This document shows, one piece after another, positions 1 through 64,000 of a DNA stretch of 64,000 bases. Under the pieces are notes generated by a model. It did not search any database. It was not told where the DNA came from and saw nothing but the letters and a program-made list of their open reading frames with translations. The DNA lies in assembly GCF_019649055.1 (NCBI RefSeq), contig NW_026570272.1, positions 496,001 to 560,000 of the forward strand, in the 5' to 3' direction. This stretch comes from Paramacrobiotus metropolitanus (taxonomy: Eukaryota > Tardigrada > Eutardigrada > Parachela > Macrobiotidae). Within the stretch, counting starts at the first letter, position 1. Every line of letters begins with the position of its first letter. The position numbers and the translations under genes were made by a program.

Positions 1-228
1 CTGCAGGACGGTCAGGAGGCCGGGGAGGGAGGGCGTGGCCGCGTACAGGAGGTTGCAGATGAGCAGATTGAGGAGGTAGGCGTCGAAGGGGTGCCAGAGC
101 CGGCGGCAGCGGAAGAAGAGGAGCAGGACGAGGCCGTTGCACAGCGACATGAGGAGCAGTTGGACGGTGGCGATGCCGGCCGCCGCGTTGCTCCAGCCGG
201 TGGCGGCGCTGCTGTTGTTGGATGACAT
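1..228 (-). CDS. Rhodopsin-like GPCR, N-terminal part (cut by window edge)
   Basis: The minus-strand frame opens at an ATG at 226-228 and stays open for 76 codons to the first base of the window, so the gene continues to the left. The N-terminus has an N-linked glycosylation sequon (NNSS). It is followed by a hydrophobic span of about 20 residues ending in VLLLFF, a short basic loop (RCRR), and a second hydrophobic span beginning FDAYLLNLLICNLLY, which fit TM1 and TM2 of a class A receptor. A different frame is also open here but is Ser/Pro/Thr-rich, has no membrane pattern, and looks like a shadow. The gene is GC-rich like the receptor at 1388-2362 and lies in the same orientation, so the two may be tandem members of one orphan family. 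The ligand cannot be told. Confidence 0.6.
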   Translation of the reverse strand, partial: MSSNNSSAATGWSNAAAGIATVQLLLMSLCNGLVLLLFFRCRRLWHPFDAYLLNLLICNLLYAATPSLPGLLTVLQ

Positions 229-1387
229 GACTGCTCGTTATCCCCCGAAGCCGGATGGAAGTAAGCGTTTAGGATAACAAAATTATTAATGAGGTTTCTT
301 AACCGCAGCAAGTTTAATATAAAACAGTGGATCTCTCACAAATATCAAGCGCATCAGCACCGTGTCAGCTAGGCAGAGCGAGAATCTCCACTGTCATTAA
401 CATATTAAGGCCCAAGTGATGCGTATAACAATTACAGTATGCATTATATATCTATATTAGGAAATAAACCTAATATTCTGGGAATACCAGCAAGCTTTAT
501 GCTCATTGGTAGAGGTCTCAGTACCGTAATCTTTCGGTACTGTAAGACAGTGTACGTGTAACTGGTTGGCGTGACTGCAGCCGGAAGGCAGTGAACAAAA
601 GTAGCTGATCAACCCGGATGGAAAACAGTTGCCGGCGTCAGTCCTCTGCAATACTACCGTAGTACTTAGACGAAAGGCTGTTTATCATATCGCGGTTCCG
701 ACTTGCTCCATGATCGACTGGGGAATAATAATAATCGTAATTATAAGGAACTACCGCTGCTGCTTTAGCGCCCGTTCGTTTAGTATGCCATCATAATCAT
801 ACTGCAGTATGATCGCAGCGGAAACCCATGTAATTATACGTACGTTTGAAACGTACGACAAGGCCGATCCGATACTGCAAATTTCCAAGGGATCTCCGAA
901 GAAGAGCGCTAGCTAGGCTGGGATTATGCTATAACTATGCTAATTATTGTGAATCGATCACGTATATCGTGTTTAATACCGGTTCGATTTGACAAACTGT
1001 TGCCGATCTAAACCGGCGCTGAATGACGTCTAGTACTAGAGCCGGTCAGGGTGGCAGTGCGCAATTATTGTGGATCGTTAACCATGTCGGTGATTCTAAG
1101 CGGCACTAGCAGCGTAAGTCAGAAACGGGCAACAATTTGATAGGTAGAAAATGTCTCCGCCAGCGCCATTAAGGTGTGAGGCGCTTTTGCGGGAAGGTGG
1201 CTGCGTTAATGGCGTGTGACGCTGCGCCGTGCTGTGGGCCAGGAATCGGTGTTCTTGGTCAGCGTATTCCCGCGGGACCGCTCCGTGGATCGCATGGAGA
1301 AGGCCGTCTCCCGCCGCTTCCGCCGGATATTAGCGCTGCATTGACACACCTCCGCGATCCCCGCCCGACAATCTTTACTTAACGCTA
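229..1387. other. Intergenic, AT-rich; no gene seen
   Basis: Between the two receptor genes I see only short, unsupported open frames and AT-rich sequence. The upstream (promoter) side of the first receptor must lie here, but I could not pick out a convincing TATA or initiator. Confidence 0.6.
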
Positions 1388-2362
1388 TCAGCATAATCTG
1401 CAATTAACGCGGGAATTAACTAAATATTGGCAAAGGTCACGGCTGATATTTATACCAACCGGCGTGGACAGTTGACCGAGGTTGAAGACGATCCGCGTCC
1501 ACAGCGAGACGATAGGATGCCGGCTGGAATACGGGAAGAGAAAAACAGCTACCGGCTGCAGCAGAAAGGTCACGCAGTGCACCGCGGCGGCCAATAGAAA
1601 GATCTTCCACAGCAGCACGCGCCGCTGGAAGGCGCGGCCCTCGCGTTCCTTCACGCCGGCGGTGTCGGGATGAACGCGGCGCTGGTGGCGCGCCCACAGG
1701 AAGCGCATCATCAAGAGCAGGTACGTCAGCGCCGTGAGCCCCACCGGGAGGTAGTGTCCAAAGATCTGCTTCAACAGCAGCGCCGTCCCGCTGCGCACGA
1801 TACACCCCTTGAAGGGGAAGCGGCCGGCGGTGGCGGCGCCTCCGAGGGGCACGGCCAAGAAGTACAAATGGCAGCTGAAACCGACGATCCAGACGAAGGC
1901 GATCTGGAGCAGCTGGACGCCGCTGGACGTCCAGCGGCGGTAGCGCTCCGGGTTGATAAAGGTCACGGCGATGTAGCGGTTCACCGCCAGGATGAACAGG
2001 CCCCATAAACTAGCCACCACCGTGGAGAGGTTGATAAATAACTGGACGGTGCAGAAACGGTCGTTGTAGAAGAGGGCGCTGTTGCGTGTCTCGGCCAGGT
2101 ACGTGCCGAGGACGGCCAGCGGGAGGTGGACGACCAGCAGCTGGAATTCCATGAAAGATTGGTTGGCGATGAGGAGGCGCGAGCTGCGGAAGAGCCGGCG
2201 CTGTCGCAGCACCACCGCCATCGGGAGCAGGAAGAGCAGGCTGCCGGCTACGCAGATGACCAAGGTCACCGCCATGAAGGCGACGAAGGCGGTCTGATAC
2301 TCGGCGAAGACGGACGAGGCGCCGTCGGTGACATTCACCAGGATCCGCGAGCTGTTGTTCAT
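1388..2362 (-). CDS. Class A (rhodopsin-like) orphan G-protein-coupled receptor
   Basis: A single-exon gene of 324 codons starts at a true ATG (2360-2362). The N-terminus carries N-glycosylation sites (NNSS, NVT) and seven hydrophobic segments follow. The TM3 cysteine (FCTVQLF) lies exactly 25 residues before the arginine of the NRY motif (LAVNRYIAV), the standard 3.25-3.50 spacing. NRY replaces the usual DRY. TM6 lies around CVTFLLQPVAVF and TM7 ends in a weak NPxxY equivalent (PVGINISRDLCQY). It should be a plasma-membrane receptor coupling to G proteins. The sequence is too divergent to name a ligand, and such receptors form large lineage-specific orphan families in small ecdysozoans. The coding region is clearly richer in GC than its flanks. 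Confidence 0.85.
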   Translation of the reverse strand: MNNSSRILVNVTDGASSVFAEYQTAFVAFMAVTLVICVAGSLLFLLPMAVVLRQRRLFRSSRLLIANQSFMEFQLLVVHLPLAVLGTYLAETRNSALFYNDRFCTVQLFINLSTVVASLWGLFILAVNRYIAVTFINPERYRRWTSSGVQLLQIAFVWIVGFSCHLYFLAVPLGGAATAGRFPFKGCIVRSGTALLLKQIFGHYLPVGLTALTYLLLMMRFLWARHQRRVHPDTAGVKEREGRAFQRRVLLWKIFLLAAAVHCVTFLLQPVAVFLFPYSSRHPIVSLWTRIVFNLGQLSTPVGINISRDLCQYLVNSRVNCRLC

Positions 2363-3110
2363 CGCGGCATTAAGCGGAAAAATGCGCTTATGAATTGTAT
2401 AAGCGAATGTACCGGAAATGGCATATATTGCTTGCTTAATCAGTTATTAAATATATAGGCATCTAAAAAAAGCAGACTTAAAAATGAAACACACGGTGGA
2501 TAATAATAAAAGAACGTTTGGAAAATTCCTAATAAAATTACGGAGCGAATTAAGGATGCTTGATGTGCAAAGCGAAAATCAAGTTCACAGTGAGGAAATG
2601 CGGGACTTCCTGCAGCACCCTGCCGACAGGTGATCGCAATTTCTGACTACGATCTCGGTATTGTGCGTGTTATTTAATCCAGGAATAATACTGGCATTGT
2701 TAGAGCGCGTAAGCAGCTTATAATTACGCCGGCTGTATAATAATCGTATTACGTACAGCTTGCATGTACACCGCAATGGGCGACGCATGGCGTCGCATGC
2801 TCGAGGCTGGAAGAAAGCGCCCACCTGGATACCTGCTGTGTGTGAAGAATACGATATCAAACTGTTGTTCCCGGCGTCCTTGGAGCTTCCGGTGCGGCGC
2901 AACGGCACAATAGGCGAAAGGTCACGCGCTGCTGGCAGCCGTGCTCGACTTGCGCTATAGAGCCTAGCGCGTGGAGGCAGAAGCTAGTACCGGCACAGGA
3001 GGAGCACGGCAAGTATTGTATATGCAAAGAAAACTTTTTTCGTGCATCGCTCCATTAGCTACTCAGTAGTAACAGAATGATGCACGAAAAAATCAGTCCA
3101 CGGTGGGCGG
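2363..3110. other. Intergenic; no gene seen
   Basis: This is the presumed 5' region of the receptor at 1388-2362, followed by unremarkable sequence up to the left end of the retrotransposon. The last bases before the element include gggcg at 3105-3109, a possible copy of the insertion-site duplication. Confidence 0.5.
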
Positions 3111-3434
3111 TGTCAGATATGACACAGAAGCAGATGGAAAATGGGGCAAATATCGCCTTTATTGGTAACAATAAAGCAACCACAAACAAACACAGAAAAG
3201 CCAATGCGGCGTAAGCTGTGGAAAGTAGCTGCCAGCGAGCTCGTGAGAATCGTGATAATGATGCAGCGTGCTGCAGGTATGCAACAGCTGATGCCGTAAA
3301 GCATGGAATCGCTCGTAGGCGCTGGGCTACGCCCCCAAGAGTGCAGAAATGCGCTGATTGGTCAGCGTAGACAAAGTATACGCTGAGTGAGCAGCGTAAT
3401 AGCGCGGCACGAATGGAGTAGCCATGTGCGGGCG
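3111..3434 (-). repeat. 3' LTR of the giant retrotransposon
   Basis: This segment matches 27250-27575 in the same orientation: near-identical over the first 85 bp and again from about 3265 on, but clearly diverged in a block of roughly 60 bp between. It begins TG on the plus strand (TGTCAGATATGACAC), which is the CA end of the LTR in element orientation. The other end is ambiguous: a TG...CA unit would stop at 3424, whereas the shared sequence runs to about 3434. Confidence 0.75.
3158..3163 (-). terminator. Polyadenylation signal in the 3' LTR
   Basis: AATAAA on the minus strand lies about 47 bp before the LTR end and is conserved in the other LTR at 27297-27302. It is the likely cleavage/polyadenylation signal for the element's genomic RNA. 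Confidence 0.6.
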
Positions 3435-4224
3435 GGCGACAGAGCAAAGCCACAAGAGGTGTCTACCGCCTCGAGTGTGCGGTCTCTGACATGCCTCTGG
3501 GCGGGAGTGGGAGCTCCTGCGAGCACCTTCCGACTCTGCCCCTGGCCAACCCGGTAGGGTGCCAGGATCCGATACCCGGTAGGGCCGGATGCCACTTTGT
3601 CTCTAAACCCGTTAGGGTCGGTTGCTCCAGACCCGTGGTGCGGTATATGGAAGGCACTATTGCATTCGCAAGGACAGGTTGTCCCCTTCCTGGTTTAAGT
3701 ATGGTGGACCAAGCCCGGTTGGGCTGTCCATATAGGGCCAGAGTAATGCCTCTGGACAGGAGAGGTGCTCCTGTGACCAAAATAGTATGCTTGGACGAAT
3801 TCCGTTAGGATGGCCATGCTTTGGTCAGACATGCCTCTGTTGGACCTGACCCGTTAGGGTTGTCCCTGGTGTGGCGGGAGTGGGAGTCCTGTCGGATTCC
3901 TTTCCCGTGGCCAAAGTTGGTGCTTTGGACCAGTCCCGTTAAGGTGGTCCATTTTGGTCGGGTTTGGCCCTTCATGCCGGTTTGGTCGTGCACCTCGGGC
4001 CAAAAATCTTCTAAGTCCAGGAGGGCCATAATGGAAAAATTTTCTAAGTCCCAGGACCGAGGTGGTGTGATGGACCAAACCCGTTGGGGCGGTCCAAACT
4101 CGGTCTCTGACATGCTCTGGGCCGGGATACGGGGTTCCATTGTGATGTGGCTCGCCTCCGGCTGGTGTGGGACGTGGGGGTCCTGTATAACAGGTTTTGG
4201 CTCTCCGATGTGGACTTAGTCGTT

Positions 4225-4500
4225 TTTTTGATGAGCCACGTCGTTGGACGGGCCAAAAAACTTAGTCGATTTTTCGGTGGGCCACGTCGTTGGACGGGCC
4301 AAAAGACTTAGTCGATTTTTGGTGGGCCACGTCGTTGGACGGGCCAAAAGACTTAGTCTTTTTCGACGGTCCAAAATGGATGGCGGGCCAAATGGACTTG
4401 GTCGCTTTTTCGACGGTCCAAGGTGTATGGCGGGCCAAAAGGACTTAGTCGTTTTTTCGACGGTCCAAAGTGTATGGCGGGCCAAAGTTGCAGACTCGTT
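4225..4500. repeat. Tandem repeat, about 46-bp unit
   Basis: Three or more head-to-tail copies of a unit with the core GGGCCACGTCGTTGGACGGG and CCAAAAGACTTAGTCG. They grade on the right into a related series with GACGGTCCAAAATGGATGGC. This minisatellite is internal to the element's 3' region. Confidence 0.7.
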
Positions 4501-4936
4501 GAGTCTGGTCCGTCTCATTGGCCGGGGGCCATGAGTTAGCTACCATGTCCGATGAGTCAGATAGGCAATTTTCCCTGAGACCGTGGCCATAACAAAATTA
4601 AGTGGCTCCTGACGAAAACATCAGGTTAGCCGGGCCAAACTCCAAAAAATTAAGTTGTGGGCGCCGGTAGGCGTTTTCCACAAAGGAGTCGGTCTGCTGA
4701 CTAGAAGCATCCTCATTTGGCCTCGGGGCGGTGCATCTTTTGGATGGGCCTCTGGGCGGTCCGTGGTGAGGATGTTGGACGTGGCATGCAAAGTGGGTGT
4801 ACCACAACATCTATGTGGCTCCCAAACTCACTTGTCCCAGTTGCCTGGTATGGCAACTAAACTCGTGAGCCGCATATGGTCCGTTGGACACACAGCGGGC
4901 CTGGTCCAACTTCTATGGGCCAGGACTTGGCCTTGG

Positions 4937-5040
4937 CTTGTCGCAACTTCTATGCGGGCCAGGCTGATCCTTGGCTTGTCGCAACTTCTATGCGGGCCAG
5001 GATCGATCCACGGCTTGTCGCAACTTCTATGCGGGCCGTC
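4937..5040. repeat. Tandem repeat, 38-bp unit
   Basis: Nearly three copies of a 38-bp unit beginning CTTGTCGCAACTTCTATGCG (starts at 4937, 4975 and 5013) lie in the element's 3' region. Confidence 0.8.
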
Positions 5041-5354
5041 GCTGCCTTCTGGGCGCTGGATCCTTTCCATGCCGGTGAACCAGGCCTTGTGCCAAGTTCG
5101 GTCCGATGGACTCCGTCGGATGGTCTGAGATGGCCGAGCCAAATTCATGGTCCCAGCCGCTAAGCCAGAGCCTATCCGGGGAATCCGGTTAAGATCCAGG
5201 GATTAAGGTCCGGTGAGGTAGACGATACATGGCTGTAAGCCACGTTTGTTGGGCGAGGGTCACAACCGTTGGATTGTACCCACCATGGTGTTCAAGTTCG
5301 GTTCAGCCGGTGCCGGTTCAATTTTAGGGCCGACATGCAGGAATGGCCGTTGGC

Positions 5355-6791
5355 CTATTCCTGCCCTCCTTGTCCGGCTTGGTCGCCGTCGCCCAACCCT
5401 GGGTTGAGTGGGTCAACGACGCTTTCCTCCATGTCCGCCAATTCCTGTTCAGTCAGGTTATGTTGATGTTGGCTGGAGGTGCTGGTCGGCTGGACTTCTG
5501 GGCCAGACTGTTCGGCCTGGGTCTGGACGTGTGCGGACGATCCTGTTGAGGATCGTTGAGTGCGAAACTTCGTTGGAAGTTTCCGCGCTGCCGTTCGGTT
5601 AACGAATGCTTCCGCACCGTCGTCGAAGTCCGTTGGATGGCGATAACGGTAGTCTTTGGCGCGGCTCCTGAAAACATTCAGGGCGCTTTGGATTTTGACT
5701 CCCGCTTCGATTTCGTGGATTTGGTTTCCAAGGAGGGCCACCTGGGTCAGTAACCGAGGAATGATCGTCCCCTGCCGATAGGCAACTTCAAGTTCCCAGT
5801 GGCACCGTAGGTGTCCGAGTCTAGCGGCGAAGATGCGTAACATCGTGCCGTTGTACGAATAAGCGTACGTTCCCGGGACATCCTTGTGGTCGGCCGGCCT
5901 GCATGGGATTTCCATGGCGGCTCTTGATGCTGCGATTATAAAACTGGCGTTCGCGTCCGGTAGGACGAACTGGGCCAGGTATTTGACGACGTCGAGTTGG
6001 TCGTCCTTTATGTGCAGTTGGCACAAGTCGTTCCAGTCCGGTCTGGTAACGGGCTGTCCGAGTAAGTTCACGTCCGTGATGCTCGATAGAGCATTATCAC
6101 GGACCATTGGGTAGCCCTCGCGGTTGTCGATATGTTCCGCCATGCTAAAAGCACGGGGCCACTCCTTTTTCTGCATTTCCATCTCAAGTCCGGACCGGAC
6201 GACGAAAGTTTGCAGGTTCTGGACCATGGCGTCAACTTGGGCCCATCTATCCCTAGGGTATGGAATAGCGCCCATAATGTAATCCGTCACCTCCCGATGG
6301 GGACGTGACCGGATATTGATGCCCTGGTCCTCAGCATGTTTATATGGGTCGAAGTCCGTGGCACTGACGCTTGCGTCTTGTCGGGCCGGTGGGTCCGATG
6401 ACGGCGGTGCGGACTCAGTCTCCATTGGTATCTGAATGCTAATGTTGTGGGCCACCGAGCTGACACTTCGTTCTGGTCGCTTGGTGGACTGAGCGACAAC
6501 CAGACTGGACTCTGCCTCGCTCCGTTTCCCGGGTGATGTGCGCGTTTGGCGCTGCTCGGGCTGGCTACGGCGGCCAGTTTGGTCCTGGTTGCGGCTGTGG
6601 ATCTGATGACGTAAGTCATCTGGGTTCCGCGGTAGCGGTGCCAGTGGCGTGCGTTGCTCTGTACGCGCTGGCTGATATTGGCCTTTCAAGGCATCCAACA
6701 GTCCACCTTCCATCAGCTGTTTGGCCACCTGGTCAACCATAGCTTTGTTGATGTTTTCCAGGATCTGGTTGTATGTCGTCGGTGTAGACAT
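5355..6791 (-). CDS. Retrotransposon extra ORF (478 codons), unknown function
   Basis: This is a long open frame from a true ATG at 6789-6791. The first 170 residues are polar and low-complexity. The middle (about 185-400) looks folded, with mixed helical segments such as YIMGAIPYPRDRWAQVDAMV and DDQLDVVKYLAQFVLPDANA. The tail is Gln/Ser/Gly-rich. I see no signal peptide, transmembrane span or fusion-peptide pattern, so it is not a recognisable envelope protein although it lies where env would be. It is the last ORF of the element before the 3' region. A distant structural or nucleic-acid-binding role is only a guess. The long open frame with coherent composition supports it being real. Confidence 0.65.
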   Translation of the reverse strand: MSTPTTYNQILENINKAMVDQVAKQLMEGGLLDALKGQYQPARTEQRTPLAPLPRNPDDLRHQIHSRNQDQTGRRSQPEQRQTRTSPGKRSEAESSLVVAQSTKRPERSVSSVAHNISIQIPMETESAPPSSDPPARQDASVSATDFDPYKHAEDQGINIRSRPHREVTDYIMGAIPYPRDRWAQVDAMVQNLQTFVVRSGLEMEMQKKEWPRAFSMAEHIDNREGYPMVRDNALSSITDVNLLGQPVTRPDWNDLCQLHIKDDQLDVVKYLAQFVLPDANASFIIAASRAAMEIPCRPADHKDVPGTYAYSYNGTMLRIFAARLGHLRCHWELEVAYRQGTIIPRLLTQVALLGNQIHEIEAGVKIQSALNVFRSRAKDYRYRHPTDFDDGAEAFVNRTAARKLPTKFRTQRSSTGSSAHVQTQAEQSGPEVQPTSTSSQHQHNLTEQELADMEESVVDPLNPGLGDGDQAGQGGQE

Positions 6792-6806
6792 CTCATATCC
6801 GTAGGA

Positions 6807-7277
6807 TTAAGAGCCTGACGATGGCCGTTGCTGATGTCCATATGTTTTCGGGGCGGCCGTTGGGCCGCGTCCTGAAGACTGGTCAGAACCCGTGTTACGG
6901 GCTCGACGTTCCCGGTCTCGTTCCTCTTTCCGTTCTCGAGCCGATTGGCTGAGTGGAGGAATCTGGGTTCCGGTACTGCTCCAGCCAGGTTGTCGGGCAC
7001 CACTGCGTTGCATGTAGAGATCGTAGATCTCTATCTGCTCGTGGTCCGTCAGTAGGGGAAACAGGTGGCTTCCATCGCGGCTGGTCATGTGGCAGTATGC
7101 ATCAATGTTGCCTCTCACCACTTCCAAGTAGAAGCAGTAGGCTCTATCATTCTCGTCGCGGAAGCCCGGCCGCAGGTGATATGCGCAAGGGAACAATTCC
7201 CGTGGGGCGTTGTCCCGGCGGTTTGAGTGATCTCCGCTGTTGCGCCTGCAGTCCGAACATCGCGGTTCGTACTTCTG
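6807..7277 (-). CDS. Retrotransposon small ORF, possible exon, Cys/His-bearing
   Basis: On the minus strand an open frame of about 157 codons runs from just after a TAG at 7278-7280 to a TAA at 6807-6809. It has no ATG near its start. The sequence before it (TTACACCATAG) would serve as a splice acceptor, so it may be a spliced 3' exon. Early residues contain CSDC and, about 24 residues on, CAYH, which could form a small zinc site. The rest is charged and then Arg/Ser/Gly-rich. It is in the same frame as the next ORF (ATG at 6791) but separated by the stop codon. No family is recognised. It could instead be a remnant. Confidence 0.4.
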   Translation of the reverse strand, partial: QKYEPRCSDCRRNSGDHSNRRDNAPRELFPCAYHLRPGFRDENDRAYCFYLEVVRGNIDAYCHMTSRDGSHLFPLLTDHEQIEIYDLYMQRSGARQPGWSSTGTQIPPLSQSARERKEERDRERRARNTGSDQSSGRGPTAAPKTYGHQQRPSSGS

Positions 7278-7485
7278 CTATGGTGTAAGTCCCATTCTCT
7301 GTGGTAACAGAAATGAAACTTGCAGGATAAGGTTAAGTCCACTTTCTATGACGGGTCCCTATGATAATTACGCCCTATATTTTACGTCCCTATGATTTTA
7401 CGTGTGATTTGTTAACTAGGCTTTTCTTGCCCGGTGAATTATATCGGGTTCACCCCCTAGACCCTATGCGAATTCTACGCCTAGG

Positions 7486-9009
7486 TCACTGATGGTAAGT
7501 GCGCCGCTTCTTCTTGGACTTGGTTGAGGCCAAGGAGGCGGGTTCGGTGGGACGAGGGCCATAGCGATCCGGTGGATTATTCTTCATCCGATACCGCTGC
7601 TGGGCTTCTGGCTCGTCGACAGTTTGCTCGAGCCAGCCTTCGCGCAGCATCTTTTTGACGATGTATCGCACGTCCTCGCTGAGGTAGTACAACCCGTTGG
7701 GGCGACTAGGGGGATATTCATTCCCGTCACTCAGCTGAGGGTCGTACGTCGAAAGTTGTACGTCGTATCGTCCAAGGAGTTGATTGGCCATTTCGCCTCT
7801 TGTTAGGCCCAAGGAATGTTGCGTGGTGGTCAGTACCGCCAAGATGGCATTTCGCCATTCCCAGTAGCCTTGAGGTGCTTCGTCACGTCTTTCCGGTGGG
7901 AACGTGTAGAACATCTGCATGTTGGGCAGATGGGTTCGAAGGATGGCTCCTTTTTCATAGGCCATTCGAATGTATTTCATCACCTTGGACTTGGTGATTG
8001 GTGGGCCATTCCATTTCTGGATAAGTTGGAAGGCCAAGCCTCCTGTAGCAAGGGTTGTACCCGTTTGGGACAACGCCTTTAAGGCTGCCTTAATGTATGC
8101 CCACATCTCGTCCGTATTGGAGATCTTCGGCTTCTTTGATGGATCTCCGCCGGGCCATTTCCTCGCCACCGTGGTTCTCGGTGGCGGCACATAATCAATG
8201 CGCGGTTTGGCCGGGCATGGGTCGGGTAAAATCCATTGAATCTCACCGTCGTTCGATTCTGGTGAGGTGGAGTCTCGCACTCTGTCCCGTTCGGGCTGTG
8301 CACCGCTTCCACTTGGCTCAGCGTCTTCTACGCTGGCCTGACTTTCCCGATCGGCGCCTTCTGCGCCACTTTGGTCCTGACTGGCGCCGTCTGCGCCGCC
8401 CTGGTCCTCCATGTCCTGGTCACCGTTAGGTGGCTGATTCTCATCACCAGGTGGGATTTCTATGTCGTGGTCCGATGGGACGTTAATGGTCAGTTTACCA
8501 GGGCTCTGGTCATCGTCATCATCGTCATCATTGTCATCCGAGTCGGACTTTTGGGATTCCATAGTTTGGTCCCGGTCCGGCTCTTCTTCTTGTTCCTCCT
8601 CCGAGTCCTCCGGTTCGGAGTCCTCAGAGTCCGACACATCTCGGCCCGGTGGTAGCGGGCCCTTCCTCCCGCTCCTCTTTGCAGCCGTGGCCTTTGTGGC
8701 CGTAGTCTTTCGACTCTTAGTTGATGTGGCTGATGGAGTCGGTGAAGGAGGTCTGGACTGGCCAGCTGCGTTAGGCAGTGACACAGTGTCCCTTGGCACG
8801 GGTCGGATTCCGGCCGCGCGCATCTCTTCTTCAACTTCTTGCCGTGCAGCCTTCTCCCTTCTGTGACGGATGGTCGAGGAGGCTTTTCGACCGGCAAGTT
8901 CTTTGGACCTGGCAGTTTGGCCTCTTGGGAGATTAAGTAAGCCTCCTTGGCTCTGCCGGTCAACTTGTCCTTTGGCGGTCCAACCGCTTTTTTCCGGTCC
9001 GGGTCCCAT
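7486..9009 (-). CDS. Retrotransposon ORF3, distal part in shifted frame
   Basis: A 507-codon open frame overlaps the end of the 2,200-codon frame at 8490-9009. Judged by composition, genuine coding follows the other frame down to about 8900 and then this frame. The two are therefore probably one protein separated by a single -1 shift rather than two genes, and the ATG at 9009 is probably not used. The real portion has a Lys/Arg-rich start, a long acidic run of Asp and Glu (around 140-175), a proline-rich linker, and a folded C-terminal half. That half contains MKYIRMAYEKGAIL and VRYIVKKMLREGWLE, which look like winged-helix-type units. It ends in a short basic tail (KSKKKRRTY). Function unknown. 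Confidence 0.55.
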   Translation of the reverse strand: MGPGPEKSGWTAKGQVDRQSQGGLLNLPRGQTARSKELAGRKASSTIRHRREKAARQEVEEEMRAAGIRPVPRDTVSLPNAAGQSRPPSPTPSATSTKSRKTTATKATAAKRSGRKGPLPPGRDVSDSEDSEPEDSEEEQEEEPDRDQTMESQKSDSDDNDDDDDDDQSPGKLTINVPSDHDIEIPPGDENQPPNGDQDMEDQGGADGASQDQSGAEGADRESQASVEDAEPSGSGAQPERDRVRDSTSPESNDGEIQWILPDPCPAKPRIDYVPPPRTTVARKWPGGDPSKKPKISNTDEMWAYIKAALKALSQTGTTLATGGLAFQLIQKWNGPPITKSKVMKYIRMAYEKGAILRTHLPNMQMFYTFPPERRDEAPQGYWEWRNAILAVLTTTQHSLGLTRGEMANQLLGRYDVQLSTYDPQLSDGNEYPPSRPNGLYYLSEDVRYIVKKMLREGWLEQTVDEPEAQQRYRMKNNPPDRYGPRPTEPASLASTKSKKKRRTYHQ

Positions 9010-12000
9010 CTTGTGTCGACGTCATGCGACACGTACAGAGACCGTTGGGTCTTCTGTGGGATGAATCCCGGGATAGTGGAGCGAATTGGCTCCGCCCTAT
9101 GTGCGTTGGTCGTTTCCAGGGTTCCTTCCCTGACCAGCGCAATTAGCTCATCGGCCAGTCTGGTAATGAGTTTATCCAGGTTCTCTTCTCCCTGGTAATA
9201 GAGGGCATTGAGTGTCCTGGCGATATCGGTCAGGTTAGACCCTCTTGGGTTGTGCAGGTAAGCGATGGTCCTGCATATCTGATGGAAAGGAAAGTCCCTG
9301 CTACGGGAAAGTCCTGCTGGCCGATGGGCCACATGTAGTTCCATCATGCTGGTCCAATCACGGTGTGTGCGAACCAGAAGTCCCATGTCCAGAATCCGAG
9401 ATACCATCCGCCGCATAAAGGGTGCCGTTAGTACACGGTCCGCCGGCGGTAGGCCTTGGTATTCTTCCTTATATTTCATACGAGACCGGAGGACGCAGAC
9501 GAGGCATTGGTACATGTCTCGTCCTGTTGCGCGCCTCATAGCCCTGGCGGCTGCCACGGTTAATCGCACATAGTGATCCGCTGGGACCTCTATGTGTGTG
9601 GCCTCCGGTCCAGGGTCCGGTAGCTCGGCCTCATCGTCCCAGGGCGAGGGAAGCATGACTTCTTCTGAGGGTGGTTCTGTCACGAAGCGTGGTTCATACT
9701 CCTCGTCCCGCCGTGAGCGATTTAATGTGGGCTCTGCTGGTTTATCTGGACTGTCCGATAGGACTTGAACGTCTTCATCGCCTGACAGCTGCTTTTCGAG
9801 CTGGGCGATCTTGGCCTCTTGACTTTTCTTGTCCTTGGCCGCTTGTTTCTTTTGGCGGTTCCTTTCGGCCTCTGGGTTAGGTGTTGGCCGAGGTGTGGCC
9901 GCCTGACTTCCACTCGGTTGAGGGCAGTTTGGACGAGTGGCCTGTTTGGCCCTCGGTTGAGGAGAAGCTGGACGAGAGGCCGGTCTGGCCCTCTCTGGGT
10001 TTTTGGCCTTCCTTGGCTGCTTACTCCGTTGGGAGTTAGCTGAGTGGATCACACCCATGCCAAGTGCCAAATTATCCAGTGTCCCGGTTATGGGGAAAGT
10101 TACTGGACGGCCAAAAGGTATGTCGTCGACACTGGCGGGCATGTTCGTCAATATTGTCGGAGCAGCGGCCGTTGGCCCTGTTCCGGACTGGCTTTGGCCT
10201 GCCGATTCTTGTGCCGACGAAGTGGCTTTCGGTGACTCCTCCGGTTGGACTGGTTTTGGCTGTGGCTCTGCGGCCACAGGTCCGGGCGGAGAAGTATCCA
10301 TTGGCTCTGAAGCTGCTGCTAGCTGCGTCTTTGGCGGTACCACAATCAGTTTGGCACTTGACAGCAGGGCTTCAGTCATCATTGGGTCTTGCTCCGGTGG
10401 GGGAAAGGCCCTTTGGTTGCGACGGGTCCGGTAATCTTTTACCATCCGGTAAATTAATGGCGCGAGCATCTCGGATAACATGTCATATTCTTCCATGTTA
10501 TTCTGCTCCTTCGCCTCCTGTCTCTTTGTGAGCAGGAACCGGTATCGCCGTCGCTCATTTTGGTCTGAGTGGATGTATAAGTGTCTCTGCTCGGTAGGAG
10601 TGAGAGCACTCATGGGCGTCAGGGCCGTGTCGGCTTCCGCTTCTTGGTCCGAAACAGCCGGAATTATCTGCACCGTCATTCTGGCCGATTCTGTGACCAC
10701 TGGTGCAGGAGTTCTGACCGTGACCGTTACTGGCTCAAGTGATGAACCTGCAGACACCGTAGGTGCTGCGATTCGTTCCACAGTAATAGTCATGGTTGGC
10801 TGCTGAGGAGGTGTGGTGTCCATCCTCTCTTTGGTCGGGGATTTGCCTGGCCGGCTCGGTGTGAACCTGGCAGGCGCCGGTTCGATGGCCGGCATGCTAG
10901 GCATTCGCGCCGGGGTTGATGTGGCGCGTCCAGGAGAAGTCCTTTTTGATGGAGATCGACTTCGGCGTGGCGATTCCTTCGTTGAAGGTGGCCGGACCTG
11001 ACTGGTCTCATATAACGCCCTTTGGACCTGTTCGTCCAAGTCTTCTTCGTTCTCCGACTCCTCGCTGGACGAGACGCCCCAGAAGGCCGCTGGCAGTTGA
11101 GGACGTTCGTCCTCACTTTCTGCCTCTTCTGGTGGAAGTTCGTCTTCCACTGGCTGGCCTGGTCGCGGGCGCGGTTCTACTGTCCATGCCCTTGGGTTAA
11201 TATGCAAGCCTCGTATATAGATGGCGTGCTCAATTAATTCGCTAGGCAACTTGCGTTGGCGAAGGGCCTGGCACCTGCTTCGCATGGCCATCAATCTCCT
11301 GATGAGGATTGTCCGTTCTTGGACCATCAATTGACAACCTCGGTTGATGCGGTCAATCTCGCGGTCCGTTGATGTGGGATCGCCGGCGCGTAGTCGCTGG
11401 CGTATGTCCTCCTCAGTTAGGTTCAGGCGAAGATCAACTTCTATGATCTCGCCCACAGTCAGGTTATGCGGGTCATCCCATGACACCGTTTGAGTCAATC
11501 GGATGCGATGCCTCGTTGGAGGTTCGTCCCGCAATGGCTGAGTTGTTCCTGACGGAATCGCTGGTGCTTCCGGTGGGGAGAGCACATGTCCCTTGCCAGG
11601 AAAGTTCTTCGGCGGCGACTTCTTCTTCTTGGCCGGTAGGCCACGAAGCGTCAAAGTCGGTGGTTCCGCCTTCTTTGGTTTAAGTATGGACGGGCCGGGC
11701 CTGGTAGGGCCGGGAACGTCTAAGTCCTTTGCCGGGCCACTCCACGCTGGTAGAGTGGGCCTAGTTGGACGGTTAAGTTCCGGGTTCTCGCGTGGTCCTC
11801 TCCAAGGTGGGAGTGACCGCTGCGAAGGAGGCTCTTCGGCTTCTGGAGGAGTCCTCTTCTTCTTTTTGAACCTGGGCGACTGTGGACCACTTGTTGTGGC
11901 AGGAGTGGCTGGTTCTGGCCTTCCTCCTGTCGATTTCCTGTCCGTTGGTCGGACAACGAGGGTGCCACCTGATATGTCGCCTTCAACTGGTTTCGGCGTG

Positions 12001-15000
12001 GGCGGTGATGACGCCGTTGGCGCATCAACAGCCATTGGGCTTGTCGGTTCACCAGCCGGTTGGACTGGTGTCGACTCCGTTTCGACCGGCTTCTCCGGCG
12101 TAAGCTCGAAGGTTTTATCAGGCAGGTTCACGTCCATTTCGACGTCCTGCGGTGGAACTTCTATGCTGCTGTCCGCTATGGCAGGTCCAGCAGTGTCCAC
12201 GGGTTGGCTTGATGTTGGACCAGGCACCGTTAGGGCCTGGGCCAACTCAGCTGGAATTGGCTGTCCAACTGATGATAAGGCGGCCGGTTCATATGTCAGG
12301 GCCAAAGGTGCTGGCGCAGACACTGGTGATGGTCGCCATTCGTTTACTGGATCGAAGTCACTGGGGCGTGCCGTCGTTGACGGGCCAGGTCGTTGGACCT
12401 TCCAGTAATCTTCGATGAACTCACGGATCCATCTTGTTGTGTGGTCCAAAACAGTTAACGATTGGCCGGTAGGCATCGTACTGTTCGGAGTAAGATCCCT
12501 GAGCAGAGCCAACCGTTGGGTAAGGCTCTGTTGCTGTTCTGTCAGCCTGACCGCTTCTGGGTCGAATGGGCTGAGATCTTGGATCCGGTTAGTTAGGCGA
12601 CGCTCGATGTCCTCGGCATCTCTAATGAGGTTTCTATTCCTCATTGCCTGAGGGATCGTCATCCTAATGGGTCCGGTGTCAGCATCGCGTAACCGTTGGT
12701 CCGCTGCTGCTTGTTCTTCGTTCCATTGTTGACGTATGGTACGGAGGGCCGGTTGATTTTTGTTAACCAGTAGGTTTAAGACAGGGAAGTCGTCCGCATA
12801 AGCAGGTCTGCCTTGCGTGACGTTGGCCCTCATAATCAGTTCCAGGCGTTCCGCTATTTCTGGTGGCGGCGCCAGTGAACCTGGTCTAGGGTGGACCTGT
12901 CGTTCTGGCGCGACCATATGATCAGGCGGAGCTGTTAATCCTGGTAGTAGGATTGGATCTGGCATGTCGAACCAGTCGATGTCGCTGTCGGTTTCTGTGT
13001 CCGACGCGCTGGCTGGTCGACTAAGTGCTGGTCCGGCTGCAAATCGTTCAGCCGGGATCCGCATGATTCTCAAAAACCGCATCCTCAATTCTTCCGCCGG
13101 TTGGCGTGTTGAGGAAAGTGTCGGCGTGAGAAGTCCAGTTTGTCCGACACGTGTTGGCTGCCCCGGTCGGGGTTTAGGCAACACGCGCCTAAGTGCTTCA
13201 TCGATCAGGCCAAGCTGATATTGCCGGTTACGGAAATCGCGCAACGCTGGTGCGTCGTTGGCCGTGTTAAGTGGCTTGTCCATGAACCGCAGCATGGCCC
13301 TTCGAATCCTGGTTATGTATTCCAGGACGCGCTGGAATTCCAAGTCTAGCGCGACTTTTCTCCGCATAATGGCGATGTCCACGCCTTTCAGACTGGTGAT
13401 GGCTTTGCGGATTTCCTCCTCTAGGAGTTCCGCCGCGTGAAGTTCGCGTTCCAGAGGCGGTATGTCTGGATAAGCCCTTAGGTCGTACGGAGATGATGCT
13501 GGTTCTCGCGGTTCCAATCCAGTGGCCGTTAACATTGCCTCGTCGGTAGACGTAGGCTGGGCCACTGGTGGCGCGGAAGATTCCCCTGTCGTAGTGGTAA
13601 CTACGACTGTTGGGTTCAGTGGGGGCAATGCTGATGGTGCTGGTGGCGGACGTGTTGGTGCTGCGGATCCTTCTGTCCTTAGCTGTCTGTCCGTCCGGTG
13701 CTGTACCAGCTGATCCCTCAGCCTGCGAGATGCCGCCAGCAATGCCTGACCGGTTTGGTCATGCAAAGGAAATATCTCGTGCTGAGCCTGGCGGGTCGCA
13801 ATTTCCTCGCTGAGTTCGTGTGCGAGGCGCCGGAACTCTTCTTGATCGAGGAGGATGCGCTGGACCAACTCACGGTAGTGAGGGCTGCGCCTATCCAATT
13901 CTCGGATCATGGCCTCCAGTTCTTGGATGGCATTCTCTACATCCTTCAGGTTGTCCTGAAGTTGGTAAAGTGGAGTCCGGCCGTCGGCCAAAAGTTCGGT
14001 GGGGGATTCTATCCTCATTGGTGGGGTGGTTAGATCCACCTGGACGTCCCCTTCATCTTCATCTTCGTCTGGCATTGGCGACGACACAGGTTCTGTCGGT
14101 GGGACAGTCTGGTTGCGCCCGGCCAACACTGGGTTCAGTGCTGGCCCTGCCACTGGTTCCGGTTCGGCTAGGCCAAGTTGGGCCGCCAATACTGGTGGAA
14201 CCTCTTCTGGCCGGTTATAAACTGTTAATCGTCCGTCCACGAATACCCGTAATGGGTAATCACGTAACCCGTCGGGCCGTGATATGCTTGGCTGGGTTTC
14301 CGGCGGCGCTGGAGTTGCATACGCTTCCGGTCCCGCTCGTGGAGGTTCGATGGACGAGTCAGACGGCACCTGGCCCGTAGGGTCAGGGTGTGCCGCTGAA
14401 GGTGGGCTGTACGGCGGTTGACCGTATGCTCCATATCCGCCGTAAGGCGGTGGATATCCATAAGGTCCTGGCGGATACATCCACGGTGGTGGGTATCGCC
14501 ATTGGTTTGGATCTGACTGCGGCTGGTTTGAAGGTCCAGGCGCAGGATACGGTGGATATCCATAATGTGGATTGTAGTATGGCGGCGGAGTAAACTGTGG
14601 CCGCGGTCCAGTATGGACCGGCGTAGTCATGACCGTTGGCCCGACTGCCGCAGTTGTAAAAACCGGCTGATTTGCCGAAGTGGTCGGTAGGCCACCATAC
14701 AGGATTGGTTGAGGTGGGCCGGTTGGGCCCTGAGGGTAACGTCGGACCGTTTGGCCCGATGTAGAGCTTGGCTGGCTGCCAGCTACTGCTGCGTTCACCA
14801 GGAGTCCGGTATCGTCAGAGAATGTACCTGGCGGCCAAAGTTGTGGCGGAATGGCTCGAGGTGGCAGAGGCTGTGCCCGCGGTAGCGGTGTGTCGGCCCG
14901 AAAACTGGGGCCGACTGACATAGTAGCCAACTGCTCGGCGGTTAGAATGGCCCTAATGTTAGGTACCTGTACACTCGGAGGCCGGTTAGACGACCGAGTG

Positions 15001-15119
15001 GAAGATCCGCCCGACCGGGATTCCGGTCGTGAATATGGATGTGTGCGGTTACTTCGGTCGGAGTCATCTGAGCGATCAGTACGTCGGCGTCCTTCCATCG
15101 TTGAATGGGGCGCTGTCAT
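8490..15119 (-). CDS. Retrotransposon ORF3, very long disordered protein
   Basis: The frame is open upstream, and the first ATG is at 15117-15119, giving about 2,209 codons. The N-terminal 300 residues are rich in Pro, Tyr and Gly (repeated YPPPW/YGYPPPYGG-type runs). Residues about 380-700 hold several helical, coiled-coil-like stretches rich in Leu/Arg/Glu. A long Pro/Ser/Thr/Lys-rich disordered region follows. Near the end (about 1850-2040) lies a compact folded segment with MRRMVSRILDMGLLVRTH and LADELIALVREGTLE. This segment resembles the folded half of the downstream frame (7486-9009). Below about 8900 this frame loses coding character, which places the frame break there. There are no viral-envelope or enzyme motifs. 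A DNA- or chromatin-binding accessory protein is a guess. Confidence 0.6.
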   Translation of the reverse strand: MTAPHSTMEGRRRTDRSDDSDRSNRTHPYSRPESRSGGSSTRSSNRPPSVQVPNIRAILTAEQLATMSVGPSFRADTPLPRAQPLPPRAIPPQLWPPGTFSDDTGLLVNAAVAGSQPSSTSGQTVRRYPQGPTGPPQPILYGGLPTTSANQPVFTTAAVGPTVMTTPVHTGPRPQFTPPPYYNPHYGYPPYPAPGPSNQPQSDPNQWRYPPPWMYPPGPYGYPPPYGGYGAYGQPPYSPPSAAHPDPTGQVPSDSSIEPPRAGPEAYATPAPPETQPSISRPDGLRDYPLRVFVDGRLTVYNRPEEVPPVLAAQLGLAEPEPVAGPALNPVLAGRNQTVPPTEPVSSPMPDEDEDEGDVQVDLTTPPMRIESPTELLADGRTPLYQLQDNLKDVENAIQELEAMIRELDRRSPHYRELVQRILLDQEEFRRLAHELSEEIATRQAQHEIFPLHDQTGQALLAASRRLRDQLVQHRTDRQLRTEGSAAPTRPPPAPSALPPLNPTVVVTTTTGESSAPPVAQPTSTDEAMLTATGLEPREPASSPYDLRAYPDIPPLERELHAAELLEEEIRKAITSLKGVDIAIMRRKVALDLEFQRVLEYITRIRRAMLRFMDKPLNTANDAPALRDFRNRQYQLGLIDEALRRVLPKPRPGQPTRVGQTGLLTPTLSSTRQPAEELRMRFLRIMRIPAERFAAGPALSRPASASDTETDSDIDWFDMPDPILLPGLTAPPDHMVAPERQVHPRPGSLAPPPEIAERLELIMRANVTQGRPAYADDFPVLNLLVNKNQPALRTIRQQWNEEQAAADQRLRDADTGPIRMTIPQAMRNRNLIRDAEDIERRLTNRIQDLSPFDPEAVRLTEQQQSLTQRLALLRDLTPNSTMPTGQSLTVLDHTTRWIREFIEDYWKVQRPGPSTTARPSDFDPVNEWRPSPVSAPAPLALTYEPAALSSVGQPIPAELAQALTVPGPTSSQPVDTAGPAIADSSIEVPPQDVEMDVNLPDKTFELTPEKPVETESTPVQPAGEPTSPMAVDAPTASSPPTPKPVEGDISGGTLVVRPTDRKSTGGRPEPATPATTSGPQSPRFKKKKRTPPEAEEPPSQRSLPPWRGPRENPELNRPTRPTLPAWSGPAKDLDVPGPTRPGPSILKPKKAEPPTLTLRGLPAKKKKSPPKNFPGKGHVLSPPEAPAIPSGTTQPLRDEPPTRHRIRLTQTVSWDDPHNLTVGEIIEVDLRLNLTEEDIRQRLRAGDPTSTDREIDRINRGCQLMVQERTILIRRLMAMRSRCQALRQRKLPSELIEHAIYIRGLHINPRAWTVEPRPRPGQPVEDELPPEEAESEDERPQLPAAFWGVSSSEESENEEDLDEQVQRALYETSQVRPPSTKESPRRSRSPSKRTSPGRATSTPARMPSMPAIEPAPARFTPSRPGKSPTKERMDTTPPQQPTMTITVERIAAPTVSAGSSLEPVTVTVRTPAPVVTESARMTVQIIPAVSDQEAEADTALTPMSALTPTEQRHLYIHSDQNERRRYRFLLTKRQEAKEQNNMEEYDMLSEMLAPLIYRMVKDYRTRRNQRAFPPPEQDPMMTEALLSSAKLIVVPPKTQLAAASEPMDTSPPGPVAAEPQPKPVQPEESPKATSSAQESAGQSQSGTGPTAAAPTILTNMPASVDDIPFGRPVTFPITGTLDNLALGMGVIHSANSQRSKQPRKAKNPERARPASRPASPQPRAKQATRPNCPQPSGSQAATPRPTPNPEAERNRQKKQAAKDKKSQEAKIAQLEKQLSGDEDVQVLSDSPDKPAEPTLNRSRRDEEYEPRFVTEPPSEEVMLPSPWDDEAELPDPGPEATHIEVPADHYVRLTVAAARAMRRATGRDMYQCLVCVLRSRMKYKEEYQGLPPADRVLTAPFMRRMVSRILDMGLLVRTHRDWTSMMELHVAHRPAGLSRSRDFPFHQICRTIAYLHNPRGSNLTDIARTLNALYYQGEENLDKLITRLADELIALVREGTLETTNAHRAEPIRSTIPGFIPQKTQRSLYVSHDVDTRWDPDRKKAVGPPKDKLTGRAKEAYLISQEAKLPGPKNLPVEKPPRPSVTEGRRLHGKKLKKRCARPESDPCQGTLCHCLTQLASPDLLHRLHQPHQLRVERLRPQRPRLQRGAGGRARYHRAEMCRTLRTPNRRTRRRNKKKSRTGTKLWNPKSPTRMTMMTMMTMTRALVN

Positions 15120-15131
15120 GAGACGAATCAC

Positions 15132-15351
15132 GCGGTGTTAGACTCCTACCTACTTTGTTAGTTCGAAGTACGGCTAGCTACTTCTAAGCTACCATATCCG
15201 TTATCGGACCAGGTTAAGCTACTTTTAAGCTACTGGTCATTTAGAGTTAGGATAGTTAATTTTAGGTTAGTTAATTTCGGTAGCAGCTCACAGATACGAT
15301 CGTGGGATTTTAAGGTTAGTTAGACTAATTCTAAGTGTACCATGTCAGATA
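15132..15351 (-). other. Gap between pol and ORF3
   Basis: About 220 bp without a coding frame. The short phrase TTAGTTAATTT/AGGTTAGTTA recurs. It could carry the signals for expressing ORF3 (for example a splice acceptor), but none is certain. Confidence 0.4.
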
Positions 15352-18300
15352 TTATTTTATGTCATTCTGTCCAGCCTTATCAACCGCCTTGTCCAGTACG
15401 TCCGGTGGGACTGTACTGGACTTATCCGATACGTCCGGTAGGACCGTATTGGACTTCTGCTTTTTGCCCTTTGAGACTTTTTCAGATTTTTCCCGTCCCG
15501 TGGTTATACGGGTGAGTAAGTCTTTATCTGCCTCATCATCAGCGACTACGTCCTCTTCAAGGACTTGCTGGGCCGTAAGGGTTGCCTTAGGCTTTTTAGG
15601 CGTTTTTGGTCTTTTGGGCTTCTCTTTGGGCGCCGTGACCACTTTTGGCTCTTTGGTCGCCACTGGCTTATCCGTGACGGATGTCCCTTTTTCTGGTTCC
15701 GCCGGGGCCAAAGTTGGGTCAATGACGGTTAATGGCTGGTTTTGGAGCTTTTGAAGGGCCGGTGTCTCGAAATCCGGTTTGGCCTTTCGAGGTCGGCCTG
15801 GGCCACGCTTTACTGGTGGCGCTGGGTCTGATGTCTTCGGGTCAAGTGGGCCGTAGCCTGAGATTTGCAAAGTCTTTTGCTGCCCCGCCACAAGTTTCTT
15901 GGACGGGCCCTTTCCAGGCTTCTGCTTCTTCAGCAGCTCCTCCAATTTATTCTGGGTGTGTGGGAGCTCTGCGTTTTGTCCCGGCTCTGCCTTGTTGTTG
16001 CACCTTTCCGACTCCGTGGGTTGAGGTTCCGCGTCGCCGCCCTTCTTTTTAGTTGAGCGAGTTATTCTGCGACTCGGACCTTCCGGGTTAAGGTATGGCT
16101 TCAAGCGATCGACACATACAGTGTGTTCCACACCGGTGTCTCGCTCTCGGATCCAGTAAGTGTTCGGCTTGGGTATGCCGATGACGATGTAGACGCCTTC
16201 GAACTTGTTTGGATTGGTCGGGTCGTCTACCATGTTCTTCAGGGTGACCAAGTCCCGCTTTTTGAACTCGGCCTGCGACTTCTTTTTGTTGTAGATGGCC
16301 GCGTACCTGAGGAATCCTTCTTCGATCCGCGTTTTCGCAATTTCATGCGCCCGGTTCAGGCGCTGTTGCATCCTCTTGACGTAACGTTCGTTAGTCGTAA
16401 ATGTTTCTGGGACGTTGGTCCCAGCGAGGACGTCTTGTGGTATGGTCATTTCTCGTCCATATAGCATGTGATATGGCGAGAATCCAGTGGTTGCGTGAAC
16501 GGCACGGTTCATGCCGGAGATCACGTAAGGCAGGGCCCGGTGCCAACGATGTTCGTCGCCGGCGCCGCGAAAATTTCGAATTCCGTCCCAGATCGTTTGC
16601 ATCTGGCGTTCGACTTGGCCTTGGCCCTCTGGGTGATAAGCGGATCCGAAGGTCTGCTCAATGCCGAAGATTTTCGCCACTTTGGCGAAGGATTTCGCCG
16701 TAAAATGCGTGCCCCGGTCGGAGTGCATTGTATGTGGCATGCCGTACTTTAGTACAACTTCTTCGACAAAGAACTTCTCAAATTCTTTGGCCGAGTTTAT
16801 CTTGGTCGGCCGGGCTATGGTGAACTTCGTCATTTGGTCGACCACCACAGCGATGTACCGGTATTTCTTTGTCTGGGTTACCGGTAGAGGTCCTTTGAAG
16901 TCGGCGAAGACGCGGTACCAAGGCGCTACAGCTTCGGTCGGCTGCAGCATACCGTAGGTAGCTCGCCGCGGCACTTTGCCGAAGATACACGTCTGACATC
17001 GGTCGATGTAGTCGTGTATGTCGCAGCTCATACGGTCCCAGTAGTACCTGAGTTTGGCTGATTCATTCGTCTTGCGGTATCCAAAATGGTTCCCTGTTTT
17101 TCCATCATGGAGGGACTGGATAATATTTTTCCGCATGAACAGAGGGACAACGAATCTCCTTTCGAGTTTCGCATTGATTTCGGTGAGTCGGTAGAGCACA
17201 CCTTTGTCCATCTGGTAATGTTCAGGTAATTTGGACCTCTGATCCATTTCGCTTTGATGTTCCAACTCGTGGATTTTCTTGGCCAGAGTTGGGTCGCGAT
17301 GTTGCATCCGTCGCAGTTCTTGCGCGGTGCGGTCCATGACTTTTTCTGGACACGGTGGAACTTCGGGCTCTGGCTCTCCCGGTGTGGGCGCCGGTACATT
17401 GATTACCCGTATGTCCGCCGTGCTAAAATCGTTCCAATCACTGATTGCGTTACAATCAGGAAGGAGAGGCTTGTCCCATTCGTTTGCGGGGTCCTCGTCG
17501 GTTACTTGCAGCCTGCGCACCTTTATGATGCGTGCTGGGATCTCGTCTTTATAATCCTCGAAGTTAGGGACTTGGTCCCACTCTTCGTGTGGGCCTTTGT
17601 CATCGTCCCGTTCGAGTGGCCATCTGGACAAAGCGTCAGCATTGTCACAGAATGTGCCTGGTTTGTACTCAATGGTGATGTCCCGTCCCTGTAAGGCGAG
17701 GGCCCATCGAGTAAGACGAGGGTTGATGCCGGGCCGGTTAGACTCGCATCTGAGCAGGTTGGTTAGGGCTCTATGGTCCGTCCTTACTGTGAAAGGTCCG
17801 TGGTCAATGTAATGCTTAAACTTTTGGACGGCCCATACTACGGCTAAGCATTCCCATTCGGTCACGCCGTAGTTCTTTTCAGCTCCATGTAGGACACGGC
17901 TTGCGTAGGCAATTGGCCTCGAGTCCTGGCTGAGTATGGCTCCGATGCCAGCGCCACTTGCATCACATTCGATGGTGGTCTGCTTGGTCGCATCGAATTT
18001 GGCCAATATTGGGGCTTCCGTTAAGGCCTTTTTGATTTCGTTGAACTCGGCGGTGTGGGCGTCAGTCCAGTCGTTCTTGACCGAGCTTTCCTTCCGCAGG
18101 AGTTCATACATCTTGGAAGTCTTCTGGGCGTAGCCCTGGATGAACGTCCGGTAGTAATTAGCGAGTCCAAGGAACGAGCGAAGTTGGCGCTCGGTCTTGG
18201 GCGGTAGTTTCTCGGCGATGGCCGCTACCTTCTCGGGGTCAGTATGGACACCGTCCTTGCTGAGGATGTGTCCGAGGAATTGGAGTTTTTCCATTCCAAA

Positions 18301-19587
18301 TTCGCATTTCGACGGTTTTATCGTGAACCCGGCATCTCTGAGGCAGAGGAGCGTGTTTCTGAACGCTTTCCTAAATTCCTCGAATGTTTTGCCGAAGAAT
18401 ATCACGTCGTCGATGTATGCGAAGACGCCGCCTTGTTTGCGGGCCGGCGCCATAATCCTGTCTATAGTCATTTGGAATGTGGCTGGCCCATTGCAGACGC
18501 CAAACGGCATTCGTTTGAACCGGAACATCCCTTCTGGAGTCACGAAGGTAGTGTAGTCCATGGACGCTGGGTCCATAGGGATTTGCCAGAATCCGGACTG
18601 ACAGTCTACCTTGCCGTAGTAGGCGTTTCCTGCACATTGATCCAGAAGTTCGTCTGGATTGGGCAATGGGTAATTGTTCTTCTTGGTCACCGTGTTCAGC
18701 TTTATATAGTTTATGCAGAACCTGGTGCCCATGGTCCCGTCGTTGTTTTTCTTCGAAGCGAGGACCACTGGAAAACTCCACGCTGCCATGGACGGTTCAA
18801 TCACGCCTTGGTCCAACATTTCCTGGACGTGCTTATTAATGAACTCTCGTCCCTTCCAACTCGTTCGGGTTGGGTTCATTTTGATCGGTGCAGCGTCGCC
18901 AACTTCTATGACGTGGGTCACTCCTTTGACGTCGCCGTAAGGCTTTTTGGACGTCGGGAATATGGCCCTGAGTTCCCATAAGTCCTGACGGAGTAGAGCG
19001 GTCTGCTCCTCGGTCAGGTGGTCGCCAAAATGTGCGTTGGCGATGTGGGCGCGGATTTCACGCTCCACTTCTGGATCTTCCTCTGCGGTTTGGAGGGAGT
19101 TGATCTTGGCGTAATCTTCGTCCGAGATTTCCTCGTATGGCTCCACTTGGCCCATGTTGACTCCTTTCCGGAGTATATGGGGCTCTTTGGAGTAGTTTGA
19201 CACCAGTATGGTGAAACTAGTGCCATCATGCTGGACTGGTCCGTCGAGCATGGCCAGACTCCGTTTGGTGTCTTGGCTTCCGAGGTACATAAGTTTCTGT
19301 CTTGGGTCGACAGGGTAGTCAATGCTAACTTGGACCGGGGTAATGGACTCCGGTGGGAGTTCCACTTTTACAGTTGCCCGGACCATAGCATGGTCATTAA
19401 TGGTGCGGTACCGATTTGGATTATTCCCTGCCACTTTTGGCCATGGTAAGGCGTCGGCATTGGGAATTGACCAATCTACGCCATCCTCCTTGATGTCTGG
19501 CTCATAAATGTCGCTATAGTACAATCTTTGCACCTTTGCGGAGGATTTGGTCGCGTCGGGACTTGTTTTGGACCTGGATCCACGCAT
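15352..19587 (-). CDS. pol: Pol: reverse transcriptase, RNase H and integrase
   Basis: A frame of 1,411 codons. Residues about 90-150 are a small beta domain ending EPHILRKGVNMGQVEP. The RT spans about 215-400, with SGFWQIPM, the FGVCNGPATFQ region and the catalytic YIDD at about 391-394. RNase H follows (ECDASGAG, RTDHRAL) at about 540-610. Integrase begins with an H-C zinc region (HFGYRKTNESAKLRYYW, CQTC), followed by the catalytic triad in FADFKG, HSDRGTHF and the E of GQGQVERQ. A short barrel-like segment (WIRERDTGVEHTVCVDRLKP) is followed by a Lys/Pro-rich tail of about 230 residues with an AT-hook-like KRGPGRPRKAK. The enzyme copies element RNA into DNA and inserts it into chromosomes. 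The frame overlaps the ORF at 19514-20443 by 74 bp in the +1 frame. The catalytic residues appear intact. Confidence 0.9.
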   Translation of the reverse strand: MRGSRSKTSPDATKSSAKVQRLYYSDIYEPDIKEDGVDWSIPNADALPWPKVAGNNPNRYRTINDHAMVRATVKVELPPESITPVQVSIDYPVDPRQKLMYLGSQDTKRSLAMLDGPVQHDGTSFTILVSNYSKEPHILRKGVNMGQVEPYEEISDEDYAKINSLQTAEEDPEVEREIRAHIANAHFGDHLTEEQTALLRQDLWELRAIFPTSKKPYGDVKGVTHVIEVGDAAPIKMNPTRTSWKGREFINKHVQEMLDQGVIEPSMAAWSFPVVLASKKNNDGTMGTRFCINYIKLNTVTKKNNYPLPNPDELLDQCAGNAYYGKVDCQSGFWQIPMDPASMDYTTFVTPEGMFRFKRMPFGVCNGPATFQMTIDRIMAPARKQGGVFAYIDDVIFFGKTFEEFRKAFRNTLLCLRDAGFTIKPSKCEFGMEKLQFLGHILSKDGVHTDPEKVAAIAEKLPPKTERQLRSFLGLANYYRTFIQGYAQKTSKMYELLRKESSVKNDWTDAHTAEFNEIKKALTEAPILAKFDATKQTTIECDASGAGIGAILSQDSRPIAYASRVLHGAEKNYGVTEWECLAVVWAVQKFKHYIDHGPFTVRTDHRALTNLLRCESNRPGINPRLTRWALALQGRDITIEYKPGTFCDNADALSRWPLERDDDKGPHEEWDQVPNFEDYKDEIPARIIKVRRLQVTDEDPANEWDKPLLPDCNAISDWNDFSTADIRVINVPAPTPGEPEPEVPPCPEKVMDRTAQELRRMQHRDPTLAKKIHELEHQSEMDQRSKLPEHYQMDKGVLYRLTEINAKLERRFVVPLFMRKNIIQSLHDGKTGNHFGYRKTNESAKLRYYWDRMSCDIHDYIDRCQTCIFGKVPRRATYGMLQPTEAVAPWYRVFADFKGPLPVTQTKKYRYIAVVVDQMTKFTIARPTKINSAKEFEKFFVEEVVLKYGMPHTMHSDRGTHFTAKSFAKVAKIFGIEQTFGSAYHPEGQGQVERQMQTIWDGIRNFRGAGDEHRWHRALPYVISGMNRAVHATTGFSPYHMLYGREMTIPQDVLAGTNVPETFTTNERYVKRMQQRLNRAHEIAKTRIEEGFLRYAAIYNKKKSQAEFKKRDLVTLKNMVDDPTNPNKFEGVYIVIGIPKPNTYWIRERDTGVEHTVCVDRLKPYLNPEGPSRRITRSTKKKGGDAEPQPTESERCNNKAEPGQNAELPHTQNKLEELLKKQKPGKGPSKKLVAGQQKTLQISGYGPLDPKTSDPAPPVKRGPGRPRKAKPDFETPALQKLQNQPLTVIDPTLAPAEPEKGTSVTDKPVATKEPKVVTAPKEKPKRPKTPKKPKATLTAQQVLEEDVVADDEADKDLLTRITTGREKSEKVSKGKKQKSNTVLPDVSDKSSTVPPDVLDKAVDKAGQNDIK

Positions 19588-20443
19588 GTTCGCTATTTCG
19601 AGTTTGGTCCTCCGCTTCGATCGGTAAGATCAAGCGGTGTGGTCGTCTCAGCGATTTAAAGTGGATTGGCCGTCCCGGGTCCATAGTCCGATAGGACCGG
19701 ACCTTAATCCAGCAAGTTGAGTAGGCTGGTAAAGTGTACCGCAGGTGGACGAAGACCACTTCTCTCTCCTCCTTAAGGCAGTCCGTTGGACGTTCGGTCC
19801 GCAGTTTGCGGATTACCGTTGCCTTGGCTCGGAGTTGGAGAATTTCTGTGTCCTCTTCGTCGTCACTTGATTCCTCCGATGATTGGTTATCGGAGTCCGT
19901 GTCCGGTGAGTCACTTGAGCTTTGGACGTCCGAATCGGTAGACTTGGGTTTGTCGTCCTGCTCAGGTTTTGGCTCGCCATTGTCCTCGTTAGAGGTTGGC
20001 GGCCTGCCGGTCACCGTTGGTGCCGGTGTGGTCATAAGATCCACTTTTTGGATCTCTGGCGTCCCGGTTGCGATTTCCTGTTTCTCAGGTTCGTCCGGTT
20101 CCGCCAAAGTGGTTGGACGGCTCCCGTTAGGGAGTGGCGAGGCTGGTCGGCCTCCTGCCCAACGTTGAGCCGAACGGGTCTGTATGGCCCGTATTACTGC
20201 TTCAACGCCGTCTCCACATAGAGGACAAGTCAGTTGGACTTCCTCCGATGAAGGGTCCTGCTCATTCTGGCTGGTGTCCTTTCGATGGTCTCCCTGTTCT
20301 GGGTGTGGGCCATCATTGAAGCGCACTTTTGTCGCTATATGCGGTGCTGCTTCTGGCAATGGTTCCGGTATGGTCCTGACGTTGGTCAGGCTCAGGTCAT
20401 ACTTTGGCCATATGCTGACGGTTAAGCCAGGATGTTGGGCCAC
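19514..20443 (-). CDS. Retrotransposon Pro-Pol linker ORF
   Basis: Open frame of about 310 codons in the same frame as the protease ORF upstream, separated from it only by a TGA at 20450-20452. The conventional start here would be a GTG, so it is not independently initiated. It is probably read through from the protease or was once continuous with it. It holds a CPLCGDGVEA segment (possible half of a zinc site), a long acidic Ser/Asp/Glu stretch, and a C-terminal beta-like domain ending NKSRRDQILRKGAKIVL. That ending resembles the one at the start of pol (EPHILRKGVN). The stop TAG at 19514-19516 is followed at once by pol in the +1 frame. Confidence 0.5.
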   Translation of the reverse strand: MAQHPGLTVSIWPKYDLSLTNVRTIPEPLPEAAPHIATKVRFNDGPHPEQGDHRKDTSQNEQDPSSEEVQLTCPLCGDGVEAVIRAIQTRSAQRWAGGRPASPLPNGSRPTTLAEPDEPEKQEIATGTPEIQKVDLMTTPAPTVTGRPPTSNEDNGEPKPEQDDKPKSTDSDVQSSSDSPDTDSDNQSSEESSDDEEDTEILQLRAKATVIRKLRTERPTDCLKEEREVVFVHLRYTLPAYSTCWIKVRSYRTMDPGRPIHFKSLRRPHRLILPIEAEDQTRNSEHAWIQVQNKSRRDQILRKGAKIVL

Positions 20444-20449
20444 TTTTCT

Positions 20450-21370
20450 TCAAAGTGTTATTATGTCATCGAAGAGATCCGTGCACATCTGTTGGAGTGC
20501 TTTCGGAGCTTCCATGTGGTACTCTCTGTATTCCCACACTAGGGCTAGACGTTCGTCCTCCCATAAAGCTCCTTCTTGGACCAAGTCGTCCAGTTCTTGG
20601 GCGAATGGTCCGTATTGTTCGGCAATCTGCGGCCACGTTAGTGGTGCGCCTTTTTCTTCAAGCCAGCCCTCTTCTAGGGCAAGGATCCGGCCAGCGCGGT
20701 ATTCGAGGAAGTTTCTGACCCCCGTAAACCAAGTTTTGTATCGCTGGACCAGTTTCTCCTTAATCTCTCTGTCAGGCACCGGCCGTTGGCCCGGTGCCTC
20801 TGGTATCGGGATAGTCTTTACTATCCCGTGATTTGGCTTGAGTATGCCTGCACGGAATTGGGTCATGTAACGCTCGATTGCGTTATGGACGCGCAGCTCC
20901 CATATGAGGCTTTCAATGGTATCCAGGCATTCCCAGCATGTAGAAGGAGAACTCGTCGGGTGATCAAGCCGATTAACTCTCACTTCATCATCGGGTCCCG
21001 GTGCCTCTGGTATCGGGATTGACTTTACCCCGTCCCAAACGATTTCTTCGTTTGGCTTGAGGATGAAAGTAAACTTGGAGTGGAGATAGTCACAGCCAAG
21101 TAATACGTGCACGTCCGTTAACGTCGGTTGGACGAAGAACGTGTGGTGGCTCTTGTATCCCTGCAGTGTCACCGGTACGGTGCAGCAGTGGGAGACCACA
21201 AAGGCGGTTTGTCCGCCAACACCAAGGATTTTGGTGTTCCGTCCTAATGGCTCCGTTTTAATGCCATTGGCGGTGCAAAACTGCTCGCTGATGAGGGATG
21301 TCTCCGCTCCAGTGTCCAGCATAGCGAGCGTGTTGGACTGGTCCAATCTGGACTTTGTGTGTCCATGCTC
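20450..21370 (-). CDS. Retrotransposon aspartic protease (retropepsin) ORF
   Basis: The frame opens just after a TAA and contains the retropepsin active site LAMLDTGAETSLIS. It continues with the flap-like GVGGQTAFVV and the second hydrophobic-hydrophobic-Gly-like block VLLGCDYLHSKF, all expected of a Ty3/Gypsy protease. After it comes a folded region of about 170 residues of unknown role. The phrase KSIPIPEAPG occurs twice (plus-strand 20790-20822 and 20997-21027), marking an internal duplication. There is no ATG near the start, and the upstream 21258-22060 frame reaches this one by a +1 step. The protease would cut the element's polyproteins during particle maturation. Confidence 0.75.
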   Translation of the reverse strand, partial: EHGHTKSRLDQSNTLAMLDTGAETSLISEQFCTANGIKTEPLGRNTKILGVGGQTAFVVSHCCTVPVTLQGYKSHHTFFVQPTLTDVHVLLGCDYLHSKFTFILKPNEEIVWDGVKSIPIPEAPGPDDEVRVNRLDHPTSSPSTCWECLDTIESLIWELRVHNAIERYMTQFRAGILKPNHGIVKTIPIPEAPGQRPVPDREIKEKLVQRYKTWFTGVRNFLEYRAGRILALEEGWLEEKGAPLTWPQIAEQYGPFAQELDDLVQEGALWEDERLALVWEYREYHMEAPKALQQMCTDLFDDIITL

Positions 21371-22060
21371 TTACGGTCTTTGGTTTGCGGTTTTCGTCGA
21401 GACCAACTGTCACTTCCCGCATTACCGGTACAATGGGGATTAGCGACACTGGTCCTGGATCGTCAGGAGCATACTTGGGTGCTGCTAACTCCTGTTGGAC
21501 AGACTCTTCCTGCGGTGATGTTTCCGCTACCCGTAAGGTCGAAAACATATTTTTGGTGTTCAGGAAGGTCCGTGAGCTGTTGATGGTTCGCACCGTTGGT
21601 GTGGTGCCGAGGGGTCGTCCACCGGTCTGGGGCCAGCAGGTGCGGGGACTTGACGCCTCAAGAGGTTCGGCTGTCCACTCTTTTAGGGATCCGACCTCAC
21701 TGTCCGTATCTTGTACGGACCATCCTTCCGTTGCGCTGTCGGAGGATGTGTCTGACGCCGATTTAGGGTACGTCATATTCGTGGTGCGACGTCTCGCTTT
21801 GCCACGTAGTCGGTTGGCCTTAGGGTTGATTGGGGCTCCGAAAATCGACTTGGTCGCCTGCAGTGCGACTGTCGGTCTGGCATCACTTTTAGAGCCAGGT
21901 GGCTTAGTCGCTGGTTTGGCGCTAAACCTGGATCCGCCGGTAGGCTGTTGAGCCATCGATTTGGGATCCATGTGGGTTAGTAACTGTACAGGGGTTATGT
22001 CCGGCGGTTTAGGTTCCGGTCTCAGGTCAGGTGAGTTGCCGATACTCCCCGAACTTAAGC
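21258..22060 (-). CDS. Gag-Pro transframe segment
   Basis: This frame is open from the slippery site at the gag stop through an ATG at 21971 to a stop at 21258. It would be entered from gag by a -1 shift at 22061-22067. It is polar and Ser/Thr/Pro-rich, with conserved-looking segments SLIPIVPVMREVTVGLDENR near its end that could form the N-terminal strand of the protease. The catalytic DTGA, however, lies in the +1-shifted frame that begins at 21370, so a second shift (programmed or mutational) is needed between about 21340 and 21375. Confidence 0.5.
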
Positions 22061-25000
22061 GTTTCCCGCGGTTGGGCTGGCCCGGTTGGGGCCGCCTCCG
22101 CTGCCATTTGGCTTCACCAGCTGGTCCGGTATGGGTGGTAGCGCTGGCCTTTCATTGGCCGGCGTTTGGTATCCCTGCTTTGGACCATTCTGCCGGTTGC
22201 CGCCACCGGACCCATTTCCTGAGCCGGTGGATTGCCTTCGGCTGCCATTCCCCCCATTGCCACGTTGTGGTCTGGGTTGTTTGGGTGGCACTAAGCCGAA
22301 GCGGTTAGGGTTTGCTGACCCGGTAGGGTAGCCCTTTGTGTAACGGCTCCGCCAATCCAAGTACCACTTTCGGTTTGGATTTTCGGAGTGAGGCCTGTTT
22401 GCATAGCCACAGCCGTCGGTTGTGTGGTTTCCCCACAGGCAGTGGCTGCAAGTGATGATTCCCTCTTTGGCCCATCGTTCGAACATGCGCTCGACTCGGT
22501 CGATGTACATGTCCTCTTGTCTGCGGGCCTCTTCGGGGCTCAGAGTTTGGCGTTGGCCACTCTGGCCTCCGTTGCCTCCTGGGCTTCGGTTCTGTCCCCC
22601 AGGGCTATTGCCGCCTTGGCTTCCGCTAAAGCTGGCGTTTTGGCCCTTGGAGAATTCGCCCTTTGGCCCTCCGCTACTGTTGCCCTGACTGTAGCCAAAG
22701 TTGCGCTGGTTTTGGGCCTGGCCATAGCCGCCACTACCGCCGTTGGGCGGTGTGGGCCCACGTTGTGGGGAGGCTAAGTTCAAGGCTGCGATGGCGGCGT
22801 ATGTTGCCTCGATTTGGGCTTGCGTCGCTTGTGGGGGATATAGTGCCGGTTGTTGTGGTACGACTTGGGCTGGTGGCGTTTGTATGGCCGATCGGATGAT
22901 TGGGTATCCGCGGCCCGCCTTCCCTTCGTACTCCGGCTTCCCCATAGTGTATTGCCGGACATAGTCCCGGAAATCTGCCGGTGACTTTGGTATCCGGATA
23001 TCCAGAGCGCGGCGCAGTTCTGGCTCTTTCACGTTTTCCCTCAGAAAGTGAAGGGTCATCGTGTCGTCTAGGCCAGCGCGCGTCTGGAGAGTCAGCATGG
23101 CGTCATAATACTGCTCTGGGGTTTCAGACCCGTGCTGATAATACCGGTGCGTAATTTCCCCCATGGCAGTGGCCTGCTGATTGTCATCGCCGTAGCGAGT
23201 GGCGAATTTCTGGAGCCACTCTTCCACTGTCCAGCCGTCTTCGTCTTCACGATTGGCTTGGCCAGTGTACCATTCCTTTACAGGGTCCGATAGGGCCATG
23301 TAAATTCGGCTCATGAAGTCCAGATCTGGTTTGTTCAGATCGGACGACTGCTTACAGATCCGTCGGACCTGTGCAAGCCATCCTTTCACCATTGTTTTGT
23401 TGCCGTCAAATTTTGGCAACACGGTGCGGACTTGAGCTCTCGCATTTGCTTTTCCCATCTCTTGGGCCATCTTCTTGATTTGCTCTCTGGTTGAGAGAGA
23501 AGGACTGGCCGGTGGCGACGGGGCAGGTGTTAGCTGCAGTGGTATCTGCGGCACCTGCTGGGGTTGAGCCAACATTGGCTGTCCCGGTATAAGCTGGATG
23601 GCCCCGTTGGACGCCATCCATCCATATGCTCCATTGGGGAGTTGGACCAACATGGGCGCATTGTGGCCCTGGCCTGGTTGGGCTGCCGGTCCTGGTGGCG
23701 TGACCGCTGTTGGCGGTCCGCCTAGTGGTTGGGGCACGCTTTGGCCCATGGGCACATTCTGGCCCATCTGCGGCTGAGCTTGGCCCGTTTGGGCTGCCGC
23801 CGAGATAGGAGGGCCAAATAGGCTTAGTTGGCCTACTAGTGGTTGTTGCACCGTTGGTGTACCACTTTGGCCTCCCATCTGTCCTTGTGTGGCCGGTGGT
23901 CCGAACATTGGGCTCAGCGGGTTGGTCCGGTTTGGATCCATGCCGCTGGTGTGAGCCTGGCTTGTTGCCGGATGTGGACTAAAACTGAAGTCCATGTTCG
24001 GGAATATGGACGGATACAAGGACGGATACGGTGGCCTTGACCCAAAGTAGCTGTGGCTGGGTATTGCCTGGCTTGGGTCAAAGCCTGGCCCGCTTGACGT
24101 AGACGGATGAGTCTGCGTTGCGGGTGTCACTATCGTCGTTGGACCGATAGTGGCTGTTGTGGTGACCGGGATTGGTGGTGGCGGCAGCGTTACTGTCGCC
24201 GTGGATGATCCCTGGTTCACCGGGCTGGGAGGTGTCGGTATGGTTGGCCCTGTTGGGGGATGTCCAACCGATGGTCCTTCCACAGCCATATTAACATGGT
24301 AGTTCTGCTGGTGATACACTGGCTCGCGGTAGAAGCGTTGGCCCTGCCGCAAAGCCTCGTCGACTTTTTCTTGTCGACGCTGTGTATCCGAGTCCGGAAA
24401 GGTATGGTAGGACGGTGGTTCTGCGGACAACTCGGAGTTTATGTCTGCGAGGTGTGATTTTTCCGCATCTAAGCAGGCGTTCTCCGTGCTTAGCCTTTCC
24501 AGGTCCTCGTTAAGTTCGGTTATTCGTTGGGTGGCCGCCTGGTAGTCTTTGACCAGGCCGGCATTATTGGCCTCCAATGTGATGATCCGGTCATGTTGGC
24601 CCTGGATCACCTGTTTGGCTTGGTTGAAGGCCTGCTCCAGTTGGACAAAGTTTTGGTGTCCAATGGCGCTGTTTTGCTCAAGTTGGACCCGAATGGTTGA
24701 TTCGGTCTTGAGCTGGCTCTGGAGGGCAACAATCTGTTGCTGGAGTTGCACGTTCTGTGCCTCCTTCTGTTGAACCGTTTGGCTCAACAGTCCTCCTTGT
24801 TGAATCGTCTTCATGAGATTTTGGTGGCTCTCATAAAGAAGATTATAGCCGTTGCGCAGGCGATTGATTTCGTCCTGCAGGTTGGCCAAGTCGTCGGTGA
24901 GACGCTCATTTTCATTCGAGAGGCGGTCCGCCTCTGAATCGGTTTCATCGATTGTGGTCCGGGCCGCAGTCAAGTCGTCCTTGGCTTTGGCCAGCTCAGT

Positions 25001-26149
25001 CCTCGTAGAGGTGAGCAAAGCTTCAAGTCCCGCCACTGCCATTTCTAGGCTGTGGATTGTCCTCTTGAGCTGGTCTCGCTCGGCGTTGGGACATGGTGAC
25101 AACTTGAGCTGAGTTAGCTCAAGTTGGGTCTGGGCCAGTATGGCCGAGACACGTTTAGCCTCTGCGTCCGATTTGGACGCGAGGTCTGTGTGCTTGCAGA
25201 TCTCGTCCTGCATCCAACGTTCGGATGACAGGGCTGCCTCTGCTATGTCCGCCAGCTGTTTGGTCAGGTCCCTTACTGTGGTCCGGAGTTGGTCGACTTC
25301 GTCGATCTCCTCGGGCCGGGTTGCCTGGATCAGCTTTGGCGGGCTGACGTTGGCGCGGCTTGTGTCCCAGGAGGACTGGTTAAGGTCCATCCTGGCTGTG
25401 GCCCTGTTAAGTTGGGCCAGGTCCACAATTGGCTCTTGGTCCGGTTTGGACTGGCCAGGCGCGCCGATGACGTCCTTGGTCGGTGATGGCGTTGTATAAG
25501 TTGAGCCATCGTCTTCAAACATGATTGGCGACTGACTCACGGGCTGTTGGCCCTTTTCATGTGCCTTTGGACCAGCCTTTTTGGCTTGGCCCTTTGCCTT
25601 GCGTCCACCTTTGGCCACCGTTGGTGCCTCAGGTTGGATCTGGTCCGAGCCCGATAGGGTTGGACTTGTTATCAGACCCTGGACGTCAAGGTTGGACCGG
25701 GCCAAGTTGTTTGGCCCTGGTCCATCGGTGCGTGTCTTGTCCTCACTTGTGGCCGCCGTTGGCGCCTCAAGTTGGACTTGGCCCGAGCCAGGTATGGCCG
25801 GTTGTTGTGCCAAGTCCCGAGGGACACTGTTGGCCTGGGCCGGTTTATCGGCGCCAGGTTGGCTGTCCTGAAGCTGGTTGGCCTCGGACAACCCGTCGGA
25901 TGCCTCCAGGAATGTGTCGTCCCGGGTGGCGTCCAGACTTTCGTCGCTGGTATCCAGGTCAGCCGGCAGGATTTGGTTGTCCCGCCTGGCTCGGGCCTCG
26001 ACCGAACTCGTAGAGCCGGCCGAGTTTGGCTCGTCCGGGTCAGAACTGGTTGTATTTTGGCGCTACGGAACCCGTAGGGTCCCGTTGGTTCGCGTGGCGT
26101 AGTTCTTCCCGCGAGGCTTGGCGTAATCATTTTGCTGGCGCCTGTCCAT
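22055..26149 (-). CDS. gag: Gag-like structural protein (with one in-frame stop near the start)
   Basis: The frame runs about 1,330 codons to a TAA at 22055-22057. The only nearby ATG (26147-26149) is followed after 28 codons by a TAG (26063-26065), so in this copy the protein is interrupted or needs readthrough. Counting from 25891, a long coiled coil spans about residues 200-490. A Pro/Gly/Gln-rich region follows. A retrotransposon gag (capsid) domain lies at about 820-980 (around VRTVLPKFDGNK, WLQKFATRYGDDN and YYDAMLTLQTRAGL). One CCHC zinc knuckle (CSHCLWGNHTTDGC) lies near 1,147, and the tail is Gly/Gln/Arg-rich. It should form the particle and package RNA. A long N-terminal coiled coil is unusual for a Ty3/Gypsy gag. 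Confidence 0.8.
22061..22067 (-). promoter_or_regulatory. -1 ribosomal frameshift slippery heptamer GGGAAAC
   Basis: On the minus strand the gag frame reads GCG GGA AAC GCT TAA. The heptamer G GGA AAC therefore sits in the zero frame two codons before the gag stop, and a -1 slip enters the frame that runs toward the protease. X XXY YYZ heptamers of this exact sequence serve gag-pro shifting in several retroviruses. I did not establish a downstream pseudoknot. Confidence 0.7.
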
Positions 26150-27239
26150 AGGACTGAGCAATCTCCGTTGGAGTTGCTCATGGCTGGTGTATGGCATCAC
26201 CTTGGCCAAGGCGCTTTCAGTTTGGCCCATGGTATTGGGACTTAGAAGGTTTCTTTGGTCTTGGTCCGGACCGGAACGTTGGGTTGGATCGCTGTCGGTG
26301 CTGGTCAGGTACGCTAGAGCTCAGGTTTAGCGTTAGCTTCCTATGGCCCTATGTTACGTTACTGACCAGTGTGACGTCACGTACGAAATGGTCTTGCAAA
26401 AAGCTCTACGTCACGAGTAGCGTGCCGTGAGCAAAATTGCAAAAATAATATGAGTCACTACGACTGTTATAACACGGGAAGTTTCCCACGTGTTCTGATT
26501 GGTCGAAATTTTATGGAAAGTTACCACTCTGACGTCACGCGACTTTTCGCGAAAATTCCGGCTGGACAAAATGGCGGTTGTTTTTCGCCGATAATTCACC
26601 AAAAATTAGGTAAAATTTTCTCGAGAGTTCTGTTACACTTTTCTAGTGCAGAATTTCTCAAGGAATCCGAAAATGCTAGATTTACGCAAATCGGATGAAA
26701 GGTTCAAAAGTTATAGAATTTTGAAGTGCGGTTCTACGCGGAAACCTCGAAATTTTCGAAAGTTCTACGAAAACCTACGCGTCACAGTCTGGTCTTACCG
26801 AGTTTTTCCTCGTCCAAACTGCTGCTCCGTCGATCCCCTTCACCCTCTTCTTCCGTGAGGGCCGCAGCGCACCCGATAGGGCGTTAGATGTGACAGGACC
26901 GTACCGAACGCAGTTTTTGCGCCGGGAGCCAAAGCTGCGGGAGGCCCACTTATGAGCCTGACCCGTATCAACGCAACCCGGTAGGGCGCTTATTTGGTCA
27001 GCTGGAACGTACCCAACGCAGTTTTTGCGCGGGGAGCCAAAGCTGCGGGAGGTCCACTTATGAACCTGACCCGTATGAGTATTCCGTCGCGCTGCAGGTT
27101 TCCAATGAAACCTGTATGATGCAGGAGACAGATGAAGGTCGCGGGTTGGCTGGCCTACTTATAGGCAATCAGCGTAGTTCGACCAGAAATGATGCCTTCA
27201 CTGGGAGATCAGAGATTCCGGGAAGGAAAACCGAATGAT
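26150..27239 (-). other. Retrotransposon 5' leader
   Basis: Sequence between the primer-binding site and gag. It holds short AT-rich and GC-rich patches and an imperfect direct duplication (listed separately). A packaging signal would be expected here but cannot be identified by eye. Confidence 0.6.
26905..27085. repeat. Direct duplication in the leader, about 107-bp offset
   Basis: A segment starting AACGCAGTTTTTGCGC and running through GAGCCAAAGCTGCGGGAGG to CTGACCCGTAT occurs twice with few differences. The copies start at about 26908 and 27015. Confidence 0.75.
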
Positions 27240-27249
27240 TCTGCTACCA
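27240..27249 (-). promoter_or_regulatory. Primer-binding site, initiator tRNA-Met
   Basis: The minus-strand bases TGGTAGCAGA directly follow the CA end of the 5' LTR. They match the complement of the 3' end of animal initiator tRNA-Met (TGG plus TAGCAGA) over ten bases; the match is weaker beyond that. Confidence 0.7.
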
Positions 27250-27575
27250 TGTCAGATATGACACAGAAGCAGATGGAAAATGGGGCAAATATCGCCTTTA
27301 TTGGTAACAATAAAGCAACCACAAACAAACACAGAAAACCAATGCGGTATCACTGTGGAAAAAAGTAGCTGTGAGCGCGCAAGTCAGTATCGTGATTAAT
27401 GATGCAGCGTGCTGCAGGTATGCAACAGCTGATGCCGTAAAGCATAGAATCGCTCGTAGGCGCTGGGCTACGCCCCCAAGAGTGCATAAATGCGCTGATT
27501 GGTCAGCGTAGACAAAGTATACGCTGAGTGAGCAGCGTAATAGCGCAACACGAATGGAGTAGCCATGTGCGGGCG
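27250..27575 (-). repeat. 5' LTR of the giant retrotransposon
   Basis: Partner of 3111-3434. Its inner end at 27250 is fixed by the adjoining primer-binding site. The outer end is uncertain (27565 for a TG...CA unit; sequence shared with the left copy reaches 27575). The bases gggcg at 27571-27575 match gggcg at 3105-3109 and may be the target-site duplication. It carries AATAAA on the minus strand at 27297-27302 and should hold the element's promoter. Confidence 0.75.
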
Positions 27576-28321
27576 AATGGACCAATCGAGTGTTTCTCTA
27601 TATCTAAAATTCTTATAAATTGTGTGTTAACAAGGCCACCTCGCGCTGTATAATACCGTAACGCAACGGTAGATTTATTGCACATATAGAACGAAATTCT
27701 TGATATGGTATGATATGCTGACTAACGATCTTGTTAGCAGATATACTGACAAGATCTCCATCTTCCTGTGGTACGAGGACAGTAGCGCTGCAAGCTGCAG
27801 ATTAGTCGGATGTTCATTGTACCCTAATCGTGAATGGTATGTTCACAGCACCCAATTGTCCTCGTATCAAACAAAAATTAAGAAATTGAAACGGGCACCA
27901 CTGTAGCATCCGGCATAACTTGCGACCATCATATCTGTGATTATTTCGGATGCCAAGGCGGTGGTTGTGTCATGACCATCATCTAGAAATGGGTGGTTTA
28001 TAGAAACATTCCTTGTTGCTTATGCAAATCCGTTTTTGTACTCGTGGTAGTTGAATGCCGCTACGCTATTTTAATGTAAGGAGTAAATTACTAGCACAGA
28101 ATTTTTATTTAGATGGTGGTAATCAATTCTAATCTGGGTTTACTATTCTTAAATCACAGCCCTACAGTTTAATCAGTTCTCATGACAAGTATTTCGTTGA
28201 GTAGCTAACTCACCGGCAACGGACTGAAAAATCCAGTCAGATTGGAATAGCGTCATACCTTTTTGTTCCCTTTTTACACTGAAACCGTCCAACTGTTAAC
28301 GCCTGCAAATTGGCTTCCCTT

Positions 28322-28344
28322 CATCCATAATGGCATTATGGATG
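28322..28344. repeat. Palindrome, 10-bp arms
   Basis: CATCCATAAT and ATTATGGATG are perfect inverted copies around GGC, at the edge of a TGGAAT-rich block. Confidence 0.7.
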
Positions 28345-29419
28345 GCATTCCAAGGGAAAGGTCCCTTTGGAACGGATTTTGATTGGAACGCGGATTCCAA
28401 AATTTGGAATTCAAGATACAATATTCCATGGATTCCTTGGAATGCGTTCCAATCCGCGAAATTGCAATAAATTAGTGGAATTACTATAATTAAATTAGTG
28501 GAATTACCATAATTAAGCATTATAATTAATTGCAGATGTTGAATTTCTCATTTTTCAACCAACCCCTTTAGTTTCAGTAGCTTTCTACCTTTTTAGTTGA
28601 ACTCCGAGGCTCGAAATCTGCAGATGTATCATAACATATAGCGTATGCCATAAGCTTCAGATTACTCTCACAGTATGATACTGCAAAATTTTTTTTAGAT
28701 CTACATTACTTTTAAATTATTACTCTTGCATCATAATCATATTACAGCATGAACCATAGCATAATATATGCAAATATTATCATTGCCTAATAGTAGGAAG
28801 AAATGGTTATTACCGTAATAACTGTTTTTAAAACTAACAGGGTGGTCCATTTTTAACTTTAAGTGCGGTACTTGTAATAGTTTTCAGATTGTTTAGCGAT
28901 TTAAAGCGGACTTTCGAATCTTAACACTTTTTTTACAAATTATAGATTGCCGCTGCTTCTTATTTGTTAGTCCCTGCTTTAAAATAACGTAACGACTAGC
29001 TATCATATGGGTTAGCGTTTAATCTTTATGTATGTCAGTATGAAGGTTTTTGCGCGGCCTGAGCAGTGAGTAATATAATTAATTAAAAATTCAAGTTATA
29101 AAGGTCACCTGACATTCACGCTAAACTTTCAAAAATTTCATAACGTAAAAGGTGAGCCACTAAGCTGTGTAAGAAACGGAGCTTAAGAGCCCAGAGCCAG
29201 GTTATGCAAGGCTTATTAATTTTTGTAGTTTTCTACGCGAATTCGCTAAAATTAATGGAGAAAAGCTTTTAAAAGGCTTATTTTTGCTAATTCCAACAAG
29301 GAAAACAATTTCAAAATTCCACGTGGATTCCGCAAAATCCGCATTCCGTTCCAACGGTCTTTTGGAATATGCGGATTCCGTGGAATCAAATTCCACGTGG
29401 AATTGGACTGGAATGCCCA

Positions 29420-29460
29420 CTGCTATTATTCCACATTATGATAATGCGGAATAATAGCAG
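29420..29460. repeat. Palindrome, 13-bp arms
   Basis: CTGCTATTATTCC at 29420-29432 is the perfect inverse of 29448-29460, with an inner CATTAT/ATAATG pair. It probably forms the end of the adjacent TGGAAT-rich repeat. Confidence 0.75.
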
Positions 29461-30224
29461 TTGTGTTTAAGGACAGCGTGCCGATACATGGTAGCAAATT
29501 TGAGTTCTTGCACGGGAACGTTTCGTTTTCGCGCACTCATGAATATTCTCAGGAATAAAACATTCTGTAGCTAAAATGAAATAATGAAATGTATTGGCAA
29601 GAAATCGCAGATTTTGAAAAACTGCGAAATCCTTAGTTCGGTGTATTAACGATTATCGATAGACGTACAGTAGTACAGCAAAACCTAAAATCTTTTCGCT
29701 GCAAACAGACTTAGGGGTTTATTTCGGTCAAACCCATGAAAATGCGGTGCAGCACAACGATGGAACACTACAATTTGAAAACAAACACACAAACTTTAAG
29801 ATATTTTTATTCTTTCCGTCGAGTCGCCAGACCAGTTCAGTAGCAGAAGAAGAACGGGTTTTTACGGTCGTTCAAAATTCGGTTCGTTTTCATTGCCGCA
29901 TATTTCGCAGTGGGCCATCGCTCGAACATGCGTACGGTTCTCACTGTATTTGTAATCGTGAACACATCTGGTCGTAAATTGTACTTAATTTATTAAAAAA
30001 AGAGCACAAATTTAGCCACGTGTTTGGTCCTTTCGTCTGCCTGTGAATATAGTTAACACGATGGACGTCAGTATAAAATATCCGTATTTTATCTAAAACG
30101 AAACATCAGCAAATTCACTGGGAAATACAGTAAGACGCACTTTTTAGGAAACAGCATAAAGCACAAAGCCAAAATGCGAGCAGCGGCGCATTACAGCATC
30201 AGGTAAATGCTGCGCATTTTTTTC

Positions 30225-31540
30225 TCACGGACCCGGGCCCGTCAGCAGTTGCGCCGCGTTTGATTCTAACCGGGTTAACTTTCTAATTTCTTGGATGTCA
30301 GCGTAGGAATACTCCCGTCCCGATGGAGATGTGTGGCCGGGTACTTTCTCATAGCGCCGCTCGATTACTGCACATTTGGTATGCCTTGCGTGGTGGCGCA
30401 GCGCGTTGACCAAGAGCAGTAATGCCAGCGTTAACAGCAGCACGCCGGAGGTGACAACCATGGCTATGAGGGAATTTTTCAATCCATCGAGCAGACGTAT
30501 CTCGTCAGTCGTGAGCGTCGTGGCCGAGGGATCATTTCGTGGATTACTGATGTTGATTCCCATGATGACATTGCGGGTTTTCAAAATGCCTAACATTACG
30601 GTCTGTCCGAGATTGACCAGAATGATAATAATGCCGAAAATCTTTAGCCGAAAGCGGGATTTGGGCTTTAGATGTTCTCCGGCTACCAGGAAAGCGGTCG
30701 AACCGGCTAACAGCGACACGATGTACGTGGCGACGGCAAAGCGCATGTGGAAACTAACATCACAATACGGCCAATCACATCCTGAAATCAAGTACAATAA
30801 TCACAACGTCATTCGTCCAAATACTAGTTAAAAAAATACCGACACCGGATTATTTGCAATTATTCTTAAATATGACAAGGTATAACTGTCCTACTTCGAT
30901 GTTATATTTCGCACACAAAAAGCCTTTGAAGTTTCGTCACTTCGTACTGATTTTGCTCACAAGACACTTGAATGCATTGCCAGCACATCCAAGAAGCTGA
31001 CAAAATTTAAAATCTGCAGTCTTTTACATGTATTTTTGGCCGTATGAGAATTTTGTTGCTGTGCTTTACGCTCACTGTTCAATATTTTTAAAGGTTATTA
31101 TCTCTGTTTCGTACTCTCACCTGAAATCGACTCGAAATCTTTCTGATCGGCTAAGTACAGCGAAACTGGAAAGCAACAGAGACCCATGCATAAAGAAGCC
31201 TAAACAAAATTATTTGTATTTTCATCCGACACTTTGTGCCTTGCAGTCGCCGTAAATATGTACATAAAACCGCCTAAATTAGTAAATCTGAACGGTGCTT
31301 ACCGCACATTTGAATGGCAAACATGATGAATACCAAGAGCACTTCAGTGAGACCCAATAAGGCAATAAGCCGTCGCCAGCGAATTTCTGGGGCATATTTA
31401 CGGAAATCTTCCCAACCGTGCTGAAGCTGCGGATACCATTCTACCGTCACCTCTCGCAGATTTGCGGCATTTTCCGCTGCTCCGTTCTGGGACACCGACA
31501 GCGGCTGCGATCTCGCGTATGATGAGCAAGCCTTTTTCAT
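30225..31540 (-). CDS. Tetraspan membrane protein, two exons, function unknown
   Basis: My model joins exon 31303-31540 and exon 30225-30781 on the minus strand. A GTAAGC donor follows ATGTGCG and a TTTCAG acceptor precedes GATGTGATTGG, and the phases agree. The total is 795 bp, or 264 residues. One hydrophobic span lies in exon 1 (LIALLGLTEVLLVFIMFAI). Three more lie in exon 2 (around YIVSLLAGSTAFLVAG, FGIIIILVNLGQTVMLGIL and SLIAMVVTSGVLLLTLALLL), giving four. The loop between spans three and four carries a possible N-glycosylation neighbourhood. Both ends appear cytoplasmic, and the C-tail is charged (RRYEKVPGH, YSYADIQEIRKL). The layout recalls small four-span families, but no signature motif is seen, so no family is claimed. 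Confidence 0.75.
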
Positions 31541-32462
31541 TGCTGTCTGTCTGAATTGTAAGGCTCTTCATAAAATTAAATTATGAGCCAGCAAAACAAA
31601 TAATTTTCATGTTGTTGAGACAAGAAAACTATCGTTCCGCTTTCACAGCAGAACTTGCAGTGTAGCTGCGGGTGATTTGCAACAGTCAGATGGTGTTTAC
31701 TGCTTAAAGGGATAATCCGCGGCAACATTACCTAGCTGAATGGCGGTGATTTAATTACCGTGCTTTTGCACTCTGAGTCAGTGAATGCACGCATTATAAT
31801 GATAATTACAGTCTGGCGGCAAAACTGCTTAATAATGTGAGATTGTCTTAAGCGTTTGCCGACTCAACATAAACATTACCGTTCAACATGTGTCGCAATG
31901 TGCCACTTGTACTGTCGTTGTACTCGTATTATATCAACAGCATCGTAAATTTTTCTAATGGATGATAATTATGTACTCAGCAACGAGTTGCATGGTTCTT
32001 TCTCACAATCGGCCGCCCAAGTAGTTTATTTTGTACTAGTCATTCTGTGTAAATTGTTAGAAAGGAAAACAGGCAAATCAGACAATGCCGAAGCCTTCGA
32101 GAGCGCTACGTAATGTAATTAAGGTGACACAGAAAAACTCAAGCCCAGTGCTGTTGCGTTAATGAACTCGGTTACAGGTGGGCGCCCAGATTATCCATCT
32201 TGTGCCATTAAACATTTCCCGAAATTCCAAGGTTTCTGCAAAATTTCTCAGGCTGTTTCATGGTGCAGAATCTGATTCTCTCGGTCACCCGAGGCGCTAA
32301 ACCAGCCTGGATGGTGTTTCATCTTGTGGAACATATGTCGCAACGCGCTAAGATAGGCGCTGCTCATTGCCAGTAATACAAACTGTAAAGGTCACGAGAT
32401 ACAGAATAATCTGCAGCAATTCATGTATTATTAATTAATGTGTTAGAAAATGGGAAATAAGA
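31541..32462. other. Intergenic; no gene seen
   Basis: Contains the presumed promoter of the tetraspan gene and the 3' side of the receptor pseudogene. No coding frame or clear repeat stands out. Confidence 0.5.
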
Positions 32463-33365
32463 AGAAATTACCGGATTGGTCGTGTAACCCAGCACCTGTA
32501 TGTGGCCGAAGATAACCGGCGCCAACGGCTGCATGACAATATCCGGCTGCACCGTCATGCAACGGGATAAACCAGATAACAGAAAAGATTGTAAACGAAC
32601 ACGACGCACACCATGTTCGCCTTAATTAACCGCCGCTTTTGTACGTGATTGTCACCACCCGCGTTATCACGCTCCTGATCAACGGCAAACGTTCGTCGCC
32701 GCTGATAATTGCTATGCATGGTCTTGGTGTAAATAACACCGTACAGGAACGCCGCACTGGCCAATGGTAAATAGTATCCGACGACTAAAATCGGAAATCC
32801 GTTAGCGTCTTTTGGGACAATGCTGCATATTCCAACTGGCAGCGCTGCATACATCACGCCCACTTCGAAACAGCCCAAAAGGGCAAAAATTACCGCACCT
32901 ATCCAAATCAAAAATACCACCAAATTCTCCAGTTTTGTGTGGCAAAAGCGACGATACGCGAAGGGATGACAGATCGCCACAAACCGGTTAACAGCAATGT
33001 ATGTCTATGTCCAGTGACTAGTTAGACGACAACTAATCAGGAAGAACATAACGATACGACAGTATTTCGGGGGGTTGAGCTGCCAGTGCGCCACAAAACG
33101 GCCATAACTGATTATATAAGTCAGTGGGTAAATTAAGCACAGCAGCATGTGCGCGATCAAACAGTGTCCAATTAATTACCCCGCAGCCGCGTCTCAGCCG
33201 AGCGTTGCTCATAATGAGACACACGATGAAGAGGTTGAAAGCAGCGCCACCGTAACACTGGGTGAAAAACACGGCCATCTCATCCACGATTATCCATGCA
33301 GGAATATTGAACCGGTAAGTAGCGTTGCTACCGGGAGAAAGCGTGTGGTTAATGGAACAGTTCAT
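32463..33365 (-). pseudogene. Rhodopsin-like GPCR pseudogene
   Basis: The frame starts at an ATG at 33363-33365 with N-glycosylation sites (NCSINHT, NAT) and a clear TM1 (AAFNLFIVCLIM). It then loses frame by one base in TM2 near 33165; TM2 continues in the next frame as LLCLIYPLTYIISYGRFV. In TM3 a TAG (about 33010) replaces a residue 18 positions after the TM3 cysteine. The cysteine-to-arginine distance to NRFVAICHP is still exactly 25, so the stop is a substitution, not an intron. TM4-TM6 read normally. A second one-base shift precedes TM7 (IFGHIQVLGYTTNPVI). Three independent lesions make this a recent pseudogene. It is more AT-rich than the receptors at the left end and belongs to a different subfamily. 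Confidence 0.8.
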
Positions 33366-34651
33366 TTTAAGCGTTGTCCCAAGAAGAAGAAAGAAAAAAA
33401 TTTTAAAAATACTGCTCCAAAAAATAAAGGCTTTCAAATGCTTTTTGTGAGGAAACACGAGGTATGAACGTCTTATTGCTAACCTTATGACGCCAACGGT
33501 AAATCCCGTTACTGGAATTCACTGCTGTTTGCAAGCCTAATCTACCAAATGGTTCATATGCTGAAGGGTATACCACTTTGGCTGATATACGAGATATATC
33601 ACAATGTTTGACGCCCGTGATTGTTGTCCGCCTGCGCACACTGCTGCTTAACCACTTAGCGCTTCCTTTCAGCTGCGTCACTCGGGAAAACGTATTAACT
33701 CTTATGATCATGCTTTTGCTTGTAATTTATTTCCACATAATGGCACTTCTGAATTGCTGTTATATCCTGTTTGCCAGTATTCATTTCGCATTCGTACCCG
33801 CGGTCTCCAGGGAAAAGCCGGTTGAAGTAGTGATAAAACACTAAATTTTTACGAGCTGGTGCTCATATTTTTCTGGGGATATTAATAACTTTATACACGC
33901 GACCGGCATTTTCCTGTAAAAACTATTCCTGGTATCCTTTACAACGCTGATTCTCCTGGCAAAAATATTGGTATTCCCGGTATGTTGCCGGCTGTGCAAG
34001 GCCACGCCTGGATTATAATGTTGTTGTTGGCTCTGGCTTTTTAAAATACGCTGATTTATGCGCGTGATTAACCGAAAGTTAGTAAACCGTGGATCAGCTT
34101 TCTAAATGTAAAGCCAAAGCAAACAACTCCAAATAACCCCCTTCTACCCGGAGAATGACGTTAATGTAAATGGAAACTACAGACTGTACCCATTCGGCCT
34201 TTGGTGCAGTGTTTTGTTTTCGGACCGCTAGTCCAGCTGGCTGCAGTTACAAAGAAAACGAAAGTTGGCGGAAAATATGTTCACGTGTACTCAGATGGCC
34301 AGCACTCGCTGCTGCAGATCGCAAATGAACTGCGGTATCTGCACCAATAACACAAAAGCAGTTGCATTTCCCCTTCAACTGAGGATCATAAACAAATTCC
34401 CTAAGGAAGACGCATCACAAATTAATATATTTGTGCTTACGCTTCATGCGAAGTGTTTCAGCAGATCCAACTTCATCCAAGCATATATAACTGAAACCCG
34501 ATAAGCATACCCGCGATAACTTTATTTATTATTTTTTGTCTTATATGGTACGTGCATGCCACTGCATGATGCGTTTTGGGTAGAGTATTCAGTTACCACA
34601 CATTATTCAATTATTTTATGCATTCATAATATACCGTGTTGGGCGCATACA
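33366..34651. other. Intergenic; no gene seen
   Basis: No supported gene. Short open frames on both strands have no recognisable features. Confidence 0.5.
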
Positions 34652-34810
34652 CATGTAGCCGAAATGAAGGTGGACGAGTGGACGTTTAGTAATAGTAAAA
34701 CTGTATCCACCTTTGTGCTGAAGGTGGGCAGAAAGGCGGACCAGTCATACACCAGCTTGCCGAAGGTTAACCACATTTCTGCCGGAGTTCATCTGTTATT
34801 CTGCCGGTGT
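34652..34810 (+). repeat. Interspersed repeat, copy 1
   Basis: Matches 42805-42968 in the same orientation with scattered differences. Shared words include GGTGGGCAGAAAGG, GAGCTTGCC/CAGCTTGCC and CCACATTTCTG. It marks the left end of the tandem duplication that contains the astacin-LRR genes; it may also be a dispersed repeat. Confidence 0.7.
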
Positions 34811-35590
34811 TAATCTTCTTTTTTCTTAAAGGTTATCCGCTTATCTACCAAACGTTTTCCACTTTTATATGCCGGATGGAAGCCGTAGACAGGAAAGAAA
34901 TGTTTTTGGGGACTGCATCCACGGAGGACAGTGAAATGCAGCGGCATATCGAACTTTTTCAAACCCTCAAAGACGGCGAGAGTGGTACGGAAAAAATGGC
35001 GTACGTGCAACTACTCAATAGCGAATTTTAGATTTCACAAAACAAGTTCCGTCCAGTTCCACTTTCGGGTAGAAGTTGGAGTTACGGGTTGATTTACGTC
35101 CGTTCGCGACGTAAGGCGCCGTAAGCCAACGTCGTCGGCTGACGCGTAAAAACTGTCGGCCTTACGTGGATCTGTGCAACGGCTCAGCCATATGACTGAG
35201 CGAGAAGTCAGCGTATGCTGTCTGTGGATCTTTTTTGTGTGCTCTAACCGCCTCCCCGCGAGAAGGTTGGTTACGCCCTCGGCACTCTCGATTCGATTTA
35301 TTTTTCCAGCTGTACGTCACTGCTAGTGGGCATCCGTACAAGCATTTTAAACGCCGTTTAGTCTGCTAACGTACTGTTTATCTGACGCGGTAGTTTCTAG
35401 TGAACGGAGCCTAAGCCATGTGAAATCTCAAATTCCCTAATTACCATTAATACATACACTCATAAAACCTCACAGCGACACGTCACCAGCCATTTAGATG
35501 TTTGAGTGTGCGAAAAAATATTATACACAAAGCTATCGTACACTACTTTTTCAGAGTATTGCCTAGTACGTTTGTACAAATAAATAATTT

Positions 35591-36101
35591 GTAATTGACC
35601 TCCACCATTGCATTTGGGTAAGCGTTACGCGTCGGGTAACGGGAAAACGCGTAAAAAATGTGACGTAACAGCGCGTAACCAAGCAAACATTCTGATTCGC
35701 AGTCACAAAAATCTGGGATGGGTTTTAAGCTTGCTTGTCCGCGTAAGCGTTGCGCTTCGACGTCGAAGCGCAACCATTACCCAAACTACGAGTAACTCGT
35801 AACTCTCCTGCACAGATTAACAAAATTTGTGTGTGTTTGGACCAAAAGTAAATCCAACGACCCAGAGTCACAATCCAAAACTCATAATTAACTTTTTTGA
35901 CGTAATACTACATTTACCACATTACAGCATTAAAAATGAGTTTTTCAGTTCCACTACGGTGTTCAATTTCTTTCTTCGCACGGAAGCGTACTCGACCCAC
36001 GATTGGACGATTGTTTTTCTGCTGAGTCATGGCTAATTTTTTACGCGGTTCTCCATTACCCGTCGTGCAACAGTTACCCAAATGTAATTGACCTCCACCA
36101 T
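35591..36101. mobile_element. Inverted-repeat element flanked by 18-bp direct repeats
   Basis: Left arm from about 35611 (CATTTGGGTAAGCGTTACGC) and right arm ending at about 36083 are imperfect inverted copies over roughly 55 bp. Immediately outside both arms stands GTAATTGACCTCCACCAT (35591-35608 and 36084-36101). The gene copy at 43081-45600 lacks this whole block between its repeat and gene, consistent with an insertion. It has no coding capacity. Confidence 0.65.
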
Positions 36102-36340
36102 AATATACAGATTAATACGTCTGCCCGGTTTTATTGCCCTAGCTTGCCTGTGAATGCCCATGATATTGCACATTGTCATATCAGGAAATACTTGACATAT
36201 TTTTGTGATCTGAAGAAACCCTCGTGGGTATTAATTGTGTGTTAAGACTGACTAAAAAAACAATGACATAAAAATTATTCGGCTGATTCCTATGAATTAA
36301 CCAGCGAGGAAATAAAATTGATGTCAGCTTTGATATTCAA

Positions 36341-38962
36341 TTAAAACGCGGCTGATGTAGTACCAGTTAGTTCGCTTGAGGAAGTGTAATTTATTGGTAC
36401 CACGGTTTCTTCACGAATTGGCTCGCTCATAGATGTAAAGCTCTCTACGGTATCCCCAGGAGCTGGTTCACTGGTCGCAGAAACGGTGACGAATGCAGTG
36501 GTTTTTGAAGTCAGTGGCGATTTCGTAACCGTGGTAATTTTTGTCTTAGAGGCTGCGTTGGTCTCGTGTGCCATTGACGCATCGCAAGGTGGCTCGTTGG
36601 TTGAATAATCGATCTGTGTATAGTAATTGATCCACTCCGTGCCGAAAGGAAACGGATCGGCGCGACAGTTCACTGGATGATACAGATCCTCCTTGTCGAA
36701 TCCAGAGTTTTCGAGGAGTTCTGTAGTGAAACGTCCATCGAACGAATACACATCGCCGACTTCAGTCCGAATTCGCAGCTTTTTATTGGCTCGCCACCAC
36801 GAACGATACCAAGCAAACTCGCAGCTGCAGTGCAGATTGCGCAAGAAGCTTCGGAATGACTGGTCGAAATTGTAGTATTTCTGGTCTTCAAAAAGCGCTT
36901 CCAGTGACAATATTTGCAGGTTTGGCAAATCGGTAAAGGTGCCGTGCTGCATGGTTTTGATTGTAGTGTTGTAAAAAACAACTATACGCAGCCGCTTCGA
37001 GGCGGCAAAATCCTTCTTTTCAATGACCAAATTGCGAGCGTCGTATAACTGAAAGTCCAGCATGCTGGTAAAATTAAGATCGATCAACCTAGAGGTTACG
37101 CGCTCTGTTGTACAGTTGCGTAGCTGGAGCTTGACGACTTGGCGTTGTATTGGCGCGAAAGAATACTTGGCAATGAGTTGCTCTTCCACATCCATGGAAA
37201 CCACTCGCAACGGTGGTTCTGCCATATCCACCGCCATTCGGGCCAGTATGGTGAGCGATGCGTTTGACCGGCAGACAATCCGGAAATCAGTTCGCGAAGT
37301 GCAGTTGTCCGTTGTTGTGATATCAGATTTGCAGTAGCGATTGAACTGTGCACCACACTCCTCATCTGTCATTTCTTGCAGGGAAAACTTGGGAAAATTG
37401 TCGTCGGCCTCGATTTGCTTACTGCCCCTGGTGACGTTTATCGGACAGTTATAGGCAATCATAATTTTGGCGACGTCGGTTGGACTAAGGGTTTTCCTGC
37501 GTCCTATACGTTTTGTAAGGCCAGTTTTCGGCACCATGGCAGGATTTCGGCTTAGTGAATACGCCCACGTGTAATAATGCTGAATGGACTGGTAGTCATA
37601 TTTGGTTCCAAACGTGTACATGGACGGATTGATCCGATAAACCGAGTAATAATAGTCGCCGGCAATGCTGTCATTGCGCACTTCAACGTACTGGTCGCGA
37701 TCGGTGCGCTTGTGTTCGTAATCAAAGCCCAGCGATCGCATGAGAGCCTTCATGATTTCACCTTGATCGAAGCAACCGCTTGAATACGAATACGATGGAC
37801 TTTGCAGGTAGATATCCTGCAAGCCGCCGGTGCGTCCAAGATCCGCAGTGCATCTAAGGAGAACAACGCGAAGAAATAAGGTGTTGATAGTTTTTTTTTA
37901 AATATGATTGACCGATAACTTTGAAAAGGATCCTGACGTACTTGTCGTAGCTGCCTTGAATATACAGGTAATCAGTTTCGTATGTTCTAGGCTTGAACAA
38001 AATGCAGCCTTTCGTCATTCTCTCCATTGTGCGAAGAGCTTTCAAGACAGTTTGCTGTTCCGATTGATCTATGCAAATAAATGTACTTGTAATTTAGTAT
38101 AAATCATATCAGAATGCCGTAAATAAGTCTACAGTAAAATACCGTAAATAAGTCTACAGTATTTCAGTAACTGTGCTTTCTCTTATTCGCGCGCTGAAGC
38201 CAGTAAAGCCATGTAACATTAACATAATAGTACTGGTGTAACGGTGTTGACTTAAAGATATCGAATCCTTTTATGGATTCGTATAATATTAATACATATG
38301 TACTTGAATGTTAAACGAATCTGTAAACGAACGAATGATTATAAGAACATATCAGAAGCCGGTACGAGGCAATAAATAATTTCTGCATACTCACTAAGGT
38401 AATATGGGCTTAAGTAATAAGGGATCGCGGTAGGATTAGGCCAGAGCTTAGGTCCGGTTTTGGCAATGGCATTTATGTCCGAAAAGTTGAGTGGCTTGCT
38501 GAAAAGATCTGGAAAAATGGTTAGCGAAATCAATAAATGTTTGGTAAATCTTCGACGCAAAAAACAAACTTAACCGAAATCTGACAGTCTTCCTGGTCCT
38601 TAATTACCAACTAACAGCACGCATGCACTGAGTAATGGTGCTAGTTTGTTCAACCAGTAACCTACCCAGTAGCGCGCTAAAAATTTATTAAAGGTTTGCT
38701 ACAATGTTGTACGGTACGCCGGTATCTTGAAGTTGCGGGTTCATAGCATTAAGCCTGACAGCACATAATCAAAACAATTCGTTCTCTTTTATCAGATCAA
38801 AGTTGAACGCGCCCAGTGCACGCCCTGGAAATGTTTTCGGCCACGTTAACAACACTTACCTTCCGTTATCTCAACGTCTTGATCATCCGCAATCGCTGCT
38901 ACAGCATTGAGAAATGCTGCAGCAACGAGCAGATGAAACAAAAGGTGGTACTTTGTTCCCAT
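36341..38962 (-). CDS. Secreted astacin-like pseudoprotease fused to leucine-rich repeats
   Basis: Minus-strand exons: 38860-38962, 38395-38508, 37942-38068 and 36341-37853. The donors (GTAAGT, GTGAGT, GTACGT) and acceptors (TTTCCAG, TGCATAG, CTCCTTAG) have matching phases. The total is 1,857 bp, or 618 residues. Exon 1 encodes a signal peptide (LLFHLLVAAAFLNAVAA). The astacin fold runs from LWPNPTAIPYYLS (about 50) through CILFKPRTYETDYLYI, CTADLGRTGG (116-125) and GCFDQGEIMKALMRSLGFDYE (141-161) to a final Cys at 251. The zinc motif HExxHxxGxxHE is replaced (KALMRSLGFDYE), and the Met-turn SIMHY reads SIQHY, so no catalysis is expected. LRR-like sequence (about 330-450) follows, with a cysteine cap (CSCEFAWYRSWWR), then a Ser/Thr-rich tail. 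It is probably an extracellular binding or regulatory protein. Confidence 0.85.
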
Positions 38963-39093
38963 TGAAAGGTTTAGACCCAGTTCACCATAAAACGGTGACC
39001 GTAAAGATATAGATAGATAAACAGGCAGATAAATAAAGTACAGGTAGAAAAATCAAAATGCAAACCGTGCTCAGTAAAAAGCTTTTTCTAGTT

Positions 39094-39101
39094 CTTATAA
39101 A
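39094..39101 (-). promoter_or_regulatory. Putative TATA box of the astacin-LRR gene
   Basis: TTTATAAG on the minus strand lies about 135 bp before the start codon, within GGCGTATTTTATAA. That phrase is conserved at the same place before the duplicate copy (45804-45822), while the surrounding sequence has diverged. Confidence 0.5.
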
Positions 39102-39199
39102 ATACGCCGGTATGGTGCCGTTAGCGTTGAGTGCAAGGTACATTAATGTGCCACATAGCAAAATTATATCTATACATGTATTTTGCACCGATCATGCTT

Positions 39200-41734
39200 T
39201 CCCTGCATGATGCAATACGTGGAAGATGTTGCAAATAACCTAAAGCGTAGCGGTTAATTTTTTATCTACCGGAACTGACGACATTTCTCACCATTGTCGG
39301 CTAGCTATGTTAGTCAAAACAGGCACCGCTTGCCTTCCGGAAACAAATCAAACATACAAATATGCCTCAAAAAACCTTATTAACGTATCTGAGCCAACTG
39401 TTGGATGCAGTTGGGTAAGTTGTCCTTCCCCGGCATTTCTACGTACGTACCATGCATGACGTAGTTTTAAACAGCTAGTTAACTGTACGAGAAGTAATTT
39501 CACACTAGCCAAAGGTCATTCCCGCAATTTTAGAAATGGAAACGTAAGATTATGCGCGCACTTTCAAGAAATTCGCTATTATGAAAGCAGTAATTGAAGG
39601 GCGATCCTAAATCATCTATACCGTTCGCCTGTTCTGCTGCTATTACCCGGCTGGAGTATGCCGCTACGGCAGTAGTGTGCATATGGCTAAATCCGTCGCG
39701 GGTCTCAAGCGCCGTTTTCCAGCCAATAATATCGCACTCAAGCCGCGTGACGGCCGCAGTACAAGGAACGGTATTAGGGATTTGGTCTTCCACCTTCTGA
39801 TACTTATCCACTAAAACTATTTTCTTCACGGCTTGTTCCTTTTCTATTCAGCTATAGCCACTTTACATAGCAAAGTGACCACTAAAGTTATGCAGATTTG
39901 AAACATTAAAAAACTAGCCCAAGTTATCAAAGTTGCTCACCTAACGTCTTAGGCCGCATATTCAGTGTTCCCGAAGCAGCAGCAGCATTTTATTTTACAA
40001 CCGCCAAACTTAACCCTTGTCCCTCAAAAGCCATGGATCCAGGTTCGCCGGTCGCATCGGAAATCCTTCGGTTCACAAATCGCTTCGTTTCCGCAGTGAC
40101 CGTTCCAAACGTTGCAAGTGTCTGGATCGCCAATGCAAAGAAGATATATCCGATCTCCACTGTTTCTAGGTACGCACATCTGCACTCTTTGCTATTTTCT
40201 GCCAGCTGAGTTAAATGCCAGATTTCTACGAGCGTTCTTTAACGTGGGAAACAGTGTCCCAACACGTGGCATCTCGTACGATTGCTTTACCGTCTCGCAC
40301 AGGAAGGTAAGTAAGGTCCTGCCGTTTGATTATGCAATGTCTGTACTTGACAATCCCATAGCTTCGTTCTAACACAGGAAGGTAAAGACAAAAACGGTAT
40401 CTTCGTTAGGATTGGGCACAAGTGATGCCACCAAATGGCTAAACCGGAAATGAACGCAGAATCCACTGCTTGTGTTACTGCATCGTAGAAAAATCGTTGT
40501 TTTCTGTTTTAAATCGAAAAGGTTCAGAAGAAAAGAAGGAATTGAATAAATATACAATACCGCACTTCACGCCCAGACTGTGAGCGCTAAAATTTAATAT
40601 TAATGCCCTAATCATCAGATTTAGAGCTTATGCACTTTTCCTCGGAACTGTTTTCAAACCGCGAGCTTGGTTACAAACCGGCTTTGAACGCATTTCCAAC
40701 ACCGCCCTACTTGACGAGGCGGTGGGTAGTGGGTACCTGCAAAGCGAGCGATTGCGTCATTAAACTCTTTGGTCAGAACAGGCAGGAAATATCTCGTTTG
40801 ACCTCATCTAGGCTGTCGGGTGGAGCTTCGATCCACCAGTAAAGCACGCATATCCTACAATTACATCGTTCGTTACAATGAGAGGCCATACTTGTAAAAT
40901 AGTTTACAGTTCAGAAACCAAGGAAGTAAACGGAAAAATGCCCTCCTTGGGGTCCGGATCTTTATCGCTTAAGTTATCTAACCACCGCACATACAGAGTA
41001 ACGACTCGAGAATGACCACAACAGAACACCGTCGACGAAATAAAATTCTTGAACTGAAATGAAACTCTTACTTGCAATTTTGATTCCTTAAGGTTGATGT
41101 CGGTTATAACGTTGTGTCGGTGCCGTTTATAACGTTGTATCGGTTGTTTGCCATATTCGAAGTACTGCATGCCACGACGGATCTTCGGTTGCAAATAAAA
41201 CACATAGTAAATGTGGCAAACAGCTTCTGGCAGAACTTTTAGCTGTTTATGTACCGGATATGACGACATTTCCCATCACTGCCGGCTGCCAGTGGTGTTC
41301 CTTCGTTGCTGCGGGATCAGACTACAGTCTATAATATTTTAGGCTAGAGGAAGGTCATACTACCTGAACTGATTAAACGTTCTCGGGCCTTGCAGTTCTA
41401 CTTCACCCAGAATTTCCCGGTACCGGATCGCGTGTGAATTACAGTAGACCGGGAAAACTAGGAACGTCGGCAAAATAATTCAATTAAGAAAGCAAATTTT
41501 TGTTCAGTATTTTGCTGACTATAGTTCAGCTGCAACAGAACGGTGTCAAATTGACAACAACGGGTTCACTGCTATGCATGACAAATTTAAGTACGTTTAA
41601 TTACAGCTGTAATCAGAAGAAATTCCGATTGTAAGGCAATGCGTCGTGGACAGTTTGTCTGGTTTCGTAGATTTCTTCTGTCAGACAAACTTAATGCTCT
41701 TTTTACCAAATGGCAACCAATATTACGTATGTCG
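39200..41734. other. Intergenic, duplicated upstream sequence; no clear gene
   Basis: The upstream region of the astacin-LRR gene shares stretches with 45900-46500. A third, degraded copy of the phrase CTACCGGAACTGACGACATT (39265 and 45983 regions) stands at about 41252-41291, suggesting an older duplicate. On the minus strand, 40030-40190 encodes a short cysteine-rich stretch (CNVWNGHCGNEAICEPK), vaguely EGF-like, between no clear splice sites. I do not call a gene. Confidence 0.4.
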
Positions 41735-42134
41735 TACGTATGTAACCGTCCAAAACGTCCGGACGTCTGAGACGTCCGGCGGATCTTTTGGAGCCTAAAC
41801 CGTCCAAAACGTCCGGGGGCCGCCAAAACGTCCGGCGTAAATTTTGCCCACCATGTTTTTTGGTTTTTTCGTTGGTTCGCAGCCGGACGTTTGTGCCTGA
41901 CCGTCAATTCGTAGCCGAACGTTTCAGCCTGATCGTCAATTCGTAGCCGAACGTTTCAGCCTGACCTTTAATTCGTAGCCGGACGTCTCTGCCCAACCGT
42001 CATTTCGTAGCCGGACGTTTCAGCCTGACCTTTAATTCGTAGCCGGACGTCTCTGCCCAACCGTCATTTCGTAGCCGGACGATTGAGCTTGACTGTTAAT
42101 TCATAGCCGGACGTTTTGGACGGTTACATACGTA
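41735..42134. mobile_element. Foldback element with an internal 32-bp minisatellite
   Basis: The terminal inverted repeats are perfect over 28 bp: TACGTATGTAACCGTCCAAA at 41735 and its inverse ending at 42134. The CCGGACGTTT end motif is repeated inside. The core is a run of about seven to eight 32-bp units (next entry). It has no coding capacity, so it is a non-autonomous DNA element. Confidence 0.8.
41875..42125. repeat. 32-bp tandem repeat array
   Basis: Units share ATTCGTAGCCGGACGTTTCA with alternate spacers CCTGACCTTTA and CTGCCCAACCGTC. The same CCGGACGTTTT word makes up the element's terminal repeats, so the array probably grew from its own end sequence. Confidence 0.8.
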
Positions 42135-42161
42135 CCGTATCATATTTTCTTGGGCTACGCG

Positions 42162-42355
42162 CAGGCCCGTCCTTAGGTTTTTGGGAGGGGGCGCACCATT
42201 GTTCTCAAAAAAGAACAATGGCGCCAGTTGCGCCAGTTCCGAATCTCCCTTTTTTTAACATGTAAGGTCCGACGCCAGTTGCGCCAGTTCGTTTTCGGAA
42301 GGGTGGGGGGGGGGAGGGCGTGCGCCAGTGCGCCCCCCCCTTAAGGACGGGCCTG
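42162..42355. mobile_element. Short terminal-inverted-repeat element (MITE-like)
   Basis: CAGGCCCGTCCTTAGG at the left is inverted at the right (CTTAAGGACGGGCCTG). GCGCCAGTTGCGCCAGTTC-type words repeat inside next to long G and C runs. The CAG...CTG ends recall hAT-type non-autonomous elements. A clear 8-bp target duplication is not visible. Confidence 0.6.
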
Positions 42356-42804
42356 GAGCCTACGCGTAATCTCGATCTCTGTACTTACGTTAGTTACGTA
42401 TGTGCTTGAGTGTTCCTATGCGTCCTGAGCTCTCACCGTTTATTTTTGGCTGGTCTGTCCCGGGGATACCTCTTTTTCCATCTATCTACACAGTAATCGT
42501 GAATCACTAGTTCAGATCAGTGTGGCGTAGCGTTGGTTTATTATACCGAATCGGCGCATACCCATGTTACATGGGGAGGGGGGGGAAGGGGCACCCGAAC
42601 ATGTAAGGGGAAACACCCGAAAAGGAAGTTGTCGCATCGGCGGCCCGTGAACGTCAAGTTTTTGGGGGAAACAAATTTTGAAAATCGGCCTCAACCATTT
42701 TGTTCATAATTTTACAGCGAGTCTAATTATATGTTCAGAAAAAATGGGCGCTCGGGAGGAGTAGCTCTTTGAAAAATTAACGGGGGTCTCGCGACGGGCC
42801 TGCC

Positions 42805-42968
42805 CATGTAGCCGACAGGAAAGTGGACCAGTGGATGTTCATGGTTCAATAAAATCGCATCCACCTTTCTCTCGAAGGTGGGCAGAAAGGTAGATCAGTC
42901 GTACACGAGCTTGCCAAAAGTAAATTGCCACATTTCTGTCGAAGTCCGTCCATCTCAGTCTGCCAGTG
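42805..42968 (+). repeat. Interspersed repeat, copy 2
   Basis: Partner of 34652-34810. Here it lies only about 110 bp from the 3' end of the duplicated gene; in the first copy about 1.5 kb, including the element at 35591-36101, intervenes. Confidence 0.7.
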
Positions 42969-43080
42969 AAATGGACACAAAATTACACAAAAGCTATTAA
43001 ATTAACTATGCAGCTAAGTGAACTAAATATTCAGCTGTTCCCATGAATTAAAACAACGAGAGAAATAAAATTTATTGTCA

Positions 43081-45600
43081 GCCGCTTGAGGAAGCGGAAT
43101 TTACTTGTGCCACGGTTTCTTCTGGAATTGCTTCGCTAGTGGAATAAGAGGTTACTGGCGTTTTGTTTTCCGTGGGAATTGGTTCACTTGCAGAAGTACA
43201 GCTGTCTACGGCATCCGCGGGAACGGGTTAACTGGTCGAAGAAACGATGACGGATGTTGTGGTTTTTGCAGTTTGTGGCGATTTCGTAACCGTGGTAATT
43301 TTTATCTTGGTGACTGCGTTGCTCCCCTGCATCACTGACGCATCGCAGGGTGGTTCGTAGATTGAGTAATCGATCTGTGTATAGTAATTAATCCACTCCG
43401 TGCCGAAGGGAAACGGATCGGCGCGACAGTTCACTGGATGATAAAGATCCTCCTTGTCAAATCCAGAGTTTTCGAGAAGTTCTCCAGTAGAACGTCCATC
43501 GAACGAATAAACATCGCCGACTTCAGTCCGAATTCGCAGCCTTTTACTGGCTCGAAACCACGAACGATACCAAGCAAACTCGCAGCGGCAGTGAAGACTG
43601 CGCAAGAAGCTTCGGAACGGATGGTCGAAATTCTAGTATTTCTGGTCTTCAAACAGCGCTTCCAGTGACAATATTTGCAGGTCTGGCAAATCGGTAAAGG
43701 TGCCGTGCTGCATGGTTTTGATTGTAGTGTTGTAAAAAACAACCATAAGCAGCCGCTTCGAGACGGCGAAATCTTTCTTTTCAATGACCAGACCCCGAGC
43801 GTTGTACAGTTGAAAGTCCAACATGCTCGTGAAATTAAGATCGATCAACCTGGAGGTCACGCGCTCTGTTGTGCAGTTGCGTAGTTGTAGCTTGACGACT
43901 TGGCGTTGTATTGGGGCGAAAGAATACTTGGCGATAAGCTGCTCTTCCACGTCCATGGAAACAACTCGCAATGGTGGTTCTGCCATATCCACCGCCATTC
44001 GCGCCAATATGGTGAGCGATGCATTTGACCGGCAAACAATCCGGAAGTCAGTTCGCGAAGTGCAGTTATCAGTTGTTGTGACATCGGACTTGCAATAGCG
44101 ATTGAACTGTGCACCACACTCCTCATCCGTCATTTTCTCAAGGGAGAATTTGGGAAAATCCTCGTCGGCGTCGCGTTGTTTACTGCCCCGGGTAACGTTT
44201 AGCGGACAGTTATAGGCAATCATAATTTTGGCGACATCGGTTGGACTAAGGGTTTTCCTCCGTCCCATACGATTGGAGTTTTCGACACCATGGCAGGATT
44301 TCGGCTTAGCGAGTAAGCCCACGTGAAGTAATGCAGAATGGAATGGTAGTCGTACTTGGTTCCAAACGTGTACATGGATGGATTGATCCGATAAATCGAA
44401 TAATAGTCGCTGTCAATGCTGTCATTGCGCACTTCAATGTACTGGTCGCGATCGGGGCGCTTGTGTTCGTAGTCAAAGCCCAGTGAGCGCATGAGAGCTG
44501 TCATGATTCCATTTCACCTTGATTGAATCAAGGGGCTGAGTACGAAAACGCCGACAGATATGATGGACTTCCCAGGTAGATATCTTGTAAGCCGCCGATG
44601 CGTCCAAGGTCCGCAGTGCATCTAAGGAGAACAACGCGAAGAAATAATGACGTTGATAGTTTCTAAATTACTTATTATTGATAAGGATCGTGACTTACTT
44701 GTCGGAGCTGGTGCCTTGGATATACAGGTAATCCGTTTCATATGTTCTGGGTTTTAACATGATGCAACCTTTCGTCAGTCTCTCCATTGTGCGAAGAGTT
44801 TGCTGCTCCGATTGATCTACGCAAATAAATTCTTGTAAAAATAATATAAAAAAATACCGTAAAGGAGTCCGCTTCAGTAGCTGTGCATTACCTTATTCGC
44901 CCGCTATGGCCAGTGAAATCACATAACATTAACACTATACGAGTACTGATGTTGACATAAAAATAACTTGGCGGCATTGCAACGCATCCCTCTATGGATT
45001 TGTGTTTCTGTAGTATTACTGTATATACTTGAATATAAAACGACTCTTTATACGAACGAATAAATATAAGAACGAATTAGAGGCACGGTAAGTCGCAATT
45101 AATTTCTGCATTCTCACTAAGGTAATATGGGCTTATGTAGTAAGGGATCGCGGCAGGATTCGGCCAGAGTTTAGGTCCGGTTTTAGCAACAGCATTTACG
45201 TCCGAAAAATTGAGTGGTTTGTTGAAAAGATCTGAAAATAAAAAAATGGTTACTGGAATAATTAATTTTTTTCAAATTTTCGAAGCAAAAACGTCACGGA
45301 TCTGGCTGTGTTCCTGGTACTTAAATACTCTGTACCAACTCATAGCAGGCTGCCCAACTAATTTAAAAGCTGCGCTCCGGTCTTCCATTAGTGTACACCG
45401 GTGTGCAGTTTATTGGTTATGCTTTTGTTTAATAAGGAAGACCTGTCCTGGAAATGTTTTCAACCAAGTCTAGTAACGAGTCTGTTAACAAAGCCTACCT
45501 TCCGTTATCTCAACGTCTTGATTTCCGCTATCGCTGCAGCTGGGCTGAGAAACGCTGCAGCAACGAACAAAAGGAATAAACCGTAGTATGTTGTTCCCAT
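43081..45600 (-). pseudogene. Astacin-LRR pseudogene, tandem duplicate of 36341-38962
   Basis: All four exons can be aligned with the intact copy. The start and signal peptide (ATG at 45598-45600, LFLLFVAAAFLSPAAA) are kept, but exon 1 has lost one base before its donor. The region before ALMRSLGFDYEHKR carries a small insertion. A frameshift follows NPAMVSKT at about 44290. A TAC-to-TAG change gives a stop at 43633-43635 just before the LRR cap (FRSFLRSLHC). As in the intact copy, the zinc-binding histidines are absent, so loss of catalysis came before the duplication. The 3' end is approximate. Confidence 0.85.
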
Positions 45601-45803
45601 TGCAAGGTCTAATGCCTGCACACCTGGAAACGGTGCCGGTAAAGACTTGCTACTATACTTTATATTACAGAGATAGAGATAAAGCGTCAAGTAAAAATCG
45701 TAGATAAAACGTCAAGTAAAGACGTCAACTAGATAAAACATTAAGTAAAAAATTGCAGGTAGAAAACATAAATCCGAGCCGTGCTCGTAATAGACTCTAT
45801 CCG

Positions 45804-45822
45804 GTTTTTATAAAATACGCCG
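45804..45822 (-). promoter_or_regulatory. TATA-region of the astacin-LRR pseudogene
   Basis: GGCGTATTTTATAAAAACC on the minus strand corresponds to the TATA region of the intact copy at 39094-39110. Confidence 0.4.
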
Positions 45823-45899
45823 GTTACGTGCGGCTAGCGCAGAGTGAATGCTACAGTATTGTGCCACATTGCAAAATTATGTATATGTACATGTATTTT

Positions 45900-47071
45900 G
45901 CCAGCGATCATGCTTTATTTGCCTGATGCAATACGTTGGCGATGTTGCAAATAACCTCAAGGGTAGCGGTTAATTTTTCATCTACCGGAACTGACGACAC
46001 TTCTCATCATTGTCGGCTACTTTAGATAGTCCGAACCAGGCACCGTCTGCCTTCCAGAAACAACTCAAAAAATATGTCGCAGAAAACATACATACCTCAG
46101 TAACCTCATTAACGCATCCCCAGCAAACTGCTATATACAGCTGAATATGTCTTCATAACTTGACTTTTTTACGTAAGTAAAGTGGTTTTAAAAAGTTTGT
46201 TTACTGTATCAGAAGTAACTTCACACCCAAAGTTATTCAAAGTTACGCCAGAAATTCGCCATTGTGAAAGCAGTAATAGAAGAAGGAAGGAAACCCGAAT
46301 CTCCAACACTGTTTCCCTGCTCTGCTGCTGTAACCCGGCTGCAGTAAAGGGAAACTGTTGAAATACATATACAGTACATAGCTAAATTCGACGCGGGTCA
46401 TAAACGTCATTTTCAGCCGCACTCGAGCCGGGCGACGGCTGCAGTAAAGGGAAACTGTGTTAAGGATTTGTCCTTCCGCCTTCTGTTACTTATCCGCAGA
46501 GGTTGGTTTCTTCACGAATTGTTCTTTGCCTATTTGGCCGCTTCACATAACAGAATGCCTGCACTGATACACTAGCTATTAAAATTATGAAGATTGGAAA
46601 CCTTGAAAAAATAGCCGAAGACACTTACTAGTGTTTATTTTGTCCAGACGTCTACTGTATAGAAAAGGGATAAATGCACGTTTCCCCTACATTATACCTA
46701 GCGGAGAATACTGCCGAAACCTATGCACGATCTTTACTGTACACGCTCATGATGGATACTGAATCTCTCAAACATAACTTCAGCAGAAAACTGAGAAAAG
46801 AGACGACTTAAGACACAGATATTATATAAATTACGCGAAGATAGTTCACAATAAATGCATAAGCGCTTGTTTACCGGTGAACGCAAAAGTATACGTACGT
46901 GACCGCACGCCACATAACAAAAGTGTTGTTGTACAGCATTGTCTGCTTTACAGTATTAGTTATTTAATTATTTCATGGATAAGAAAGTCGTATTAATCTT
47001 GCGGTCCAACAAGTGTAGGTCCACACGGACCAGCGTGTGTGGAAGGTGCTAGGTTTGCTGATTCGTGCAGC
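45900..47071. other. Duplicated upstream flank and intergenic sequence
   Basis: To about 46550 this resembles 39130-39900, the other copy's upstream flank (shared words such as GATGCAATACGT, GTTGCAAATAACCT, TCTACCGGAACTGACGACA). Beyond that it is unremarkable AT-rich sequence. Confidence 0.6.
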
Positions 47072-48182
47072 CAGGTAGGGTTGAAATCACGCTTTCACCA
47101 TTTCACATTTCACTTTTCATTTCACTTTCATTTCATAATCACGCGGACCCTCGCGTGAAACGTGAAAGTGAAATGAAATGAAACGTGAAATGCATGAAAT
47201 GGTGAAATCGTGAAATCGCTTGAAATGCATCAAAAGCGGACGAAATTAGAGCGATTCACTATATTTCTTGCAACGAAAATGTTCACTCCGTTGTATTTTT
47301 TGTGTGACCCCTTCTAATTCGATTCCCTGCTTTAAGCAACACTGCGCGTAAGCATTAATGTTGCAACTGGAAGAGAAGAAAACGTTTTTCGTACGCTTTT
47401 AGTGCAGGTAATTTCAGAATTCAGATATCTAAATGCATAGGTAGCCAAAACGCCTAGAGTAAGATTTATTTCTACTGTTCTTCCCATTAATACTGAGAAT
47501 TCGGCTTATTAAAGAAAACTACCCGTGCCAAGGTAGAAGAACTCGGTTTGCAAACTGGGATATCGTACAGCGGATAAGAAAGAAATAATTTTTTAGAGGT
47601 GTTTAGAGTGCAATTAAGATCAAATGCAAATAACGAAATTGCTCGGCTACTTACAGTTGGACCTCGCGCGGACAAGCTCAAAAGGAGCGCCGCGCGTCCA
47701 AATACGACTAGTATCAAAGTCGAAGGAAATTCCGTGCCGCAGTACGCTACTGCGCTGATTTCTTGAATAGAAACGAACATTTTCTTTGTACGCCTTGTTC
47801 TTATAAACCGATTACCATTTTCAAACTTCTACTCCTAATTTTAGTTTTAAATAGTTTTATCTTATTCTGTAGTAAAAATAAAAGCAAATTGAACAATCTT
47901 CTTGCACTTACTGTATAGTCTGTACTGAATAATAAATTTAGTAATCCATTTACAGAGTACAACGAATATTTTTGAAATATTAAACTTCTACTAGTACCGT
48001 GCAGTTGCAGTATTACGTAGTGTTTTAATTGCTTTCGGCTGTTTGCAACCCTAATAAAAGCTAAAATAATCAATTTAAATTTTATTTTTTATTTCACGTT
48101 TCATTTCAATTCACTTCCTTTCACTTTCATTTCACTTCTTTTCACAAATGGGTCTAAGCCTCGTGAATTTCAACCCTACCTG
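47072..48182. mobile_element. Non-autonomous element with 20-bp inverted ends
   Basis: CAGGTAGGGTTGAAATCACG at 47072-47091 is inverted at 48162-48182 with one extra base. Just inside both ends are runs of GAAATG/CATTTC words (about 47090-47230 and 48085-48150) that also pair with each other. GTGCAGCC at 47065-47072 and 48205-48212 could be an 8-bp target duplication, which would suit a hAT-type element. No transposase frame is seen in the 1.1 kb. Confidence 0.6.
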
Positions 48183-48205
48183 CACCTGCACCGTGCAGGT
48201 GCAGG
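48179..48205. repeat. Near-perfect palindrome, 13-bp arms
   Basis: CCTGCACCTGCAC, one spacer base, then its exact inverse. It lies directly at the right end of the preceding element. Confidence 0.8.
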
Positions 48206-48212
48206 TGCAGCC

Positions 48213-49081
48213 AAAGATGTGGAAAGGACGAAAGGTACTGAAGATTGCGGAAATCGTAGTGTTAGGGCATTTCCATGGAAGTACCATTGCGTATAGTAAG
48301 TTAACAAAATAACTAGCAATGCAAGATATTTAAAACATTTTTTAAAGCTTGCGGGAATTTATATCACATAACAAAAGCGTTGCGCACGGTTCGAAGTTCA
48401 AACAGTGCGCATTCTTTTGCAGCCCAGCGATTGTGCGTAGGTCAAAGTTTGAATGAGTGAAGAATCGTTGGGTTGCAAAAAAATTCGTAGTTATATACGT
48501 ATTAAAATTATCCTAAATTTTACTGTTTTCGTACAATTACGTATTAATTATTATTTTATTAAGTGCAATCGCAAAATTAGGACTATAACAATTTTTAATT
48601 TCTTCGCCCTTTGTGACAGCGTCGGCGACTGCCGCATCATTCTCTTCTGCGCAGAACGTGGAATCTAAAGACAATGAAAATCCCGTTAATCCTTAATAAA
48701 ATTCATAAAGCGCCGACAAACGCGGCCAATATACGCATTTCCATCACCATGTTCTTCGTTTTCCGGATACTACCACGCGTGTCCTCAAATAAAAAACAAT
48801 CACGTTTCCGCTGTGAAAGTGAATGTCAGATAGATCGGACGTATGCAGTCTACCATCAATCAGACAAGCGTGGCGCCGCAACAAAGCCTGTCATGTCCAA
48901 ACAATCTATCAATTAACCCACCACGGATTATACGAGCCATAAACACACACCGCGCAGCATGCAACTCGGACAGCGAGATTTAATTATCACACTTTTACTG
49001 GCAGCCATCAATCCGTTAGCAGTCGGTGGGTTTTGTTCGCTGGGCGGGGCCTGTCACTGATCGTTGCGGAAAAGTATGCGG
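48213..49081. other. Intergenic; no gene seen
   Basis: AT-rich, with two short plus-strand open frames that have no recognisable content. Confidence 0.5.
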
Positions 49082-49113
49082 TATATAGAAGTTGATTGAA
49101 AATTCTTGTCAGT
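49082..49113 (+). promoter_or_regulatory. Core promoter: TATA box and initiator
   Basis: TATATAG at 49082-49088 and TCAGT at 49109-49113 are about 28 bp apart, the arthropod-type TATA/Inr arrangement. They predict a leader of about 74 nt before the ATG at 49185. Confidence 0.65.
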
Positions 49114-49184
49114 GATTTTGTGATTAATCTCACGTATCCGTTTCACTTTCACTACAGTTTTTTTTCTTGTTTTTCATCTGCAAA

Positions 49185-50112
49185 ATGACTGTTATTATTG
49201 GCGTCATAGTGGCTTTCGTTGCCAGTGCTTGCGATGCTTCCTTATTGGTAAGTCGGAAAATCAGGCGTCACAGAAAGCTCTTAGTAATTACTTTACTAAA
49301 CGATTACAGTAATAATAATCTTTTTAATTTATAATTTGATAATCTTGGTATGTATATAAATAACTTTTTTAACTTTTTGATATTGTGTTTTTTGCTGCGA
49401 AGACTCGACAACCAGTTTTTCGTTTTTTACGCCTTTTTAGCTAATTTGAGAACGAGTACCTAAACTTTTGTTAGACTCCTGTTTATTTAATTCGAAGAAT
49501 TGCACTTTTTGTTGAACAGGTGAAGCGCGCTTCTGGCCAAACACCGAAAGTCTGGGACGCGTTGGACCAATTGAAAGGCGCCAATCGCGCACTCCACGCA
49601 ACTGAGATGCAGGAGCTATTGCGTTCCGCCCGTCCCAACCAGGATTATCCCGCACTAGCCAGTATTCCCGCTACAAACATCGACTGTCTAAAATTCCATC
49701 AACCCGGATTTTATGCTGACGTGGACGCCGGCAAATGTCAGGTGTTTCATCGATGTGATATCAGCGGGAATCTGACAAGCTACCTTTGTCCTAATATGAC
49801 GGTAAAAAAGGCTGTCATTTTTATTTGGATTATTTATGAAGTGCATGCCTAATCACATTGTTATTTTGGCAGTTGTTTAACCAAATCACGCTGGTCTGTG
49901 ATTGGTGGTTCAACGTGGACTGCAGTCAGGCCAAAAATTTTGCGGATTACTCCAACAGCCGATTATACCAAGGAGCGGATGTTATGCTGCTGGATAATCA
50001 GGAGGTCATCGCCGCGTCAGGCGCTGTGGATGCAAAGAAAGCGGCGCAGCTACCGGCGCCCAAACCTGCTAAAAACGGAAATAAAAAGGCTAAAAGAAAA
50101 TTTCGTTCCTGA
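49185..50112 (+). CDS. Secreted peritrophin-A type chitin-binding protein
   Basis: Three exons: 49185-49247, 49520-49801 and 49873-50112. The donors (GTAAGT, GTAAAA) and acceptors (GAACAG, TTGGCAG) all lie in phase 0, giving 585 bp and 194 residues. Exon 1 is a signal peptide (VIIGVIVAFVASACDA). A polar segment leads to ASIPATNIDCLKF, which opens one chitin-binding type 2 (CBM14) domain. The six cysteines are in IDCLKF, GKCQVF, HRCDI, YLCPN, LVCDWW and VDCSQ, with the aromatic residues GFYAD and CDWWFNVDC typical of cuticle proteins. The C-terminus is Lys/Ala/Pro-rich and basic (NKKAKRKFRS). It should bind chitin in cuticle or a similar extracellular matrix. The domain is split by an intron after the fourth cysteine. 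Confidence 0.9.
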
Positions 50113-50119
50113 TGCACAT

Positions 50120-50703
50120 TTTTCTTGGATCGCGATTTTCGGATTATGAAACGCAGTAACTTTGACACACAACCTGTTGTAGTAAAGGCGAATGTGAAGT
50201 AATTACCGCATGTGATCATGTGAACAAAACCAATTAACAGACTATAAAAGAAAGCTCGAAGACGGGGAAAAAAGCGAGTAGCGGACCATGAGGTTCGGAG
50301 TCTGTGGCGGTATTTATCTTTCAAATTTTAAAAATTAGGAAAAGGCAAAATTTCCAAGCGCAAAGGGTAATGACCGGACAGTTATATACCTCAGTCAGTG
50401 AAGCAGTTTTTGTAACGAAAGATCTTGTAAGTAACTTCTTTGCCACTCAGTCGAGCAAACCAAAAAAGTCGACTTTCCTTGAATTTAAAAGTAAAACATT
50501 TTAGGATGCCCTTTCGATGATTTCTGCATGAAAAACGCCTTCGCTGTTTAAGGATGTATGATATTTTATCCTCAGAGAGCGTGACATGTCACCTGCGGTG
50601 ACTGTCTGACGATGGCTGGTCTTCTCGTTCAGCGTCGTTTGGTTAGTTGCTTGTAGAAATCCTTTGCTATTCTTTTTCCATGTGGTTTTCGATCTGCGAC
50701 GGT
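50120..50703. other. Intergenic; no gene seen
   Basis: 3' flank of the chitin-binding gene and AT-rich sequence without a supported frame. Confidence 0.5.
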
Positions 50704-51034
50704 TTACAAAACCGAAAACACAAAGGTTCGCCAGATAGAATAGTGGCGGAAAACAGCAAAAATTCGTGTAATGTATTGTAGTTCATCTAAATTGGCAGGT
50801 TGGTAATCGACAATCGACCAGGTTTCCTCCCAAAAAGTATCGTAAACTGCTGTTAAAGGTGCATGATTATCTCTCAGAGTACTGTATATCATTTCTGCCG
50901 CCGTACGTATACCATGTCGTTAACGACGCAAGCCGAATGCCACGCATGCTTTAGAAGTAAATGAATATTTTCCCAGGTGGCAGTTCTGACCTTCAAGCGA
51001 AAACAGCCTGCTGCGGCCACCATCGGCCTATAAG
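50704..51034 (-). pseudogene. Kelch-repeat relic of a kinase-kelch gene
   Basis: Minus-strand fragments correspond to the last kelch repeats of the gene at 56388-57942: DNHAPLTAVYDTFWEETWS matches its NRNHALSLEVYDSVRAEAW region. Plus-strand sequence around ATTTTCCCAGGTGGCAGTTC closely matches 56610-56640. It is broken by stops and frameshifts and cut at its upstream side by the inverted-repeat element at 51035. Confidence 0.7.
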
Positions 51035-51675
51035 TACGAGGACAAGCTACCTTGGCCCGATCAAAGGCATATGCGCGACCATAAACTGATCACTGTTTCC
51101 ATATGTGTGCAACACGTCTTACCACCCCGCGACGGCAACTGCAAGAAGCAGAACTTAAGCGCCAGTGAGCTTTCCAGTTCAAACAAGCGTTTTTTCACTT
51201 TCCTGTGCCATCCCCCCCTTTTTAAAGCTTGTGAAGTATGTAATATTCCAAAAATTCGAGAAAAAAGCAGACAGTTCTTTTTCTATAAAAAAAAACTACC
51301 TCTCTTGAACTAAGTTAGTCATAACTGCCTGGTTTTTTGTTCTTGCTTGGGACCGTTTATTCTATTTCTGCCTACGAGAAATTTCATCACCTATGATTTT
51401 CTTCTTTTACTATGAATGGCTCTGTTATTTATCTTCAGAATTTTTATTTTTCTTTTCATCTTTTAAAATAAGAAAGTTTCGAAAAAGAGTGCAGAAGCAG
51501 AAGTGTTTAGATTTTTGTGCTGAAAGCTGAGACTGCTGACCATTTTGCGCCGCCATCGCTGGGTGGCTAGCCGTATTGCACACCCAAGTGGCCCAGTGTT
51601 AACATGCTCGGGCAGGGTGATCGGTTCATGGTCGCGCATTTGCCTTTGATCGGGCCAAGGTAGCTCCTCCTCGTA
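51035..51675. mobile_element. Inverted-repeat element, about 640 bp
   Basis: About 59 bp at the left end (from TACGAGGACAAGCTACCTTG) is inverted at the right end with some seven mismatches. The core phrase CCTTGGCCCGATCAAAGGCA is shared by both. No coding frame. It sits exactly where the kelch relic ends. Confidence 0.75.
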
Positions 51676-52374
51676 GTGTTATTTTACTTAGCAAAAAGTA
51701 AATAGTAAACCTATTTAGTAGGCCGTTTTTCTTGTTTTAGTTATTACCTTACTTAGTAAGCCGTTTTTGTGTTTTACTCATTAAGTAAAAAGGAAAAAGC
51801 CGCAAAACGGAAAACTAAATAGTAGTAAAGTAAAAGTAAGAGTAGCCGCGTCGAGAAAGTAAATATGAAGTAAAACTCTGCAAAAGTAAGAGGTGCAGAC
51901 CGGGAAATGCTTGATTAGTAAGTTAATTCGTTTACGATTTGCCCGCAACAAATGTAACGCGGCCGGCAGTACGAAAACTCTGTTGAACCTTGTCAAAGAC
52001 TTATTCTTTGCACTACATATTATGTCCTGTAGGGTTAAATTTCCTCTGCAACACAGGTGCTAGCGACCGCTGGATGCGCGAGTTACGTGGCTGCCTTTAG
52101 TACGTCAATTGCAATGAAATACAGTATCGCTATCGTGCTACCAGTATATTACATTTCAATTTTTCAACCAATTAAATTTTCCGCGAAGCAAGCTGTTTCA
52201 ATGAAGCAAATGCATACTTTAATATTTAATCAATACCAAAATTAGTGGTAGTTTAAATAATGGTTTTTGTATTAACCGCTCTGTGAAAATGATCGAAGGC
52301 TGCATTTCAAAGAAATTGCTTGGCATATCCAAGAACAGACGTATTTTTGTATCATCAACTAGCTGAAATGATTA
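51676..52374. other. Intergenic, AT-rich with imperfect inverted repeats
   Basis: Words such as CTTACTTAGTAAGCCGTTTT and AAAACGGAAAACTAAATAG recur in both orientations at 51690-51860. No gene is seen. Confidence 0.5.
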
Positions 52375-54647
52375 TTATTCCTCCCCAAGGATTATTTTCC
52401 GCAGTAGCTGCTGATCTTGTGCCGATAGTGCGACGGTAGACCAGGGTTCCTCTCGGGCAGTATCGTAAACTTCAATTTCCAGTGCATGTTCGTTTGCGTC
52501 ATTTCGGCCTCCGCATACGTATATTCTGTCGTTGAAAAATCCAGTCAAGTGCCGGCATCTCGGTTTTCGAAGATGATGAATACTCTCCCATTCCGCTGTT
52601 CTGATGTTCAAGCGAATGCAGGTCGTTGTAGCAATCCACAAATATGAAGACGGTTTTTCTCTGACCTTGCCACCCAGAATGTACACGTAACCGTTGACGA
52701 CTGCCATACTAAACCGACTGCGCGCTTGCGGGAGATCTCGTAAATGAGTCCATTCGCCAGATAGGGAATCGTACAGTGCCAGCCCGGTGGAGAGATCGTC
52801 CAAAAAATAGTTGTAAGCATATAGCAGTTTCTGCTCAAACTCAGCAACCGCCGATATGTGTATGTTTAACCTACGACGAAAGACCGAACTCGTGTTACAT
52901 AGCACATTTGAAGTGCGACATTTGTTGCTCCTAATTTTTCTAGCTGTATTACAAGCAAGGCCGGCTCCGCGTTATTTTCGAAGCTAAAGGGGAGCCCGAA
53001 TATGGAATTCGTCGAAATACCAAACAAGTCGCTATTTCGTGCGACTATAATACGTACCCGTTACATTACCCGTTACACGGGTAATGTAACGGGTAATGTA
53101 ACGGGCTTACCCGTTACACTATGCTTACCCGTTACACTGGAACAGCCGCATAACCTTAGCATTGGCATTGCATACGTCCTCTTGCACGAAATCATATTCA
53201 CGGGTCACATGGCCATGATCATAGCGAAAATAACTGCATACTTCCTCTTGCACAAAATCATATTCACGGGCCTCACGGCCATGATCAAAGCGAAAATAAC
53301 AAATCATGTCATTGACCACCACCGGAAAATGACAGTCAGAGGTAACTGGATCATAATGATGAGGCGTGAAGGATTTCTTCCAATCATTCGTGTTCATATT
53401 CCAGACATACAGTTTCGTTCTACTATCGTTTGTGATGGTTTGGAATACAATCTCTCTTTTCGGGATGCTAAGCTGAAAGGATCTTATTTGTATTTCCAAG
53501 TCTCCAGGTGTACGCAGTTCGTGAGCATGGATTTTATTTGTTGCTGGGTCGAAATTTAAAACCTGGATACAGCCGAGAGCTGCGTTGCTAGCAAACACCG
53601 TGACGGTCACCACCGGTAATTCATGCAGCATTTCTATGGCAGATATTCTGCTTGTTGGGTCCTGCTGCAAGCAAAGCCGTGCACAAGCCGCTAAACGTAC
53701 CGGTATGTCCTCCCTGATAAATGGTACGTAGCCGTCGATTATTTTCGAGGCGAATTTGGCCGGGGTAATACTGCAAAGGTTGTCAGTTTCTCCATCTTTT
53801 ACATGCAGCTGTGCAGCTTCTTTGCCTACATGGCATTCGGCCATCTCCAGTATTACGCAACCCAAGCTCCATATATCGGTTTTTCGGCCGGGAGTTTCAT
53901 CGCTTGATGTACAAAACTTTCTTAGCATTTCGGGTGACATGTAGCGTACGGTTCCCCGCAGTTGTGATATATCCCCGGAGCAAGTAACGGCTTCTTGCAT
54001 TTGAACTAAATCGTCCAAGTCACCGATTAGCAACATCCTGCTTCCGTTTGGCAGGCGTTTCACTAGGACGTTTCCAGGCTTCAGATCCCCATGTATGATT
54101 CCCTGCGCATGCAAGAAATGCAGTCCAACTGTGATGTCGCGACAGTAACGTTCAACGACTTGGTAGCTGCTAAAGAGAGTTGTGTCCTTCTTTGCTTCTT
54201 TGAGGAAAAATGATAAATCACCTGCAACATACTGTCTTGCCTCGACATGTGAGTGACTGCATATATGTCAAGAAAATTACGTAACTCACTGCTACAAAGC
54301 TCCATCAGTATCTGTAATGTCACTCCGTTAGAAGATCTCGTTATGCAAACTTGATGATGCGGTACTAGGTTTTCGTGCACTAAATTCGGGAGTTTCCGTA
54401 ACCTGGCAAGCCTTTCCGCCCAGGTTGTCGGATTAACAATAATTTCGGACTGAGCTTCAAGATGAACAACTTTAGCGGCAACAACATCCTCTCCCGCATA
54501 ATTGCCACGTTCCGTAATTGTAGCTTTATAAACTGCGCCAAATGCTCCTTTTGCAATGAAATCAGTAGTTGAATAATTATACCGGCAATTTCTCCCTACG
54601 ATTTCAGCGTCGCGGTTGTCGGGCGCCTTGTACCAAATATTTCCCAT
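52375..54647 (-). CDS. Protein kinase-kelch repeat fusion protein
   Basis: Minus-strand exons: 54290-54647, 53129-54221 and 52375-52870. Donors GTGAGT and GTAAGC and acceptors TGTTGCAG and CGTCGTAG have matching phases. The total is 1,947 bp, or 648 residues. The kinase spans about 25-330, with glycine loop IAKGAFGAVYKA, lysine VVAAKVV, the catalytic loop HGDLKPGNVL (HRD changed to HGD), IGDLDDL in place of DFG, activation segment GTVRYMSPEML and DIWSLGCVILEM. The catalytic Asp, Asn and metal Asp seem present, so activity is possible. A linker with a 22-residue tandem duplication follows, then kelch blades from about 485 (YDSLSGEW, NGYVYILGG, NDRIYVCGG, VYDTAREEPW). It is probably cytoplasmic (no signal or membrane span), with kelch blades as a protein-binding propeller. 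Confidence 0.8.
53053..53128. repeat. Palindromic CCCGTTACATTA repeats in an intron
   Basis: Short words ACCCGTTACATT and GTAACGGGTAAT alternate in both orientations and can pair into long hairpins. They begin with the second-intron donor itself (CGG/GTAAGC), and the donor-like phrase AACGGGTAAGC is repeated 18 bp on. Confidence 0.75.
53167..53298 (-). repeat. 66-bp in-frame tandem duplication in the kinase-kelch gene
   Basis: Two copies encode YFRFDHGREAREYDFVQEEV and YFRYDHGHVTREYDFVQEDV in the linker after the kinase. The paralogue at 56388-57942 has one diverged unit (YYFRDIDLKHGHEL), so the duplication is recent. Confidence 0.8.
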
Positions 54648-56387
54648 TATTGTTGCAACATAACAAACCAAAAAGCGAATTATCTGCATAAGATTAATTT
54701 ACAGAAAATTTATTCTACATATCTGTGCCCAGCAAAAGCGAAAAAGGCTACAACAGCACAGATATTTCTTTCATGTTGTTAAATAATTTCAGTCACTGCT
54801 TTAAATGCGGTCTTAGAGTGTGTACTAATTACTACTTTGTAGTATTTTACGATTAGATATCATAATCGGTTAATCCGAGCTTTTATACACTGTACAAACA
54901 GCATTCTAAAAGTACTAAAACCTCTTTATCACATCACACCCTACAAACACATATATTACTGTCTAGTTTGTAAATACGCTCTTATCCGAAGCAGAAAGCC
55001 GTACAGTAGTGAGTAAACTTGAATAGGTAGGGCGCTTCGGCTACGGATTCTAACTCGGAACTCCAAATTAAAGTACACTGCAACAAAATTATCCTCGACC
55101 AGACAATATTAATCTCTATAAATATAAAATAAAGCACTGTCAAGATTTCTGACATGGTGCAATTTTATGGTAAGCGCTTTGTTATTCGCGTCAGCTTTAA
55201 ATTCTCCACCTGAATGTTTTTCGCTATTGTTATGCGGATTAACGCCAAATTAAAATTTTTACCGTTTTACGACATAACTAGGCAGGATAGTGTGTGCGTA
55301 CAAATCGGCAAATATTTAGACAGCTTTCAAGAATATTTTATGGTTTCTCCAGCCTACGGACAGTTCGTGAAGACATTATTTTCTAAGCTGGAGCGAGCGC
55401 ATAAGACTAGCAGCAAGGTTAATATTGAGCTCCATTGATAAAAATCAGTTATTAACTGAAAAAAGCCGAAAGGGAGGGCTTTGCTGACTTATTCTTAAAA
55501 ATCTCATGGAATTACATTTTTTCCATCATTTATTGTTTGTCAGAACTTTTTGCCTTTCCCAGGATGCCAATAACGCTGCTAGTACTAGAGGCTGCTAGTG
55601 CAAGCTTACCACGTAATTTCCATCGCATCGACACAGCTACAACAAATTCACGGATTACGACAAAATCCATGCAAATGCGCCCCACGCAACCTTAGTTACG
55701 CTTTGCATGCATTTGGCATGGCTGATGCATGCCAATTATCGATCTAAAATTGTAAATTATCGATATAAATTATGAATTACTTGTCTTTAATCCTTTATAA
55801 TTATTCTGAATCTTCTGAGGAGCAAATTCCACATTGTTGTAGACGTGCCTCTGTAGTGTAGTGGCATTCGCTCATTGCGCAATTTCACACTGAATATATG
55901 TTATTTGTACCTTTATGATAGAAATTTATGTACAGAAATTTATGATAGAAATGTCTGTATATGTACAGACTGTACTAAGGATTTGTCAACAACCGGTTAT
56001 TTTAACTACTGATTTTTAGCAACGGGTTCTATTTCTATTTCTCTTCGTTCTCTTTCTCCGCTCCCTCATAATTCAATTGCACAACTTTTCATGAGTTCAC
56101 TGAACCGTTTTTCACATACGCGTCGTGCACTGATTGTGTTCTAGAAGAGCATTCTCAGCAATTAAAATCTAATATATGCATTCAAATGGACACTTTGTTT
56201 TCTGTGTACATTGCAAGAATTTTATGTGGTGGGTGCCTTTTACTAGGGCTTTTAGCAAAATCAAAACAGCCATCTAGCATACAGTAGCGTGTCTACTGAG
56301 GAAACCATCGAAGTACTGAGCAGAATTTTCCTGAAGTTCCAAAAAATGCTATGTATATTTGCTAGGTAATTCAGTTGAACTGGCTGG
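54648..56387. other. Intergenic; no gene seen
   Basis: Holds the promoter of the kinase-kelch gene and the 3' side of its paralogue. A plus-strand frame of 74 codons at 55214 has no recognisable feature. Confidence 0.5.
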
Positions 56388-57942
56388 CTATTTCATTCCG
56401 ATGGACACTCCAAATTGTGTCATGTTCCGCAGTAATTTCTGGTCTTGTGCCGATAATACGACAGTCGTCCAGGCTTCCGCTCGAACACTATCGTAAACTT
56501 CTAGGGAAAGTGCGTGATTACGATTACCGGCGTCATTTCTGCCGCCGCATACGTATATCCTGTCGTTCACAACACGAGCGGAATGTCCGTATCTTGGTTG
56601 TTGAAATAAATGTATATTCTCCCAGGTGGCAGTCTTGACGTTCAAGCGGATACAGCCGGCTGTAGCGTCCCACGACCATGGGGACGAGCCTTCTTTAATC
56701 GTGCCACCCAAGATGTACACGTAGCCGTTCACAACAGCCATACTAAGCTGGCAGCGTTGTGGGAGATGTGATAAAAACGTCCATTCGTCGGACAGAGGAT
56801 CGTACAGCTCCAGCCCGGTCAGACATTTATTTGTTGTGAGCGTATAATATTTTCTGCCCAAACTCAGCTACTGCCGAAACGTTAAACCTGCAGAGGGACA
56901 CTGAATAAGTTTCACGTATCGGAAATATTTTGTGTATGCACTCGCTGTCGACCGCGCAACGTAAGCATAAAACGTTATACGGTACAATCAACTATTATAT
57001 AAATGCTTCGTACCTCGTATATCACGGACCAGTGATACCACTTACCATTGAACAACGGGCTTGCGCATAAGCTTGACGCTGCCGTTGCGCATATTTTTTG
57101 CCACAAGTTCATGGCCATGTTTAAGGTCGATATCCCGAAAATAATAGATCATGTCGTCGATTACTACGGGAATGCGGAAGCGTGAAGGAGCCCCTTTGAT
57201 ATCGTTATTTAACCGCATCGAACGCCACCTTCCCCGAGATAGATCGCATAGAAAAAATTCGTTTTTCCTGTCGCTAGTGATAGTTCGGGATATCAGTTCC
57301 CTTTTCGGAATGCTTAGCTGAAAGTCGCATAACCTCAGTGGCAAATCCCGTGGTACTCCGAGTTCACGAGCTTGCATTTGGCTTGTTACTGGGTCAAAAC
57401 TTAACATGCGGATATTGCCGATTAAGGTGTTGCTTGCAAATATATCGAGGCTAGAAACTGCAAACTCTTGCAGCAGACCTTTGGCAGATATCCGCTTTTT
57501 GGGATTTTGCTTCAAGCACAAGCGGGCATACGCCGCCAAACGTGCTGGTATGTCCGAACTGATGAAGGGTACATAGTTATATATTATTAACGAGGCAAAA
57601 TACACTTCAGTAGCAATACTTCTAACGTTAAGGATTTTTCCATCTTTTTCGTATAGTTGCCCAGCCTTTTTGTACACATAATATTCGGCTATCTCTAGTA
57701 TGATGCATCCCAAACTCCACATATCGGTTTTTCTTCCTGGAAATTCAGCGTGGAAGTGACAGAACTTTCTCAACATCTCCGGTGACATGTAGCGTACAGT
57801 TCCACGAAGTTGGGATATATCACCGGAGCGGGTGACGCTTTCCTGCATTTGCACTAAATCATCCAAGTCACCGGTTAGCAATCTTTTCCTCCCATTTGGC
57901 AGGCATCTTACTAGAACATTGCCGGGTTTTAAATCGCCATGG
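56388..57942 (-). pseudogene. Truncated kinase-kelch paralogue
   Basis: Same orientation and structure as the gene at 52375-54647. The kinase exon ends at 57046 (GTAAGT donor) and the kelch exon begins at 56887 (CTGCAG acceptor), with matching phase. The kinase begins only at HGDLKPGNVL. All upstream sequence, including the glycine loop and ATP lysine, is replaced by an inverted-repeat element starting at 57943. In the kelch exon a one-base shift between AEFGQKILYAHNK and LTGLELYDP breaks the frame. The rest (YMSPEMLRKF, DMWSLGCIILEI, NGYVYILGG, NDRIYVCGG) is well kept, so inactivation is recent. Confidence 0.8.
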
Positions 57943-58232
57943 AACTCTTTCCCATCGCTTTAGTAAATTGTATCACTTTTCCTGCTGCATCTTACCCGTG
58001 TGCAGGCGCTCACGTGATACTTGATTTCAGCCATTTCACGTCGGTTTGCAGCTATAGTTGATTGTGAAAACTGATAAAGAATACAGAGAAGAGCACGGCA
58101 GGCGAGATTTTATCGCCGGCTCAGTAAGCGCTGATTACAATGGATACGATATCAGTATCACGTGAGCGCCTGCACACGGGTAAGATGCAGCAGGGAAAGT
58201 GATAAAATTTGCTAAAGCGATGGGAAAGAGTT
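57943..58232. mobile_element. Inverted-repeat element (MITE-like) at the kinase break
   Basis: 78-bp terminal inverted repeats, 57943-58020 and 58155-58232, with about three mismatches, start AACTCTTTCCCATCGCTTTA. The 134-bp core has no coding frame. The left end adjoins the His codon of the kinase HGD motif. Confidence 0.85.
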
Positions 58233-58314
58233 GTCGCTTGCCTCGTACTTACTGTTGCCAACAACTGTATACTTCTGTTTTCACTTTTCAGCGTAGAAGA
58301 CCATTTCTACATAA

Positions 58315-58484
58315 TGGACTGAGTGCGAAAACAAGCTGCCGGGCCGTGCTAAAATGAAGCTGCCTGGCGAAAATGTTTCGATTGGTCGGTTTATTTAATT
58401 TTCAAAAAAACCGACCAATCGGAGAATTTTCGCCAGGCATCTTCAATTCGGCACGGCCGGCAGCTTCTCATCGCACGCAGTCCA
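58315..58484. mobile_element. Hairpin element, about 170 bp
   Basis: One long imperfect palindrome: TGGACTG...AAGCTGCCGGGCCGTGC on the left pairs with GCACGGCCGGCAGCTT...CAGTCCA on the right, and CGATTGGTCGGTTT pairs with AAACCGACCAATCG near the loop. The arms are about 75 bp. It is a foldback MITE. Confidence 0.8.
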
Positions 58485-60275
58485 ATGATACCCAGCCGAA
58501 AGCTCAAAGGCAGTCGTCCCGCTCCTACAGTGATCTGGCTTTTCGGTCGTTGCACTCACTGTTCGCAGTAACAGAGAGTGTAGAGCATTTGCGATTAGAT
58601 AGTCCAATCAGGTAGAACAAACATTATAATTATTGTACGAAGAATAATCCAGAAGTTAAGGCTTGTTTATCTCACATAACCGCATGTTTGTTATTCTTCA
58701 GGTATTAGCTGTAAAGTCTACAGGTATTTGAAGTACCAGATTAGAAAATCGTTTGCTCTTGGAATGCAAATTGTAAACGAAATAACAATAATTGAATTAA
58801 TTTGATTCGTAAAAGCAAAGGATTAGCAGCTACCATGGGAATAGGGTGCGGCCAAACAAATTTAAGGTAGAAGACACTACACTGTAGTCTGTAGCCAATG
58901 CGCTGTAATATGCTACTTTAGGAGACTAATGTGCGGTCGATAAGTATTTTCTTTTTAGTGTGCATGTGAAACGAGGTTAAAACAAAAATTTCTGATTGTT
59001 TTAATAGAAAAATATCGGTACGTAACACGAACAGACAGTTTCCACTATATATAGCAGTAGTAATGCGATACTACATAAGTAGATATGACTCATCAAATAT
59101 TAAAAATGGCGTCGGTTACGTCAAAAACTGGAGTTGGGAACTGGACTTTCTAGTTACAATTCCCGGTTGGACTTTATGACTACAGCTCCCAACTGTAGCA
59201 TATGATTCAGCACAACTGCAGCATATGATTACTGCATATGTATACTGTATAGAAGTGCACTACCTAATTTACACACTTCCTGATATTCACACACAAGTTG
59301 TTTACATTCTTTTACCGCGTGGAGCGGCACTAGCATATTAACGCAACTGGCTCGCCAGCGATGGTGCTGCATACTATGCGCGTCTCTTAATTATTGAAAA
59401 CACTTGTAGTAATGCTGTGCACTTGTAATATACATAATTATTTGCCAACTTACCGAGTAGTTTAATTGCTTATCTGGATTGTGCACGACTTGGATATAAC
59501 TGCGAAACTCGACATGTGCCCAGTGTACTGTATGGATACTACTGTACACTGCACAGTTATATTGGTTCACTTTCACTGTTTGGTTCAACAAGTTGTTTAC
59601 ATTTTTTTACACTATGGAGGAGCACTTTAACGCATCAGGCTCGTCAAAGCCTTTCAACGTACAGTAAGTTAAAAATAATTGCTTTTTAGTGGATATTACT
59701 AGTTCCTCTATTCTCAGCTTATTTATACATAAATAATCATAAAAACTAACAGGTACGATGGAATATTATTTTCTTTATCACTGTACATTATGACTGTAGT
59801 GTGTAATCAATTTTGACAGTTATTTGCAGTCTTATGGTCTATTGCGTGCATGCTTATGCGTACGTACAGATCAACTGGAAAAAGTCCGCCAGGGTCGCCG
59901 CAAATTTTTTTCCACTGGAGCTAAAGGTGCATTTCTATTAACGATTACTCCGCTAATTGCAGAATTTATGAATTTCTTGTACACGAAGTAATTGAAGCTA
60001 AGGTTTTTAGTTCATACTGTGTTGGAACACATGGTATATTTTTTATGTGTACATAGTTTCGGGGATGCTACAAGCAACGAGGGCTCGAGTAGAAAAAGTT
60101 GGCCTGAACTTCTCAAAGATTTTTTCCACCTTGTCAACGGTATGGCGTAATTTGCTGATTTCGCAGTTTTTATATTACAGAAATTATTATTATATGCTTG
60201 TATGTTAGATCAATGCTTTTATAACAAAAAATACATTTCGTAATGAACCCTAGGTATCATAATTAATGATCAATG
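58485..60275. other. Intergenic or left part of the Polinton; no gene seen
   Basis: AT-rich, without a supported gene. A phrase beginning AGTTGTTTACATTCTTTTA (59296) recurs about 295 bp on (59590) with the following CTAGCA/ACGCA...GGCTCG context. This may be a direct repeat of the element's end region, but I could not locate the terminal inverted repeat. Confidence 0.4.
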
Positions 60276-60330
60276 TACTGTACAGTATTGCACTGTATAT
60301 ACTGTACAGTGCAATACTGTACAGTATTGC
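60276..60330. repeat. Nested perfect palindromes
   Basis: The 22-bp arms TACTGTACAGTATTGCACTG(TA), 60276-60297, and their exact inverse, 60305-60326, enclose a 7-base loop. A second perfect 20-bp palindrome, GCAATACTGTACAGTATTGC, covers 60311-60330. They lie about 145 bp past the stop of the TBP-like gene. Confidence 0.85.
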
Positions 60331-60472
60331 ACTGTATATGTAGTGTGTACCATGTACTTTTAAGGCTAAACGTTCTTTACATTTCTTAATAAATTAAGCA
60401 CTGCTGCTTTTTAATGCCAGGTAATAGAAATATGCAACGATAGCTTTTTTGTAATTTTATTTATTTCTGCAT

Positions 60473-61000
60473 TTAGTTTCCTAATAACAAGCGCAATTCG
60501 TTTTCAGCAGTTTGAAGAGTATTAGCATCCTTTGCATTTAATAAATTAATTTTTCCAGAATGGAAAATCATCGCCGTACAACCTTGAAGCCGGACTCGCA
60601 TGGCCGGAAATATTTCAGGTTCAAACATGGCATCAGCTTTTGCTCTTATTGGGTTGTACAATTTCTCTAAACTAAGAAATTTCCCAAAATTAAAAGTGGC
60701 GACAATGTTAACAATTCGTGGATTCTTTAACGATGCTTTTTGATAGCCATATTTTTGCAGTTTCCGGTAATAGTGATCCAATAACGCGAGAGCATCACTG
60801 ATGGACTTTGCACCATTAACTGTGATCTTGCCGTTGCGGTACACTTGGCAGTGCGATTTGTAAGGACGAACGGAACGGAGAAGAAGCCCGGAAAATTTAT
60901 GCGGTGCATAATGAGAAAGCGGAGCGCGTTCGGATAAGCTGGGTAAGTCAATTGCGCAGCCAAGGTCAGCAGTTGCAACAACGTTAGTTATTTTCGCCAT
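60473..61000 (-). CDS. TATA-binding-protein-like protein of the Polinton
   Basis: A gene of 175 codons from ATG at 60998-61000. It is the length of a bare TBP core and has the same two-repeat plan. Repeat 1 (about 3-85): ITNVVATADLGCAIDLPSL, HKFSGLLLRSVRPYKSH, YRNGKITVNGAKS. Repeat 2 (about 92-175): RIVNIVATFNFGKFLSLE, FEPEIFPAMRVR, MIFHSGKINLLNAKD. Compared with eukaryotic TBP, phenylalanines stand at three of the four DNA-kinking positions (HKF, EIF, MIF) and tyrosine at the fourth (VYRNGK). The protein would bind promoter DNA in the nucleus. Its ATG overlaps the end of the upstream gene by 17 bp, so the two probably share a transcript. It is too divergent to be a recent copy of a host TBP. 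Confidence 0.85.
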   Translation of the reverse strand: MAKITNVVATADLGCAIDLPSLSERAPLSHYAPHKFSGLLLRSVRPYKSHCQVYRNGKITVNGAKSISDALALLDHYYRKLQKYGYQKASLKNPRIVNIVATFNFGKFLSLEKLYNPIRAKADAMFEPEIFPAMRVRLQGCTAMIFHSGKINLLNAKDANTLQTAENELRLLLGN

Positions 61001-61442
61001 TCAGCCAATTTGCAAATGTCTCCGCTTTTGAAAGCGTTGTTTTTAGTAATGAAGTTATCTCCTTAAACTTCGGGCACCCAATGTCTTCAAGATTAAACAC
61101 TTCAGGCAGATAATTTTCCAAAATCTTTTGCTTTTCCAATCCTTTGGCAAAAAACGTCAAACGCGCAGGTCGTTCACCAATAAGCTCCAGCATATCCTGA
61201 ATGGCACTAGCGATGTCTAAGTATAAATAATCTCCACGATTATGCCAGACAAGTCCGTGCGAGTGACGCGATTGGCTACGAAATTCAACGCGGTAATGAT
61301 TAAAGTGGGATGGAATGGTGAATGTGTAGCACCTGCTAACACCAGTTGGGCAATCACAAAATGCCAGCTGTTTTATAAGCCGTTGGGAGCCAGCGATAAA
61401 CCAATCAATATCCAAGACAACCCTCCGCTTTGAAGTCTCCAT
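60984..61442 (-). CDS. Conserved Polinton-associated protein, possible nuclease fold
   Basis: A 152-codon gene from ATG at 61440-61442. It opens with a beta strand and acidic pair (VVLDIDWF). Then come an aromatic segment with His (HSHGLVWHNRGDYLYLDIA), a strand plus KG motif (RLTFFAKGLEKQKILENYL), and FNLEDIGCPKFKE. This order (xDI-x-F, H/N-x-W, KGxEK, NLEDxGCP) matches a family I know as uncharacterised short proteins common in invertebrate genomes. It recalls an RNase H-like fold, but the full set of catalytic acids is not evident, so activity is unproven. It is transcribed divergently from the ATPase with only 40 bp between the ATGs. Confidence 0.7.
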   Translation of the reverse strand: METSKRRVVLDIDWFIAGSQRLIKQLAFCDCPTGVSRCYTFTIPSHFNHYRVEFRSQSRHSHGLVWHNRGDYLYLDIASAIQDMLELIGERPARLTFFAKGLEKQKILENYLPEVFNLEDIGCPKFKEITSLLKTTLSKAETFANWLNGENN

Positions 61443-61482
61443 TCTGTTATCGGTACGCTAGCAATAGCTCCGCCCTTTGGAA
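61443..61482. promoter_or_regulatory. 40-bp divergent intergenic region
   Basis: The whole space between two opposite start codons. Both genes need promoter and leader sequence, so these must lie here or inside the opposite gene. I see no TATA box on either strand. Confidence 0.35.
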
Positions 61483-62178
61483 ATGGATTCCTTAAATAGG
61501 TATCCGCGCACGACAGCTGATTTGAGATTCCGACTACCCGCTTCGGTCCTTGTTGTGGGGCCAACGACTTCGGGGAAAACGACGTATGTGTCAAAATTAA
61601 TTATGGAGCGCGATAAATTATTTGACCAACCATTTGGAAGAATTATTTTGGTGTACGGAGAAATGCAGCCAGCCTACGAAATGCTTCAGCGCAGAGTACC
61701 TGGGATTGAACTGACAAAAAATATTCAACAAATTGTGGAGGATGAAATTTATTTTGATGGTAAACAAAATATTTTGTTGATACTGGATGACGTGGCAAGC
61801 GGTTTGGTGAAAAACAAGCATTTATCTAAACTCTTCACTCAAAAAGTACACCATAAACGGCTTTGTGTATTTTTATTATTCAATAACCTATATAAACAAG
61901 GGTCTGCTATGCGAGACGTGCATCTTAATGCGCAGTATCTTATACTGTTTAAAAATAATCGTGATGTGAACCAAATCAAGATTCTAGAAAGGCAGACTGG
62001 TTTAAAACATCTCAGCGGGGCTTACGAAGAAATCGGCCAGGAACCATTTCAACCTCTCATTTTGGATATGAAACCGGACACACCTGCCTATTTAAGGATT
62101 CGTTCAGCAATATTACCGGGAGAGTTGACTAAAATTTACATCAATCCACATACGACAAACTTGCCCAAGAATGTGTGA
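61483..62178 (+). CDS. Viral-type genome-packaging ATPase (A32/FtsK-HerA-like)
   Basis: The first ATG of the frame is at 61483, giving 231 residues. Walker A is VGPTTSGKTTYVSKLI near the N-terminus and Walker B is NILLILDDVASG around residue 103. A sensor-like HKRLCVFLLFNNLYKQG lies at about 125-141, and MRDVHLNAQYLILFKNNRD follows. The size and motif order are those of the short packaging ATPases of Polintons, adintoviruses and related DNA viruses. The enzyme would pump the element's DNA into capsids in an ATP-dependent way. Its end overlaps the next ATG by 8 bp. Key residues are intact. Confidence 0.9.
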   Translation: MDSLNRYPRTTADLRFRLPASVLVVGPTTSGKTTYVSKLIMERDKLFDQPFGRIILVYGEMQPAYEMLQRRVPGIELTKNIQQIVEDEIYFDGKQNILLILDDVASGLVKNKHLSKLFTQKVHHKRLCVFLLFNNLYKQGSAMRDVHLNAQYLILFKNNRDVNQIKILERQTGLKHLSGAYEEIGQEPFQPLILDMKPDTPAYLRIRSAILPGELTKIYINPHTTNLPKNV

Positions 62179-62500
62179 TCAGATTTTAAAAGACTTTGCA
62201 CCGTTTCTCCTTACCCTGCGATCGCTGAAACCCAAGCAGCGTCGTTTTCTTTTGGAAAATATTTCGAAACGACAACTTCGCTGTTTTGAAGAAATTTGTT
62301 TGAATTTGGTGAAGAATTCAGTGCCTCTTACCACCGATCAGCTCAAGGTGTGTCAGCGTTGGCGTCGACCATTAAAGCTGATTGCCCTCAAAAAATATCC
62401 TTTACGAAGCAAGAGGGAAATTTTATTACAGCGCGGAGGATTCTTACCTGCGGTTCTACCTGTATTGGCAGCTGTTTTGGGAACTGCTTTACTGAAATGA
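62171..62500 (+). CDS. Small basic protein with hydrophobic C-terminus (pX-like)
   Basis: 109 codons. The N-terminal two-thirds is Leu/Arg/Lys-rich and helical (LTLRSLKPKQRRFLLENISK). The C-terminus is basic then hydrophobic (LLQRGGFLPAVLPVLAAVLG). This basic plus GGFLPxLLPxL-type tail occurs in small virion proteins of Polinton/adintovirus genomes that have been compared with adenovirus pX. A DNA-condensing or membrane-active minor virion protein is the likely role by analogy. It overlaps the ATPase upstream (8 bp) and the next gene (ATGA). Confidence 0.7.
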   Translation: MCDQILKDFAPFLLTLRSLKPKQRRFLLENISKRQLRCFEEICLNLVKNSVPLTTDQLKVCQRWRRPLKLIALKKYPLRSKREILLQRGGFLPAVLPVLAAVLGTALLK

Positions 62501-62994
62501 AACCGGAAGTGCATTATATTGTTCCCGCGAGCGAAATGAAAAGACTTGCAAGTGACACGGTTGGTCGTATTGTAACGGATGTCCAATTACAACAGCAGCC
62601 TACTGAAGTTGTAGATATTGTAAAACTGGATGATTTGATGAGAGATATAATTTCACGGAATACGCTCAGCGAATGGGAGAAAGCGGAACTGTTATCAAGA
62701 AACTTGGCTCGCTTTTTGGCGCTGAAAAAGTCGGCGTTTGGCCCTGACCAAATGGTTATTCCGCCTCCAGCATTTGTGCCCCCAATTCCAGTACAACTAT
62801 TAAAGAAGCCGTGGGTACCCCCTAATATGCCTGATCGTATGTTAGATGCTTTCCCTCCTATTCCACCTGCACCCCCGGCAAAACGCAAGCGTGCAAAGCG
62901 AGAAGTATTTGATGAAAACACTTTACAAATCGAAGGTCCCATCGGTTCAAGAACCAAATCTCAGCTCAACTGGATGACTATAAATAACAAATGA
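62497..62994 (+). CDS. Polinton small protein, helical and proline-rich
   Basis: 165 codons from the ATG at 62497 that overlaps the previous stop (ATGA). A longer open frame upstream has no good start and duplicates the previous gene. Residues about 45-80 (LMRDIISRNTLSEWEKAELL, then LARFLALKK) form a predicted helical pair seen in short proteins next to Maverick integrases. A Pro-rich stretch follows (VIPPPAFVPPIPVQLLKKPW), then a basic segment (PAKRKRAKREV) that could be a nuclear signal. The end reads TKSQLNWMTI. No enzyme motif is visible; a virion or assembly factor is a guess. Confidence 0.65.
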   Translation: MKPEVHYIVPASEMKRLASDTVGRIVTDVQLQQQPTEVVDIVKLDDLMRDIISRNTLSEWEKAELLSRNLARFLALKKSAFGPDQMVIPPPAFVPPIPVQLLKKPWVPPNMPDRMLDAFPPIPPAPPAKRKRAKREVFDENTLQIEGPIGSRTKSQLNWMTINNK

Positions 62995-63066
62995 GTGGTG
63001 GATGCGTTCCCTTTTCTTTGTCTTGGGGTGAAGGTATGACATGGAACTGCACATCTAGCTGTTGCG

Positions 63067-64000
63067 ATGGATCAAGCAGTAGCGACGACGAACACGATGG
63101 CCAATCTACTGCTACGACAAGCGTACCTGAACCCTCTGCACCCGGGCAGCTTAGCGGGGATTCAAGAGTTTCGCAACCACTTTCCACAAGCACCAAACTA
63201 TCAACAAACGCGGGAACAGCTGGAACATCTGGATCCATATACAGTCCACAAATCTCGACGCAAAAAATTCAAAAGAAACCCCGTAGTTGTCTCAAACCTA
63301 CTGGAGCAATATCAAGCCGATCTGGCAGACATGTCAAAATATGCGAAGCAGAACAAAGGATACCGTTGGATATTGTTTGTGATCGACGTCTTCAGCAAGA
63401 AAGTTAGCTGTCAACTACTAAAGAATAAAAGCGGTCCAGAAGTAAAACTTGGTCTGGAAAAAGTGTTTGCAGAACTCGGAGCTCCAATTAAATTACAAAC
63501 TGACAAAGGTCTTGAATTTTACAATAAGGATGTTAAGAATTTTTTGACGGCCCAAAAGGTTTTCTTGTTCTCTTCTGAAAATAAAGCAATCAAAGCATCT
63601 CTAGCTGAAAATGGCATACGCAATCTCAAGAAACGCATATGGAAATTATTTCAACACCGACAGTCTAAAGTGTACTGGGACGTTTTAGGCGATTTGGTAA
63701 ACAGTTACAACAACGCAATTCATTCTTCGCATAAAGTCACGCCTAATGAGGTTACCCAGTCCAGTTCTCTGCAAATATTCAATCGACTATATGCAGAATT
63801 ATTATTGGGAAAACAGAAAAAGCCAAAGTACAGCGTAGGTGACACAGTACGAGTAGCCATCGACAAAACACTTTTTGAAAAAGGATATGAGTCAACATTT
63901 AAGGAGGAAATTTACAAGATACACCAAGTATTACCACAACAGCCAGAGCCCCTCTACGTATTACTGGATGAAGACGGGGACTTACTTCGCGGGAAATATT
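63067..64000 (+). CDS. int: Polinton retroviral-type integrase (rve), continues past the window
   Basis: This frame is not closed within the window. The first ATG after an upstream TGA (63037-63039) is at 63067, and the frame stays open to base 64000, 311 codons. The catalytic core begins YQADLADMSKYAKQNKGYRW. The second acid is in LQTDKGLEF and the glutamate in IKASLAENGIRNLKKRIW, with 34 residues between them, so the D,D,E triad is complete. SYNNAIHSSHKVTPNEV and a C-terminal beta region (YSVGDTVRVAI) follow. The enzyme would insert the element's DNA into the host genome. It overlaps a different-frame ORF starting at 62991 that I take to be spurious. Confidence 0.9.
   Translation, partial: MDQAVATTNTMANLLLRQAYLNPLHPGSLAGIQEFRNHFPQAPNYQQTREQLEHLDPYTVHKSRRKKFKRNPVVVSNLLEQYQADLADMSKYAKQNKGYRWILFVIDVFSKKVSCQLLKNKSGPEVKLGLEKVFAELGAPIKLQTDKGLEFYNKDVKNFLTAQKVFLFSSENKAIKASLAENGIRNLKKRIWKLFQHRQSKVYWDVLGDLVNSYNNAIHSSHKVTPNEVTQSSSLQIFNRLYAELLLGKQKKPKYSVGDTVRVAIDKTLFEKGYESTFKEEIYKIHQVLPQQPEPLYVLLDEDGDLLRGKY

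Follow-up and report, generated by a model that had tools for sequence, protein, structure and literature searches.

A TATA-binding protein carried by Polintons of a tardigrade, with a remodelled DNA-contact surface and a conserved TATT-type motif as its candidate target

A gene for a TATA-binding protein (TBP), best read as a member of an old, element-specific lineage, is carried by a Polinton of the tardigrade Paramacrobiotus metropolitanus. The identity of the protein, its place inside the element, the constraint on its lineage, a set of fixed changes in its DNA-contact surface and the conservation of a TATT-type motif are observed in the window (i.e. the whole 64,000-nucleotide stretch of DNA that was analysed) and in related loci. 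Because the surface is remodelled and the motif is conserved upstream of element genes, a role at the element's own promoters is supported, and the protein would, somewhat probably, direct host polymerase II to TATT-type promoters, in a manner convergent with the late transcription of herpesviruses.

To our knowledge, the control of Polinton genes has been little studied. An element-encoded TBP whose DNA surface is switched, together with a conserved TATT-type motif, offers a testable answer to the question of how these genes are controlled, and the elements may switch their genes by a system of their own.

The element and its genes

The hallmarks of Polintons (Mavericks) are terminal inverted repeats (TIRs), a 6-bp target-site duplication (TSD), an integrase, a packaging ATPase, a protease and a PolB. 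The element of the window is 14,356 bp long, from window position 59056 to C52:569411 (window coordinate 73411), and extends 9.4 kb beyond the end of the window; its left and right ends align over 123 bp with 87.8% identity. Being bounded by the TIRs and the TSD, it encloses the TBP gene, which is located 1.4 kb within it (table 1). Besides the integrase, it encodes an adenovirus-type protease (Peptidase_C5, E=2.9e-5, above the cut-off) and a PolB of organellar/viral type (DNA_pol_B_2, E=2.3e-17, at positions 7628-8494 of L021, a stretch of the same element), the PolB region consisting of several separate open frames. The element is therefore like a Polinton/Maverick in its TIRs, 6-bp TSD, integrase, protease and PolB, while the match of its ATPase to Pox_A32 (E=1.9e-4, 21.4 bits) is below the Pfam cut-off of 22.8; among the scanned ORFs of the element, there were zero Pfam capsid matches, a double jelly-roll capsid gene being a further Polinton trait. 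Compared with the Polintons/Mavericks of animals, the TBP is an extra gene of the tardigrade element. Stretches homologous to the 232-aa ORF that follows pX are present in two other loci (L032 and L034).

Elsewhere in the window (5355-25891, minus strand), a very long array like an LTR-type retroelement with a strong AT skew includes a pol ORF (15352-19587, with reverse transcriptase, RNase H and integrase), an ORF for an aspartyl protease and two ORFs of 1278 aa and 2213 aa, the latter an extra one that has no Pfam match at E 0.01.

Table 1. Features of the TBP-bearing end of the Polinton, in window coordinates.
Feature	Position	Strand	Evidence or remark
Left target-site duplication TATAGC, 6 bp	59050..59055	.	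right copy after C52:569411, outside the window
Left terminal inverted repeat, starts AGTAGTAATGCG	59056..59177	+	alignment with the right end of the element
TBP homologue, 175 aa, two TBP lobes	60473..61000	-	ATG to stop; Pfam, PDB, AlphaFold2
g152 gene, 152 aa	60984..61442	-	upstream of TBP, overlapping
A32-like packaging ATPase	61483..62178	+	Pox_A32
TATTTAAGG	61490..61498	-	56 nt (first base) before the g152 ATG
TATTTAAGG within ATPase codons Y-L-R	62089..62097	+	82 nt (first base) before the pX ATG
pX-like gene	62171..62500	+	Adeno_PX E=2.4e-4, below the Pfam cut-off
232-aa ORF, TTG start	62296..62994	+	no Pfam match
Retroviral-type integrase	63067..64000, continues beyond the window	+	rve E=4e-8, above the cut-off

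Identity and fold of the protein

The Pfam TBP profile (PF00352) matches the ORF in two stretches with 120.8 bits (E=2.2e-35), the curated cut-off being 22.9 bits, and the top matches of a PDB sequence search were the TBP chains 1mp9 and 1tbp (E=3.8e-18 to 6e-18), which we take to be the TBPs of Sulfolobus and yeast. The AlphaFold2 model, built from an 18-sequence alignment, is confident (pLDDT 96.5, pTM 0.87) and has the strand/helix order of TBP, repeated twice, in agreement with the saddle fold of the family.

An earlier, sequence-only reading of this DNA had proposed a two-repeat TBP carried by a Polinton, and both parts of that observation are confirmed: the core plan by the profile, PDB and model results, and the residence of the gene in the element by the TIRs and TSD that enclose it. 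The segments NGAKS, FEPEIFP and MIFHSGK are found at the places where it had put them, and its count of three out of the four intercalating phenylalanines is correct, because in the alignment with yeast TBP (34% identity) F99, F190 and F207 are retained and only F116 is replaced, by Tyr. The 17-bp overlap that it had noticed with the neighbouring ORF corresponds to positions 60984-61000, and this ORF (g152) is indeed divergent from the packaging ATPase.

Outside the close relatives of the window's gene, all 12 divergent TBP places whose surroundings were read (29-46% identical to the window TBP) adjoin Polinton genes. In arrangement (a) the TBP gene is beside the ATPase (L032, L034, L037-L040), and in arrangement (b) it is beside the protease (L029-L031, L033, L035, L036), with PolB on the other flank in both loci that reach far enough (L035, L036).

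The DNA-contact surface

The Polinton TBPs fall into two classes, a main one and a distant one. Five cellular TBPs served as the reference (those of the host, of yeast and of Sulfolobus, and two archaeal-looking database proteins), and 46 aligned positions are invariant across them. In the main-class set of 51 sequences (21 of our own and 30 from databases, with P0036, P0038 and nine distant rows omitted), six of these 46 positions have changed to another residue, which is fixed to at least 95% (50-51 of 51), namely L114Q, F116Y, V122T, T124N, V213N and T215L. All six are among the DNA-contact positions of Table 1 of PMC12529657, and 15 of the 46 invariant positions are on that list (hypergeometric 5e-4). 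The DNA-contact surface of the main class is thus remodelled in a fixed way.

Other residues of functional interest are largely kept. The intercalating phenylalanines are found in 50 (F99), 51 (F190) and 51 (F207) of the 51 sequences, position 116 being Tyr in all of them, and the minor-groove asparagines N69 and N159 are retained in 50 or 51. Of the two glutamates that contact TFIIB, E188 is present in 50 main-class TBPs and E186 in only 19, the window TBP carrying both. The likeness to cellular TBPs, therefore, lies in the two lobes, the two asparagines, the three phenylalanines and E188, and the difference in the six fixed DNA-contact changes. Some changes of the surface are not towards polar residues (e.g. 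T215L, and Val at position 205 in 46 of 51), and Thr is found at position 203 in 42 of 51. The nine distant rows have Q114 and L215 like the main class, with F116 and V213 mostly unchanged.

The substitutions of altered-specificity yeast TBP are, reportedly, I194F, V203T and L205V. The Polinton TBP is a candidate for a natural TBP of altered specificity. In the portion of a review that deals with such variants, three second-repeat substitutions are said to make TBP read TGTAAA (PMC10005294).

A conserved TATT-type motif

The two copies of TATTTAAGG in the window's element (table 1) precede g152 and pX, respectively. Of 20 near copies of the locus (counting that of the window), 19 have the motif before pX and 16 have it before g152, where L015, L016, L018 and L019 lack it. 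Five main-class ATPase-side stretches contain nine occurrences against 0.5 expected, with the qualification that two of them come from the window itself, i.e. the discovery site, and that L032 and L034 are closely related. There are none in the part of the window that lies outside the element (27 kb, 0.3 expected), in the protease-side stretches of arrangement (b) (0.4 expected) or in the distant class (0.2 expected), and the shorter TATTTAAG occurs twice against 2.1 expected in the protease-side stretches, with no excess. Since there is no excess of either motif on the protease side, the TBP gene itself would be without it in arrangement (b). Most genes of the window's element also have no such motif, as no TATTTAAGG-type sequence is found in the 9.4 kb of L021.

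From the listed ATPase places, 20 ATPase ends were picked, 15 with Y-L-R and five of the distant class; the former, together with the window, L032, L034 and L037, make up 19 Y-L-R elements, or 13 lineages when six near relatives are dropped by eye. Y-L-R is encoded by TATTTAAG[G/A] in 14 of the 19 elements, and this sequence is found upstream of pX in 10 of the 13 lineages, where 0.027 per element would be expected from codon use in nine genes of the window's element. In all 13 motif-bearing elements with a called pX ORF, it is situated 74-86 nt before the pX ATG. The commonest 9-mer at Y-L-R is shared by nine of the 13 lineages, as compared with at most four at any other tested offset; the neighbouring R-S-H is conserved in 11 of the 13, yet the commonest 9-mer there is found in just three. 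Mean nucleotide identity directly upstream of the motif is 0.59, and Y-L-R opens with TAT, not TAC, in all but one of the 13 lineages, the two codons being about equally used in the window's element. From these comparisons, the evidence for a DNA signal inside the coding sequence of the ATPase is strong.

The motif is absent at pX in L070, L072/L074 and L080/L081 despite the presence of Polinton TBPs nearby, and none of the five distant-class ATPase ends has TATTTAAG at the corresponding place; a distant-class locus, L083, has TATTTAAA 196 nt before the pX ATG. A further sequence, TATTAAAG, is found 3' of the pX start in L081 (at 101 bp) and L082 (at 137 bp), and also in L080 and L037, and might serve the following gene as a second site of TATT type.

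Other candidate signals were tried and set aside: the canonical TATA box, TATAAA, is not enriched (104 occurrences, 108.4 expected), AAGGTCA, although enriched, occurs in the control stretch too, and the enrichment of GTAACCAC comes from repeats in clusters, most of them in L034 and L029. These GTAACCAC-based repeats are located beside Polinton genes, at L034:4722-7961 and L029:7604-8390.

The motif is taken here as a core promoter that would be read by the TBP of the element. Canonical TBPs may tolerate TATTTAA, so the host TBP might read it as well. The most serious competing explanation, which we regard as unlikely, is that TATTTAAGG is a splice or trans-splice acceptor (TTTAAG/G) producing a separate pX message, the TBP being an unrelated general activator. 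Such a function would suit a motif within coding DNA, upstream of an internal gene of a compact element, and trans-splicing has been reported in tardigrades; however, an acceptor would not need TAT over TAC, AAG acceptors are disfavoured, and the same nine bases precede g152 on the opposite strand in most of the near copies.

Proposed mechanism and comparison with known systems

Returning to the motif as a core promoter, we infer the binding, the partner, the polymerase and the timing as follows. The Polinton TBP would bend TATTTAAGG-type DNA and recruit host TFIIB through its kept stirrup, by which host RNA polymerase II would be brought to pX; in the window's family, the g152-TBP gene pair would, in addition, be switched on by its own TBP in a feedback. 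No element-borne TFIIB was found: the six TFIIB-family matches in the genome fall in three places, on contigs C28, C45 and C100, none of which carries a listed TBP place.

The closest parallel is offered by KSHV ORF24 and HCMV UL87, described as the TBP mimics of the late pre-initiation complex of beta- and gammaherpesviruses (PMC12529657, PMC8360532), and the polar surface of ORF24 is suggested by its authors to reflect TATTWAA promoters (PMC12529657). ORF24 shares with the Polinton TBP changes at positions 114, 122, 124, 205, 213 and 215, mostly to polar residues and with T124N identical, whereas T215L and L205V of the Polinton TBP are not polar. At position 116, ORF24 retains the Phe that is Tyr in the Polinton TBP, and at 161 its Val is replaced by Asn, the Polinton TBP having V or I there; the TFIIB-contact glutamates are absent from ORF24, while the Polinton TBP keeps E188; and ORF24 comprises several domains (with residues numbered to 752) and acts together with five further viral proteins, whereas the Polinton TBP consists of nothing but a core of 175 aa. 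The late complex of the herpesviruses also contains ORF18, 30, 31, 34 and 66. Both systems would use a TATT-type core, i.e. TATTWAA in the herpesviruses and TATTTAAGG, as the sequence presumably bound, in the Polinton, and the reliance on host polymerase II that the cited parts report as shown for the herpesviruses would also hold for the Polinton TBP. The likeness that we would claim is one of mechanism, not of descent. If the pairing of protein and motif is true, two unrelated groups of DNA viruses reached the same solution for late transcription via the same TBP positions.

In the passages of PMC7221094 that deal with them, the TBPs of giant DNA viruses and poxviruses are described as having conserved phenylalanines and diverged partner surfaces, and orthogonal TBP systems are proposed. 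The Polinton TBP is like them in being of dsDNA-virus type, with three of the four phenylalanines conserved and the partner surfaces diverged; the same passages state that, poxviruses apart, almost all of those viruses encode a TFIIB-like protein (PMC7221094), whereas none borne by the element was found with the Polintons. TBPs of large dsDNA viruses are also described in PMC11410667, and TBPs in elements of putative mirusvirus origin are mentioned in PMC10675990. The terms TATA, TBP and transcription factor are absent from the main text of a survey of vertebrate Mavericks (PMC8097293), and no printed description of a Polinton TBP was found in the accessible text of open PMC papers.

In its widest form, which we advance tentatively and at slightly less than an even chance, the proposal is that animal Polintons have an orthogonal initiation system, in which the surface of the TBP co-evolved with a TATTTAAGG core promoter while TFIIB and polymerase II come from the host, the herpesvirus TBP/TATT switch thus having been reinvented independently in a 14-kb element. 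It is improbable that the element TBP acts instead on the host, competing with or replacing host TBP at host promoters: with its three DNA-bending phenylalanines and E188 it could join host initiation complexes, yet the six fixed DNA-contact changes are expected to weaken the recognition of canonical TATA, and the basic positions 138, 145 and 151 of the N-lobe (for TFIIA and regulators) are poorly kept.

The neighbouring gene g152

The product of g152 probably works with the TBP, because the two genes overlap, co-occur in most of the places read and sometimes share a frame. Matches to g152 adjoin the TBP gene in eight of the 12 divergent places (none in L037-L040), and the two are joined in one open frame in L035 (355 aa from ATG) and L045 (403 codons, stop to stop). 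Only two relatives of g152 were found; one of them, P0041, and the TBP relative P0020 come from contigs of 1,728 bases both, perhaps the same contig. A second ORF of the window's element (L021:4216-4764) is 27% identical to g152. The predicted structure of g152 (pLDDT 83.8) has, in our reading, a strand/helix order like that of an RNase H-like fold; family and profile searches with g152 gave weak, mixed matches only and did not confirm this fold.

Bacterial RNase HIII joins a TBP-like lobe to RNase H. The TBP and g152 might, by analogy, form a replication or nuclease module rather than a transcription factor, an idea to which the predicted RNase H-like order, the sharing of one frame in two families and the proximity of the pair to PolB in L035 and L036 lend something. 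We consider it quite doubtful, given that the protein is a full two-lobe TBP with E188 and not a single lobe, and that no Pfam or PDB sequence match backs a nuclease activity of g152.

Recurrence, lineage and selection

In a genome search with the window TBP, the best 150 of 301 candidates were scored, so that the counts given here are lower bounds; 133 of the 150 matched rows have no internal stop, some being partial and a few being pieces of one place. When merged with 22 further rows, they give at least 169 TBP-like places besides the canonical host TBP, and at least 115 of these lie no more than 20 kb from an ATPase place on the list. Conversely, 144 ATPase places were checked, and for at least 111 of them a TBP place is located within 20 kb; considering the TBP places listed, it is within 2.5 kb in 62 and at 6-9 kb in 46, whereas random placement would leave about 2% of ATPase places with a TBP within 10 kb. 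The other 33 include contig ends and spots possibly missing from the TBP list. In the top 20 rows, identity to the window TBP is 75-100%, and at least one of g152, ATPase and pX is visible in 19 of these 20 near loci (the exception being L019). With well over a hundred TBP-like places, one small animal genome provides many natural variants of TBP and promoter for comparison.

Two of the divergent places, L038 and L039 (C36:629000-647500), form a 2,786-bp inverted duplication, 99.5% identical, which contains the TBP, ATPase and pX genes; the duplicates are about 11 kb apart and are apparently both ends of one Polinton. Similar inverted TBP pairs are also listed on C1, C13 and C218. As a separate observation, at least 88 HSP70-family matches, many of them exon pieces, are present in the tardigrade genome, with clusters on C13, C72 and C45.

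Among the genome matches listed, there is one canonical TBP (C4:406204-406638), which is 80% identical to yeast TBP over the last 145 of the 158 query residues. At this locus (L061, C4:406 kb) a frame change is apparent near the N-terminal lobe, due to either a very short intron or an assembly error.

In the protein database, 40 TBP relatives were found among 106 candidates, with 30-52% identity; they come mostly from ENA, JGI and similar sets, and one is a protein of the mite Dinothrombium tinctorium (P0036). In IMG/VR, no relative was found with any of four queries, namely the TBP and the ATPase of the window, the host TBP and an alignment of 12 Polinton-type TBPs, and PHROGs gave no significant match. 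A tree was computed from 67 rows, i.e. 27 of our own (a choice out of 52), 37 database proteins (all of the 40 that reach 160 aa) and three references. In it the host TBP groups with yeast TBP (100/99), away from the Polinton TBPs, in a cellular clade with a support of 99/93 (five rows) or 99/96 when the mite protein is included, and our 27 Polinton TBPs are all outside this clade, in a topology of which the bootstrap is not settled and the root is arbitrary, and which fits one or two origins of Polinton TBPs equally.

The Polinton TBP families differ from each other in more than half of their residues. The lineage has mostly undergone more synonymous than non-synonymous change: the mean pN/pS is 0.32 over 17 near copies (136 pairs, which are not independent), and dN/dS is 0.09-0.46 in 11 of 12 other TBP pairs, the 12th being saturated. 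The pair L001/L002 has one synonymous and seven non-synonymous differences, a pattern that could be expected for a recent copy under little selection.

That the gene is a recent retrocopy of the host TBP sitting in one element, which the sequence-only reading had named as the outcome that would overturn its proposal, has practically no probability and is refuted, since, even if the near copies are single open frames while the host gene is apparently split, the host TBP is placed with yeast, the families are as divergent as stated, and the gene recurs with the same kinds of neighbours in many copies, beside Polinton genes genome-wide.

Two further divergent TBPs, L088 (C19:805300-807500) and L089 (C201:97700-99650), are found near ATPase places and were kept outside the tree; the former matches the Pfam TBP profile with E=1.2e-22. 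Both have long C-terminal extensions, which by eye look acidic, with repeated Asp-rich Phe/Trp motifs, in the manner of acidic activation domains.
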